A stretch of 41,420 nt of DNA, from contig JAQVTR010000011.1 of assembly GCA_028699915.1 (NCBI GenBank), positions 1 through 41,420 of the forward strand, read 5' to 3'. The DNA is from Fidelibacterota bacterium (lineage in GTDB: Bacteria > Fidelibacterota > Fidelibacteria > Fidelibacterales > Fidelibacteraceae). Both the position numbers and the translations under genes were made by a program. Positions 1 to 41,420 of this stretch are shown piece by piece (the stretch's first letter is position 1; each line of letters opens with the position of its first letter). The notes under the pieces were generated by a model, which was not told the origin of the DNA, made no database searches, and was given only the letters and a program-made list of their open reading frames with translations.

Positions 1-96
1 AGACTGCATTCGAGCCTGGGAAATATCTCCCCCGATCAGTATGTGAACAACTATTATGCAAAGGAAATCTTAAAAACATGTCGCCTAGAGGCTTAA
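1..96 (+). CDS. IS3-family transposase, C-terminal end only
   Basis: Reading frame 1 is open from the window edge to a TAA at 94-96 and gives about 31 residues beginning RLHSSLGNISPDQY. The pattern R-x-HSSLG-x-x-SP-x-x-(Y/F) is the very conserved end of the rve/DDE integrase core of IS3-family OrfB transposases. The stretch contains the last conserved segment and a short tail, so the gene ends naturally here. The body of the gene, including the first two catalytic acidic residues, lies outside the window. Whether the complete element is intact cannot be judged. Confidence 0.75.
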   Translation, partial: RLHSSLGNISPDQYVNNYYAKEILKTCRLEA

Positions 97-130
97 CCAT
101 GTGTCCACTTTTTTGTAGGAATACCATACC
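1..130 (+). mobile_element. Right end of an IS3-family insertion sequence
   Basis: The transposase stop codon is followed at about 103-121 by TGTCCACTTTTTTGTAGG. This resembles the terminal inverted repeats of IS3 elements, which commonly have a TGTC(C/T)AC start and a T-run near the end of the element. The exact right boundary cannot be fixed because the left inverted repeat and the target duplication are not in the window; 130 is an estimate. Confidence 0.5.
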
Positions 131-276
131 TCAATACCTCAGCCCCCGGACTGTCCTTCGCTGTGCAAAGTCATAGTCTGACGAATGGAAGAACGAAGGC
201 TGGCAGGCAATGCTTTTCTGCAAAGAGCGGGCTGTGCAATTTACGGACTCTTTATTTTTGGATATTTGGAATATAT

Positions 277-2781
277 TTACCGCACCAGCATCATTTTTCG
301 CATCAGCACGCGGGGTTCGCCGTCCACCAGCGCATCCATGCGACAGAGATACACTCCGCTGGGCGCGGGTATGTTGCTTTCATTATCGCCGTACCAGCGC
401 AGGCTGTAATTGCTGGCTTCGTGGTAGCCGTTCACCAGCTCCCTGATCTCTTTGCCCAGCAGATTGTAGATGCGGATGCTCACATGACAGCCTACCGGCA
501 GGCTGTAACGGATATCGGTATACTCGCGGAAGGGGTTTGGCGAGTTGGGAAGAAGCTCCAGTCTTTCGGGATTGGCGATCAGAAAACGGTCCACTTCGTG
601 CACAAAAACGGGCAAATAGTAGACGATCAAATCATGACCGTCGCTTACACGCAAGGTTACGGCATCCCGGCCGTAGCGGTTGTTTTCCGTAAAAAAGATA
701 ATGGCGCCGAGTTTGTCGTCGATCAGATAGCGAACGATCCTTCCGGGTGTTACTTCCCAGGTAAGGTCCTTGAAGTCATTGTCGATATCGTAGACAATGT
801 CTTTCATGATCAGCGTATCGGAATTGTTGGCAAAAAAGCTGAGAGAATCCGGGAGCAACGTGGTAAAGTAGGGAGGATCGTTGACCGGAAGCACGGGAAT
901 GTTCCAGGTTGCTTTGCTGGACTTTTTTCCATCGCTTGCCGTCAGAATAAGCTGTTCAGTGCCGAACCAGTCCTGTTCCGGCCAGAATATCAGGGTATCC
1001 TTTTTCTCCTCGACAAAAAATTTGTCGCCGGCTTCGATATTAAGGTGGATGACATCGTTCGGATCCGGGTCGTAAACAAAACGGCGGACATACGACAGCG
1101 GCAGGACCCAGTATTTGTCTTCAAACATATTCGTATCCGGAAGCGCAAGCCAGCGCGGCGCATCGTTGACAGCACGTACCTTAACCTCAATAAAAGCGGT
1201 GTCGCGCAGTCCGCCGTCCGAAACAACAACGGTAATGCGGCCGCTTCCGAACCAGTCGGGGGCAGCGAAAAATTTCACGACATTGGCGTTACTTTGCACA
1301 TAGAGGGGCGGTTCCGCCAAAAAGGTCCAGAGCAGATCCTCGCTGCGGGTTTCCACGTCATAGGCGAAGCCGTTCAGATATTTGCGGTCAAGTCGCAGCG
1401 TATCGTCTTCATCCCAGGATTGCGGCGGAATGGCCTGCAAGACCGGCGCATCATTGACGGAGATCACGCGAACCTGCATCAGGGCCGTATCGGCGTATTC
1501 TCCGTCGCTAACGGAAACCAGAAGTTTCGCCCTGCCGTACCAGTCCGGTCCCGCATAGATTTTATAAAGATTATCTTCTTCAAGGATCTGCAATTCGGGC
1601 GAGGGGATCAGGGACCATTTCAGGTCGCGGGAGCGGGTTTCCGGATCGTGGGCCATACGATACAATTCGCGTTTTTTTATTTGCAGGGTATCGTCTTCAA
1701 AGAAGCTTTGCGGAGGCAGCGAATGCAGGACCGGCGGATCGTTCACCGGAGTGAAATGGATGACCCAGTTCCGGACGGCATCCAGCTCTCCGTCGCTGAC
1801 GGTGATGCGGATGGAATCGGTACCGTACCAGTTTTCGGGTGCCGTAATTCGGATGCGGGATCCGTCATAAAAGGCACGGACCTTTCCCAGTCGCAGTGCC
1901 TGCCATTTCAGTTCCTCCTGCGGAGTCTCAATATCTTCGGCAAAGCTTTCCAGCACACTGCGTTCGATAAACAGGGTGTCGTCCTCGCTGATGACAAGGT
2001 CCGGTAAAAAATGCAAAATCGGCGGGTCGTTCACCGGAGTGACCGTCAGCGCAAGAAAGGCGGTATCCGCCAGATCTCCGTCACTCACGGTCAGCAGGAT
2101 GGTATCATTTCCAAACCAATTCTCATTGGGTACCAGCGTAATTTTTCCGCCTTCGAGAGAAATATGCACCGCATTGCCGGAACGGGCGTGGAATTTCAGC
2201 AACGAATCGGGTGTTTCAACATCCCCGGCGCGTTCGTAGAGCCAGGAATAGGGCAGCTGACGGATTTCGTCTTCGGGAACATCGGGGATACTGAAGTATC
2301 GTGCTTCCCATAGCGGGGCGTCATTGACCGGAAGGATATGCAGATGCTGCACAAGCGTATCCCGGTAATCGTCGCTGCTGACCGTAAAAACAAGACTGTC
2401 CGGGCCATTGCGGTTCAGAGGCGGCCGGTAGCGGATATGGTTTTTCTGCAAAGCCAGCGCCGGCTTTTCGTACAATATTTCCAATTTCAGCTTCGCGCTG
2501 CTGTCGGGATTCTCGTAACAGCAGAGCAGGGAATCGGACAGCAGAATAAAGGTGGAATCTTCAGGAAAGGAGCGGAGCGGAGGATCGGCGATTCGCCGAG
2601 GCAGCAATCGCAGCGGAACGAACATTTCATTCCTGTTGGCGGAATCGGCAAATTCCGGAAGCGGAAGCAGGCTGTTGTCCGTAAGAATATCTTGCGAAGC
2701 AAGGGATCCCCGGCCGCTGAGCAAAGACAACAGCAGGAAGAGAATAAGGCGTTTGCGAAGGCCGAATGGTTGTTTTTTCAT
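277..2781 (-). CDS. Secreted cadherin/Ig-like tandem-repeat surface protein with C-terminal FlgD-like/type IX-type sorting domain
   Basis: An 834-residue protein. It has an N-terminal signal peptide (basic MKKQPFGLRKR, then a leucine-rich core to about residue 28). The body consists of six to seven copies of a roughly 95-residue beta-sandwich unit, each closing with DWFG or NWFG, VSDG and VND(A/P)P signatures typical of cadherin-like or tandem-95 repeats; many units contain an EDDTL segment. The last 90 residues (LELLPNSPNPFREY, IRIYNLLGKEIREL, then APSGVYLCRM) match the FlgD-like/type IX secretion C-terminal domain common in FCB bacteria. This suggests export to the cell surface and an adhesive or structural role. 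No catalytic domain is visible. It is transcribed alone, 135 bp downstream of the GNAT gene. Confidence 0.85.
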   Translation of the reverse strand: MKKQPFGLRKRLILFLLLSLLSGRGSLASQDILTDNSLLPLPEFADSANRNEMFVPLRLLPRRIADPPLRSFPEDSTFILLSDSLLCCYENPDSSAKLKLEILYEKPALALQKNHIRYRPPLNRNGPDSLVFTVSSDDYRDTLVQHLHILPVNDAPLWEARYFSIPDVPEDEIRQLPYSWLYERAGDVETPDSLLKFHARSGNAVHISLEGGKITLVPNENWFGNDTILLTVSDGDLADTAFLALTVTPVNDPPILHFLPDLVISEDDTLFIERSVLESFAEDIETPQEELKWQALRLGKVRAFYDGSRIRITAPENWYGTDSIRITVSDGELDAVRNWVIHFTPVNDPPVLHSLPPQSFFEDDTLQIKKRELYRMAHDPETRSRDLKWSLIPSPELQILEEDNLYKIYAGPDWYGRAKLLVSVSDGEYADTALMQVRVISVNDAPVLQAIPPQSWDEDDTLRLDRKYLNGFAYDVETRSEDLLWTFLAEPPLYVQSNANVVKFFAAPDWFGSGRITVVVSDGGLRDTAFIEVKVRAVNDAPRWLALPDTNMFEDKYWVLPLSYVRRFVYDPDPNDVIHLNIEAGDKFFVEEKKDTLIFWPEQDWFGTEQLILTASDGKKSSKATWNIPVLPVNDPPYFTTLLPDSLSFFANNSDTLIMKDIVYDIDNDFKDLTWEVTPGRIVRYLIDDKLGAIIFFTENNRYGRDAVTLRVSDGHDLIVYYLPVFVHEVDRFLIANPERLELLPNSPNPFREYTDIRYSLPVGCHVSIRIYNLLGKEIRELVNGYHEASNYSLRWYGDNESNIPAPSGVYLCRMDALVDGEPRVLMRKMMLVR

Positions 2782-2916
2782 TGAATAAACATAATCCCTT
2801 TGCGACTGCCAAAATGTAAATGGATATCTGAATTATCACAAAGAAATTTTCTTTTAAACGCAGGCAAGATACGTGCTGCCTTCAGAAACGAAAAACGTGA
2901 AAGGCTGCCGGAGAAC

Positions 2917-3369
2917 TTATTTGAGTTTTTTCTGCATGAGCCAATGCGGAATTTCGATCTCAAAGAAACGTTCGCCGGCTCTTTCATAACCCAGCTTCTG
3001 GTAAAACTCCAGTACGGATACGCGGGCGTGCAACATCATCAGAGAAAAACCGTGACTGCGGGCGATCGCTTCGCTTTTTTCCACAAGGGCTTTCCCGATA
3101 CCGCTGCCGCGGAAATTTTCATCTACGGCAAGCTGGCGCATCCGGACGGTTTTCGCGTCAAGCGGTGTCAGGATCAGAGTCCCGATCAGCCGCTCGCCGA
3201 GGAAGGCGCCCAGATAAATATCGATGTCCGGGAAATCGTAATCCGAAGCGGGTTCGCTGCGCCCGAGGCTTTCGAGCAGGATGCGGCTGCGCAGCGTATT
3301 GCTTTCACGGTAGATTTCACAACCGTAGCGATAGGTTTCCAGGCGGATATTTCCTGCAAAATTTTGCAT
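2917..3369 (-). CDS. GNAT-family N-acetyltransferase
   Basis: A 150-residue protein of the Gcn5-related acetyltransferase fold. It contains IDIYLGAFLGERLIGTLIL, then MRQLAVDENFRGSGIGKALVEK, which carries the acetyl-CoA pyrophosphate-binding R-G-x-G-(I)-G-x-A/L motif, and FYQKLGYERAG near the end. I chose the ATG at 3369 because GGGAG lies just upstream. A longer frame to 3441 would overlap the RND gene and adds residues that do not look conserved. It is the last gene of the efflux operon on this strand, 46 bp after the pump. The substrate is unknown; acetylation of a small amine or of a drug is possible given the neighbours, but that is inference. Confidence 0.82.
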   Translation of the reverse strand: MQNFAGNIRLETYRYGCEIYRESNTLRSRILLESLGRSEPASDYDFPDIDIYLGAFLGERLIGTLILTPLDAKTVRMRQLAVDENFRGSGIGKALVEKSEAIARSHGFSLMMLHARVSVLEFYQKLGYERAGERFFEIEIPHWLMQKKLK

Positions 3370-3415
3370 AGGACTCCCAATCGTGATGTGCGGACCGGTT
3401 TGTTCTGGGTCCGCG

Positions 3416-6400
3416 TTATGCTTCTTTCGTCGCCGGTGCAACAGTATCTGAACAAGAATTGCTCAACTTTTGTTCCATTCTGCGATGTTGCAGAAAATCG
3501 AACATGACCGGTACAAAGAAGAGCGTCAAGAAGGTCGATGCGATCAGGCCGCCAATAATGGTCCTTGCCATCGGGCTCCAGAGTTCCGCCCCGGCGCCAA
3601 GTTCCACTGCCAGCGGGATCATGGATAAAATGGTGGTCAGCGCAGTCATCAGCACCGGACGCAGACGGGTTTGCGCGCCTTCCAGGATGGCATCGTTGAC
3701 GTGTTTTTTCTCTTCCCGGATCAGCCGGTTGATATAGTCGATGAGTACAATTCCGTTATTGACCACAATGCCGACCAGCACCATGGCCCCGATCAGCGAG
3801 GTCATGTTCAGTGTGGTGTTGGTCAGGAAAAGGCTGAAAGCCACGCCGATCATGGCAAGCGGAATGGTAAACAGAATGATAAAGGGATCCAGCAGGGATT
3901 CAAACTGCGAAGCCATGACCATGTACACCAGCAGGACCGCAACGATAATGGCCAAGAGGAAATTGCGGGTGGTTTCGCGCATGTCCTCGGCCGAACCGCT
4001 GATCTGCACGCGGAAATCCGAGGGCATGGCGATGGTCTTGATCTCTTTTTCCACCATTTCGGTAACCGTTCCCAGATCCCTGCCGGAAACATTTGCACTG
4101 ATGGTGACAATACGGTTCTGGTCCTTGCGCTGGATGGAGACCGGCGCATCCGTTTCGTCGATCTTTGCGATGGAACTCAGGGGAACCTGCTGTCCGCTTG
4201 CGGTTTTGATGAAAAGGTTCCTCAGGTCCTGGCCGGATTCGCGGTATTCGCGTCCCAGCTGTACATAAACCTCATATTCTTCGCCGTTTTCACGATAGAT
4301 CGAAGCAATCGAACCTTTCACGGACGTTTCGACAATGCGTGCCAGCTGAGCGATGTTCAGTCCCATCTTTCCGGCTTTCTCGCGGTCAATGACGACGGTA
4401 TATTCCGGCTGCGGGTCCGAGAAGGAGAGCTGAATATCCACCAGGCCGGGGATGGTTTCGATCTTACCGTTTATCTCGTTGGCAATACTTTCCGCCTGTT
4501 TCAGGTCATGTCCGTAAATTTCAATGACCAAGTCGTTGCCGGAACCCATAAAACCGCCGCTGGCAAAGGCGATCTTCAAACCCGGGATAGCGCTGATCTT
4601 CTTGCGCACCTCGTTCTGGATTTCGAATTTGCTGCGTTTCCGTTCCGCCTTGTCCACCAGGGTTACGGAAACGCGGCCGGTATTGGTCTGCGCGCCGAAT
4701 ATGGCGCCAAAGCCTCCGCGCGCACCGAAATTGACGTTCATATTCTCGATCTCCGGCACCGAAGCGACAATGATCTCTTCGACTTGCCGGAAATAGGTGT
4801 CGGTGGCCGGCAGTGCCGTGCCGACCGGCAATTCGATGCTGAAGCTGAACTGATTGTCGTCGGTCTTTGGCATGAATTCAAATCCGACGCGGCTCAGAAG
4901 AAAAAGACTGAAGGCAAAGAGGGCAAGAATGGATAAGACCAGTATTTTGCGATGCCGCAATGACCAGTTAAGCCCCTTGCGGTATAGCTTGGCCAGTCCG
5001 GTAAAAAAGCGTTCCATACCGGCATCAAAACCCGCCATAATACGCGTCTTGTGTCCCTCGCTGCCGTTCTTGCTGAGCAGTTTGGACGAAAGCAGGGGAA
5101 CCAGCGTAAGGGAAACCAGCAGGGATACCGTCAGCGAAAAGATGATGGTCAGAGCCAGGTCCTTGATCATCATGCCCGCAACGCCGCCCACAAAAAGCAT
5201 GGGAATAAAAATGGCGAGGGTGGTAAGGGTGGATGCCATTACCGCGGTACCGACTTCCGATGCGCCTTTTTCTGCAGCAATACAGATATTCTCGTTTAAA
5301 TCGTCGTGCCTGCGGAAAATGTTTTCCAGCACTACAATGGAGTTGTCGACCAGCATACCGATAGCGATCGCCAGTCCCGCCATGGAAATGATGTTCAGCG
5401 TGACATTAAAAATGCCCATAAAAAAGAAGGTGACTACAATGGAAACCGGTACGGAAACAGCCGCGATCAGAGAACTGCGGAAATTCCGAAGGAAAATGAA
5501 GAGAACCAGTCCGGTCAGAATAAAAGCGATAAGGGCGGTTGAAGAAAGATTGCTCGCCGATTCCTTAATGAATTCAGACTGATCAAAGTGTACATAAAGC
5601 TTTACATCGTTGCCAATATTTCTTTCAATCTCCGAAAGCGCTTTGCGGGTTGCGTTGCAGACTTGGACCGTATTGGCGTCGGATTGTTTCTGAATGCCGA
5701 TATTGATGGAATTTTCGCGGTTATCGCGCACGACCGAGGTAACGTCTTTGTAGCCGTCGACGACCTTTGCGATATTTTTGAGAAAAAGCGGATCCCCTGC
5801 GGCAGAATAGCCGACAATGGTGTTCTCGATATCTTCAATACTTTCGAATTCCGAATTGGTCACTACCGAGAATTCCCGCAGGCCTTCTTCGATCAGACCG
5901 CCCGGAATGGGCAGATTGGCGCTGGCAAGCAGGGTGACGACTTCCAGAATGGAGATATTACTGGCGGCCAGTTCATAGGGATTGATATTGACTTGGATCT
6001 GACGTTCAAGTCCGCCGTAGACACTGGCCGAGGCCACGCCTTCGATACGTTCCAGGCGCGGCTGGACCTGATCTTCCACCAGTTTGCGCAGTTCTGCGCT
6101 GCCAAGCTGGTCCGAGGAGGCTTTCAGGCGCATAATGGCCTGCATGGAAGGATCAAAGACAAAGGTCAGCGGATCGGAGGCGTCCTCGGGAAGGAACCCC
6201 CGGATCCGGTCAATCCGGCGCCGGATGTCGGTTTCGGCCTGGTCCATGTCCGTGCCCCAGTTGAATTCGATCTGGATCACCGACACGCTGTTCCTGGAGG
6301 TGGAGCTGATATGCTTGACACCTTCGACAGAAGTGACGGTGCTTTCCAGCGTGCGCGTCAGCGTGTTTTCAATATCTTCGGGCCCGACCCCGTCGTAACT

Positions 6401-6547
6401 CGTCATGACAACGGCCATGGGGAATTCGATCTCGGGATAGAGGTCAAGCTTCAGGCGGGAAAGGCCGAATAATCCGAATCCGATCGCGATCAGGTAGACC
6501 ATAAAAAAGGTTACCGGCCGTCGTATACTAAGGGATGATATTTTCAT
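3416..6547 (-). CDS. RND efflux pump, inner-membrane permease (AcrB/HAE1 type)
   Basis: A 1043-residue proton-driven exporter, the usual length for AcrB-like HAE1 permeases. The N-terminus (MKISSLSIRRPVTFFMVYLI) is the first membrane helix, followed by a large periplasmic porter domain, a helix bundle from about residue 335 to 480, and the duplicated second half ending in the last helices (IIGGLIASTFLTLFFVPVMF). The fourth-helix motif reads GMLVDNSIVVLENI, with Asp-Asn where AcrB has Asp-Asp; this variant is common in RND permeases outside enterobacteria. It should assemble with the adjacent membrane fusion protein and TolC-like channel to span the envelope. The start lies 24 bp after the fusion-protein stop codon. 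The substrate cannot be deduced. Confidence 0.95.
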   Translation of the reverse strand: MKISSLSIRRPVTFFMVYLIAIGFGLFGLSRLKLDLYPEIEFPMAVVMTSYDGVGPEDIENTLTRTLESTVTSVEGVKHISSTSRNSVSVIQIEFNWGTDMDQAETDIRRRIDRIRGFLPEDASDPLTFVFDPSMQAIMRLKASSDQLGSAELRKLVEDQVQPRLERIEGVASASVYGGLERQIQVNINPYELAASNISILEVVTLLASANLPIPGGLIEEGLREFSVVTNSEFESIEDIENTIVGYSAAGDPLFLKNIAKVVDGYKDVTSVVRDNRENSINIGIQKQSDANTVQVCNATRKALSEIERNIGNDVKLYVHFDQSEFIKESASNLSSTALIAFILTGLVLFIFLRNFRSSLIAAVSVPVSIVVTFFFMGIFNVTLNIISMAGLAIAIGMLVDNSIVVLENIFRRHDDLNENICIAAEKGASEVGTAVMASTLTTLAIFIPMLFVGGVAGMMIKDLALTIIFSLTVSLLVSLTLVPLLSSKLLSKNGSEGHKTRIMAGFDAGMERFFTGLAKLYRKGLNWSLRHRKILVLSILALFAFSLFLLSRVGFEFMPKTDDNQFSFSIELPVGTALPATDTYFRQVEEIIVASVPEIENMNVNFGARGGFGAIFGAQTNTGRVSVTLVDKAERKRSKFEIQNEVRKKISAIPGLKIAFASGGFMGSGNDLVIEIYGHDLKQAESIANEINGKIETIPGLVDIQLSFSDPQPEYTVVIDREKAGKMGLNIAQLARIVETSVKGSIASIYRENGEEYEVYVQLGREYRESGQDLRNLFIKTASGQQVPLSSIAKIDETDAPVSIQRKDQNRIVTISANVSGRDLGTVTEMVEKEIKTIAMPSDFRVQISGSAEDMRETTRNFLLAIIVAVLLVYMVMASQFESLLDPFIILFTIPLAMIGVAFSLFLTNTTLNMTSLIGAMVLVGIVVNNGIVLIDYINRLIREEKKHVNDAILEGAQTRLRPVLMTALTTILSMIPLAVELGAGAELWSPMARTIIGGLIASTFLTLFFVPVMFDFLQHRRMEQKLSNSCSDTVAPATKEA

Positions 6548-6571
6548 AAAAGAAGATCCTTGGGAACAATG

Positions 6572-7840
6572 TTATTTTACAATTTCAACCAGGGTGGAAT
6601 CACGGAGATTATTCTGACCCATAACGACAAGCAGATCCCCGGGATGCAGGCCGTCGATGACCTCGTACTTGGTCTTGGATTCGATCCCGATCTCGATCGG
6701 CGTTCTTATTGCGATACCGTCGCGGACAACAAAGCAATGGTAAGTCTCAACCGGCTGGTCGTCACGCAAGGTGGCTCCGAAACGCCGGAGAACGGTTTGC
6801 TTGCCGGTAACCGCCTTTTCGATGGTAAGGGCATTCGGACGTTCCCGGGTAATAATGTTCACCCGGGCGAACATGCCGGGTTTCAGTCGAAGATCCTTAT
6901 TCTCAGCCAGGATCTCGATCAGGGCGCTGCGGGTCAGCGGATCGATCACCGGTGAAATATTGGTGACCCGGCCTTCAAAGATCTCACCGGGATAGGCGCT
7001 GACACTGATCTCGCAACGCTGGTCGGCTTTTATATGTCCCAGATCGCTTTCGGTTACCTTGATCCTGGTCTTGACGGAGTTAATCTGGTGAATGGATGCA
7101 AACGGTTTTTGCGGTGTTGTCATATCGCCGGGTTCGTAAGCGAGGTTGGAAATGTAGCCGCTGATGGGGGCGCTGATCATGGCATAGGAAAGCTGCGTTT
7201 CCGCCAGTTCCATGGCCGCTTCCGCCTGACGCAGGCCGGCTTCAGCCACCTCGCGCTGGGTGACGATCTGATCCCACTGGCTTTGACTGATGGCCTTGGC
7301 GTCATGCAGGGTTTTCATGCGCTCGAATTCGACGCGCACATTTGCAAGCTGGCTTTTTGCGCTTAAATAAGCCGCTTCCGCCTGGCTCTTGCTGCTACGT
7401 ACCGTGGCATCGCTGATGACGGCAAGGATCTGGCCTTTTTTAACGTAGTCACCGTTTACGACCCGGAGCTCCCGGATGATATCGCTGAGTTTGGGGTACA
7501 CGATCACGCTGGGATCACCGGCGATATCGCCGAGATACTGAACCTTTTCGGCAATGTATTCCGGTTCGACCGCATTTACATAGACCGGGACTACCGTCAG
7601 GTCGTTTTGCGCTTCGGGAGCGTTCAGCGGACGCAGCACTTTTTCAAGCTGTGAAAGAAAACGGCGTGCGTCCCGTTCATTGAGATCACGGGGCAGCGTT
7701 TCGGTCAACTCCCGGATGGCTCCGGCATATTGCCGGTAATCGGTCTCTTGTCCGGCGGAGGCGGATTCGGGGTTCCCGCAGGAAGCAAAAAGAAGGATGA
7801 GAAATAAAAGGGGAAAGGATTTTAAGATGATGTGTCTCAT
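6572..7840 (-). CDS. RND efflux periplasmic adaptor (membrane fusion protein, HlyD/AcrA family), lipoprotein
   Basis: A 422-residue lipoprotein: the signal peptide ends in the lipobox LLFASC-G, so Cys21 is the likely lipidation site. After a short helical lead the sequence shows the lipoyl-like half (IIRELRVVNGDYVKKGQILAVI), an alpha-helical hairpin of about residues 150-215 with alternating Ala, Gln and Glu, the second lipoyl half (MISAPISGYISNLAYEPGDMT), and beta-barrel strands (CEISVSAYPGEIFEGRVTNI). This is the standard adaptor architecture linking the permease to the outer-membrane channel. It overlaps the tolC-like stop by 4 bases (ATGA), indicating translational coupling. Confidence 0.93.
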   Translation of the reverse strand: MRHIILKSFPLLFLILLFASCGNPESASAGQETDYRQYAGAIRELTETLPRDLNERDARRFLSQLEKVLRPLNAPEAQNDLTVVPVYVNAVEPEYIAEKVQYLGDIAGDPSVIVYPKLSDIIRELRVVNGDYVKKGQILAVISDATVRSSKSQAEAAYLSAKSQLANVRVEFERMKTLHDAKAISQSQWDQIVTQREVAEAGLRQAEAAMELAETQLSYAMISAPISGYISNLAYEPGDMTTPQKPFASIHQINSVKTRIKVTESDLGHIKADQRCEISVSAYPGEIFEGRVTNISPVIDPLTRSALIEILAENKDLRLKPGMFARVNIITRERPNALTIEKAVTGKQTVLRRFGATLRDDQPVETYHCFVVRDGIAIRTPIEIGIESKTKYEVIDGLHPGDLLVVMGQNNLRDSTLVEIVK

Positions 7841-9168
7841 TGTATGCTCCGTTCTTTGGTCATTAATTGGTTCAGGGATTTTTTCAATCCTTCCACAGCA
7901 ACATTGTACTGGAAAAGCGATGATATGTAATTGGAACGTGAAGAAATGTAGGCGCTTTCGGTGCTCATAAGCTCCAGCTGGGTCGCGGAACCGGTTTCAT
8001 AAAGCAGCTTGGAAAGCCGCAGAGCCTCTTCGGCCTGAGAAACGACATCCGCAATGGCCAAAACATTGGAGTGGGTTTCTTCCACTTTGCGGATTGCGGC
8101 ATCCACGTCGCTGTTTACATAATCGGCAACCTGTTCATAACGGTAATTTGCCTCTTTCAGTCCGAGCCCCGCTTTCTGGATCCCGGCGGCGTTCTTCCCG
8201 CCGTTAAAGAGCGGAAGCGAAACGCTCAGCGATACGTTGGAACTGCGACGGTATTTCAGGTCAGCAAACGCATCGGCATTGCCCTGCCATTGCAGGGCGG
8301 AAGCGACCTGCACTTTGGGCAGAATGCTGCTGTAGGCCAAATTCCGCTGAAAGCCCGCCAGTTTTTTCTGCTGCTCGGCCATCTGCAGATCGAGCCGGTT
8401 TTGCAATGCCTTCTCCAGCAAAACGTCTCCCGAAATTCCGCTGAAGGGATTCGGGATCTGTTCCAGTCTTCCGTTTACCCGGATCTCTTCAAGCGAGGGA
8501 TCGTTGATATAGGTCTTAAGATTATTTATGGCAGAGATCTTCTGGTTCTTCAGCGAGATAAGCTGCGGCTTGTAGGATTCATAACGGACCTTTGCCTGCA
8601 GTACATCCAGACGGGTGGCTTTCCCCACCGCTTCCAGGGTCAGGGCAAGTTCGTAATTTTCACCGGCAGAGGCCAGTCCGGTTTCGGTCGCATCAACCAG
8701 CGACTCCAGCATTTGCACCTGGTAATACAGGACCCGGATGGTATGCACGATCGTGTTTATCTGGTCCTGTAGACTGAGTTCGGACAAATTGACGGCCGCC
8801 GTAGCCATTAGCTGTCCGTTAATGATAGCGCCGCCGGTAAAAACAGGGTAGGATAACTGGATTCCGGTGGCGGAATTGAACTGCTTGCCCATACGGATCT
8901 CCATCGGAGGATTCGGGCCGTCACCGTCAAGGTCGATCACATTGACGGGAAGCTCAAAATTATCCGTTATCTGGTAGTAGGAAGTAATGGAGGGAAAAAA
9001 ATTCGCCAGCGCCTCCCGGCTTGATGCCCGGGATCTCTGCAGGGATGCTTCCGAGAGCTTGATCTGCAGATTGTTTTGCAGCGCCAGTTTCTCAGCTTCC
9101 TGAAGACTGAGCTCACGGGCGGAAAGCAGGGTGGCGGTTAAGAGGATCAGTAAAAACATTTTCTTCAT
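7837..9168 (-). CDS. TolC-family outer membrane efflux channel
   Basis: A 443-residue protein with a cleavable signal peptide (MKKMFLLILLTATLLSA). Two OEP domains follow, starting with RELSLQEAEKLALQNNLQIKLSEASLQRSRA, the typical TolC opening, and a second half beginning near LLEKALQNRLDLQMAEQQ. Long Ala/Gln-rich coiled helices and beta-strands with aromatic residues fit a trimeric outer-membrane channel with a periplasmic tunnel. Both ends overlap their neighbours by ATGA, so the regulator, channel and adaptor genes are translated as one coupled unit. Confidence 0.92.
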   Translation of the reverse strand: MKKMFLLILLTATLLSARELSLQEAEKLALQNNLQIKLSEASLQRSRASSREALANFFPSITSYYQITDNFELPVNVIDLDGDGPNPPMEIRMGKQFNSATGIQLSYPVFTGGAIINGQLMATAAVNLSELSLQDQINTIVHTIRVLYYQVQMLESLVDATETGLASAGENYELALTLEAVGKATRLDVLQAKVRYESYKPQLISLKNQKISAINNLKTYINDPSLEEIRVNGRLEQIPNPFSGISGDVLLEKALQNRLDLQMAEQQKKLAGFQRNLAYSSILPKVQVASALQWQGNADAFADLKYRRSSNVSLSVSLPLFNGGKNAAGIQKAGLGLKEANYRYEQVADYVNSDVDAAIRKVEETHSNVLAIADVVSQAEEALRLSKLLYETGSATQLELMSTESAYISSRSNYISSLFQYNVAVEGLKKSLNQLMTKERSIQ

Positions 9169-9755
9169 GATGATGCAAAACCTCCTTGAATCAATTGTAT
9201 CAGGTATTTAACATGTTCGTCCGTTTTCAGGCGCGACGATGTCAGATGTTTCATTTTCGGACCGGTCGTATGATGCAGCATCCCGGTTATTGCAGAGGCC
9301 AGAAGATCGACCGGGATATCGCTGCGCAGCTCGCCGTTCTTCACGCCTTTTTGTACCATTTCCCGTACCGCATTCTGCAGACGGTTGAAATAGTTGTGTA
9401 AAATCCTTTTACTGTTTTCCAGATCGAAGCTTTGGGATACGATCATTTTAAAAAGCCGGAAAGTGTGGGGATGCACGGAAGAGAAATTGTACATCCCGGC
9501 GATCATTTGTTCCAGTTTTTCCCGGAAAGGAAGATCCCCCGCGGCGAGTTTTTCCAGATCCGCGACCATTTGATCCAGTGAACGGGACAGACAGGCGCTG
9601 AATATCTCGGCTTTCCCCGGGAAATGATAATACAGCGCCGCTTTGGTAACGTTCAGGGCTTCGGCGATCTCCCGCATTGAGGTTCCGCTGTAGCCGCGTT
9701 CCGAAAAGATCGCAACGGCGGCATCCAGGATCTTGTTGTATGTCGTTTCCGGCAT
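9165..9755 (-). CDS. TetR-family transcriptional regulator of the efflux operon
   Basis: A 196-residue protein. The N-terminal helix-turn-helix is clear: KILDAAVAIFSERGYSGTSMREIAEALNVTKAALYYHFPGKAEIF, matching the TetR_N consensus in length and spacing. The C-terminal ligand-binding domain is divergent, as usual. I chose the ATG at 9755 (MPETTYNK) because GGAG lies 7 bases upstream. The longer frame to 9839 would run through the palindromic operator and the promoter. It is the first gene of the operon and overlaps the channel gene by 4 bases. The operator 19 bases before its start suggests autorepression, relieved by a pump substrate. Confidence 0.92.
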   Translation of the reverse strand: MPETTYNKILDAAVAIFSERGYSGTSMREIAEALNVTKAALYYHFPGKAEIFSACLSRSLDQMVADLEKLAAGDLPFREKLEQMIAGMYNFSSVHPHTFRLFKMIVSQSFDLENSKRILHNYFNRLQNAVREMVQKGVKNGELRSDIPVDLLASAITGMLHHTTGPKMKHLTSSRLKTDEHVKYLIQLIQGGFASS

Positions 9756-9773
9756 TGGGACTCCAGTTTTGAA

Positions 9774-9789
9774 CTTACCGAACGGTAAG
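9774..9789. promoter_or_regulatory. Palindromic operator, probable TetR-family binding site
   Basis: CTTACCG-AA-CGGTAAG is a perfect inverted repeat with 7-base arms around a 2-base centre, 18 bases before the regulator's start codon. ACCG/CGGT palindromes of this size are typical TetR-family operators. It overlaps the predicted -10 box at 9787-9792, so binding would block RNA polymerase. Confidence 0.75.
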
Positions 9790-9815
9790 GTAGCGGAAAA
9801 AGTTCCACAGGGCAA
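9787..9815 (-). promoter_or_regulatory. Predicted promoter of the tetR-tolC-MFP-RND operon
   Basis: On the minus strand there is a -35-like TTGCCC (9810-9815), a 17-base spacer, and a -10-like TACCTT (9787-9792). The match is moderate, but the spacing is ideal and the -10 box overlaps the palindromic operator. Confidence 0.5.
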
Positions 9816-9864
9816 GAAAAAAAGAAGCGGGGAGGACAACGGGAGGCGGAGTGTCGGAAAGGGG

Positions 9865-9921
9865 GATCGGAAGACCTTAGGGGCTTCCGATCGTCAATCC
9901 AATTGAAGATTGGATTGACGA
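9865..9921. other. Two adjoining stem-loops in the tetR-metY intergenic region
   Basis: The first hairpin pairs GATCGGAAG (9865-9873) with CTTCCGATC (9884-9892) around a 10-base loop. The second pairs 13 bases at 9891-9903 with 9909-9921 around the 5-base loop TGAAG. Both stems are perfect and they share two bases, so they cannot be fully formed together. No T-run follows, so simple terminators are unlikely. Confidence 0.6.
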
Positions 9922-9976
9922 CTCAAATAAATTGACTCAATGCATTTTAGAATTTATAAATTTTGAATTTTGAATC
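9920..9976 (-). repeat. Intergenic repeat element, copy 1 (inverted relative to the copy at 40812-40924)
   Basis: Read on the minus strand this contains GATTCAAAATTCAA (9963-9976), then AT-rich sequence ending in AAAATG, then a 21-base block at 9920-9940. Both blocks recur exactly and in the same order on the plus strand at 40812-40825 and 40904-40924. Units are 7 or 14 bases long. The rest of the region from 9977 to 10191 is AT-rich and shows no gene. Confidence 0.7.
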
Positions 9977-10191
9977 AGAGCACCCTGCAACTTGCATTAT
10001 TTCATCTGCCGGCGAACAACGCAGATTAATAAATAACTTCCTTACACTCAAGTTCAATCCTAATGTCAGCTGCTGACGGATATTCAAAATATTCCGGACC
10101 GGCAAAAAAGCAAAGATCATATTACAGAAAAGCTGAAATGCTCAATAATCGCAAGGAAATACATGTATCTGTTGTGCATTTATAAAAAATG

Positions 10192-10218
10192 TTGACATTC
10201 TGCAAAAAGAAATATAGC
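10192..10218 (+). promoter_or_regulatory. Predicted promoter of the metYA leader
   Basis: A perfect consensus -35 box TTGACA (10192-10197) is followed after 15 bases by TATAGC (10213-10218). An alternative -10 is TAGCTT at 10215-10220, with 17-base spacing. Transcription would start near 10225, about 70 bases before the leader ORF and about 210 before metY. Confidence 0.6.
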
Positions 10219-10295
10219 TTTTAACGGTTTTAAAGCATTGACGGAGAAACGCTGCAATGGTACCGCAATATATGAACACAGTAAAAGGAAACGCT

Positions 10296-10340
10296 ATGAT
10301 GGGCATGTGCCGTCCGTTCTGGTCCGCCGTTGCTTTCTGA
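10296..10340 (+). CDS. Candidate Met/Cys leader peptide (14 aa) of a metYA attenuator
   Basis: A short ORF encodes MMGMCRPFWSAVAF and ends in TGA at 10338-10340. AGGA lies 6 bases before the first ATG, a good ribosome-binding site. Three of the first four residues are Met and the fifth is Cys, which is striking for an ORF lying between a promoter and a terminator hairpin upstream of methionine biosynthesis genes. The downstream codons TCC GCC GTT contain the antiterminator arm. By analogy with trp, his and thr leaders, a ribosome stalled on the Met codons would leave that arm free, while one that reaches the stop codon would cover it. No homolog is known to me; the function is inferred from position, composition and folding logic. 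Confidence 0.6.
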   Translation: MMGMCRPFWSAVAF

Positions 10341-10378
10341 TGTAATATTTCATATAAAACAAATAAAACGCCGGCGGA
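10323..10378 (+). promoter_or_regulatory. Predicted antiterminator pairing of the metYA leader
   Basis: TCCGCCG at 10323-10329, inside the leader ORF, is perfectly complementary to CGGCGGA at 10372-10378. The latter overlaps the 5' arm of the terminator (10371-10375), so the two structures are mutually exclusive. A second competing pairing is possible between GCCGG at 10385-10389 and CCGGC at 10401-10405. Pairings were found by eye. Confidence 0.5.
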
Positions 10379-10394
10379 GATAAAGCCGGTTTTT
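10371..10394 (+). terminator. Candidate intrinsic terminator (attenuator) upstream of metY
   Basis: CCGGC (10371-10375) pairs with GCCGG (10385-10389) around a 9-base loop, followed directly by TTTTT at 10390-10394. The stem is short (5 GC pairs plus a possible G-U), as suits a conditional terminator. It lies 44 bases before the metY start codon, between leader ORF and gene. Confidence 0.6.
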
Positions 10395-10437
10395 GATATC
10401 CCGGCAATTATTGCACAAAAAAAAAGAAGGGAGATCA

Positions 10438-11715
10438 ATGAAGAAAAAAACCCGGGGATTTGATACAGAGCAGGTGCATGCGGGACAGCGTCCGGATCCG
10501 CTTACGGGAGCCCGCGCGGTACCGATCTTTCAGACCACTTCCTACGTTTTTAAAAATTGCGAAGAGGCGGAGGCACGCTTTAACATGAGTACGCCCGGCG
10601 ACATCTATACACGCATATCAAACCCTACCACGGCGGTCTTTGAAGAGCGCATGGCAGTGCTGGAAAAAGGGTCCGCTGCGCTGGCCCTTGCTTCGGGATC
10701 TGCTGCGGTGGCTTACGCGCTTATGAATCTTGCGCAGGCCGGTGATGAGATCGTGGCGGCGGAAACGCTGTACGGAGGAAGTTATAACCTGCTGGCCCAT
10801 ACCCTGCCGCGCTATGGGATCCGCACGCATTTTGTCGATCCCGACAAGATCGGGAATTTTCATGCAGTCGTTAATGAAAAAACCAAAGCCATTTTCATCG
10901 AATCACTGGGGAATCCCGGTATCAATATTGTTGACTTCGATGCTCTATCCGCGTTTGCACGATCCTGCGGCATTCCGCTCGTTGTGGACAACACGTTTGC
11001 CACACCCTATCTCTTCCGTCCCTTCGAGCACGGCGCGAATGTTGTTGTGCATTCGGCGACCAAGTTCATTGGCGGGCACGGAACTTCGCTAGGCGGCGTG
11101 ATCGTTGACGGCGGAAATTTCGACTGGTCATCTGGGAAATTTCCGGGTTTCACGGATTGTGATCCGGGCAATCACGGAGCCCCCTTTGCCGATCTTGGCA
11201 ACATCGCCTTCGTGACCAGGATCCGCGCCGAACTGTTGCGGGATCTGGGTGCCGCACTGTCGCCTTTTAATGCCTGGCTGTTTTTGCAAGGACTGGAAAC
11301 ACTGTCCCTGCGGGTGCAAAAACATGTTTCAAACGCAGAGCGGGTGGCGGGATTTTTGGAAGAGCATCCCGCCGTGGAAAAGGTCAATTATCCCGGATTG
11401 AAAAGCAATCGCTATCATGCCCTGAAAGAACGGTATTTCCCCCGCGGCGCGGGTTCCATTTTTACCGTTTCCCTGAGATCAAACCTGCAGGGAGTACGGA
11501 AATTCATTGACAGCCTGGAGCTCTTCTCCCTGCTTGCCAATGTCGCCGATGCTAAATCCCTGGTCATTCATCCCGCAACGACTACCCATCAGCAAATGCA
11601 ACCTGAAGCCAGGCTTAAGGCCGGCGCCGGACCCGAAACAATTCGCCTTTCCGTCGGACTGGAAGATCCCGCGGATCTGGTCGCGGACCTGGAACGGGCG
11701 CTGAACAAGATTTGA
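10438..11715 (+). CDS. metY: O-acetylhomoserine sulfhydrylase (Cys/Met metabolism PLP enzyme)
   Basis: A 425-residue PLP-dependent enzyme of the Cys/Met metabolism family that makes homocysteine from O-acetylhomoserine and sulfide. Visible motifs are TTSYVF near the N-terminus, YTRISNPT (phosphate contact from the neighbouring subunit), [19 protein letters not shown], and [15 protein letters not shown] with the PLP lysine in SATK. The conserved tail includes [13 protein letters not shown] and IRLSVGLED. The length and the 55-residue insertion around [13 protein letters not shown] match O-acetylhomoserine sulfhydrylases rather than the shorter MetB or MetC. Start chosen at ATG 10438, preceded by GGGAG; an in-frame ATG at 10393 lies immediately after the terminator run and lacks a site. 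It is followed by metA 25 bases later. Confidence 0.93.
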
Positions 11716-11740
11716 CAACGCAAAATATAAGGAAAGCACA

Positions 11741-12664
11741 ATGCCGATAACCGTACCCAAAGGACTTCCGGCCATTGAAGCGCTGCAAAAAGAGAATATC
11801 TTTGTCATGGATAAATATCGGGCGGAACATCAGGATATCCGCCCGCTGAGGATCCTGATCCTGAACCTGATGCCCACAAAATCGGACACGGAAACCCAGC
11901 TGGTCCGCCTGCTGAGCAATTCGCCGCTGCAGATCCATGTCGAACTTTTGCACATGGCCAGTCACGCGTCCCGGCACACCCCGATGGAATATATCCTTAA
12001 ATTTTATAAAAATTTTGATGCCGTAAAAGGCCAGCGTTACGACGGCATGATCATCAGCGGCGCACCGGTGGAGCATCTGGATTTTTCGAACGTGGATTAC
12101 TGGCCGGAACTTTGCCGGGTGATGGATTGGTCACGGAATCACGTTTACTCCGTTCTGCATGTCTGCTGGGGCGCCCAGGCAGGACTTTTTTATCATTTCG
12201 GGATCCCGAAATACAATCTTCCGGAAAAAATCTCGGGCATTTTCAGGCACAAGGTGCTGAATCCGGCGCATCCGCTGCTGCGGGGATTTGACGACCAATT
12301 CAGCGCCCCGCATTCCCGCTATACCGAAGTGCGGGCTTCCGATATCGAAAAGATCCCGGAACTGGAAATTCTGGCCCGGTCACGGGAAGCCGGAATTCAT
12401 CTTGTTGCACGAAACAACGGGCGGCAGTTCTTTGTTACCGGACATTTTGAATATGAGCGCGATACTCTGGCCCGGGAGTACAAACGCGACATCAAAAAGG
12501 GGATGCATATCGCGCCACCCCGGCATTATTTTCCCGGGGACGATCCCTTAAAAAAACCGGAAGTCAGATGGCAAAGCCACGCTTTTCTTTTTTATTCCAA
12601 CTGGCTGAACTATTTTGTATATCAGGGAACGCCGTATGATCTGGAGGAACTGAAAGGGGTTTGA
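11741..12664 (+). CDS. metA: Homoserine O-acyltransferase, predicted O-acetyltransferase (MetA family)
   Basis: A 307-residue protein, full length for MetA, which activates homoserine in methionine synthesis. The catalytic Cys142 is in HVCWGAQAG, and His235 and Glu237 in GHFEYE, all at the canonical positions. Residue 111 is Glu (GAPVEHL). In characterised MetA enzymes Glu at this position goes with acetyl-CoA use and Gly with succinyl-CoA use, so this should make O-acetylhomoserine. That fits its partner MetY, which consumes O-acetylhomoserine. It is in one transcription unit with metY (25-base gap, GGAA before the start). Confidence 0.95.
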
Positions 12665-12787
12665 GATCCCGGTGAAAAATAATTGACGCAAATAGTAAAC
12701 AACAATACTCCCGGCTCCGCCACCTTATCGCTCAGGCCCGGGATATTTCACTTCAGTCATAGTTTGCGATAGATCGGTAAAAAAATT

Positions 12788-15139
12788 TCAGCGCATTTTG
12801 ATGTAGGTCACACCAACGCCGCCCTGTTCCGGCGGAGCAAATTGATAATCGGCGATCCGCGGATCTTTAGAAAGAAAATCGTGAATGATCTTTTGCAGAA
12901 TTCCCTGGCCGGTCCCGTGCAGGATTTCGACCGATTGCAGTCCGGTGATCACGGCATTGTCCAGGAATTTATCGGTTTCGTTTAAGGCCGCTTCGGCGCG
13001 CTTACCCCGCAGGTCCAGGCGGAATACGCTGCCCTCAATGCTGTGATGGATATGCGCGGAAATGCGCTGTTCCGTTTTTCGCTTGGGTTCCAGCCAGTCG
13101 GCTTGCAGACGCAGGCGGGCACCGTCCACGTCCACCCAGATTTTTCCGGTCTTTTCGTTAATTTCCAGGATCGTGCCGTTCTGCTGCATGCTCCGTACAT
13201 AGACACTCTGGCCGGCCTGCAGCTCCTTTAAGTGTAATTTTGCGGCGGGCGTTTCCGGCAATTCGCGGTTTTTTTCACGGATGTGCTGCTGGACTCCACG
13301 GAATACGAGCTGTGCATCCCGGATGGCGTCTTTGCCGGCTTGTCGCTCCCGTATTTCCCGGATGCTGGCCTCCAGTTCTTTGCGCAGGTCCGCAACCATA
13401 CTTTCCGCGCGTTTTAATGCGTCTTTTTCGGCGCGTTTGAATTTCTGGTCGATATCTCCCTTTTTATCATTCAAGTCCTTAAGTTTCTCCGTGAATTGCC
13501 GTTCTTTCTCTTTTGCGTTTTTCAGCTGCTGGTCATAACGGCTGATCTTGCGCTGAAGATCCAGAATGAGTCGTTCCAGCTTTTCCCGTTGTTTACCTAC
13601 GCGTTCCCGGGCATGCCGGATTACCTCTTCGTCCAGCTGATAACGACGTGCGATCTCAATGGCATAGGAGGAACCCGGTATATCCGGAATAAATACATAG
13701 CCCGGTTCCAGGCTGCGGTCGTCAAAACTCATGCTGCCATTCTCAAAGAGGGGGTTTTCAAAGGCCAGGGTTTTCAAAGCTCCATGGTGCGTGGTGGCAA
13801 TTAAGCGGGTTCCGCGCTCACTCAGCACTTTTAGAACGCCTTCTGCCAAAGCAGCGCCTTCATCGGGATCAGTGCCCGTACCCAGTTCGTCAATAAGCAC
13901 AAGACTGCGGGAGCTTGCTTGTTCGAGAATGTTTTTCAGGGAAAGGATATGCGAGGAAAAAGTGGAAAGACCGCCGTCAATGGATTGTCCGTCGCCGATA
14001 TCGACAAAAATCCGATCGTATTCCGGCAGATTGCTGTCTGCATCGGCGGGAATCAGAAGCCCGGCCTGGTTCATCAGCGCCAGCAGGCCGATGGTTTTTA
14101 GCGTGACGGTCTTTCCGCCGGCATTAGGTCCGGTAATAATGATGCCGCAGCGGGCTTTTTCAAGAGAGAGATTCAGCGGTACGGGTTCGCGCCTGCTAAA
14201 ACAGAGTTCCAGATTGCGGCCGTTCCGGATGCGCAAAGTCCCGTTCCCGTTTTCGGGTTTTTCACAGCGAAAATCCACGGCCAGCCGGGCTTTTGCCTGG
14301 ATCAAATCCAGTTCTTCCAGCATGCCGGCAGCCGCGCCCAAAGGCGTTAGCAATTCCCGAACCTGATCGGTGAGCGCCAGCAAAATGCGGCGCACTTCAG
14401 CGCGTTCTTCCTGCCGGGCCTGATAAAGCGTATTGTTCATTTCCACAATGAGTACCGGTTCCACATAGAGAGTCTGGCCGGTCTGGGACTGATCGTGAAT
14501 GATGCCGGAAGCGCGGGATTTGCGGGACGCCCGTATGGGAATGACCTGGCGGCCGTTCCGGAAAGCGACGGCATCTTCGGCGGCGACACCGGCGCTCAGC
14601 CATTCGGCGGCAATGCTGTTCACCTTGCTGCGAATTTGTTCTTCGATCTTTACGATCTCGCGGCGCAGCCGGTACAAAAGGGGCGAGGCCTTGTCGGCAA
14701 TATGCCCCTCGGGATCAAATACGGCAAAAAGCTCCTTTTCCAGCTTTTCCAGTCCGGGATTATACTGTGCGCCGATCTGCGCAAGGCGGGGACATTTATC
14801 TCTGCGCTGATGGAAATATTCCGCCGTTTGCCGTGCGCTGAGTAAAATGGCGGCCAGTCCCAAAAGTTCTTCTTCGGCCAGGAGACTGCCTTTGACGCGC
14901 GCTTTTTTTATCACCGTTTCCTGAGAGGAAAATCCGCTCAATGGCGGGTTGCTGTCCAGCAAAAGCAGATCCCGCATTTCCAGGATTTTGTCCTGTTCGG
15001 ATAGATACTGCTTTCGCGGAAGAAAAGAGGGCCAGCCGAGCGCGCGTTTTCCGGCATTTTCGGTCCGGGTGTAGCCGGCGATCTTTTCACGCACAAGATC
15101 AAATCCGAGTTTTTGATAAAGAGGGTCCATATTGCTCAC
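12788..15139 (-). CDS. mutS2: Endonuclease MutS2
   Basis: A 783-residue protein with MutS-like core domains, an ABC-type ATPase and a C-terminal nuclease. Walker A is GPNAGGKT at 337-344; downstream are the Walker B LVLIDELGTGTDP and a His-containing ATTHHGALK. A long charged coiled coil (about 515-630) follows. The Smr domain occupies about the last 80 residues, with LDLRGKRAEEA-like and LHGTGQG motifs. It lacks the mismatch-recognition domain of MutS1. The family acts on branched recombination intermediates and on collided ribosomes. The start overlaps the priA stop by 4 bases. It converges with metA. Confidence 0.95.
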   Translation of the reverse strand: MSNMDPLYQKLGFDLVREKIAGYTRTENAGKRALGWPSFLPRKQYLSEQDKILEMRDLLLLDSNPPLSGFSSQETVIKKARVKGSLLAEEELLGLAAILLSARQTAEYFHQRRDKCPRLAQIGAQYNPGLEKLEKELFAVFDPEGHIADKASPLLYRLRREIVKIEEQIRSKVNSIAAEWLSAGVAAEDAVAFRNGRQVIPIRASRKSRASGIIHDQSQTGQTLYVEPVLIVEMNNTLYQARQEERAEVRRILLALTDQVRELLTPLGAAAGMLEELDLIQAKARLAVDFRCEKPENGNGTLRIRNGRNLELCFSRREPVPLNLSLEKARCGIIITGPNAGGKTVTLKTIGLLALMNQAGLLIPADADSNLPEYDRIFVDIGDGQSIDGGLSTFSSHILSLKNILEQASSRSLVLIDELGTGTDPDEGAALAEGVLKVLSERGTRLIATTHHGALKTLAFENPLFENGSMSFDDRSLEPGYVFIPDIPGSSYAIEIARRYQLDEEVIRHARERVGKQREKLERLILDLQRKISRYDQQLKNAKEKERQFTEKLKDLNDKKGDIDQKFKRAEKDALKRAESMVADLRKELEASIREIRERQAGKDAIRDAQLVFRGVQQHIREKNRELPETPAAKLHLKELQAGQSVYVRSMQQNGTILEINEKTGKIWVDVDGARLRLQADWLEPKRKTEQRISAHIHHSIEGSVFRLDLRGKRAEAALNETDKFLDNAVITGLQSVEILHGTGQGILQKIIHDFLSKDPRIADYQFAPPEQGGVGVTYIKMR

Positions 15140-17502
15140 ATCAGGGAAACGGGGTCCCGGTTAATGATAATGCTGACGTTTTTTTCTTTACGTCGCGCTT
15201 TCAGGTAAATTGGCAGCAGAACGGCAGCGCTTCGGTTGCCGTTGGGATCCTGTTTGCGGTCCGCTTTGATCAGAATCTGCCAGCGGGTTTTGTTCTGAAT
15301 GCGTTCGATGGGCGCCGGTGCGGGACCCAGACAGTGCCGGGGGTCGATCTTGCCGCTGATCTCCCGGTAAATACGTCCCGCTGCGGCTTCGACTTCGGCT
15401 GCGGAAGTCCCGCTGACGCGGATGAGAAAAAGCCGGCTGAATGGCGGATAGCTCAGATTTTTCCGCTGAAACAATTCAAGATTGTAGTATTCCTTCAATT
15501 CCAGATTGGCGGCCATCCGGATCAGGGGCTCTTCGGGATTAAAAGTCTGGATCAGTACCTGGCCGGGGTATTTTCCGCGTCCGCTACGCCCGCTGACTTG
15601 ATAGATTAGATGGAAAAGGCGTTCACCCGCACGGTAATCGGGAAAGCTCAGCCCGATGTCCGCATTGATGATTCCCACCAGCGTTACATTGGGAAAGTCC
15701 AGGCCTTTTGCGATCATCTTTGTTCCCAAAAGGATATCGTAGCGCTGTTCCTCAAAATCGGTCAGGATACGCGCATGCGCGTGCCGGGTCCGCGTAGTAT
15801 CCATGTCCATACGGGCGATTCGCGCCTGCGGGAAGGCGACCTGAAGTTCTTCTTCGATGCGTTGGGTGCCGCTGCCCGTTGGCTTCAGGGTTTTCGTGCC
15901 GCAGTGTGGACATTCACGGGTCAGAGGATAGCTGCTGTTGCAGACGTGGCAGAGCAGTTTATTGAGGCGCTTGTGGTAAGTAAGCGAAACGGAGCAGGCA
16001 GGGCACTGTAAAACGCGGGCACATTCGCTGCAGACCATCAGCGTATGGTAACCGCGCCGGTTCTGAAGAATAATGACCTGTTTGCCCTTTTCAAGCGTAT
16101 GGTAAACGGCCTCCAGCAGTTTTTCGCTAAAGAGTCCGCGCCGCGGCGTTTCCCGCATGTCGATCAGGCGAACGCGTGGCAGTTTGGCTTCGCCGTAACG
16201 CCGGGTGAGTTCCAGCCGCTTGTAGCGGTGAACGGCGGAGAGATAATAGGATTCCAGGCTGGGGGTTGCGGAGCCGAGCAGAACGGGGATATTGAGAATG
16301 TGCCCATACATGACGGCAGCGTCCCGAGCATGGTAGCGAGGAACGGGTTCTTCCTGCTTGTAAGTCGCCTCCTGCTCTTCATCCACAACGATCAGGCCGA
16401 TATCCGGCAGGGGAGCAAAAAGTGCGGAGCGCGCTCCAACCACGACCCGTATCGTGCCGCGCAGCATCTGGTTCCAGGTCCACAGGCGTTCCGCATCGCG
16501 CATCTGGCTGTGCCAAATGGCGACCTTTTCGCCAAATGCCGCTCTGAAACGCGCTGCGATCTGCGGGGTAATGGCAATTTCCGGGACCAGCATCAGAACG
16601 CTGCGGCCTTTTTCCAGCTGTTCGCTGGCAAGGCGTATGTATATTTCCGTTTTACCGCTGCCGGTAATTCCGTGCAGCAAAACCGGGTAAAAAGAGTTTT
16701 CGTGCTTTCGGATGTGCTTTAAAATGCGGTTTTGCTCTTCGGAAAGCAGCACTTTATCGCGCGGAGCGGGCGGAAAAAAATCAAAGGGATCCGCCGGAAC
16801 CTCCATCTCACATTGCTCCAGAATGCCTTTTTCGACCAGCCTTCTTACAACACCGGTACTGATGCGGAGTTTTTTCAGGAGGATGCGCAGCTCCTCGACC
16901 GGACTGTCCAGAGAAGCCAGCAAATTCACCAGCGACTGCTGCTTTGGCGTAAGTCCCGTTGCTGATTCGCGGAGGCGAATAGCGGCAACCTTACGTAAAT
17001 TTTTGCTCGGAGGAAAAATATTGTCTATATAAAGCCGCCCTTCGGCGATCCCGGCCTTGACTGCCTTGCGACGCAGTTCCGGGAGTCCCGTAAAATCCAG
17101 GGAAGATAAGCCTTGCGGCGGAATGTCGGGCCACTTTTCCGGATCTTCGTGGGGTGCTACGAAACAGTATTCCTGCCGTTTGTAGCCAATTTCGGAAGGA
17201 TGCGCCGCCCGGAAACAGAGGCCCGGAGGCGCCATATAATATTCGGAGATCCAGCGGAGGAGCTTGATGAGCGCAGCGCTGAAGATTGGTTTGTCATCAA
17301 AGACGTTTTCGATGCTTTTCAGGGGATACGCGGGCTTTTCCGGGAGCGTTTCAAGGCACTCCAGGCAATATCCCAGTTGTGCGCGGGGACCGAACGGGGC
17401 TTTGACCCGGACACCGGGCCGGATTTTTTCGCGCAGAGCGTCCGGAATGCGATACGTAAATGTCTGATGGATATCGGCCGGGAAGGCGATATTGCAATAC
17501 AT
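15136..17502 (-). CDS. priA: Primosomal replication restart helicase PriA
   Basis: A 788-residue 3'-to-5' DNA helicase that reloads the replisome at stalled forks. The N-terminal DNA-binding domain begins MYCNIAFPADIHQTFTYRIP. Walker A is GITGSGKT at 278-285, the Walker B box reads DEEQ, and GSATPS and GSGTQRIEEEL follow. The zinc-binding region has eight cysteines in four CxxC-type pairs (VCSEC, QCPAC, LCHVC, ECPHC) near residues 485-525. The C-terminal GRAGR-like motif appears as VSGRSGR. It lies upstream of mutS2 in a two-gene operon and is divergent from the TrpR-like gene. Confidence 0.96.
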   Translation of the reverse strand: MYCNIAFPADIHQTFTYRIPDALREKIRPGVRVKAPFGPRAQLGYCLECLETLPEKPAYPLKSIENVFDDKPIFSAALIKLLRWISEYYMAPPGLCFRAAHPSEIGYKRQEYCFVAPHEDPEKWPDIPPQGLSSLDFTGLPELRRKAVKAGIAEGRLYIDNIFPPSKNLRKVAAIRLRESATGLTPKQQSLVNLLASLDSPVEELRILLKKLRISTGVVRRLVEKGILEQCEMEVPADPFDFFPPAPRDKVLLSEEQNRILKHIRKHENSFYPVLLHGITGSGKTEIYIRLASEQLEKGRSVLMLVPEIAITPQIAARFRAAFGEKVAIWHSQMRDAERLWTWNQMLRGTIRVVVGARSALFAPLPDIGLIVVDEEQEATYKQEEPVPRYHARDAAVMYGHILNIPVLLGSATPSLESYYLSAVHRYKRLELTRRYGEAKLPRVRLIDMRETPRRGLFSEKLLEAVYHTLEKGKQVIILQNRRGYHTLMVCSECARVLQCPACSVSLTYHKRLNKLLCHVCNSSYPLTRECPHCGTKTLKPTGSGTQRIEEELQVAFPQARIARMDMDTTRTRHAHARILTDFEEQRYDILLGTKMIAKGLDFPNVTLVGIINADIGLSFPDYRAGERLFHLIYQVSGRSGRGKYPGQVLIQTFNPEEPLIRMAANLELKEYYNLELFQRKNLSYPPFSRLFLIRVSGTSAAEVEAAAGRIYREISGKIDPRHCLGPAPAPIERIQNKTRWQILIKADRKQDPNGNRSAAVLLPIYLKARRKEKNVSIIINRDPVSLM

Positions 17503-17617
17503 TTTGAAACTTACGCGAAAACGCTGAAGGTTTCAACAGAAAACACACGCAGGCCGCGTTCTGTGATCCCGCTCAAAATAAAGCAAAATTGTTTCTATGT
17601 AAAAGAACAAATAATGC

Positions 17618-17646
17618 TTGCAAATAAAAAAAAATCGCGCTATGTT
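17618..17646 (+). promoter_or_regulatory. Predicted promoter of the trpR-like/trpB operon
   Basis: A -35-like TTGCAA (17618-17623) is separated by exactly 17 bases, mostly an A-run, from a -10-like TATGTT (17641-17646). It sits 28 bases before the regulator start codon. I see no clear palindrome like the enterobacterial trp operator. Confidence 0.5.
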
Positions 17647-17673
17647 TCTCTCCGTAGTAACAAGGAGTGCATT

Positions 17674-17943
17674 ATGCAGTCATACAAAGAGCTGGTAAAA
17701 GCGTTTTCGGTCATTGACAACGAACGCGACATGGAAAAATTTCTCGCCGAGATCCTGACCGAAAGCGAACTGGAGGCGCTGATCTTTCGATGGCGCCTGA
17801 TGAAAGACCTTTATCACGGAGAGACCCAGCGGCACATTGCGGAAAAACACCGTATCAGCCTGTGCAAAATCACGCGGGGCTCCAAAATAATCAAAAACCC
17901 CGAATCGATCACTGTAAAAATCTTGAAAGAAATGGAGAACTGA
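17674..17943 (+). CDS. TrpR/YerC/YecD-family transcriptional regulator
   Basis: An 89-residue all-helical protein. It opens MQSYKELVKAFSVIDNERDMEKFLAEILTESELEALIFRWRLM and ends with a helix-turn-helix (RHIAEKHRISLCKITRGSKII), the TrpR-like/YerC pattern. I chose the ATG at 17674 because AAGGAG lies 7 bases upstream. The same frame is open further upstream, but that region is antisense to priA and holds the promoter. Its stop is 3 bases before the trpB start, so the pair is co-transcribed. A role as tryptophan-responsive repressor of trpB is likely from context but unproven; YerC-type members are not all tryptophan sensors. Confidence 0.85.
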   Translation: MQSYKELVKAFSVIDNERDMEKFLAEILTESELEALIFRWRLMKDLYHGETQRHIAEKHRISLCKITRGSKIIKNPESITVKILKEMEN

Positions 17944-17946
17944 TAT

Positions 17947-19161
17947 ATGCAGCAATTAGGACAAATGCCGGACCGGCAAGGCTATTTCGGCGCTTACGGC
18001 GGGGCTTTCCTGCCGCCGCAATTGACCGGGATCATGAAGGATATTGCAGACAAGTACGAACAGATCCGTAAGCAAAGGGATTTCCGCGAAGAATTGTATG
18101 ATCTTTACACGCATTATGTGGGACGTCCCAGCCCGATATTTTATGCGCGCCGCCTTTCCGCCAGCCTGGGGGGAGCGCAGATCTATCTCAAACGCGAAGA
18201 TCTGAACCATACCGGCGCGCACAAGATCAACCACTGCCTGGGAGAGGCGCTTCTGGCAAAGCGACTGGGTAAAAAAAAGGTCATTGCCGAAACCGGTGCC
18301 GGCCAGCACGGCGTGGCGCTGGCGACCGCTGCCGCACTGCTGGGACTGGAATGCGATATTTACATGGGTGATGTGGATATCGAAAAAGAACATCCCAATG
18401 TGATACGGATGAAGATCCTAGGCGCCAGGGTGATTCCTGTCAGCACCGGCACAAAGACGCTGAAAGATGCTGTCGATGCGTGTTTTAACGCCTATTTGCA
18501 GGATCCGGAGACCCAGCTGTACTGCATCGGTTCGGTTGTCGGCCCGCATCCCTTTCCTTCCATGGTCCGCGATTTCCAGTCAATTGTCGGCCACGAAGCC
18601 AGGGAACAATTTTTAAGCATGAACGGAAAACTGCCGGATAATCTGATCGCCTGCGTCGGCGGGGGTTCCAATGCCATTGGACTGTTTTCCGCTTTTCTGG
18701 ACGATGCGGAGGTCGCCATGTACGGTGTAGAGCCGTCCGGACTGAGTTTCAAGCCCGGTGAGCATGCCGCAACTATGACTATGGGAAAACCCGGCATTAT
18801 CCATGGTTTTCGCTGTTATCTGATCCAGGATGAGAAGGGTGAACCGCTTCCGGTCTATTCGGTGGCTTCAGGATTGGATTATCCGGGCGTGGGACCGCAG
18901 CACAGTTATTTAAAGGATATTGAACGGGTGCATTATGTGACTGCAAGCGACAAAGATGCCATTGAGGCTTTCTTTATGCTCTCGCAGGTTGAAGGCATCA
19001 TTCCGGCCCTCGAAAGCGCGCATGCGGTCGCCTATGCTGCCCGTATCGCGCCCAAGCTGCCGGCAGAGGAAAGCATTTTGATCAACCTTTCCGGACGCGG
19101 CGACAAAGATATTGATTTTGTCGTAAAAAAATACGGGAAAGATTACGGAATCAAAGCCTAA
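17947..19161 (+). CDS. trpB: Tryptophan synthase beta chain, without an adjacent alpha-chain gene
   Basis: A 404-residue PLP enzyme that joins indole and serine to make tryptophan. The PLP lysine lies in [14 protein letters not shown], the catalytic Glu in [11 protein letters not shown], the phosphate loop is [19 protein letters not shown] carries the conserved Asp, and the tail reads NLSGRGDKD. The sequence is of the TrpB1 class, which normally pairs with TrpA. No trpA or other trp gene is adjacent, so it may act with a distant TrpA or salvage indole. The usual R-x-x-x-NVFRM segment reads EHPNVIRM, a modest departure. It ends at a strong shared terminator. Confidence 0.94.
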
Positions 19162-19188
19162 TGCGATCCTAAAAAAGCAGAGGCATAA

Positions 19189-19218
19189 AAAGGTCCCTTC
19201 GGAAACGAAGGGACCTTT
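19189..19218. terminator. Bidirectional intrinsic terminator between trpB and hprK
   Basis: A perfect 13-base stem (19189-19201 with 19206-19218) is closed by the stable tetraloop GAAA. A-rich sequence on the left and T-rich sequence on the right provide U-runs for either direction. It lies between the convergent genes trpB and hprK and can serve both. Confidence 0.85.
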
Positions 19219-19242
19219 CATTGTTCAAATTTAAAATGCCTT

Positions 19243-20217
19243 TTATTCGGGGTCTTCTTCGATAGTGTCGCCATTGAGGTTGACGGATTTCTCCTTAAGT
19301 TCCTTCAGGAGTTTTTCCTGCATTTCCTTAGCCGGATCTTCGCCATAGAGCTTGAGAAGGTAGGTCATGGCGATGGTTTCCACAATGACGGAAATATTTT
19401 TTCCTGGATTGATGGGCAGGCGGATATGCGGGATGCTGACACCGAGGATGCTGATATGATCCTCCGTCAGTCCGAAGCGTTCGTAATGGACGTCCGGTTC
19501 CCAGCGCAGAAGTTCGATCATCATTTCTACGCGTTTCTGCACGCGTACTGCGCGGGCGCCGAAGATCTTGCGGATATTGACAATTCCAAGTCCGCGGACC
19601 TCAATGGTATCCTGAAGCAGTTCTTCCGGTTTTCCGATCAGCACGTTCCGGGCGGTTCTGCGAATGTCGACGACATCGTCGGCGACCAGCCGGTGACCCC
19701 GTTCGACGATATCCAGGGCGATCTCGCTCTTGCCGATCCCGCTCTTGCCGGTCAGCAAAATTCCTACGCCGTGCACATCCACCAGTCCGCCGTGAATGAT
19801 GGTAGTGGGCGCAAATCGCTTGTAGAGATAATTCCCCATGTCCTGCAGAAACTGCATGATATTGATATCCGTTTGCAGCAACGGTACCCCGGCTTCGTTT
19901 GCCAGTTCGATGATGATCGGCTGAATTTCAGGGGTTTCCACAAAAATTGCCGCGGGAATTTTGAAAGCGAACATTTTCCGGAACAGATTTTCCATCGCTG
20001 CAGGCGAAAGGGTCGCAATATACTGCATTTCCTTTTTGCTGAATACCTGCAGCTTGTGTCGCGGAAAATCCGTCCAGAAACCGGTAAGTTCAAGTCCCGG
20101 AATATTTACAACCGAAGAAGTGACGGACCCGTCATCACCCGCTTCGGGATTGATCTGTTTCAGCTGCAGCTTGCTTCGGGTCTCGGCGATCAGTTCATGT
20201 ACTGATAATTTTTTCAT
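19243..20217 (-). CDS. hprK: HPr kinase/phosphorylase
   Basis: A 324-residue bifunctional enzyme that phosphorylates and dephosphorylates the regulatory serine of HPr-type PTS proteins. His142 (IIHGG), the P-loop GKSGIGKS at 157-164, Asp180-Asp181 and the family signature EVRGLGIVNI at 206-215 are present. The conserved C-terminal region with INPGKNISVIVETIAMTYLLKLYG follows. Its start lies inside the end of hpf (23-base overlap), so the two are translationally coupled. No HPr or other PTS gene is visible in this window. In many Gram-negatives HprK works in a regulatory PTS rather than in sugar uptake. Confidence 0.95.
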   Translation of the reverse strand: MKKLSVHELIAETRSKLQLKQINPEAGDDGSVTSSVVNIPGLELTGFWTDFPRHKLQVFSKKEMQYIATLSPAAMENLFRKMFAFKIPAAIFVETPEIQPIIIELANEAGVPLLQTDINIMQFLQDMGNYLYKRFAPTTIIHGGLVDVHGVGILLTGKSGIGKSEIALDIVERGHRLVADDVVDIRRTARNVLIGKPEELLQDTIEVRGLGIVNIRKIFGARAVRVQKRVEMMIELLRWEPDVHYERFGLTEDHISILGVSIPHIRLPINPGKNISVIVETIAMTYLLKLYGEDPAKEMQEKLLKELKEKSVNLNGDTIEEDPE

Positions 20218-20506
20218 GTTTGGTCTGGAATTGTCCTTTGTATTTTTGAATTTGTCGGATCATCTTGTCAACGGCAAGATCTATGGATTTGGTCAGTTCT
20301 TCGTCTTTTTCACGCAAAGTCAGGGTTTTCAGAGGTGCCTTTAAGACAATCTGGGTCATATATTCATAACTTTTAATGCGTTCCAGGGTAATGTGAACGG
20401 AAACGACACGGTCAAACACCTTAAGCACGCGCTGTATCTCGTTCTCCACGTAATTGCGCGTTTCTTCGGAGATAGTAAATTGCCTTGCTGTGATTAAGAT
20501 ATTCAT
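20195..20506 (-). CDS. hpf: Ribosome hibernation promoting factor, short form
   Basis: A 103-residue protein. MNILITARQFTISEETRNYVENEIQRVLKVFDRVVSVHITLER is the start of the HPF/YfiA (RaiA) beta-alpha-beta-beta-beta-alpha fold, and the sequence ends KSIDLAVDKMIRQIQKYKGQF with the conserved basic helix. The length is that of the short HPF, lacking the C-terminal dimerisation domain of long HPF. It binds the decoding centre of the 30S subunit in resting cells. It is encoded between xerC/D and hprK; a purine-rich AAGGAGAAGG lies before its start. A 76-base gap separates it from xerC/D. Confidence 0.93.
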   Translation of the reverse strand: MNILITARQFTISEETRNYVENEIQRVLKVFDRVVSVHITLERIKSYEYMTQIVLKAPLKTLTLREKDEELTKSIDLAVDKMIRQIQKYKGQFQTKHEKIIST

Positions 20507-20582
20507 AGCCTTCTCCTTTTTAATGGGTTATTTTAGTTTGCCATAAGAAAATATACATCATTCTTTTAACAAATAAAAAACC

Positions 20583-21509
20583 TTATTGTTCTTTCTTTTT
20601 TTTCTCCGCCCGGGGATGCGCTTTTTCATAGGCGCTTTTCAAACGTCCCATTTTAACATGGGTGTAGACCTGGGTCGTGGACAGGCTTTCATGTCCCAGC
20701 ATCATGCGAACGGATTCCAGATCCGCACCTTCATCCAGCAGATGGGTGGCAAAGCTGTGGCGCAGAACGTGTGGACTGTTCTTGCGCGCGCCGCCGGAAA
20801 TGGGCTTGAGATATTTTTCAACACGAAGGCGCACGTTCCGGGTTGAGATCGGTTTTCCCCTTCCGGAAAGGAACAGCGTATCATCGGGTCCGGGCTTGCC
20901 AAAGGATTTTTCATAGTAAGCAAGATAGATATCGAGGGCTCGGCGGCTGCTTTCACCGAGGGGCAGAAGCCGTTGTTTATTGCCTTTCCCCAGTACGGAG
21001 ACCAGCATTCTCCGGAAGCGGATATCGCGCAAGCGAAGCTGCTGCAGTTCGTTCAGACGCAGACCGCAGGCATAGAACAGTTCGAGCATAGCGGCATCGC
21101 GGGCGCTGACAAAATCACGGGCTTCCAGCCGGCGGAAGAGGGTGGCCGCCTGTTCTTTGCTCAGCACGGCCGGAAGGTTGCGCGGAATACGGGGTGTGCG
21201 CACGGAATAAGCCGGATTCTTTTCGATCCATCCGCGCCGGAGGCAGTAACGGAAAAAGGATTTCAGCGCGGCCAGTTTACGTGCAGCCGAACGGGCGGTA
21301 AATCTGACTTCCGTCAGCATGCCCAGAAAATGCCGAATACTGATCTTGTCGATTTCGGACAGTTCCACCGTTTCGCGGCCGTGGTATTCCACGCAAAAGG
21401 CATGGAATTGCCGCAGATCCTGCCGGTAGGCTTTCAGGGTATGCTGCGAATATGCCCGGACGGATTCCAGGTAGCTGAGAAATTCATCGATCGCTGTCAG
21501 GAATTGCAT
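20583..21509 (-). CDS. xerC: Tyrosine recombinase XerC/XerD
   Basis: A 308-residue site-specific recombinase that resolves chromosome dimers at dif. The N-terminal SAM-like DNA-binding domain (IDEFLSYLESVRAYSQHTLKAYRQDLRQF) is followed by the catalytic domain. All active-site residues are visible: Arg151 (ACGLRLNEL), Lys175, His247 and Arg250 (HVLRHSFATHLL), His273 (LGHESLSTTQ) and Tyr282 (VYTHV). Position in a housekeeping operon and close match to the Xer consensus favour a chromosomal Xer protein over a phage or integron integrase. XerC and XerD cannot be separated from sequence alone. GGGAG lies upstream of the ATG. Confidence 0.92.
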   Translation of the reverse strand: MQFLTAIDEFLSYLESVRAYSQHTLKAYRQDLRQFHAFCVEYHGRETVELSEIDKISIRHFLGMLTEVRFTARSAARKLAALKSFFRYCLRRGWIEKNPAYSVRTPRIPRNLPAVLSKEQAATLFRRLEARDFVSARDAAMLELFYACGLRLNELQQLRLRDIRFRRMLVSVLGKGNKQRLLPLGESSRRALDIYLAYYEKSFGKPGPDDTLFLSGRGKPISTRNVRLRVEKYLKPISGGARKNSPHVLRHSFATHLLDEGADLESVRMMLGHESLSTTQVYTHVKMGRLKSAYEKAHPRAEKKKKEQ

Positions 21510-21528
21510 GCAAACTCCCGTCGTCTCT

Positions 21529-22542
21529 TTAAATTGCCGAATTTTCCCGCAGTAATTTAAGGACCCGCGCCATATCCTCCGGCAGCGCCGCGCGTACCTG
21601 CAAGGGCTGGCCGTTCACCGGATGTTTAAAATGCATTTCAGCGCAGTGCAGCGCCTGGCGTTTCATCGAATCCAGCACTTCTAACGCCAGGCTGCGCCGG
21701 GCCGGGGTCAGTCCTTTCAGACGCTGATTGCCGCCTCCGTAAAGCGTGTCGCCCAGCACGGGATGGCCGGCATCGGACAAATGCACCCGGATCTGGTGCG
21801 TGCGGCCAGTCAGGATCTGTACGCGGAGAAAGCTGATAAAATCAAACGATTCCAGCACTTCATAACGGGTTTCCGCGGGTTTTCCGTTCCGCTCGTCTTG
21901 GTACGCCGCATATTTCTGCCGTTCCCGCTTGTGCCGCCCGATCGCCTTGGTAAACGCGCCGCGTTCCCCGGTAAAACGGCCCCAGGCAAGGACCAGGTAA
22001 TATTTTTCGATATTGCGGAATTCAAATGTCCGCGCCATCCGGTTGTGCGCCACGTTATGTTTTGCCGCAATAATGGCTCCGGAAGTATCCTTGTCCAGCC
22101 GGTGCACAATCCCGGGCCGGTAAACGCCGCCGACGTCCGACAGCGTTGTGCAGCGGTGCGCCAGAGCGTTGACCAGGGTACCCGTACGGTTGCCCGCCGC
22201 GGGATGCACCACCAGTCCGGGCGGCTTATTGATCACGATAAGGTCGTCATCTTCGTAAATCACATCCAGAGGGATGTTCTCGGCTTCCACTTCCAGGGGC
22301 GCAAAGCGTGGGATATGGACGGTGATCATGTTCCCGGGATTGACTTTGCAGGACGCTTTCATTACACTTTCGCGGTTGACGGTAATCAGTCCGCGATGGA
22401 TCAGTTCCTGCACTTTAGAGCGGGAAATATCTTTAATGGATTCTGTAATAAAGGTATCGATACGCGTCGGTTTCTGTGCGGGCCGCACCGCAATGCAGTA
22501 GGTATCAAAGGCATCCGTTTCGGTTAAAAGTGTTTCGCTCAT
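21529..22542 (-). CDS. rluD: Ribosomal large-subunit pseudouridine synthase, RluD type
   Basis: A 337-residue protein with an N-terminal S4 RNA-binding domain (RIDTFITESIKDISRSKVQELIHRGLITVN) and the RsuA/RluA catalytic domain. The catalytic Asp lies in HRLDKDTSGAIIAAK, preceded by VVHPAAGNRTGTLVNAL and followed by RTHQIRVHL. It isomerises uridines of 23S rRNA, in the RluD case in helix 69. The start overlaps the lspA stop by 4 bases, so the two are coupled. The RluD assignment within the RluA/C/D set rests on the S4 domain and overall similarity. Confidence 0.9.
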   Translation of the reverse strand: MSETLLTETDAFDTYCIAVRPAQKPTRIDTFITESIKDISRSKVQELIHRGLITVNRESVMKASCKVNPGNMITVHIPRFAPLEVEAENIPLDVIYEDDDLIVINKPPGLVVHPAAGNRTGTLVNALAHRCTTLSDVGGVYRPGIVHRLDKDTSGAIIAAKHNVAHNRMARTFEFRNIEKYYLVLAWGRFTGERGAFTKAIGRHKRERQKYAAYQDERNGKPAETRYEVLESFDFISFLRVQILTGRTHQIRVHLSDAGHPVLGDTLYGGGNQRLKGLTPARRSLALEVLDSMKRQALHCAEMHFKHPVNGQPLQVRAALPEDMARVLKLLRENSAI

Positions 22543-23099
22543 GATTGTTCGGTACCGGCCTTTTTATTCTGCCGCCGGATCCGCACCTCTTCGGAAAGGG
22601 TGTAGATCAGGTACAGGAAGACCCCGACCGTGATGCAAGAATCGGCGACATTGAAAATGGCAAAGGGATTGAAGGGCCAGAATCCGAAGTCAAGCTTAAT
22701 GAAGTCCGTGACCTCGCCGAAAGCAAAACGGTCAATGGCGTTTCCGACCGCGCCGGCGAGAATAAGGGTGAAAGCGAAATAATTGACGATAGTTTCCGGC
22801 TTTTCCCGGATTATGCGGTAGAAAAAATACAGGATGAACAGTAAGGCAAAAATGGACACGTATTTCAGCATTGGGACAGGAATACTAAAGGCAACGCCCG
22901 TGTTCTCAACATGAGTAAAGCTGAGCCATTTTCCGGCAACGGCAATATCCTGCCATTCGTAATAGCTTTCCATAGGAAGCAGCTCCCTTATGCGATGCTT
23001 GCTCCATTGGTCGAAACCGATCAGTGCGGCAAAGACAAACAGACAAAGCGGGATCAGGATACGGGTTTTTTTGCTGAGGGATTTCAATCTTTTTTCCAT
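22539..23099 (-). CDS. lspA: Lipoprotein signal peptidase (signal peptidase II)
   Basis: A 186-residue polytopic aspartyl protease of the inner membrane that cleaves prolipoproteins. Four hydrophobic segments are visible, and both catalytic aspartates lie in the expected motifs NAIDR and FNVADS. FDQWSKHRI near the N-terminus is the family's D-x-x-(S/T)-K box. I prefer the ATG at 23099 (MEKRLKSL). The frame extends to a TTG at 23141 that overlaps the plsC stop and has GGGA close upstream, so that start is possible; it would add 14 mostly hydrophobic residues. The window itself encodes several lipoproteins that would be substrates. Confidence 0.92.
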   Translation of the reverse strand: MEKRLKSLSKKTRILIPLCLFVFAALIGFDQWSKHRIRELLPMESYYEWQDIAVAGKWLSFTHVENTGVAFSIPVPMLKYVSIFALLFILYFFYRIIREKPETIVNYFAFTLILAGAVGNAIDRFAFGEVTDFIKLDFGFWPFNPFAIFNVADSCITVGVFLYLIYTLSEEVRIRRQNKKAGTEQS

Positions 23100-23137
23100 G
23101 CTGATAATGTAGAATAAAACGGCGCGGAGAGCAATGA

Positions 23138-23890
23138 TCAATTTTCCCTGAACACCGCGTCGTTGTCGCCGTACATTTCCTTCAATTCCTTTTCCAGAAG
23201 CTGAAAACAGGTATCGGAAAGCAGCTGGCGATCCTCATAACGGTAGTTGCGAATGTCGATCGGGGGCAACACCCGCAATTCGATGTTGGAGGGGTGGAAC
23301 ATTTTCTTTCCCGGCGTCATCATGGCGCGTGCGCCTTTAATGGCGATCGGTAAAACCGGCCATCCGTGCTGGATGGCCATCACAAAGGCACCCGGACGAA
23401 AAGGGGAAAGGAGGGCGTTTTTAAAACGGCTGCCTTCCGGAAAGAACATGAGGGAGATCCCCTCTTTTTTGAGAAACTCAAAGCGCTGGTTCAAATGTCC
23501 GATGGAGCTCCCCTTGCTCATATTATCCACAAAAATAAAGCCGGATCGTTTCATCGCGGGTCCGATGATAAAAGATTTTTCAAGATTCTTTTTTGCGACC
23601 ATGCGCATAGGAAGGGGAATTTTCCCCAGCAAGTAAAAAATATCCACGGTGCTTTCATGGTTGGCGATAATGATATAGGATTGTCCGGCCTTGATGTTTT
23701 CCAGCCCCTCGATGCGCAATTTTCCTGGCATGGCCAGAGCGGCCCATTTTGCCCATGCGGTAATAAGGCGGTTAAAAAAGGAGATCCGGCGCACAAAAAG
23801 GGAACAGAGGATCAGAAAACCGCCGATGAAAATATTTCCGAGATATATGTGCAGGTAAATGTAAATATTGCGTAAAACGTTCAGGAACAT
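23138..23890 (-). CDS. plsC: 1-acyl-sn-glycerol-3-phosphate acyltransferase
   Basis: A 250-residue membrane-bound acyltransferase making phosphatidic acid. The HX4D catalytic motif is NHESTVDIF, the glycerol-phosphate-binding motif is FFPEGSRFK, and VLPIAIKGA is the conserved hydrophobic strand. An N-terminal hydrophobic segment (IYLHIYLGNIFIGGFLILCSLFV) anchors it to the inner membrane. It lies 3 bases after serS and runs on into lspA, in a run of housekeeping genes. Confidence 0.92.
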   Translation of the reverse strand: MFLNVLRNIYIYLHIYLGNIFIGGFLILCSLFVRRISFFNRLITAWAKWAALAMPGKLRIEGLENIKAGQSYIIIANHESTVDIFYLLGKIPLPMRMVAKKNLEKSFIIGPAMKRSGFIFVDNMSKGSSIGHLNQRFEFLKKEGISLMFFPEGSRFKNALLSPFRPGAFVMAIQHGWPVLPIAIKGARAMMTPGKKMFHPSNIELRVLPPIDIRNYRYEDRQLLSDTCFQLLEKELKEMYGDNDAVFREN

Positions 23891-23893
23891 GGC

Positions 23894-25159
23894 TCAACCT
23901 TTGATATGATCCGTTCCAAGGTAGGGTTGCAGAGCTTCGGGAATGCGCAAACTTCCGTCGGCCTGCTGATAGTTTTCGATCAATGCGATCATCAGTCGCG
24001 GCGTAGCCACGCCGGAGCCGTTCAGGGTATGGACAAAGCGCATGCCGTTTTCATCTTTGAAACGGATATTGGCGCGGCGTGCCTGGAAATCTTCAAAATT
24101 GCTGCAGCTTGAAACCTCCAGCCATTTTTTGCTGCCGGGCGCCCAAAGTTCGATATCGCAGCAGCGGGCGGCGGCAAAGCTCAGGTCTGCAGAACAGAGT
24201 TCCACAACCCGGTAAGGGAGTCCCAGTTTCTGCAGTACGCTTTCGGCGTTTCCGATCAGTTGCTCCCAGGCCTCGTAAGAACGGTCCGGATGCACAAACT
24301 GCACCATTTCGACCTTGTTGAACTGGTGCAGGCGCTGAAGTCCGCGGGTTTCTTTGCCATAGGAACCCGCTTCGCGACGAAAACAACCCGAATAGGCCAC
24401 ATAGCGGATGGGAAGTTCCGCGGCGGATAAAACTTCGTCGCGGTGAATATTGGTCACGGGGACTTCCGCAGTGGGTATCAGCCAAAGGTCGTCCTCCCGG
24501 AGATAATACATATCCTCTGCCATTTTCGGCAGTTGGCCGGTGCCGGTTGCCGAGCCGGAATGAACAAGAAAGGGCGGAAAAATCTCGCTATACCCGTGCT
24601 CGCTGCCATGAAGGTCCAGCATAAAATTGATCAGTGCGCGCTCCAGGCGGGCACCGGTTCCGGTGTACAGCGGGAAACCGCTGCCGGCGATCTTGGCGCC
24701 GCGCTTCATATCCAGCATCTTCAATATTTCGGCGATATCCAGATGGTCTTTGGGCTCAAAATCAAAATCCCGGAGTTTTCCCTGGCTGCGAACGACCACA
24801 TTGTCCGCTTCACTTTTACCCGGGGGTGTTTCCGGAGAGGGCATATTGGGTACAGCCAGGAGCTGCCGCTGAAGTTCCTTCTGGATCTCCGCCAGAGCGG
24901 CATCCTTTTCACGGATAGCGGCGCTGAGTTCCTGCATGTCCGCGATCTCGGCGGAAGCATCCTCCTGATTTCGCTTTTTGAGGCTGATCCCTTCGCTGAC
25001 CTTGTTGCGGCGGCATTTCATGTCATCAACATCCTTGCCCATGGAACGGCGGCGCTCGTCCAGAACCAGAATGGCATTTACGTCAATACGGACGTTTTTC
25101 AATGCCAGCCTTTCTTCTGCTGCGGACGGATCTTCGCGTAAAACTTTGATATCGATCAT
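23894..25159 (-). CDS. serS: Seryl-tRNA synthetase
   Basis: A 421-residue class II aminoacyl-tRNA synthetase. The N-terminal antiparallel coiled-coil arm (about residues 30-105) grips the long variable arm of tRNA-Ser. Motif 2 appears as YSGCFRREAGSYGKETRGLQRLHQFNKVEMV, and motif 3 as the C-terminal NGSGVATPRLMIALIENYQQ. Length and order are normal for the bacterial enzyme. It starts at ATG 25159 with AAGGAAG just upstream. The 108 bases before it, after the oxoamine synthase-like gene, show no T-box that I can recognise. Confidence 0.96.
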   Translation of the reverse strand: MIDIKVLREDPSAAEERLALKNVRIDVNAILVLDERRRSMGKDVDDMKCRRNKVSEGISLKKRNQEDASAEIADMQELSAAIREKDAALAEIQKELQRQLLAVPNMPSPETPPGKSEADNVVVRSQGKLRDFDFEPKDHLDIAEILKMLDMKRGAKIAGSGFPLYTGTGARLERALINFMLDLHGSEHGYSEIFPPFLVHSGSATGTGQLPKMAEDMYYLREDDLWLIPTAEVPVTNIHRDEVLSAAELPIRYVAYSGCFRREAGSYGKETRGLQRLHQFNKVEMVQFVHPDRSYEAWEQLIGNAESVLQKLGLPYRVVELCSADLSFAAARCCDIELWAPGSKKWLEVSSCSNFEDFQARRANIRFKDENGMRFVHTLNGSGVATPRLMIALIENYQQADGSLRIPEALQPYLGTDHIKG

Positions 25160-25267
25160 AAGCTTCCTTTTTTACCCGCCAGGAAAATACAAAGTCCGGA
25201 CATAAATACCCATAAAAAAATCATCGATGCCGGCTTTGCGTGTTTTAAAGAAAAGCGCTGCGGCAAC

Positions 25268-26341
25268 TCAGTTCCCCGCGACTTTACGCAAGGCTTCAAT
25301 CAGCCGGCTGATATGTTCTTCTCCGTGCCGGGAAGAAAGGGCAAAGCGGAAATAATCGTTTTTGCCGGGGTAACGGATCAGGGAGGGATAAATGCCGGCG
25401 CCGATCAGGGAATTTTTCAGTGCATCCGTGCCGGCGGCATCGGGCATGCTGATGCCGATGACCGGAGTGGGAATGACCGGAACATTATATCCCATGGCGT
25501 TGAGGTCTTTTTTGGTTTTTACACATCGTTTCCGGAAATCCGCCATCATTGCAGCGTTGGCATCCAGATAATCCAGTGCGGCAATAGCGGCGGCGGCAAG
25601 CGGCAGAGACAGGGCGGAGGTGGTTCCGTAGGCGCAGGTTTTAAGCACTGCGTCAATATAGGACTTGGGACCCGAAACAAAACCGCCGGCGGCGCCCAGG
25701 GCTTTTCCCAGGGAACCGCTCAGGATAATGCGTGGGCTTTTCAAGAAAAAGTGCTCGGCGGCACCGCGTCCCCGTTTGCCAAGAATGCCAAGCGCATGGG
25801 CTTCGTCGATGATAAGAAGGCCATCGAAACGTTCCGCAAGGCGCAGATAATCCGGCAAGGGCGGCAGTGTGCCGTAAACGCCGTCGCTGATGATCAGCGG
25901 CCGTTTTTCGTTCCAGGCGATCTCAGCGCACAGTTCTTCCGGGTCCGAAGGAATAGCGATCTTGGGCAGTCCGCTCATGCGGATCGCATCTTTCAGGCTG
26001 GGGTGGCAATCGGGATGAAAATAGCACAGATAATTCTCGCCCGAGAGCGCGTCAAGCAGCGCAAGATTTGCCAGGTAACCGGCGGGCAGGACCGCAGTGG
26101 CGGCAGTTCCGAAGAATTTGCTCAGGCGCGCTTCAAGAGCAATATGCAGGGGATGCGTGCCGGTAGTAATGCGTGCGCCGCCGGAGGACAAGCCGTTGCT
26201 TTGGATGCTTTCTTCCACCGCGCGCAGAATTTCGGGATGCCGGGACAGACGGTGATAATCGTAACCGCCGAAAAACAGAAAAGTTTTGCCCTCCCAGATA
26301 ACATGCAGCGAATCGCTTGCCAGCAGTACCGGAACCATCAT
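25268..26341 (-). CDS. Alpha-oxoamine synthase-like PLP enzyme (BioF/KBL/SPT family)
   Basis: A 357-residue fold-type I PLP enzyme. Family landmarks are GGYDYHRLSRHP, SSGGARITTGTHPLH, the aromatic-stacking region near DCHPSLKDA (His113), ISDGVYGTLPPL, IIDEAHALGILGKRGRG (Asp179, His182) and the PLP lysine Lys213 in LSGSLGKALGAAGGF. These enzymes condense an amino acid with an acyl-CoA, with loss of CO2. It is about 30 residues shorter at the N-terminus than typical BioF. No biotin gene is nearby, so 8-amino-7-oxononanoate synthase is only one option; 2-amino-3-ketobutyrate ligase or a serine (or cysteate) acyltransferase for sphingo- or sulfonolipids are others. GGAG lies 6 bases before the start. 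Confidence 0.8.
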   Translation of the reverse strand: MMVPVLLASDSLHVIWEGKTFLFFGGYDYHRLSRHPEILRAVEESIQSNGLSSGGARITTGTHPLHIALEARLSKFFGTAATAVLPAGYLANLALLDALSGENYLCYFHPDCHPSLKDAIRMSGLPKIAIPSDPEELCAEIAWNEKRPLIISDGVYGTLPPLPDYLRLAERFDGLLIIDEAHALGILGKRGRGAAEHFFLKSPRIILSGSLGKALGAAGGFVSGPKSYIDAVLKTCAYGTTSALSLPLAAAAIAALDYLDANAAMMADFRKRCVKTKKDLNAMGYNVPVIPTPVIGISMPDAAGTDALKNSLIGAGIYPSLIRYPGKNDYFRFALSSRHGEEHISRLIEALRKVAGN

Positions 26342-26486
26342 GACGTTCTCCTTATCCTGTAATACGGGTAAATATACGCTTTTCCAGAAATTCCGCTCAA
26401 GTATTTTTATACTTTTTCCGCCATTCTGTTATTTGTTTCTTTTTTTAAAATGTATACATTATTCCGTCTAACCAGAAAGGTGAACG

Positions 26487-27086
26487 ATGGAACTCTTTGA
26501 ATCAATCCCCCCGCAGATCCTGCAGTTTGTGGTTATTCCCCTGCTGATAATGCTGGCCCGTATCTGTGATGTCACGATCGGAACCATCCGGATCATTTTC
26601 GTATCCCGCGGTTTGCGGCTTCTTGCCTCGGTAATGGGATTTATCGAAGTCCTGATCTGGATCATTGTCGTTTCGCGGATCATCACCGATATTGGAGGAT
26701 GGGTCAACTATCTTGCGTATGCCGCCGGGTTTGCCATCGGTAATTTTGTCGGGATCACGTTTGAAAACCGGCTTGCGATGGGTATGGTGGCGCTGCGCGT
26801 GATCACCAATAAGCCTGCCGACGAACTGATCGATCACCTGAAACAGGAATACCACGGCGTTACCAGTATCGCAGCCCGCGGAGTCAGCGGCGATGTGCGG
26901 CTGGTCTTTGCGGTGATCAAGCGCAAAGATATTCCTTACTTTCTGAAGATCGTCAACAGCTACAATCCCAAAGCCTATGTTTCGATTGAGGACGTGCGTA
27001 CGCTGAGCAAGACCCATCAGCCGCCGGAATCGGCGAACGATAAGTCTATGGCCAACCGGATGAGATTTACTTTAAAACGCAAATAA
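26487..27086 (+). CDS. UPF0316/DUF2179-family inner membrane protein
   Basis: A 199-residue protein with three hydrophobic segments in the first 95 residues. The first segments read PLLIMLARICDVTIGTIRIIFVSRGLRLLASVMGFIEVLIWIIVVSRII, then YLAYAAGFAIGNFVGITFENRLAMGM. A soluble C-terminal DUF2179 domain follows (RVITNKPADELIDHLKQEYHGVTSIAARGVSGDVRLVFAVIKRKDIPYFLKIVNSYNPKAYVSIEDVRTL). Length and order are those of the UPF0316 (YebE-like) family, whose function is unknown. It starts 145 bases from the divergent oxoamine synthase gene and is followed 12 bases later by the peptidase gene. Confidence 0.88.
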   Translation: MELFESIPPQILQFVVIPLLIMLARICDVTIGTIRIIFVSRGLRLLASVMGFIEVLIWIIVVSRIITDIGGWVNYLAYAAGFAIGNFVGITFENRLAMGMVALRVITNKPADELIDHLKQEYHGVTSIAARGVSGDVRLVFAVIKRKDIPYFLKIVNSYNPKAYVSIEDVRTLSKTHQPPESANDKSMANRMRFTLKRK

Positions 27087-27098
27087 ACGGAGTTGTGT

Positions 27099-29195
27099 AT
27101 GCGGAAACCGCATCTTGCTCTTATACTGCCGCTCCTGTTGCTTTTGGCGGCCTGTGGCGGCAAAAGCCCGGAAGCGCCCGTTGCAAAACGGATCGACAAG
27201 ATACTCAGCATTCATGAACATAAGCGGACCGATCCCTATTACTGGCTGAATGAGCGCGAAAATCCCGAGGTAATCGCGTATCTGGAAGCGGAGAACGCTT
27301 ATACTGAAACGATAATGAAAGATACGCGGAAACTGCAGCGGAAATTGTACAAAGAAATGGTAAGCCGCATCCCGCAGGACGATGTTTCCGTGCCATACCG
27401 AATGAACGGCTACCTGTATTACGAACGTTACGAAAGCGGGAAAGAATATCCGGTCTATTGCCGGAAGACGGATGAAAACGCTCCGGAAGAGCTGCTGCTG
27501 GACGTCAATGTTTTGGCGAAAAATTATGCCTATTACCATGTTTCCGGCCTTTATGTCTCACCCGATAATAGTATCCTTGCTTTTGGCGAGGACACACTGA
27601 GCCGTCGGCAATATACCTTGCGATTTCTGGATCTGAAAAGCGGGGAGTTCCTGCCGGATCAGATCCCGAACACCCCCGGTGGTCTTGCCTGGGCGAATGA
27701 CAACAAAACGGTTTTTTATAACACCAAAGACGAGACCCTGCGGCCCTGCCGGACCCTGCGCCACCTGCTCGGTACTCCGTCAGCCAATGACGAACTGGTC
27801 TACGAAGAAAAGGAAAACACCTTTTATCATCAGGTCTACCGATCCCGCAGCGGCCGCTATATCATGCTGACCTCCCAGTCGACGCTGACCAGCGAATATC
27901 AGTTCATCGACGCCGATATGCCCGCAACTGCTCCCCGCATGGTGCAGAAGCGCATTCGCGGCATGGAATACCATCCGGTGGATGTGGGCAGTGTTTTCTA
28001 TATTCTGACGAATTACCGAGCAAAGAATTTTAAACTGGTTGCGGCTCCGGTCAATACCGCAGAACGCAAGAACTGGAAGGACATTGTTCAGCACCGCGAA
28101 GACGTGCTGCTCGAACGGGCGGAATTCTTTAAGGACCGCTATGTCCTTCAGGAACGCAGTCAGGCACAAGCGCGCCTGCGCATTCTGAGCTACGACGGGA
28201 AAAGCGACGAATATATTCATTTTGAGGAAGAGGTCTACGATATCTATATCGGCGTAAACCGGGAATTTCATTCCGGCCGTCTGCGTTTTGTCTACGAATC
28301 TATGACGACGCCCTCCTCGACCTATGACCAGGATTTGATCAGCGGCGCGCGTGAGCTCCGGAAACAGCGTAAAGTGCTGGGGGATTTTAGTCCCGAAAAT
28401 TATGAAACCCGACGTCTCTGGGCGGATGCCCGTGACGGCGCCCGAATCCCGCTGTCCCTTGTGTATCGAAAAGGGACCGCGCTGGACGGAAGCGCTCCGC
28501 TGGTCTTGTACGGCTACGGTTCATACGGGATAAATATGGATCCTTACTTCAGTACGGTTCGCCTTTCCCTGCTGGACCGCGGTTTTATCTATGTGATCGC
28601 GCATATCCGCGGTGGCCAGGAAATGGGACGTTACTGGTACGAAGACGGCAAATTGCTGAAAAAAATGAACAGCTTTACAGATTTTATCGATTGTGCGGAT
28701 TATCTGGTTCAAGAGAAATATACCAACTATCATAAATTGGTGGCGATGGGCGGCAGTGCCGGGGGACTGCTGATGGGAGCCGTCGCTAACCTGGCGCCGG
28801 AAAAATTTACCGCCATTATTGCCCAGGTTCCTTTTGTGGATGTGATTACCACAATGCTGGATGAAAGCATTCCCCTGACCACCAGCGAGTATGACGAGTG
28901 GGGCAATCCGAATGTCAAGGAATACTATGATTATATGCTGCAGTATTCCCCCTATGACAACGTAGAGGCAAAATATTATCCCCATATGCTGATCACAACG
29001 GGTTTGCACGATTCACAGGTGCAGTATTGGGAGCCGGCAAAATGGACTGCCAAACTGCGCAGCCTGAAACGCGACAACAACTTGCTGTTGCTGAAAACCG
29101 AAATGGATTACGGTCATGGCGGAGCTTCGGGCCGTTTCAAAGTGTATGAGGAAATTGCATTTGAATACGCTTATATTCTGAAAGTAACGCAATAG
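27099..29195 (+). CDS. Prolyl oligopeptidase family (S9A) peptidase, predicted lipoprotein
   Basis: A 698-residue serine peptidase. The N-terminal signal carries the lipobox LLLAAC-G, so it is probably tethered in the periplasm or outer membrane. HKRTDPYYWLNERENPEVIAYLEAENAY is the usual opening of oligopeptidase B/prolyl oligopeptidase. A seven-bladed propeller follows, then the alpha/beta-hydrolase domain with Ser553 (GGSAGG), Asp638 (GLHDSQVQYWE) and His673 (YGHGGASGR). The overall pattern is closer to oligopeptidase B (PtrB), which cuts short peptides after basic residues. I chose the ATG at 27099, with ACGGAG upstream; a TTG two codons earlier is possible. It lies 12 bases after the UPF0316 gene. 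Confidence 0.93.
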   Translation: MRKPHLALILPLLLLLAACGGKSPEAPVAKRIDKILSIHEHKRTDPYYWLNERENPEVIAYLEAENAYTETIMKDTRKLQRKLYKEMVSRIPQDDVSVPYRMNGYLYYERYESGKEYPVYCRKTDENAPEELLLDVNVLAKNYAYYHVSGLYVSPDNSILAFGEDTLSRRQYTLRFLDLKSGEFLPDQIPNTPGGLAWANDNKTVFYNTKDETLRPCRTLRHLLGTPSANDELVYEEKENTFYHQVYRSRSGRYIMLTSQSTLTSEYQFIDADMPATAPRMVQKRIRGMEYHPVDVGSVFYILTNYRAKNFKLVAAPVNTAERKNWKDIVQHREDVLLERAEFFKDRYVLQERSQAQARLRILSYDGKSDEYIHFEEEVYDIYIGVNREFHSGRLRFVYESMTTPSSTYDQDLISGARELRKQRKVLGDFSPENYETRRLWADARDGARIPLSLVYRKGTALDGSAPLVLYGYGSYGINMDPYFSTVRLSLLDRGFIYVIAHIRGGQEMGRYWYEDGKLLKKMNSFTDFIDCADYLVQEKYTNYHKLVAMGGSAGGLLMGAVANLAPEKFTAIIAQVPFVDVITTMLDESIPLTTSEYDEWGNPNVKEYYDYMLQYSPYDNVEAKYYPHMLITTGLHDSQVQYWEPAKWTAKLRSLKRDNNLLLLKTEMDYGHGGASGRFKVYEEIAFEYAYILKVTQ

Positions 29196-29336
29196 ATCCC
29201 GTTTTTTCGGGGTGCCGGTATGCCGAAAAGCCCCGGCGGAAAGGGACCCCGCAACAAAAAGCCATTCCCGCCTCACGGAGAAAATGCTTTCATTTTCATT
29301 CAAATTCACTTAATCTATTGAAAAAGTGAGTTATGT

Positions 29337-29975
29337 ATGTGTTTTTATCTTTCCATAAGCGCAGATGCACAGACCTTGAAAAACCGTTTTAAAGCGGAAT
29401 TTCCCCGTGAGCAGGAATTTATTCCCGCTGCGGAATTCAACGGCTTTGCGCATCCGGAACTGCCGGTGCTTACGCAGGAAGATCCCGGGCGAATCTTGCT
29501 TTTACGCTGGGGGCTGGTGCCGGCATGGGTTAATGATCCCGACCGGGCGAAGTTGTTTCGCAGCCGAACCCTGAACGCACGTTCCGAGACCGCCTTTAAT
29601 CTTCCTTCCTACCGGATGCCCATTCGACAGCAGCGCTGTCTGGTTCCGGCGGATGCGTTTTACGAATGGCAGCATCTGGGAAAAACCAAGATCAAATACC
29701 GTATCCGCTGCAAAGAAAGCATTTTTTGTTTTGCGGGCGTATGGGATACCTGGACCGATCCAATCACACATCAGTCCTGGCGCGGATTCAGCATTCTGAC
29801 AACAGCCGCAAATCCGCTGATGGCAAAGATCCACAATACCCGGCAGCGCATGCCGCTTATTCTGCCGAAAAAACAGGAAAAAATATGGCTGGATGCGGAA
29901 CGGAAATCGCCCCGGGAACTGCAGGACCTGCTTGTACCTTATACAGAAAATAAAATGATTGCCGAACGGGTATAA
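29337..29975 (+). CDS. SRAP domain protein (SOS response-associated peptidase, YedK/HMCES family)
   Basis: A 212-residue protein beginning MCFYLSI. After Met removal, the catalytic Cys2 is exposed; in this family it forms a thiazolidine crosslink with abasic sites in single-stranded DNA. The start at 29337, not the overlapping ATG at 29333, is fixed by this requirement. Other conserved elements are NARSET (Asn for DNA contact), DAFYEWQ (the Glu of the active site) and IHNTRQRMPLIL with the active-site His. LLRWGLVPAWV is the conserved beta-strand region. It protects stalled forks from abasic damage. It is followed by a terminator hairpin. Confidence 0.93.
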   Translation: MCFYLSISADAQTLKNRFKAEFPREQEFIPAAEFNGFAHPELPVLTQEDPGRILLLRWGLVPAWVNDPDRAKLFRSRTLNARSETAFNLPSYRMPIRQQRCLVPADAFYEWQHLGKTKIKYRIRCKESIFCFAGVWDTWTDPITHQSWRGFSILTTAANPLMAKIHNTRQRMPLILPKKQEKIWLDAERKSPRELQDLLVPYTENKMIAERV

Positions 29976-30031
29976 AAACTGCCGGTGTTCTCTGATTTTT
30001 GTCAATGTGTCAGATCCTGGCACGTAAAAAA

Positions 30032-30056
30032 GGCGAATCCGAAATTCGCCATTTTT
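30032..30056. terminator. Intrinsic terminator between the SRAP gene and the Spy-like gene
   Basis: GGCGAAT (30032-30038) pairs with ATTCGCC (30044-30050) around a 5-base loop. A T-run follows at 30052-30056, and an A-run at 30026-30031 provides U's in the opposite direction. It lies between convergent genes and can stop transcription from both sides. Confidence 0.75.
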
Positions 30057-30076
30057 ATTATATACCCTTTCAATAC

Positions 30077-30613
30077 CTACGGTCTGCCGCCGGATCCGCC
30101 CGATCCGCCGGAGCCGCCGGAGCCACCGGACCCGCTGTTACCGGGGCGATTTCCGGGATTGTCCCTTCCGGAGCCGGGATTGGAACCGCGCTGAATGAAC
30201 TCGCGCTTCAGGTCTTTGCGGAATTCTTTTTCGAAGAACTGCATCCGGGTAACCTGGCCGGGTGAAAGCACCTGATTGCTGCGGTTCATGAACTGCTGCT
30301 TCAATTGGCTGCGTTCCTGTTCAAAACGGTTTACCTGTTCCATGATGCGCTGCAGTTCCGCATCGTCGATCTGATTCTTTTTGGCGCGTTCTTTGATGGA
30401 CTCATACAGGCGGTTTTCCTGTTCGGCGATTCCGGCGACGCCCTTTTCATACTGCCGAAGCAGCGGGAAGAAGACTTCCGCTTGTTCGGGGGTTAAGTCC
30501 AGGAATTCGGACATCTTGTAAATGCGGTAATTTTCCACATTGCTGATGTCCTGCGCATTGGCAAGTCCGGCAAAGAGCGCCGTAACAAGCAGAAATAAAA
30601 AGATTTTTTTCAT
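30077..30613 (-). CDS. Spy/CpxP-like periplasmic protein with Gly-Ser-rich tail
   Basis: A 178-residue secreted protein: the signal peptide MKKIFLFLLVTALFAGLANA is followed by a helical region. Two LTxxQ-like motifs (LDLTPEQAEVFF and VLSPGQVTRMQFF) are the hallmark of Spy/CpxP/ZraP-type periplasmic chaperones and metal-responsive proteins. The long intervening helix is rich in Glu, Arg and Gln. The C-terminal 35 residues are a low-complexity GSGG repeat encoded by near-tandem 9-base units at about 30080-30140. It lies 10 bases downstream of the anti-sigma gene, so it is probably part of the same envelope-response operon as effector, sensor, or both. Confidence 0.78.
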   Translation of the reverse strand: MKKIFLFLLVTALFAGLANAQDISNVENYRIYKMSEFLDLTPEQAEVFFPLLRQYEKGVAGIAEQENRLYESIKERAKKNQIDDAELQRIMEQVNRFEQERSQLKQQFMNRSNQVLSPGQVTRMQFFEKEFRKDLKREFIQRGSNPGSGRDNPGNRPGNSGSGGSGGSGGSGGSGGRP

Positions 30614-30622
30614 AATTGCACC

Positions 30623-31087
30623 TTAAAATGATAGTTCATTCATTGTTTGCAGCGGTTCTGTCTCAATAAGATATAAAATGACCTCGTCCCCGCTGAGCTG
30701 CATTCCCTTATCCAGGTCAAGGGACAGCAGTGTTTCCAGGGTCTCCTCTTCATAATAGGTATAGAATTCCGGAGATTCCGGGCGCTGCTGAAGCAAGGGT
30801 GTCAGGATCAGGCTCAGGATCAGCAGAGCCGCCATGGCAAGCGCATAAACGAGCGGTCTCCGGACTTGTTCAATTTTCATTTTACGAATAAGCGCGATTC
30901 TGGCCGGAATATTTTCGATGACAGAGCTGTCCGGAAAACCTTGCCGCAGGCCTTGCTGCAGCTGTTCCACAAATTCCATTTCCGCCCGGCAGGAGGCACA
31001 TTCGTCAATATGTGCTCTTGCTTCCGGATAGCTGTCCGGCTCACGGAGCAGATCGGGAATAAGGATTTTTACTTCTTTGCAGTTCAT
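30623..31087 (-). CDS. Anti-sigma factor with zinc-finger (ZAS) domain
   Basis: A 154-residue single-pass membrane protein. The cytoplasmic N-terminus has the anti-sigma zinc-binding motif HIDECASC (H-x3-C-x2-C) with an upstream Cys at residue 3. A transmembrane helix follows (PLVYALAMAALLILSLILTPLL, around residues 78-99), then a short acidic periplasmic tail. ZAS-domain proteins hold their partner ECF sigma factor inactive. It overlaps the sigma gene by 4 bases (ATGA), the usual arrangement for such pairs, and precedes the Spy-like gene. Confidence 0.88.
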   Translation of the reverse strand: MNCKEVKILIPDLLREPDSYPEARAHIDECASCRAEMEFVEQLQQGLRQGFPDSSVIENIPARIALIRKMKIEQVRRPLVYALAMAALLILSLILTPLLQQRPESPEFYTYYEEETLETLLSLDLDKGMQLSGDEVILYLIETEPLQTMNELSF

Positions 31088-31563
31088 TTTACTAACTTCC
31101 GTAATTTCACGATTGCATTATGGTAACTGACCTTTGCGTTGTTCTCTGTCGTGCCCAGCGACTCGGCCAGCATTCTGAAACTCAGGTCCTCGTAGATCCG
31201 GGCGATAACAACGCTGCGTTCGAGCGGAGAAAGGCGTTTCAACAGCGCCGGATCGATCCCGTTCATATTTGCAACGTTTCCGCTGTCACCTTCCAGATTT
31301 TCCGCTTCCAGCTCATCCCAGCGTTTTGACTTGTTGCGGTTCAGGTGATTGTAGCAGATGTTCAGCGTGATGCGTTTCAGCCAGGCCATGGGATGCGCTT
31401 CGCCACGATATGTTCCGTATTTTTTCCAGGCCCGGATAAAGACCTCCTGAGCGCAATCCTGGGCATCGTCGCGATTGCCTGTCAATCGCAGGGATAAAGC
31501 CAGAACCTTGTCATAGTACAGAATGACCCAGTTTTCAATGATCTTTCTTTCTGCTCTTGTCAA
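31084..31563 (-). CDS. ECF-family RNA polymerase sigma factor
   Basis: A 159-residue ECF sigma factor. Region 2 is DDAQDCAQEVFIRAWKKYGTYRGEAHPMAWLKRITLNICYNHLN, and region 4 is LSPLERSVVIARIYEDLSFRMLAESLGTTENNAKVSYHNAIVKLRKLV, which includes the helix-turn-helix that reads the -35 element. I propose the TTG at 31563 as start, because a near-perfect GGAGGA site lies 6 bases upstream. A GTG at 31587 would extend the protein by 8 residues but has no such site. The stop overlaps the anti-sigma start. With its two downstream partners it forms a likely membrane-stress response unit. Confidence 0.9.
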   Translation of the reverse strand: MTRAERKIIENWVILYYDKVLALSLRLTGNRDDAQDCAQEVFIRAWKKYGTYRGEAHPMAWLKRITLNICYNHLNRNKSKRWDELEAENLEGDSGNVANMNGIDPALLKRLSPLERSVVIARIYEDLSFRMLAESLGTTENNAKVSYHNAIVKLRKLVK

Positions 31564-31610
31564 GCGCTTCCTCCATCCAATAGACACCGGGAAAGCGGAC
31601 GATAGTTAAT

Positions 31611-31638
31611 AAAAAAAACACGGCGGATCATTTTCCGC
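31611..31638 (-). terminator. Weak intrinsic terminator after the outer-membrane-like protein gene
   Basis: On the minus strand, GCGGA and TCCGC (31634-31638 with 31623-31627) form a 5-base stem around the stop codon, followed by a T-run at 31611-31618. The stem is short, so termination may be partial and allow some reading into the sigma gene. Confidence 0.4.
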
Positions 31639-32500
31639 TGAAAGCGCCCAGGTATCCCAGGGAAAAACCGAACAGGGATGTGGGTTCATATTCAGTGTCA
31701 GAACCCGGGGCCCGGGGAAGGTTAAAATGCCAGACGACCGCAAGATCCAGATCTTTCCAGTGGAGGATAAGCGGCATTTCTATAGCGCTGTTTAGCAGTC
31801 CGTAAATTTTAGTTTCCTGCGGGTCAGGGTCCCCGGGAAATTGCGTATAGGTGCTTATTTCGGAGCCGAAGATTAAGGAAAGCCGCGGACGGAAGCGCAA
31901 ACGGAGATCGTTTTTTCGCCAGATGCGGAAATCTCCGTAAAAAGAAATGCTTTCCTGACTTATTGCACCCCCGCTTCCGAAAAACAGAGCGGGATTCAGA
32001 GCCGCGCCCCAATGTGTCCGGGAAACGGAAATGTTGAGCTGAAGCGCATTGGGAAAAGCGCCGTTCAGGGAATCATCAGGATCATGATAACAATAGCGTT
32101 CGTAAGACAGGGAAAGGTCAAGCGGCAATTTTCGGGAAAGGGTATGCCGGTAAGCGGCTGAGACCAGGGAAAGATTCCAGCGGGGTTCGAACTCCGAGTA
32201 GATCATTGTGGCTGCGGCGGCCGAGAAGCCCCGGTAAAAATACACGGTCTGAAAGGTGACGTTCCACTGTTCAATCCCGATATCCCGTCCGCTGAAATAG
32301 GTCCGGTTCTGAAAGGCGGCCTGTGCGTACAACATATGGTATTCCCGTCCCTTGCCAAGTATTGCATAAATATCTTCATTCCGGTGGGACTCCAGGATGG
32401 CCAGAAGCGAATCCAGGTCCTGGGCGGCCAATGAAAAAGGCAGCCAAAAGAATGCAGCCAGAAGGAAGATCGGGTTCTTTTTTTTAAACGACGGCCGCAT
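31628..32500 (-). CDS. Hypothetical secreted protein, probable outer-membrane beta-barrel
   Basis: I do not recognise the family. The 290-residue protein has a signal peptide (MRPSFKKKNPIFLLAAFFWLPFSLAAQ). After a short helix, nearly all the sequence is alternating, aromatic-rich strands such as WNVTFQTVYFYRGFSAAAATMIYSEF, LDLSLSYERYCYHD and LQLNISVSRTHWGAALNPALFFG, with the final strands near GFSLGYLGAF. This is what a small outer-membrane barrel looks like. I chose the ATG at 32500, with CCGGAG 8 bases upstream; an in-frame ATG at 32521 would add seven residues before the signal. It lies between a lipoprotein gene and the sigma operon on the same strand. Confidence 0.65.
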   Translation of the reverse strand: MRPSFKKKNPIFLLAAFFWLPFSLAAQDLDSLLAILESHRNEDIYAILGKGREYHMLYAQAAFQNRTYFSGRDIGIEQWNVTFQTVYFYRGFSAAAATMIYSEFEPRWNLSLVSAAYRHTLSRKLPLDLSLSYERYCYHDPDDSLNGAFPNALQLNISVSRTHWGAALNPALFFGSGGAISQESISFYGDFRIWRKNDLRLRFRPRLSLIFGSEISTYTQFPGDPDPQETKIYGLLNSAIEMPLILHWKDLDLAVVWHFNLPRAPGSDTEYEPTSLFGFSLGYLGAFSGK

Positions 32501-32592
32501 AGCATGAACTCCGGATAGCATGACTGCTAATTGACGGCAGATCCGCAGGATAAAAGCGGTGGGAACGAACCGTCAAGCGCCAAACCTTAAAA

Positions 32593-33246
32593 CTATTTTT
32601 CGTAGGACAGCAACTGTAGCAGCTTTTCGCCGGAAGCGACGAGAACATGATTGCCGCTTTCCTTGCGGACCGATTTTACCAGTCCGATGCCCGGCGCATA
32701 CCAGCTGTCCTCGCTTACGCTGATCTTAATAACGCCCAGTGCGCCCTTGTCTTTTTGGACCAGTCCGCTGCCCTTGACCAAAAGGCAGTTTTCAAAGGTG
32801 CCGGCGGGAACGGTTACGGTTTCCTTTTTGCTTTCAACAAGATAGGTCATTGTGTAGGGAATGCTTTCCATCAGCAGCGCGATACTGGCTCCGGCTTCCC
32901 AGCTCTTTCCGGGTTTGAGCGGATTCTTCAGAATATATTCCGGTAATGCCAGAACGGTGGGTTCCACGGCATTCGGGGCCTGCACGGCATAACGGAAAAC
33001 ACCATCTTTATCCAGGGCAATAAAATGAAAAGCCGTGCCTTTGGCGCTCACGATTTTTTGCGGCACAACAGATACTTTATTCATCTCCCTAAGCTTGAAA
33101 TTTTCGATAGTTTGTTTTTCGCTCTTGTTGATCTGATAAACCCGGGAAACGCCTTCCCGGAGAGGATAATAATCCGTGATCTTTGTTCCGCAGGAACTGA
33201 AAAACAGGACCGCGGCTGCGATCAATCCCAGTTTCATCAACTTCAT
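32593..33246 (-). CDS. Hypothetical lipoprotein
   Basis: A 217-residue protein whose signal peptide ends in the lipobox FFSSC-G, so it should be lipid-anchored. The mature part starts TDYYPLREGVSRVYQI, a pattern seen in several small lipoproteins of unknown function that open with a YPL-x-x-G box. It continues with beta-strands that end in WYAPGIGLVKSVRKESG. No catalytic motif is seen. It is the first gene of the minus-strand set from 33246 to 30077 and is divergent from the peptidase gene. SD-like AGGAG lies 5 bases before the start. Confidence 0.72.
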   Translation of the reverse strand: MKLMKLGLIAAAVLFFSSCGTKITDYYPLREGVSRVYQINKSEKQTIENFKLREMNKVSVVPQKIVSAKGTAFHFIALDKDGVFRYAVQAPNAVEPTVLALPEYILKNPLKPGKSWEAGASIALLMESIPYTMTYLVESKKETVTVPAGTFENCLLVKGSGLVQKDKGALGVIKISVSEDSWYAPGIGLVKSVRKESGNHVLVASGEKLLQLLSYEK

Positions 33247-33384
33247 ATCTGCTCCTTTGTGATTTTTTTACACCGGCAATATAAGTATAAATACTCACTC
33301 GCTCCCGGCAGAAAAACCGTTGCCGTAATAAGTTAAAATTTACGAACATAAAGAAAATACGCTAAAATATCCGCGCTTGTCAAG

Positions 33385-33402
33385 CCGAATATTTCAATTC
33401 GG
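33385..33402. other. Small inverted repeat between divergent genes
   Basis: CCGAAT (33385-33390) and ATTCGG (33397-33402) face each other around 6 bases, next to a TTGTCA hexamer at 33378-33383, in the 222-base divergent spacer. It might be an operator, but chance pairing is possible. No other gene-like content is visible in the spacer. Confidence 0.3.
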
Positions 33403-33468
33403 GGACGGCGAAAAAGAACTGTTATCCAAAATAAAAAAGTCGTATTTTTCAAAAAAAAAGGGGAGAAC

Positions 33469-34806
33469 ATGTCGATACGCACACCCATAACGGCGCAGCA
33501 ATATCAAAAAATGCGGCAAGGCGCGGCGGCAAAGGAGCGCGATCTGGCCGTGCGCAACGGTATTCTGAACGTGGGTCTGGATGAAACGGCGCTGAATCAC
33601 GCTTCCCGCGTCGCCGGACGGCATGTCTTTTCGCTCGAACTGCCGACCGGCAAAATTACCGCACAGGAAAAAAGCGGGCGTTGCTGGCTTTTTGCCGGGC
33701 TGAACACCTTGCGGTTCAAGATCTCGCAAAAGCGGAATCTGGAAAATTTTGAACTCTCGCAATCGTATCTGATGTTTTTCGATAAACTGGAAAAAGCGAA
33801 TTATTTTCTGGAGAACATACTTGAAACACGGGATGAAGAAAGCGACTCGCGGCTGCTCATGTGGCTGTTGAATGCGCCGCTGCAGGACGGTGGTCAGTGG
33901 GATATGTTCACTGCGCTGGTGGAAAAGTACGGCATCGTTCCCAAAGAAGCAATGCCGGAAACCTTTTCCAGCCGGGATTCTTCGCGTATGAATTCCGTGC
34001 TCACACACATCCTGCGCGGCAACGCAGCCGGATTGCGGGGGGCTTACCGCAAAGGTGCGGCAATCGCGGAACTGAAAATACGTAAAGCGGAAATGCTGCA
34101 GGAATTCTATCGGCTGCTGACCTTGTTTTTAGGATTACCGCCCGTAAATTTTACCTGGGAATACAATGACAAGGACAAACGGTTTGTTCGCGAGGAACCC
34201 TGTACTCCGCTGTCCTTTTATCACCGGGAATTCCCGGAAGGTTTGCGGGATTACGTAAGCCTGATCAATGCGCCCACCCCCGACAAACCTTTTATGCAGA
34301 CCTTTACGGTGCGGTATCTGGGAAACGTGGAAGGCGCGAGTCCGGTCAAATACCTCAACGTGGAGATGCCGCTGCTAAAAGCGGCGCTGATCCGTCAGCT
34401 GCAGGACGGCGATCCGGTCTGGTTCGGCAGCGATGTCGGCAAGATGATGAAACGCGAGGACGGCATCCTCGACGCATCCGTCTACGAATACGAAGGGGTG
34501 CTGGATACGCAATTTACACTGGATAAAGGCGGTCGTTTGGAATACGGTGAAAGCCTGATGACGCATGCGATGGTTATCAGCGGGGTCAATCTGCAGGGAT
34601 CGCGGCCCGAGCGCTGGAAAGTAGAGAACAGCTGGGGCGACAAGTACGGCAATCAGGGCTATTTTGTGATGAGCGATAGCTGGTTCGATGCCTATGTATA
34701 TCAGGTTGTCGTCCATAAAAAACACATGACGTCCGAAATGCGCAAAGTCTGGGAAACGGAGCCGCGGGCCCTGAACCCCTGGGATCCGATGGGCTCGCTG
34801 GCATAA
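33469..34806 (+). CDS. pepC: C1B-family cysteine aminopeptidase (bleomycin hydrolase/PepC)
   Basis: A 445-residue papain-like aminopeptidase, normal length for the bleomycin hydrolase family, which forms a barrel-shaped hexamer. The catalytic triad is Cys72 (EKSGRCWLFAGLN), His366 (LMTHAMVISGV) and Asn387 (VENSWGDKYGNQGYF). The C-terminus ends DPMGSLA; in this family the last residues occupy the active-site cleft and confer aminopeptidase action. No signal peptide is present, so it is cytosolic and probably recycles peptides. GGGGAG lies 4 bases before the ATG. It is separate from the following sulfate operon, which has its own promoter. Confidence 0.93.
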   Translation: MSIRTPITAQQYQKMRQGAAAKERDLAVRNGILNVGLDETALNHASRVAGRHVFSLELPTGKITAQEKSGRCWLFAGLNTLRFKISQKRNLENFELSQSYLMFFDKLEKANYFLENILETRDEESDSRLLMWLLNAPLQDGGQWDMFTALVEKYGIVPKEAMPETFSSRDSSRMNSVLTHILRGNAAGLRGAYRKGAAIAELKIRKAEMLQEFYRLLTLFLGLPPVNFTWEYNDKDKRFVREEPCTPLSFYHREFPEGLRDYVSLINAPTPDKPFMQTFTVRYLGNVEGASPVKYLNVEMPLLKAALIRQLQDGDPVWFGSDVGKMMKREDGILDASVYEYEGVLDTQFTLDKGGRLEYGESLMTHAMVISGVNLQGSRPERWKVENSWGDKYGNQGYFVMSDSWFDAYVYQVVVHKKHMTSEMRKVWETEPRALNPWDPMGSLA

Positions 34807-34815
34807 ACGTGCTTT

Positions 34816-34831
34816 CAAAGACAAGTCTTTG
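34816..34831. promoter_or_regulatory. Perfect palindrome overlapping the -35 box of the sulfate operon
   Basis: CAAAGAC-AA-GTCTTTG is a perfect inverted repeat of 7-base arms around AA. Its last three bases are shared with the predicted -35 hexamer at 34829-34834. That placement fits a repressor operator. It is not followed by a T-run, so it is not a terminator for pepC. Confidence 0.6.
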
Positions 34832-34857
34832 CATTCCAGTAACGAAACCATTATATT
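34829..34857 (+). promoter_or_regulatory. Predicted promoter of the sulfate activation operon
   Basis: A -35 TTGCAT (34829-34834) is separated by exactly 17 bases from a -10 TATATT (34852-34857). Both differ from consensus in only one or two bases. The first gene of the operon starts 64 bases downstream. Confidence 0.65.
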
Positions 34858-34920
34858 TTCGGGCTTGAAAATCCAGGAACATGCAGCAAAGCAGAATCCG
34901 CTGATCCGAAAGCAGGAGGA

Positions 34921-36156
34921 ATGTGGAACCCCAGTATGCTTAAGACTTTTATTCTGAAAAACCGCGCGATCATTAAGACCGTTACCTGGCGGATGACCGC
35001 CGATTTGCTGACAATTCTGGTAATGTCGCTCATGACCGGAAGACTGATCACCGCCGTATCGCTGGTCGGTATCTTTATTGTCACAAAGACATTTTGGTTC
35101 TGGCTGCATGAAAAGGTATGGGGGCTCAGCGAAAAACCGCCGAAAGGATCGAAAAAACGCTCTTTGATAAAAACCGTTACCTGGCGTATCCTTGCCACGT
35201 TTGACACCCTTGTCATTGTTCTGTTTGTTACGCGGGAGCCGCTTTGGGCGGGATCCGCGGCCCTGATCGATACGGTCCTGAAGACATTCTTCTACTATTT
35301 GCACGAGCGTGTCTGGGAGCATTTTTTCCGGGAGAACATCGTGCTCGACCTGCATACGCACAGCAACTTTTCCGACGGATCGGACAGCCCCTCAGCGCTG
35401 CTGAAAGCGGCAGCAGAAGCCGGTTGTGAATATCTGGCCATTTGCGATCACGATAATGTGGACCATGCGGGGCGGATTGGGGATATTCCGCCGGGAATAT
35501 GCTATATTCCCGGTGTGGAGATCAGCGCCGAGTATCCGAAAACCTTGCATATTCTGGGATACGGTATCGACCCCGGGCATCACGAGCTGCGGGAGCGCCT
35601 GAATTCCCTGCAGGCCATCCGAAAAGCGCGGAACATAAAAATGGTCGAGAATATGCAGGCACAGGGATTTGACATCAGTATGGAAGAGCTGTTGCAGGAT
35701 GCCGGCGGCAAACAAATCGGCCGGCCGAATTTTGCATCGATCATGCTGAAAAAAGCGTATGTTAAAAGCAAGCAAGACGCCTTCGATCGTTATCTGGCAA
35801 AAGGGAAATCACTGTATATGGAAAAAACGCGGATGCAGGCCGGCGAAGCCATTCGTCTGATCCTGAAAGCCGGCGGAATACCTGTGCTTGCACATCCCGG
35901 ACAGACCGGACAAGATCCGGCAGCCCTGGAAGCGCTGACCGTGGAACTGAAGGGATATGGTTTAAGGGGAATCGAGGCATACTATTCCCGGCATACGGAG
36001 GAACAGACCCGGGCTTATCTGAAGTTGGCAAAAAAACAGCATTTGCTTGTCACCGCCGGTTCGGACTATCACGGAAACAACAAGGCGGATATTCAATTGG
36101 GAATAAAGGTCAAAAGGGAACACCTGATCCCCTTTCTGGAGGCCCTGGAATTATGA
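34921..36156 (+). CDS. Fusion: two DUF2061 membrane modules plus PHP-domain phosphoesterase, predicted PAP phosphatase
   Basis: A 411-residue fusion. Two DUF2061 units occupy about residues 13-67 and 81-132, each opening with the matching (I/L)IKTVTWR motif and ending HEKVW or HERVW; each has two hydrophobic helices. From residue 142 a PHP domain follows: HTH at 145-147, Asp152, CDHD at 175-178, Glu200, His210, LAHPG and GSDYHG, a full set of metal ligands. Some PHP proteins of this type, such as RNase AM/YciV, hydrolyse 3',5'-bisphosphonucleosides. PAP, the by-product of sulfotransferases, is such a molecule. The gene leads the cysC-cysD-cysN-sulfotransferase operon and overlaps cysC by ATGA. 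The start has AGGAGG only one base away; an ATG at 34936 is an alternative. Confidence 0.8.
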   Translation: MWNPSMLKTFILKNRAIIKTVTWRMTADLLTILVMSLMTGRLITAVSLVGIFIVTKTFWFWLHEKVWGLSEKPPKGSKKRSLIKTVTWRILATFDTLVIVLFVTREPLWAGSAALIDTVLKTFFYYLHERVWEHFFRENIVLDLHTHSNFSDGSDSPSALLKAAAEAGCEYLAICDHDNVDHAGRIGDIPPGICYIPGVEISAEYPKTLHILGYGIDPGHHELRERLNSLQAIRKARNIKMVENMQAQGFDISMEELLQDAGGKQIGRPNFASIMLKKAYVKSKQDAFDRYLAKGKSLYMEKTRMQAGEAIRLILKAGGIPVLAHPGQTGQDPAALEALTVELKGYGLRGIEAYYSRHTEEQTRAYLKLAKKQHLLVTAGSDYHGNNKADIQLGIKVKREHLIPFLEALEL

Positions 36157-36755
36157 GATCCACACATATTACATGGCAAAAAGGCGGAATTACCCGGGAA
36201 CAGCGGGAACAGCTGCTGGGACAAAAATCTTTTTGCCTTTGGTTTACCGGCTTGTCGGGATCGGGCAAAAGCACCCTGGCGGCTACGGTTGAAAAGGAAC
36301 TTTATAAACGCGGGCGTCTTGCCTATATTCTGGACGGCGACAATATCCGGCACGGACTCAACGGGGATCTGGGTTTTTCGGAGGCGGAGCGCCGGGAAAA
36401 TATCCGCCGGGTTGCGGAGCTTACGCGCCTCTTTACCGATGCGGGACTTATTGTTCTGACCGCTTTTATCTCCCCCTTCCGGGCGGAGCGGCAGATGGCG
36501 CGGAAATCGCTGGAGCCGGGGCGCTTTATTGAGATTTATGTGCGCTGCCCGCTGGAAATTTGTGAACAACGCGATGTCAAAGGGCTTTATAAAAAAGCCC
36601 GTTCCCGGGAGATCCCGGATTTTACCGGAATATCATCGCCCTATGAAGCGCCGGAAAATCCCGAGCTCGTGATCGATAGCGGACAATTAACGGAAAGTGA
36701 AGCCGGGGACATCATCATTCAATATCTCAAGGACAAAGGATATCTTCAGGAATGA
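36153..36755 (+). CDS. cysC: Adenylylsulfate kinase
   Basis: A 200-residue kinase that converts APS to PAPS. Walker A is GLSGSGKST at 33-41. The APS-binding/catalytic motif DGDNIRHGL is at 61-69, followed by [16 protein letters not shown] and [35 protein letters not shown] carries the conserved Lys and Arg. All are intact, unlike the CysC-like domain fused to CysN downstream. It overlaps both its neighbours by 4 bases (ATGA), so translation is coupled through the operon. Confidence 0.96.
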
Positions 36756-37669
36756 GGGAACAGGAGCAATATTCATTATCGCATTTGCAAGAACTGGAAG
36801 CGGAATCCATCCACATCATCCGGGAAGTCGCCGCAGAATTTGAGAATCCGGTCATGCTGTATTCCATCGGCAAGGATTCTTCGGTTATGCTGCGGCTGGC
36901 TGAAAAAGCCTTTTACCCAGGCAAACCGCCCTTCCCGCTCATGCACATCGATTCAATGTGGAAATTCCGGGAGATGATCGAATTCCGTGACAGCTATGTC
37001 CGGGAAAAGGGCTGGGATCTGATCGTCCACTACAACAGAGAGGGACATAAAAAAGGAATCGGACCTTTTACGCACGGTAGCAAGGTCCACACGGATATTA
37101 TGAAAACCCAGGCCCTGCTGCAGGCTCTGGAAAAGTACCAGTTCGATGCGGCTTTTGGCGGCGCCCGGAGAGATGAGGAAAAGTCCCGCGCAAAAGAGCG
37201 TATTTTTTCTTTCCGGGACCGCTTTCATCAGTGGGATCCCAAGAACCAGCGGCCGGAGCTATGGAGCCTTTACAACACCCGGGTAATGAAAGGAGAGTCC
37301 ATCCGCGTTTTCCCTCTTTCCAACTGGACCGAATTGGACGTATGGCAATATATCCGACTGGAAAACATTCCAATCGTACCCTTGTATTTTGCCAAAGAGC
37401 GCCCGGTGGTACGTTACAATAAGGCCTTGATCCTGGTGGATGACGAACGCATGCCCCGGGAGCTGCGCGATAAGGCGGAAATGAAAAAGGTACGATTCCG
37501 CACACTGGGCTGTTACCCCCTGACCGGCGCCGTGGAATCCGATGCCGATACGATCGAAAAGATCGTCGAGGAAATGATGGTCACCACCGCCTCCGAACGC
37601 ACGACCCGGGTGATCGATTTCGATCAGGAAGGCAGTATGGAACAGAAGAAACGCGAAGGTTATTTCTAG
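36752..37669 (+). CDS. cysD: Sulfate adenylyltransferase subunit 2
   Basis: A 305-residue catalytic subunit of ATP sulfurylase, forming APS from ATP and sulfate. The PP-loop [57 protein letters not shown] and [15 protein letters not shown] are the family's conserved segments. [21 protein letters not shown] and [22 protein letters not shown] close the protein as usual. It needs the GTPase CysN, encoded 11 bases downstream. It overlaps cysC by 4 bases. Confidence 0.97.
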
Positions 37670-37680
37670 GCGGACAAACA

Positions 37681-39606
37681 GTGATGGAAGATCAGATAAA
37701 AGCATTGGATATAAAAGCGTTCCTTGAGCACGATGAGAAAAAGGACCTCTTGCGTCTGCTGACAGCCGGCTCGGTGGATGACGGAAAATCAACCCTGATC
37801 GGGCGTTTGCTTTTTGACAGCAAGCGCATCTACGAGGATCAGCTGGCTGCATTGGAGCGCGACAGCCGGAGAGTGGGGCATGCCGGGGAGAGCATGGATT
37901 ATGCGCTTTTGCTCGACGGGCTGAAAGCCGAACGTGAACAGGGCATTACCATTGACGTTGCTTACCGTTATTTTTCTACCAATAAAAGGAAATTCATCAT
38001 TGCGGATACCCCGGGCCACGAGCAGTATACCCGCAACATGGTGACCGGGGCGTCCACGGCGAATCTTGCCATTATACTTGCGGACGCGCGGAAAGGCATC
38101 ATTACCCAGACCCGGCGCCACACTTTTCTGGTCTCCCTGCTGGGGATCCGCCATGTGATCCTGGCAGTGAATAAAATGGATCTGACCGCTTACAAACAGG
38201 ATGTTTTTGACGCGATCTGCGAAGATTACAAATCTTTTATTACCCGCCTGAACATTCCGGACCTGCATTTTATTCCCCTCAGCGCCCTGCACGGTGAAAA
38301 CGTGGTGGAGCGCAGTCGAAAAATGCCCTGGTACGGCGGCGAATCGTTGCTGGAACTGCTGGAAAACATCCATATCAGTTCGGACCGGAATTTTGTGGAC
38401 CTGCGTTATCCGGTGCAGTATGTCTTGCGTCCCGGGAACGATTTCCGGGGATTTTCGGGAAAACTGGCCGGCGGGATCCTGCGCAAAGGCGATCCGGTAA
38501 TGGTATTGCCGTCACGGAAAAGCAGTCGGGTCAGCGCAATTGTCAGCAGCGACGGCGAGCGTGATTACGCTTTTCCGCCGCAGAGCGTAACCGTGACCCT
38601 GAAAGACGAGATCGATATCAGTCGCGGCGATATGCTGGTGCATCTGAACAATATGCCCCGCATTGATCGGCATTTCGAGTCCATGCTGGTATGGATGGAT
38701 GAAACGGACATGGATCCCGATACGCATTTTCTGATCAAGCAGACCAGCAATACCGGGAAAGCCCGTATTGACCGGATCCGCTATAAAATTGATGTCAACA
38801 CCTTGCACCGCAGCGAAGCGCAGTATTTGAAACTTAACGAGATCGGGCGGGTGGTGATTACAAGCGCAAAGCCCTTATTCTTTGATGCCTACGAAAAGAA
38901 TCATGAAGCCGGATCCTTTATTCTGATAGACCCGGTGACCCACAACACCTGTGCGGTCGGCATGATCATTGACCGCGTCAGCAGTGACGAACTCCCCAGC
39001 CGTATAACGGATGCCGAGAAACAAAAGATACGCGAAGGAAACAGCTTGATCGCTCCCGGAGAACGCGAGGCAAAATACGGACAGCAAGGCGAGACCATCT
39101 GGATTACCGGTCTGCACGGAAGCGGCAAGAACAATGTTGCCCTACGTCTGGAAAAACGGCTTTTTGAACTGGGGCACATTGTTGTTTTTATAAACGGACA
39201 AAAGATCCGCGAACGCCTGTCGAACGATCTGGATTTCTCGGCCGCCGACCGGGCCGAACATCTGCGCCGTGTTGCGGAACTGTGCCGGCTGCTGAACGAT
39301 CACGGCATTATTACCATTTGCAGTTTTATATCTCCCCGGGAAGACATCCGCCGCCAGCTTGTTGAAATTATCGGAAAACAACGTTTTAAACTGATCTATA
39401 TGGCAACCGTGATCGATCGCTGCAAAGCGAACAAACCGGACCTATACCGGGAAGCGGAAGCGGGGAAACTGCGCTATCTCGCAGGCGTAGACGTGCCTTA
39501 TGAGGTGCCGGAACATCCGGACATGGTTATGGATCTGGATGACAATGATATTGAAAAGATCGTAGATCTGATACAAAACAAAGCAGAAAGACGGAGAGAG
39601 AAATAG
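37681..39606 (+). CDS. cysN: Sulfate adenylyltransferase subunit 1 (CysN) fused to a degenerate APS-kinase-like domain
   Basis: A 641-residue protein. Residues 20-450 are the CysN GTPase: P-loop GSVDDGKST at 30-38, DTPGH at 109-113, NKMD at 164-167, then EF-Tu-like beta-barrels. GTP hydrolysis drives APS formation by CysD. From about residue 472 there is a CysC-like domain with an abnormal Walker [10 protein letters not shown] at 477-485, where kinases have GSGKS(T). NGQKIRERL at 505-513 replaces DGDN(I/V)RHGL. Other APS-kinase segments ([15 protein letters not shown]) remain. It is probably inactive as a kinase, consistent with an intact cysC upstream. A regulatory PAPS- or APS-binding role, as in the APS-kinase-like tail of fungal ATP sulfurylase, is inference. 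The start is GTG 37681 or ATG 37684. Confidence 0.93.
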
Positions 39607-40740
39607 ATGGATGTTTTAAAAAAGGGTCTCAAAACCAATGAAAAACGTTACCGCATCAGTCAGCATCAGCTGTATCTGGTGTTGCCGGATGTCTGGCGCA
39701 AACTAAAGCGCGCCAACAAAATTGACAAAAAATACCAGCCCGTTGCCCGGCGCATTGCCTGGATCAGCTACCTGACGCGTCCCTTGCAGTTACTCCAGAA
39801 CAGCTTGAATCGCCGAGTGCTCAGAGAAATTTCCTTTGAAGACAAACCCCCGCTGTTTATCCTCGGACACTGGCGCAGCGGGACCACTTTCCTGCACTAT
39901 ACGCTTTCCAAAGACAAACAGTTCGGATATCTGTGCAATTACCAGAATTATGCCTTCAATATCGCGTTGCTCAGCCGCAAAGGTCTGCGCGCGATCTCGA
40001 GGCTCTGGTTTCCGGAAAAACGCCCGCAGGACAATATTAAAATGTCACCGTACTATCCGGCTGAAGAAGAACAGCCCTTCACTACGATCTCAACGCGTTC
40101 GGGCATGCATACCTTTTTCTTTCCGCGGAACCGCATGTATTTTGACAAATACAATCTTTTCAAGGGTATCAATGCCCGGGAAAAACGGCTTTGGCAGCGC
40201 GATTATATGTGGCTGCTGCGCAATATCAGCCTGTATATGGAAAACAAACCTTTGCTGCTGAAAAATCCGCACAATACCGGCCGCGTCCGCGAATTGCTGG
40301 AATTGTTCCCCAATGCCAAATTCATCTTTTTACACCGTGATCCCTATACTACTTTCCTGTCGACGCTGCACCTTTGGAATACTGTTATCCGGACCCAGTT
40401 TTTTCAGGAAGTGGGCGATCAGGAGATCCGGGAAATGGCGATCTATATGTTCCGGGAGACATTGCGAAAATATCTGGATGAACGCGAGCTGATCCCCAAG
40501 GGCAACCTTGTGGAGGTTCCTTACGCAGAGCTGGATGCCGATCCGGGTGAGACCGTAAAAATGATCTATGAAAAACTCGGTATTCCGGGTTACGCCAAAG
40601 CCGAACCCGATATCCGAAAACACCTGGAAAAGGTCAAAGATTATAAGAAGAACGTCTTCCGCGAACTTCCCGAAGAACAGAAAGCGCGGATTTACCGTGA
40701 AATGAAGTTCTATTTTGACGCTTTTGGCTATGAACAATAA
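39607..40740 (+). CDS. PAPS-dependent sulfotransferase (Sulfotransfer_3 family)
   Basis: A 377-residue enzyme. The 5'-phosphosulfate-binding loop is GHWRSGTT at 87-94. The 3'-phosphate-binding motif is FLHRDPYTTFLS, with Arg244 and Ser252 at the standard R-x7-S spacing. An N-terminal basic helix region with few clear strands precedes them. The acceptor cannot be inferred; lipids or polysaccharides are common in this family. It begins directly after the cysN stop codon (TAG then ATG) with GGAGAGA upstream. It is the last gene of the operon and the obvious consumer of the PAPS produced by CysDN and CysC. Confidence 0.92.
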   Translation: MDVLKKGLKTNEKRYRISQHQLYLVLPDVWRKLKRANKIDKKYQPVARRIAWISYLTRPLQLLQNSLNRRVLREISFEDKPPLFILGHWRSGTTFLHYTLSKDKQFGYLCNYQNYAFNIALLSRKGLRAISRLWFPEKRPQDNIKMSPYYPAEEEQPFTTISTRSGMHTFFFPRNRMYFDKYNLFKGINAREKRLWQRDYMWLLRNISLYMENKPLLLKNPHNTGRVRELLELFPNAKFIFLHRDPYTTFLSTLHLWNTVIRTQFFQEVGDQEIREMAIYMFRETLRKYLDERELIPKGNLVEVPYAELDADPGETVKMIYEKLGIPGYAKAEPDIRKHLEKVKDYKKNVFRELPEEQKARIYREMKFYFDAFGYEQ

Positions 40741-40797
40741 TTGAACCGTCACGAATTCCGCAAATTGCTCAGGATCAAGATAACGGATTCAATTTGA

Positions 40798-40839
40798 GAT
40801 TTAAGATTTAAGATTCAAAATTCAAGATTTAAGTTTTAA
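40798..40839 (+). repeat. Heptanucleotide tandem repeat (GATTTAA-like, 6 units)
   Basis: Six consecutive 7-base units read GATTTAA, GATTTAA, GATTCAA, AATTCAA, GATTTAA, GTTTTAA. The GATTCAA-AATTCAA pair also occurs, inverted, at 9963-9976. It lies 57 bases after the sulfotransferase stop. No open frame or RNA gene is apparent. Confidence 0.75.
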
Positions 40840-40903
40840 AATGTTTGTTGTTTGTGTCAACACATAGCTAACAGTTTTGTATCAGGATGCGGAGATTACC
40901 GTT

Positions 40904-40959
40904 TTGAGTCAATTTATTTGAGTCAATTAATTTGACTCAATTAATTTGCCCCAATGCAT
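40904..40959 (+). repeat. 14-base tandem repeat (TTGAGTC-AAT-type, about 4 units)
   Basis: Units start at 40904, 40918, 40932 and 40946 with a 14-base period made of two heptamers; the last unit is diverged. TTGAGTCAA and TTGACTCAA at 40918-40926 and 40932-40940 also form a 9-base inverted repeat around TTAAT. The first 21 bases occur inverted at 9920-9940. Confidence 0.8.
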
Positions 40960-41168
40960 TCCTCCCTCCGTCCTGCATTCCGCTTCATCTTTGCGCTGCT
41001 GCAAAGCGCTATGTCCGGCAGGCGTTCACGTCTGCGCCCCTGCGGGGCTTTGTCGCGCAAGCATCATTGTATCGTCGCCTTCATACAAACAAAAACTACG
41101 AACAAACAACAGAAACTCCGGATACAAAATAACTGCCGGGCCCATCCCTCATCATTCATCACCAACTT

Positions 41169-41217
41169 CGTCTGCCGTCTACCGTCTACTGTCTGCCGTC
41201 TACTGTCTACCGACTAC
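41169..41217 (+). repeat. Heptanucleotide tandem repeat (CGTCTAC-like, 7 units)
   Basis: Seven 7-base units follow each other: CGTCTGC, CGTCTAC, CGTCTAC, TGTCTGC, CGTCTAC, TGTCTAC, CGACTAC. The array is non-coding and lies between the sulfotransferase and carbamate kinase genes. The remaining sequence from 40960 to 41168 and from 41218 to 41350 shows no gene or clear terminator. Confidence 0.8.
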
Positions 41218-41350
41218 CATTTGTATTTCTCAAAAATATTGCTTACATTTCCCAAGCATTTTTAAGATCTGTCAGCGGGAGCGAAAAGCCGGGTTTTTTT
41301 ATTCCGGAACCGCCGGGATCTTTTTGCATATTGTCAACGGGAGCTAGTTT

Positions 41351-41420
41351 ATGAAAGTCATTACCATTGCGCTGGGGGGCAACGCTCTGGGAAACAACCC
41401 CAGAGAGCAGCAGGAAAATA
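41351..41420 (+). CDS. arcC: Carbamate kinase, N-terminal fragment (cut by window edge)
   Basis: The 23 visible codons read MKVITIALGGNALGNNPREQ and on to the window edge. The strand followed by ALGGNAL is the opening of carbamate kinases (amino acid kinase superfamily), where the Gly-Gly-Asn loop binds phosphate. These enzymes interconvert carbamoyl phosphate and ATP, usually after arginine deiminase or in purine or allantoin breakdown. GGGAG lies 9 bases before the ATG. The rest of the gene and its neighbours are outside the window, so the pathway cannot be assigned. Confidence 0.8.
   Translation, partial: MKVITIALGGNALGNNPREQQEN

Follow-up and report, generated by a model that had tools for sequence, protein, structure and literature searches.

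A putative leader-peptide attenuator with Met and Cys codons upstream of the metYA genes in a Fidelibacterota bacterium

Results

Organization of the metYA locus

The window, i.e. the whole 41,420-nucleotide stretch of Fidelibacterota DNA that was analysed, carries the metY and metA genes, which are preceded by a promoter, a short leader open reading frame (ORF) and a terminator-like hairpin (Table 1). As both MetY and MetA score above curated cut-offs, the operon makes homocysteine via direct sulfhydrylation, sulfide being the MetY substrate. The ATG of metY is found 44 bases past the terminator, where an earlier note on this DNA had placed it. A TetR-type gene (9165-9839, minus strand), located upstream of metY, belongs to an RND efflux operon. 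A perfect inverted repeat, TCGTCAATCCAA-N7-TTGGATTGACGA, maps between this gene and metY (9891-9921), and a similar repeat is present in G001, a relative of the same genus. The repeat is a candidate TetR operator.

Table 1. Features of the metYA locus, in coordinates of the window, and putative His attenuators found in the same genus.
Feature	Position	Strand	Evidence or description
metYA promoter, probable	10192..10220	+	TTGACA 10192-10197, 17-base spacer, TAGCTT 10215-10220
Leader ORF, 27-codon alternative reading (MVPQYMNTVKGNAMMGMCRPFWSAVAF, then stop)	10257..10340	+	Upstream in-frame ATG 10257
Shine-Dalgarno AGGA of the 14-codon leader ORF	10286..10289	+	6 bases before ATG 10296
Leader peptide ORF, 14 codons (MMGMCRPFWSAVAF, then stop)	10296..10340	+	Stop codon at 10338
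Putative control codons Met-Met-Gly-Met-Cys	10296..10310	+	Footprint folding
Predicted antiterminator 5' strand (strand 2), CTGGTCCGCCG region inside the ORF	10317..10329	+	Core TCCGCCG 10323-10329
Predicted antiterminator 3' strand (strand 3), CGGCGGA	10372..10378	+	7 contiguous pairs with 10323-10329
Predicted intrinsic terminator, GCCGGC / GCCGGT, 9-base loop, TTTTT	10370..10394	+	Hairpin 10370-10390, then T-run
metY, O-acetylhomoserine sulfhydrylase, first gene controlled	10438..11715	+	TIGR01326, 608.8 bits, cut-off 495.1
metA, homoserine O-acetyltransferase, second operon gene	11741..12664	+	NF047918 MetA_acetyl, 478 bits, cut-off 460.5
Putative unannotated His attenuator before hisG	L165 ~470-620 (G000:C45, ~15770-15920); L166-L172		Sequence

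The elements named in the earlier note, which are the TTGACA box, the AGGA motif, the leader ORF, the hairpin followed by TTTTT and the TCCGCCG/CGGCGGA pairing, were all read at the positions that it gave. Its promoter holds for the TTGACA box, whereas the proposed -10 box, TATAGC (10213-10218), is spaced from it by just 15 bases. The -10 box is probably TAGCTT, two bases downstream, because hisG promoters of the genus show a 17-base spacing (TTGACA-N17-TAAATT). Neither -10 candidate was listed by a generic sigma-70 scan.

The leader ORF with AGGA 6 bases upstream is present as described, and a second in-frame reading of 27 codons has to be added. Both frames are open in the window and in G001, and either the 14-codon or the 27-codon start may be the one used. 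If the start at 10257 is used, all three Met codons are elongator codons; if translation starts at 10296, Met1 is decoded by the initiator tRNA.

Strand 3 overlaps the 5' arm and the loop of the terminator. The duplex formed by strands 2 and 3 has a free energy of -12.6 kcal/mol in the window, and the terminator, at -10.9 kcal/mol (z -2.15 relative to shuffles), is predicted to be modest. The latter was missed by a terminator rule allowing loops of up to 8 bases, because its loop spans 9 bases. The order of features thus seen, an ORF between promoter and metY, clustered Met codons and a terminator before the first gene, is that of a leader-peptide attenuator.

Comparison with the relative carrying metYA

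Within the genus, metYA genes were found in the window's genome and in G001 only, out of ten genomes compared; neither metY nor metA was detected in the remaining eight. The two MetY proteins are 84% identical, and at a dS of 1.5, with 44% identity at four-fold degenerate sites, neutral DNA is near saturation. Conservation along the leader is uneven. The promoter stretch (10180-10226) is identical in G001 at 41 of 47 bases, with TAGTTT as the counterpart of the TAGCTT box, while the DNA upstream is 40% identical. The segment preceding the leader ORF (10227-10277) matches at 32/52 positions, and identity rises to 16/18 bases in the Shine-Dalgarno stretch (10278-10295) and to 20/21 bases (95%) in leader codons 1-7, encoding MMGMCRP. 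Codons 8-15 (15/24 bases), the spacer after the ORF (13/35) and the terminator 5' arm plus loop (7/15) vary; the terminator 3' arm and the U-run are the same at 10 of 10 bases. Conservation of the Met codons in close relatives, which had been set beforehand as a test of the earlier note, is thus observed in G001 despite synonymous saturation of metYA.

The G001 leader, MMGMCRPVRTADAR, also has 14 codons. The 27-codon version is open in G001 at equal length, with no protein-level conservation in its first half. Both the variable part of the ORF and the 5' arm of the terminator are altered in G001, and complementarity is kept: the G001 antiterminator pairs TGCCGATGC with GCACCGGCA with one mismatch, in a similar topology made of different bases. 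This covariation is judged from two sequences, both from genomes of MAG quality. A search of 245 phylum genomes for a second leader copy, using a 20-base core, returned chance-level matches only, and occurrences of the leader pattern with 3 mismatches elsewhere in the genus and phylum were discarded, as their contexts denote chance.

MetY of the window's genus matches the clostridial Acetobacterium proteins at 65%, versus 50-51% for those of genus g3, which belongs to the same family and has metYA genes without a Met leader. Because MetY is nearer to clostridial proteins than to those of genus g3, metYA may have been acquired horizontally, the leader being either built afterwards or brought along.

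Folding of the leader RNA

Leader RNAs were folded codon by codon with a ribosome footprint extending to +16 from the P-site codon. In the window, the terminator is predicted to form with a probability of 0.01-0.02 when the A site holds Met2, Gly3 or Met4 and of 0.24 when it holds Cys5; the value is 1.00 at all positions from Arg6 through the stop codon, and also in RNA free of ribosomes. The values for G001 are 0.48 (Met2), 0.15 (Gly3), 0.12 (Met4), 0.96 (Cys5), 0.89 (Arg6) and 1.00 further on. With the ribosome on Met codons, the predicted partners of strand 2 are the 5' arm of the terminator and, for its CTGG, the 3' arm. In the model of both species, the antiterminator 5' strand is covered when the ribosome is at the stop codon and free when it is at the control codons. 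Two proposals of the earlier note are borne out by these predictions: a ribosome at the stop codon lets the terminator form (probability 1.00 in the window), and a ribosome on the Met codons, though not past Arg6, abolishes it in both species. As to the control codons proposed, Met1, Met2 and Met4, the second and third lie in the responsive window, Met1 is read by the initiator tRNA if the start is at 10296, and Cys5 has to be added.

A second, kinetic measure, the pairing of the terminator 5' arm at a stage when the 3' arm has yet to be transcribed, was adopted because the equilibrium measure is always terminator-on for the E. coli leaders, which have strong terminators. In E. coli thrL and leuL, the kinetic measure drops once the ribosome is past the control codons; in the window it does so past Arg6, and in hisG leaders of the genus right past the His codons. 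In E. coli hisL, the footprint model hardly separates control-codon from stop positions. A 1:2 pause/protector hairpin is predicted in both species (z -0.16, not significant, in the window; z -2.18 in G001), and the leader folded as a whole does no better than shuffles (z -0.50).

When the entire segment was shuffled with dinucleotides preserved, both measures were matched in 2/500 cases for the window and 4/500 for G001; this is a generous control, in which the GC-rich strand is diluted by the AT-rich spacer. When codons 8-14 were shuffled alone, a stricter control, the switch was reached in 48/1000 (window) and 12/1000 (G001) cases. The 7-bp pairing of strands 2 and 3, taken alone, is weakly better than chance because both strands are GC-rich. 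Duplex strength was dropped as stand-alone proof, since about 7-9% of strand 2 shuffles (472/5000 in the window, 350/5000 in G001) pair as well. The pairing alone being modest evidence, the case rests on its combination with conservation and position, codon content and recurrence in independent genomes.

Leaders upstream of other genes

The regions upstream of metY in assembled genome contigs and in the phylum included 31 stretches with a terminator-like hairpin. Met/Cys leaders were defined as ORFs ending shortly before the hairpin and featuring at least three Met and at least four Met plus Cys residues in ten codons. Four of the 31 stretches match (the window, G001, G025 and L063), versus 0.10 expected from shuffles. 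The independent matches are G025, from another family of the phylum, and L063, a Flavobacteriales bacterium, since the search started from the window, to which G001 is related. Conservation in G001 together with this enrichment of ORF plus terminator at metY places the leader as a whole, judged by sequence, above chance.

The leaders of G025 (MNTHCQMVSNLCMMCMMKDCV) and L063 (VIKQTVCCMMCMMWKFPQGHCMQ) both contain CMMCMM with flanking Cys residues. The G025 region reads as a textbook four-strand attenuator, in which strand 1 (CCAAATGG) is followed by strand 2 (CCATTTGGTGAG, just past the stop codon), strand 3 (CTCACCAA) and strand 4 (GGTGAGCC plus a T-run). The antiterminator switch of L063 is not significant (27/500 shuffles). 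As peptides, the Met/Cys leaders have nothing in common but Met/Cys runs, and they therefore fit the prediction of codon sensing. Elsewhere in the phylum, CMMCMM marks a leader only in G025, and the single-mismatch matches, including one in the genus-mate G030, are intragenic or unrelated.

No similar leader was found upstream of metH, none upstream of ilvB, which is closely preceded by another gene, and viral contigs hold no relatives. The metY genes of Bacteroides and Phocaeicola likewise lack a leader; in its place there is a divergent Lrp-like gene, which is annotated in one of the two. L079 (MPMCMCR) and L003 were left out of the count, their terminators being doubtful. In L079, a Bacteroidales MAG, an ORF ending in QPMPMCMCR at the stop codon precedes metY (195-261). 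The long hairpin after it (AAATCCTTTT/AAAAGGATTT) has a weak T-run, and the ORF is a possible further Met/Cys leader. In L003, a Ruminococcaceae MAG, a Met/Cys-rich ORF of 41 aa (MKNKKLMCEAGMMCGKMCSTAMCGIAYMPMCNSKYERQCLL) with a Shine-Dalgarno motif lies upstream of metY (~2764-2890), and the T-run of the hairpin is poor.

In four mycobacterial regions (L065, L080, L053 and L073), very short Cys/Met ORFs (MRSPHMCRCC, MCMCQ and similar) are located between an apparent SAM riboswitch, recognised by eye, and metY, which suggests a riboswitch and a sulfur-codon leader in tandem. L048, a Flammeovirgaceae MAG in which a SAM-I riboswitch is followed by an ORF ending in QCCCC at the stop codon just before metY (2534-2720), is read as another tandem, of riboswitch and Cys-codon leader.

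In the eight genomes of the window's genus that were examined, a His leader lies upstream of hisG and in most cases ends in HHHTAP at the stop codon (e.g., MKHQLHIVHHHTAP). The antiterminator strand of these leaders, GGGAGCCGGGAT, sits at the stop codon, and their terminator, ATCCCGATTCCCTGATTGAATCGGGATTTTTTTT, is strong. Since the hisG leaders are of attenuator design, the lineage appears to use ribosome-mediated attenuation.

Discussion

We regard the metYA leader as a ribosome-mediated transcription attenuator of the trp/his type, which would sense charged tRNA-Met and probably tRNA-Cys, and give this reading a probability of about 0.84. The parts, their conservation and the independent relatives are drawn from sequence, and the switch comes from modelling. 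The interpretation, already advanced in the earlier note, gains support from the conserved Met codons, the modelled switch, the his attenuator of the genus and the independent Met/Cys leaders before metY. When Met-tRNA is plentiful, the ribosome would reach the stop codon and cover strand 2, so that the terminator would form. Under a shortage of Met-tRNA (or Cys-tRNA), the ribosome would stall on Met2, Met4 or Cys5, so that strand 2 could pair with strand 3 and with a portion of strand 4, and RNA polymerase would read into metYA. Termination is predicted if the leader is not translated. Severe methionine starvation would also lower initiation, favouring termination, if the start is at 10296. 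The leader may respond to sulfur amino acids in general, because Cys5 falls in the responsive window and the related leaders all mix Met with Cys.

An attenuator of like design that responds chiefly to cysteine, or to both residues as a gauge of sulfur supply, would resemble the cysteine leaders of mycobacterial cys operons and alphaproteobacterial cysS; it is an unlikely but serious variant. Cys5 adjoins the Met codons, sulfide is the MetY substrate, and mixtures of the two residues recur in the CMMCMM leaders of G025 and L063, in MCMCR of L079 and in the S. lividans metL leader (RCMCRRMC). Yet the window leader has three Met codons versus one Cys, and the terminator is already predicted to form at equilibrium with Cys5 in the A site, in part in the window (0.24) and nearly always in G001 (0.96).

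It is improbable that the ORF is conserved for another route, either arrest by the nascent peptide in response to methionine or SAM, or translational coupling, the terminator merely setting a basal level. Arrest peptides are often conserved in sequence, as is the MMGMCRP block, where conservation is strongest and includes Arg-Pro. With a start at 10296, however, a peptide of five to seven residues would hardly reach into the exit tunnel, the leaders of G025 and L063 share Met/Cys codons and no peptide motif, and the terminator/antiterminator geometry suits stalling.

An unrecognised riboswitch binding SAM or methionine in the 5' UTR is highly improbable. SAM-I does occupy the position upstream of metY in five phylum genomes from other families (L118, L119, L120, L122 and L128) and in several Clostridia, but none was found in G000, G001, G025 or other relatives (21 genomes searched), nor in the one genus g3 member examined. 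At the window, no Rfam family exceeds its gathering score, and the leader has no match to Rfam at relaxed thresholds, to SAM aptamer covariance models or to the T-box model. In addition, the segment before the ORF is poorly conserved, the conserved block consists of the Shine-Dalgarno motif and the first codons, and the overall fold is no better than shuffled RNA. A chance juxtaposition of a terminator and a meaningless ATG-rich ORF is disfavoured to the same degree: although a 7-bp pairing is not rare in itself, codons 1-7 are conserved at 95% versus 44% at neutral sites, and leaders with terminators at metY exceed expectation (4 versus 0.10).

Textbook attenuators respond to tryptophan, histidine, threonine, leucine/isoleucine-valine and phenylalanine, and the control of methionine genes is credited to MetJ/MetR, SAM riboswitches and T-boxes. 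The attenuator proposed here has the order common to the trp, his, thr, leu, phe and ilv systems (promoter, ORF, antiterminator strand near the end of the ORF, terminator, biosynthetic operon), and differs from them in its Met (plus Cys) control codons and in the metYA operon that it precedes. Under the same model, it switches as E. coli thrL and leuL do, hisL switching only weakly; unlike the E. coli leaders, it has a weak terminator, and the predicted switch is nearly complete at equilibrium. As modelled, the metYA leader thus follows the classic attenuator design and is new in its amino-acid specificity. The SAM-I riboswitch (S box, RF00162), absent at the metYA leader, senses SAM by an aptamer, and a methionine T-box would sense uncharged tRNA-Met by terminator/antiterminator switching, whereas in the metYA leader the ribosome and the codons would be the sensor.

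The earlier note had called a Met leader-peptide attenuator unusual, and we found no fully equipped example for a methionine gene in the open-access literature. The one methionine leader peptide found there is a prediction, the metL leader upstream of metNIQ in Streptomyces lividans TK24, named methionine-dependent (PMC8079986). This leader, MSTTSDRTPATEATTTPGARCMCRRMCAF, is short and contains Met and Cys codons, like that of metYA; it differs in preceding a transport operon, in being leaderless and, according to the authors, in having no typical intrinsic terminator, and the passages on it give no antiterminator or conservation analysis (PMC8079986). Mycobacterial cys operon leaders also carry sulfur amino-acid codons in a short leader, but the codons are for cysteine, the genes are others and no terminator is conserved (PMC1262725). 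The alphaproteobacterial cysS uORFC-8-2 motif combines a short sulfur-codon leader with an intrinsic terminator, as does metYA, although with cysteine rather than methionine codons and before a different gene (PMC8632094). A survey of Actinobacteria reports that methionine operons yielded no conserved RNA structures (PMC1262725), and the 5' UTR of the Xanthomonas met operon is ascribed to a SAM-I riboswitch (PMC6230763, PMC7270179).

The odds seem even to us that Met/Cys leaders with terminators before metY form a recurrent class, present in more than one phylum (the window's and Bacteroidota) and replacing SAM riboswitches. If so, methionine synthesis would be set in these bacteria by tRNA charging, not by SAM. 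If the attenuator reading of the metYA leader is true, related lineages swap the signal that controls metYA, some families using SAM through a riboswitch and the window's genus tRNA charging through a leader peptide. It would also extend translation-coupled control to the amino acid that starts every protein, and raises a question of design, namely whether such a sensor can work while initiation itself falls.
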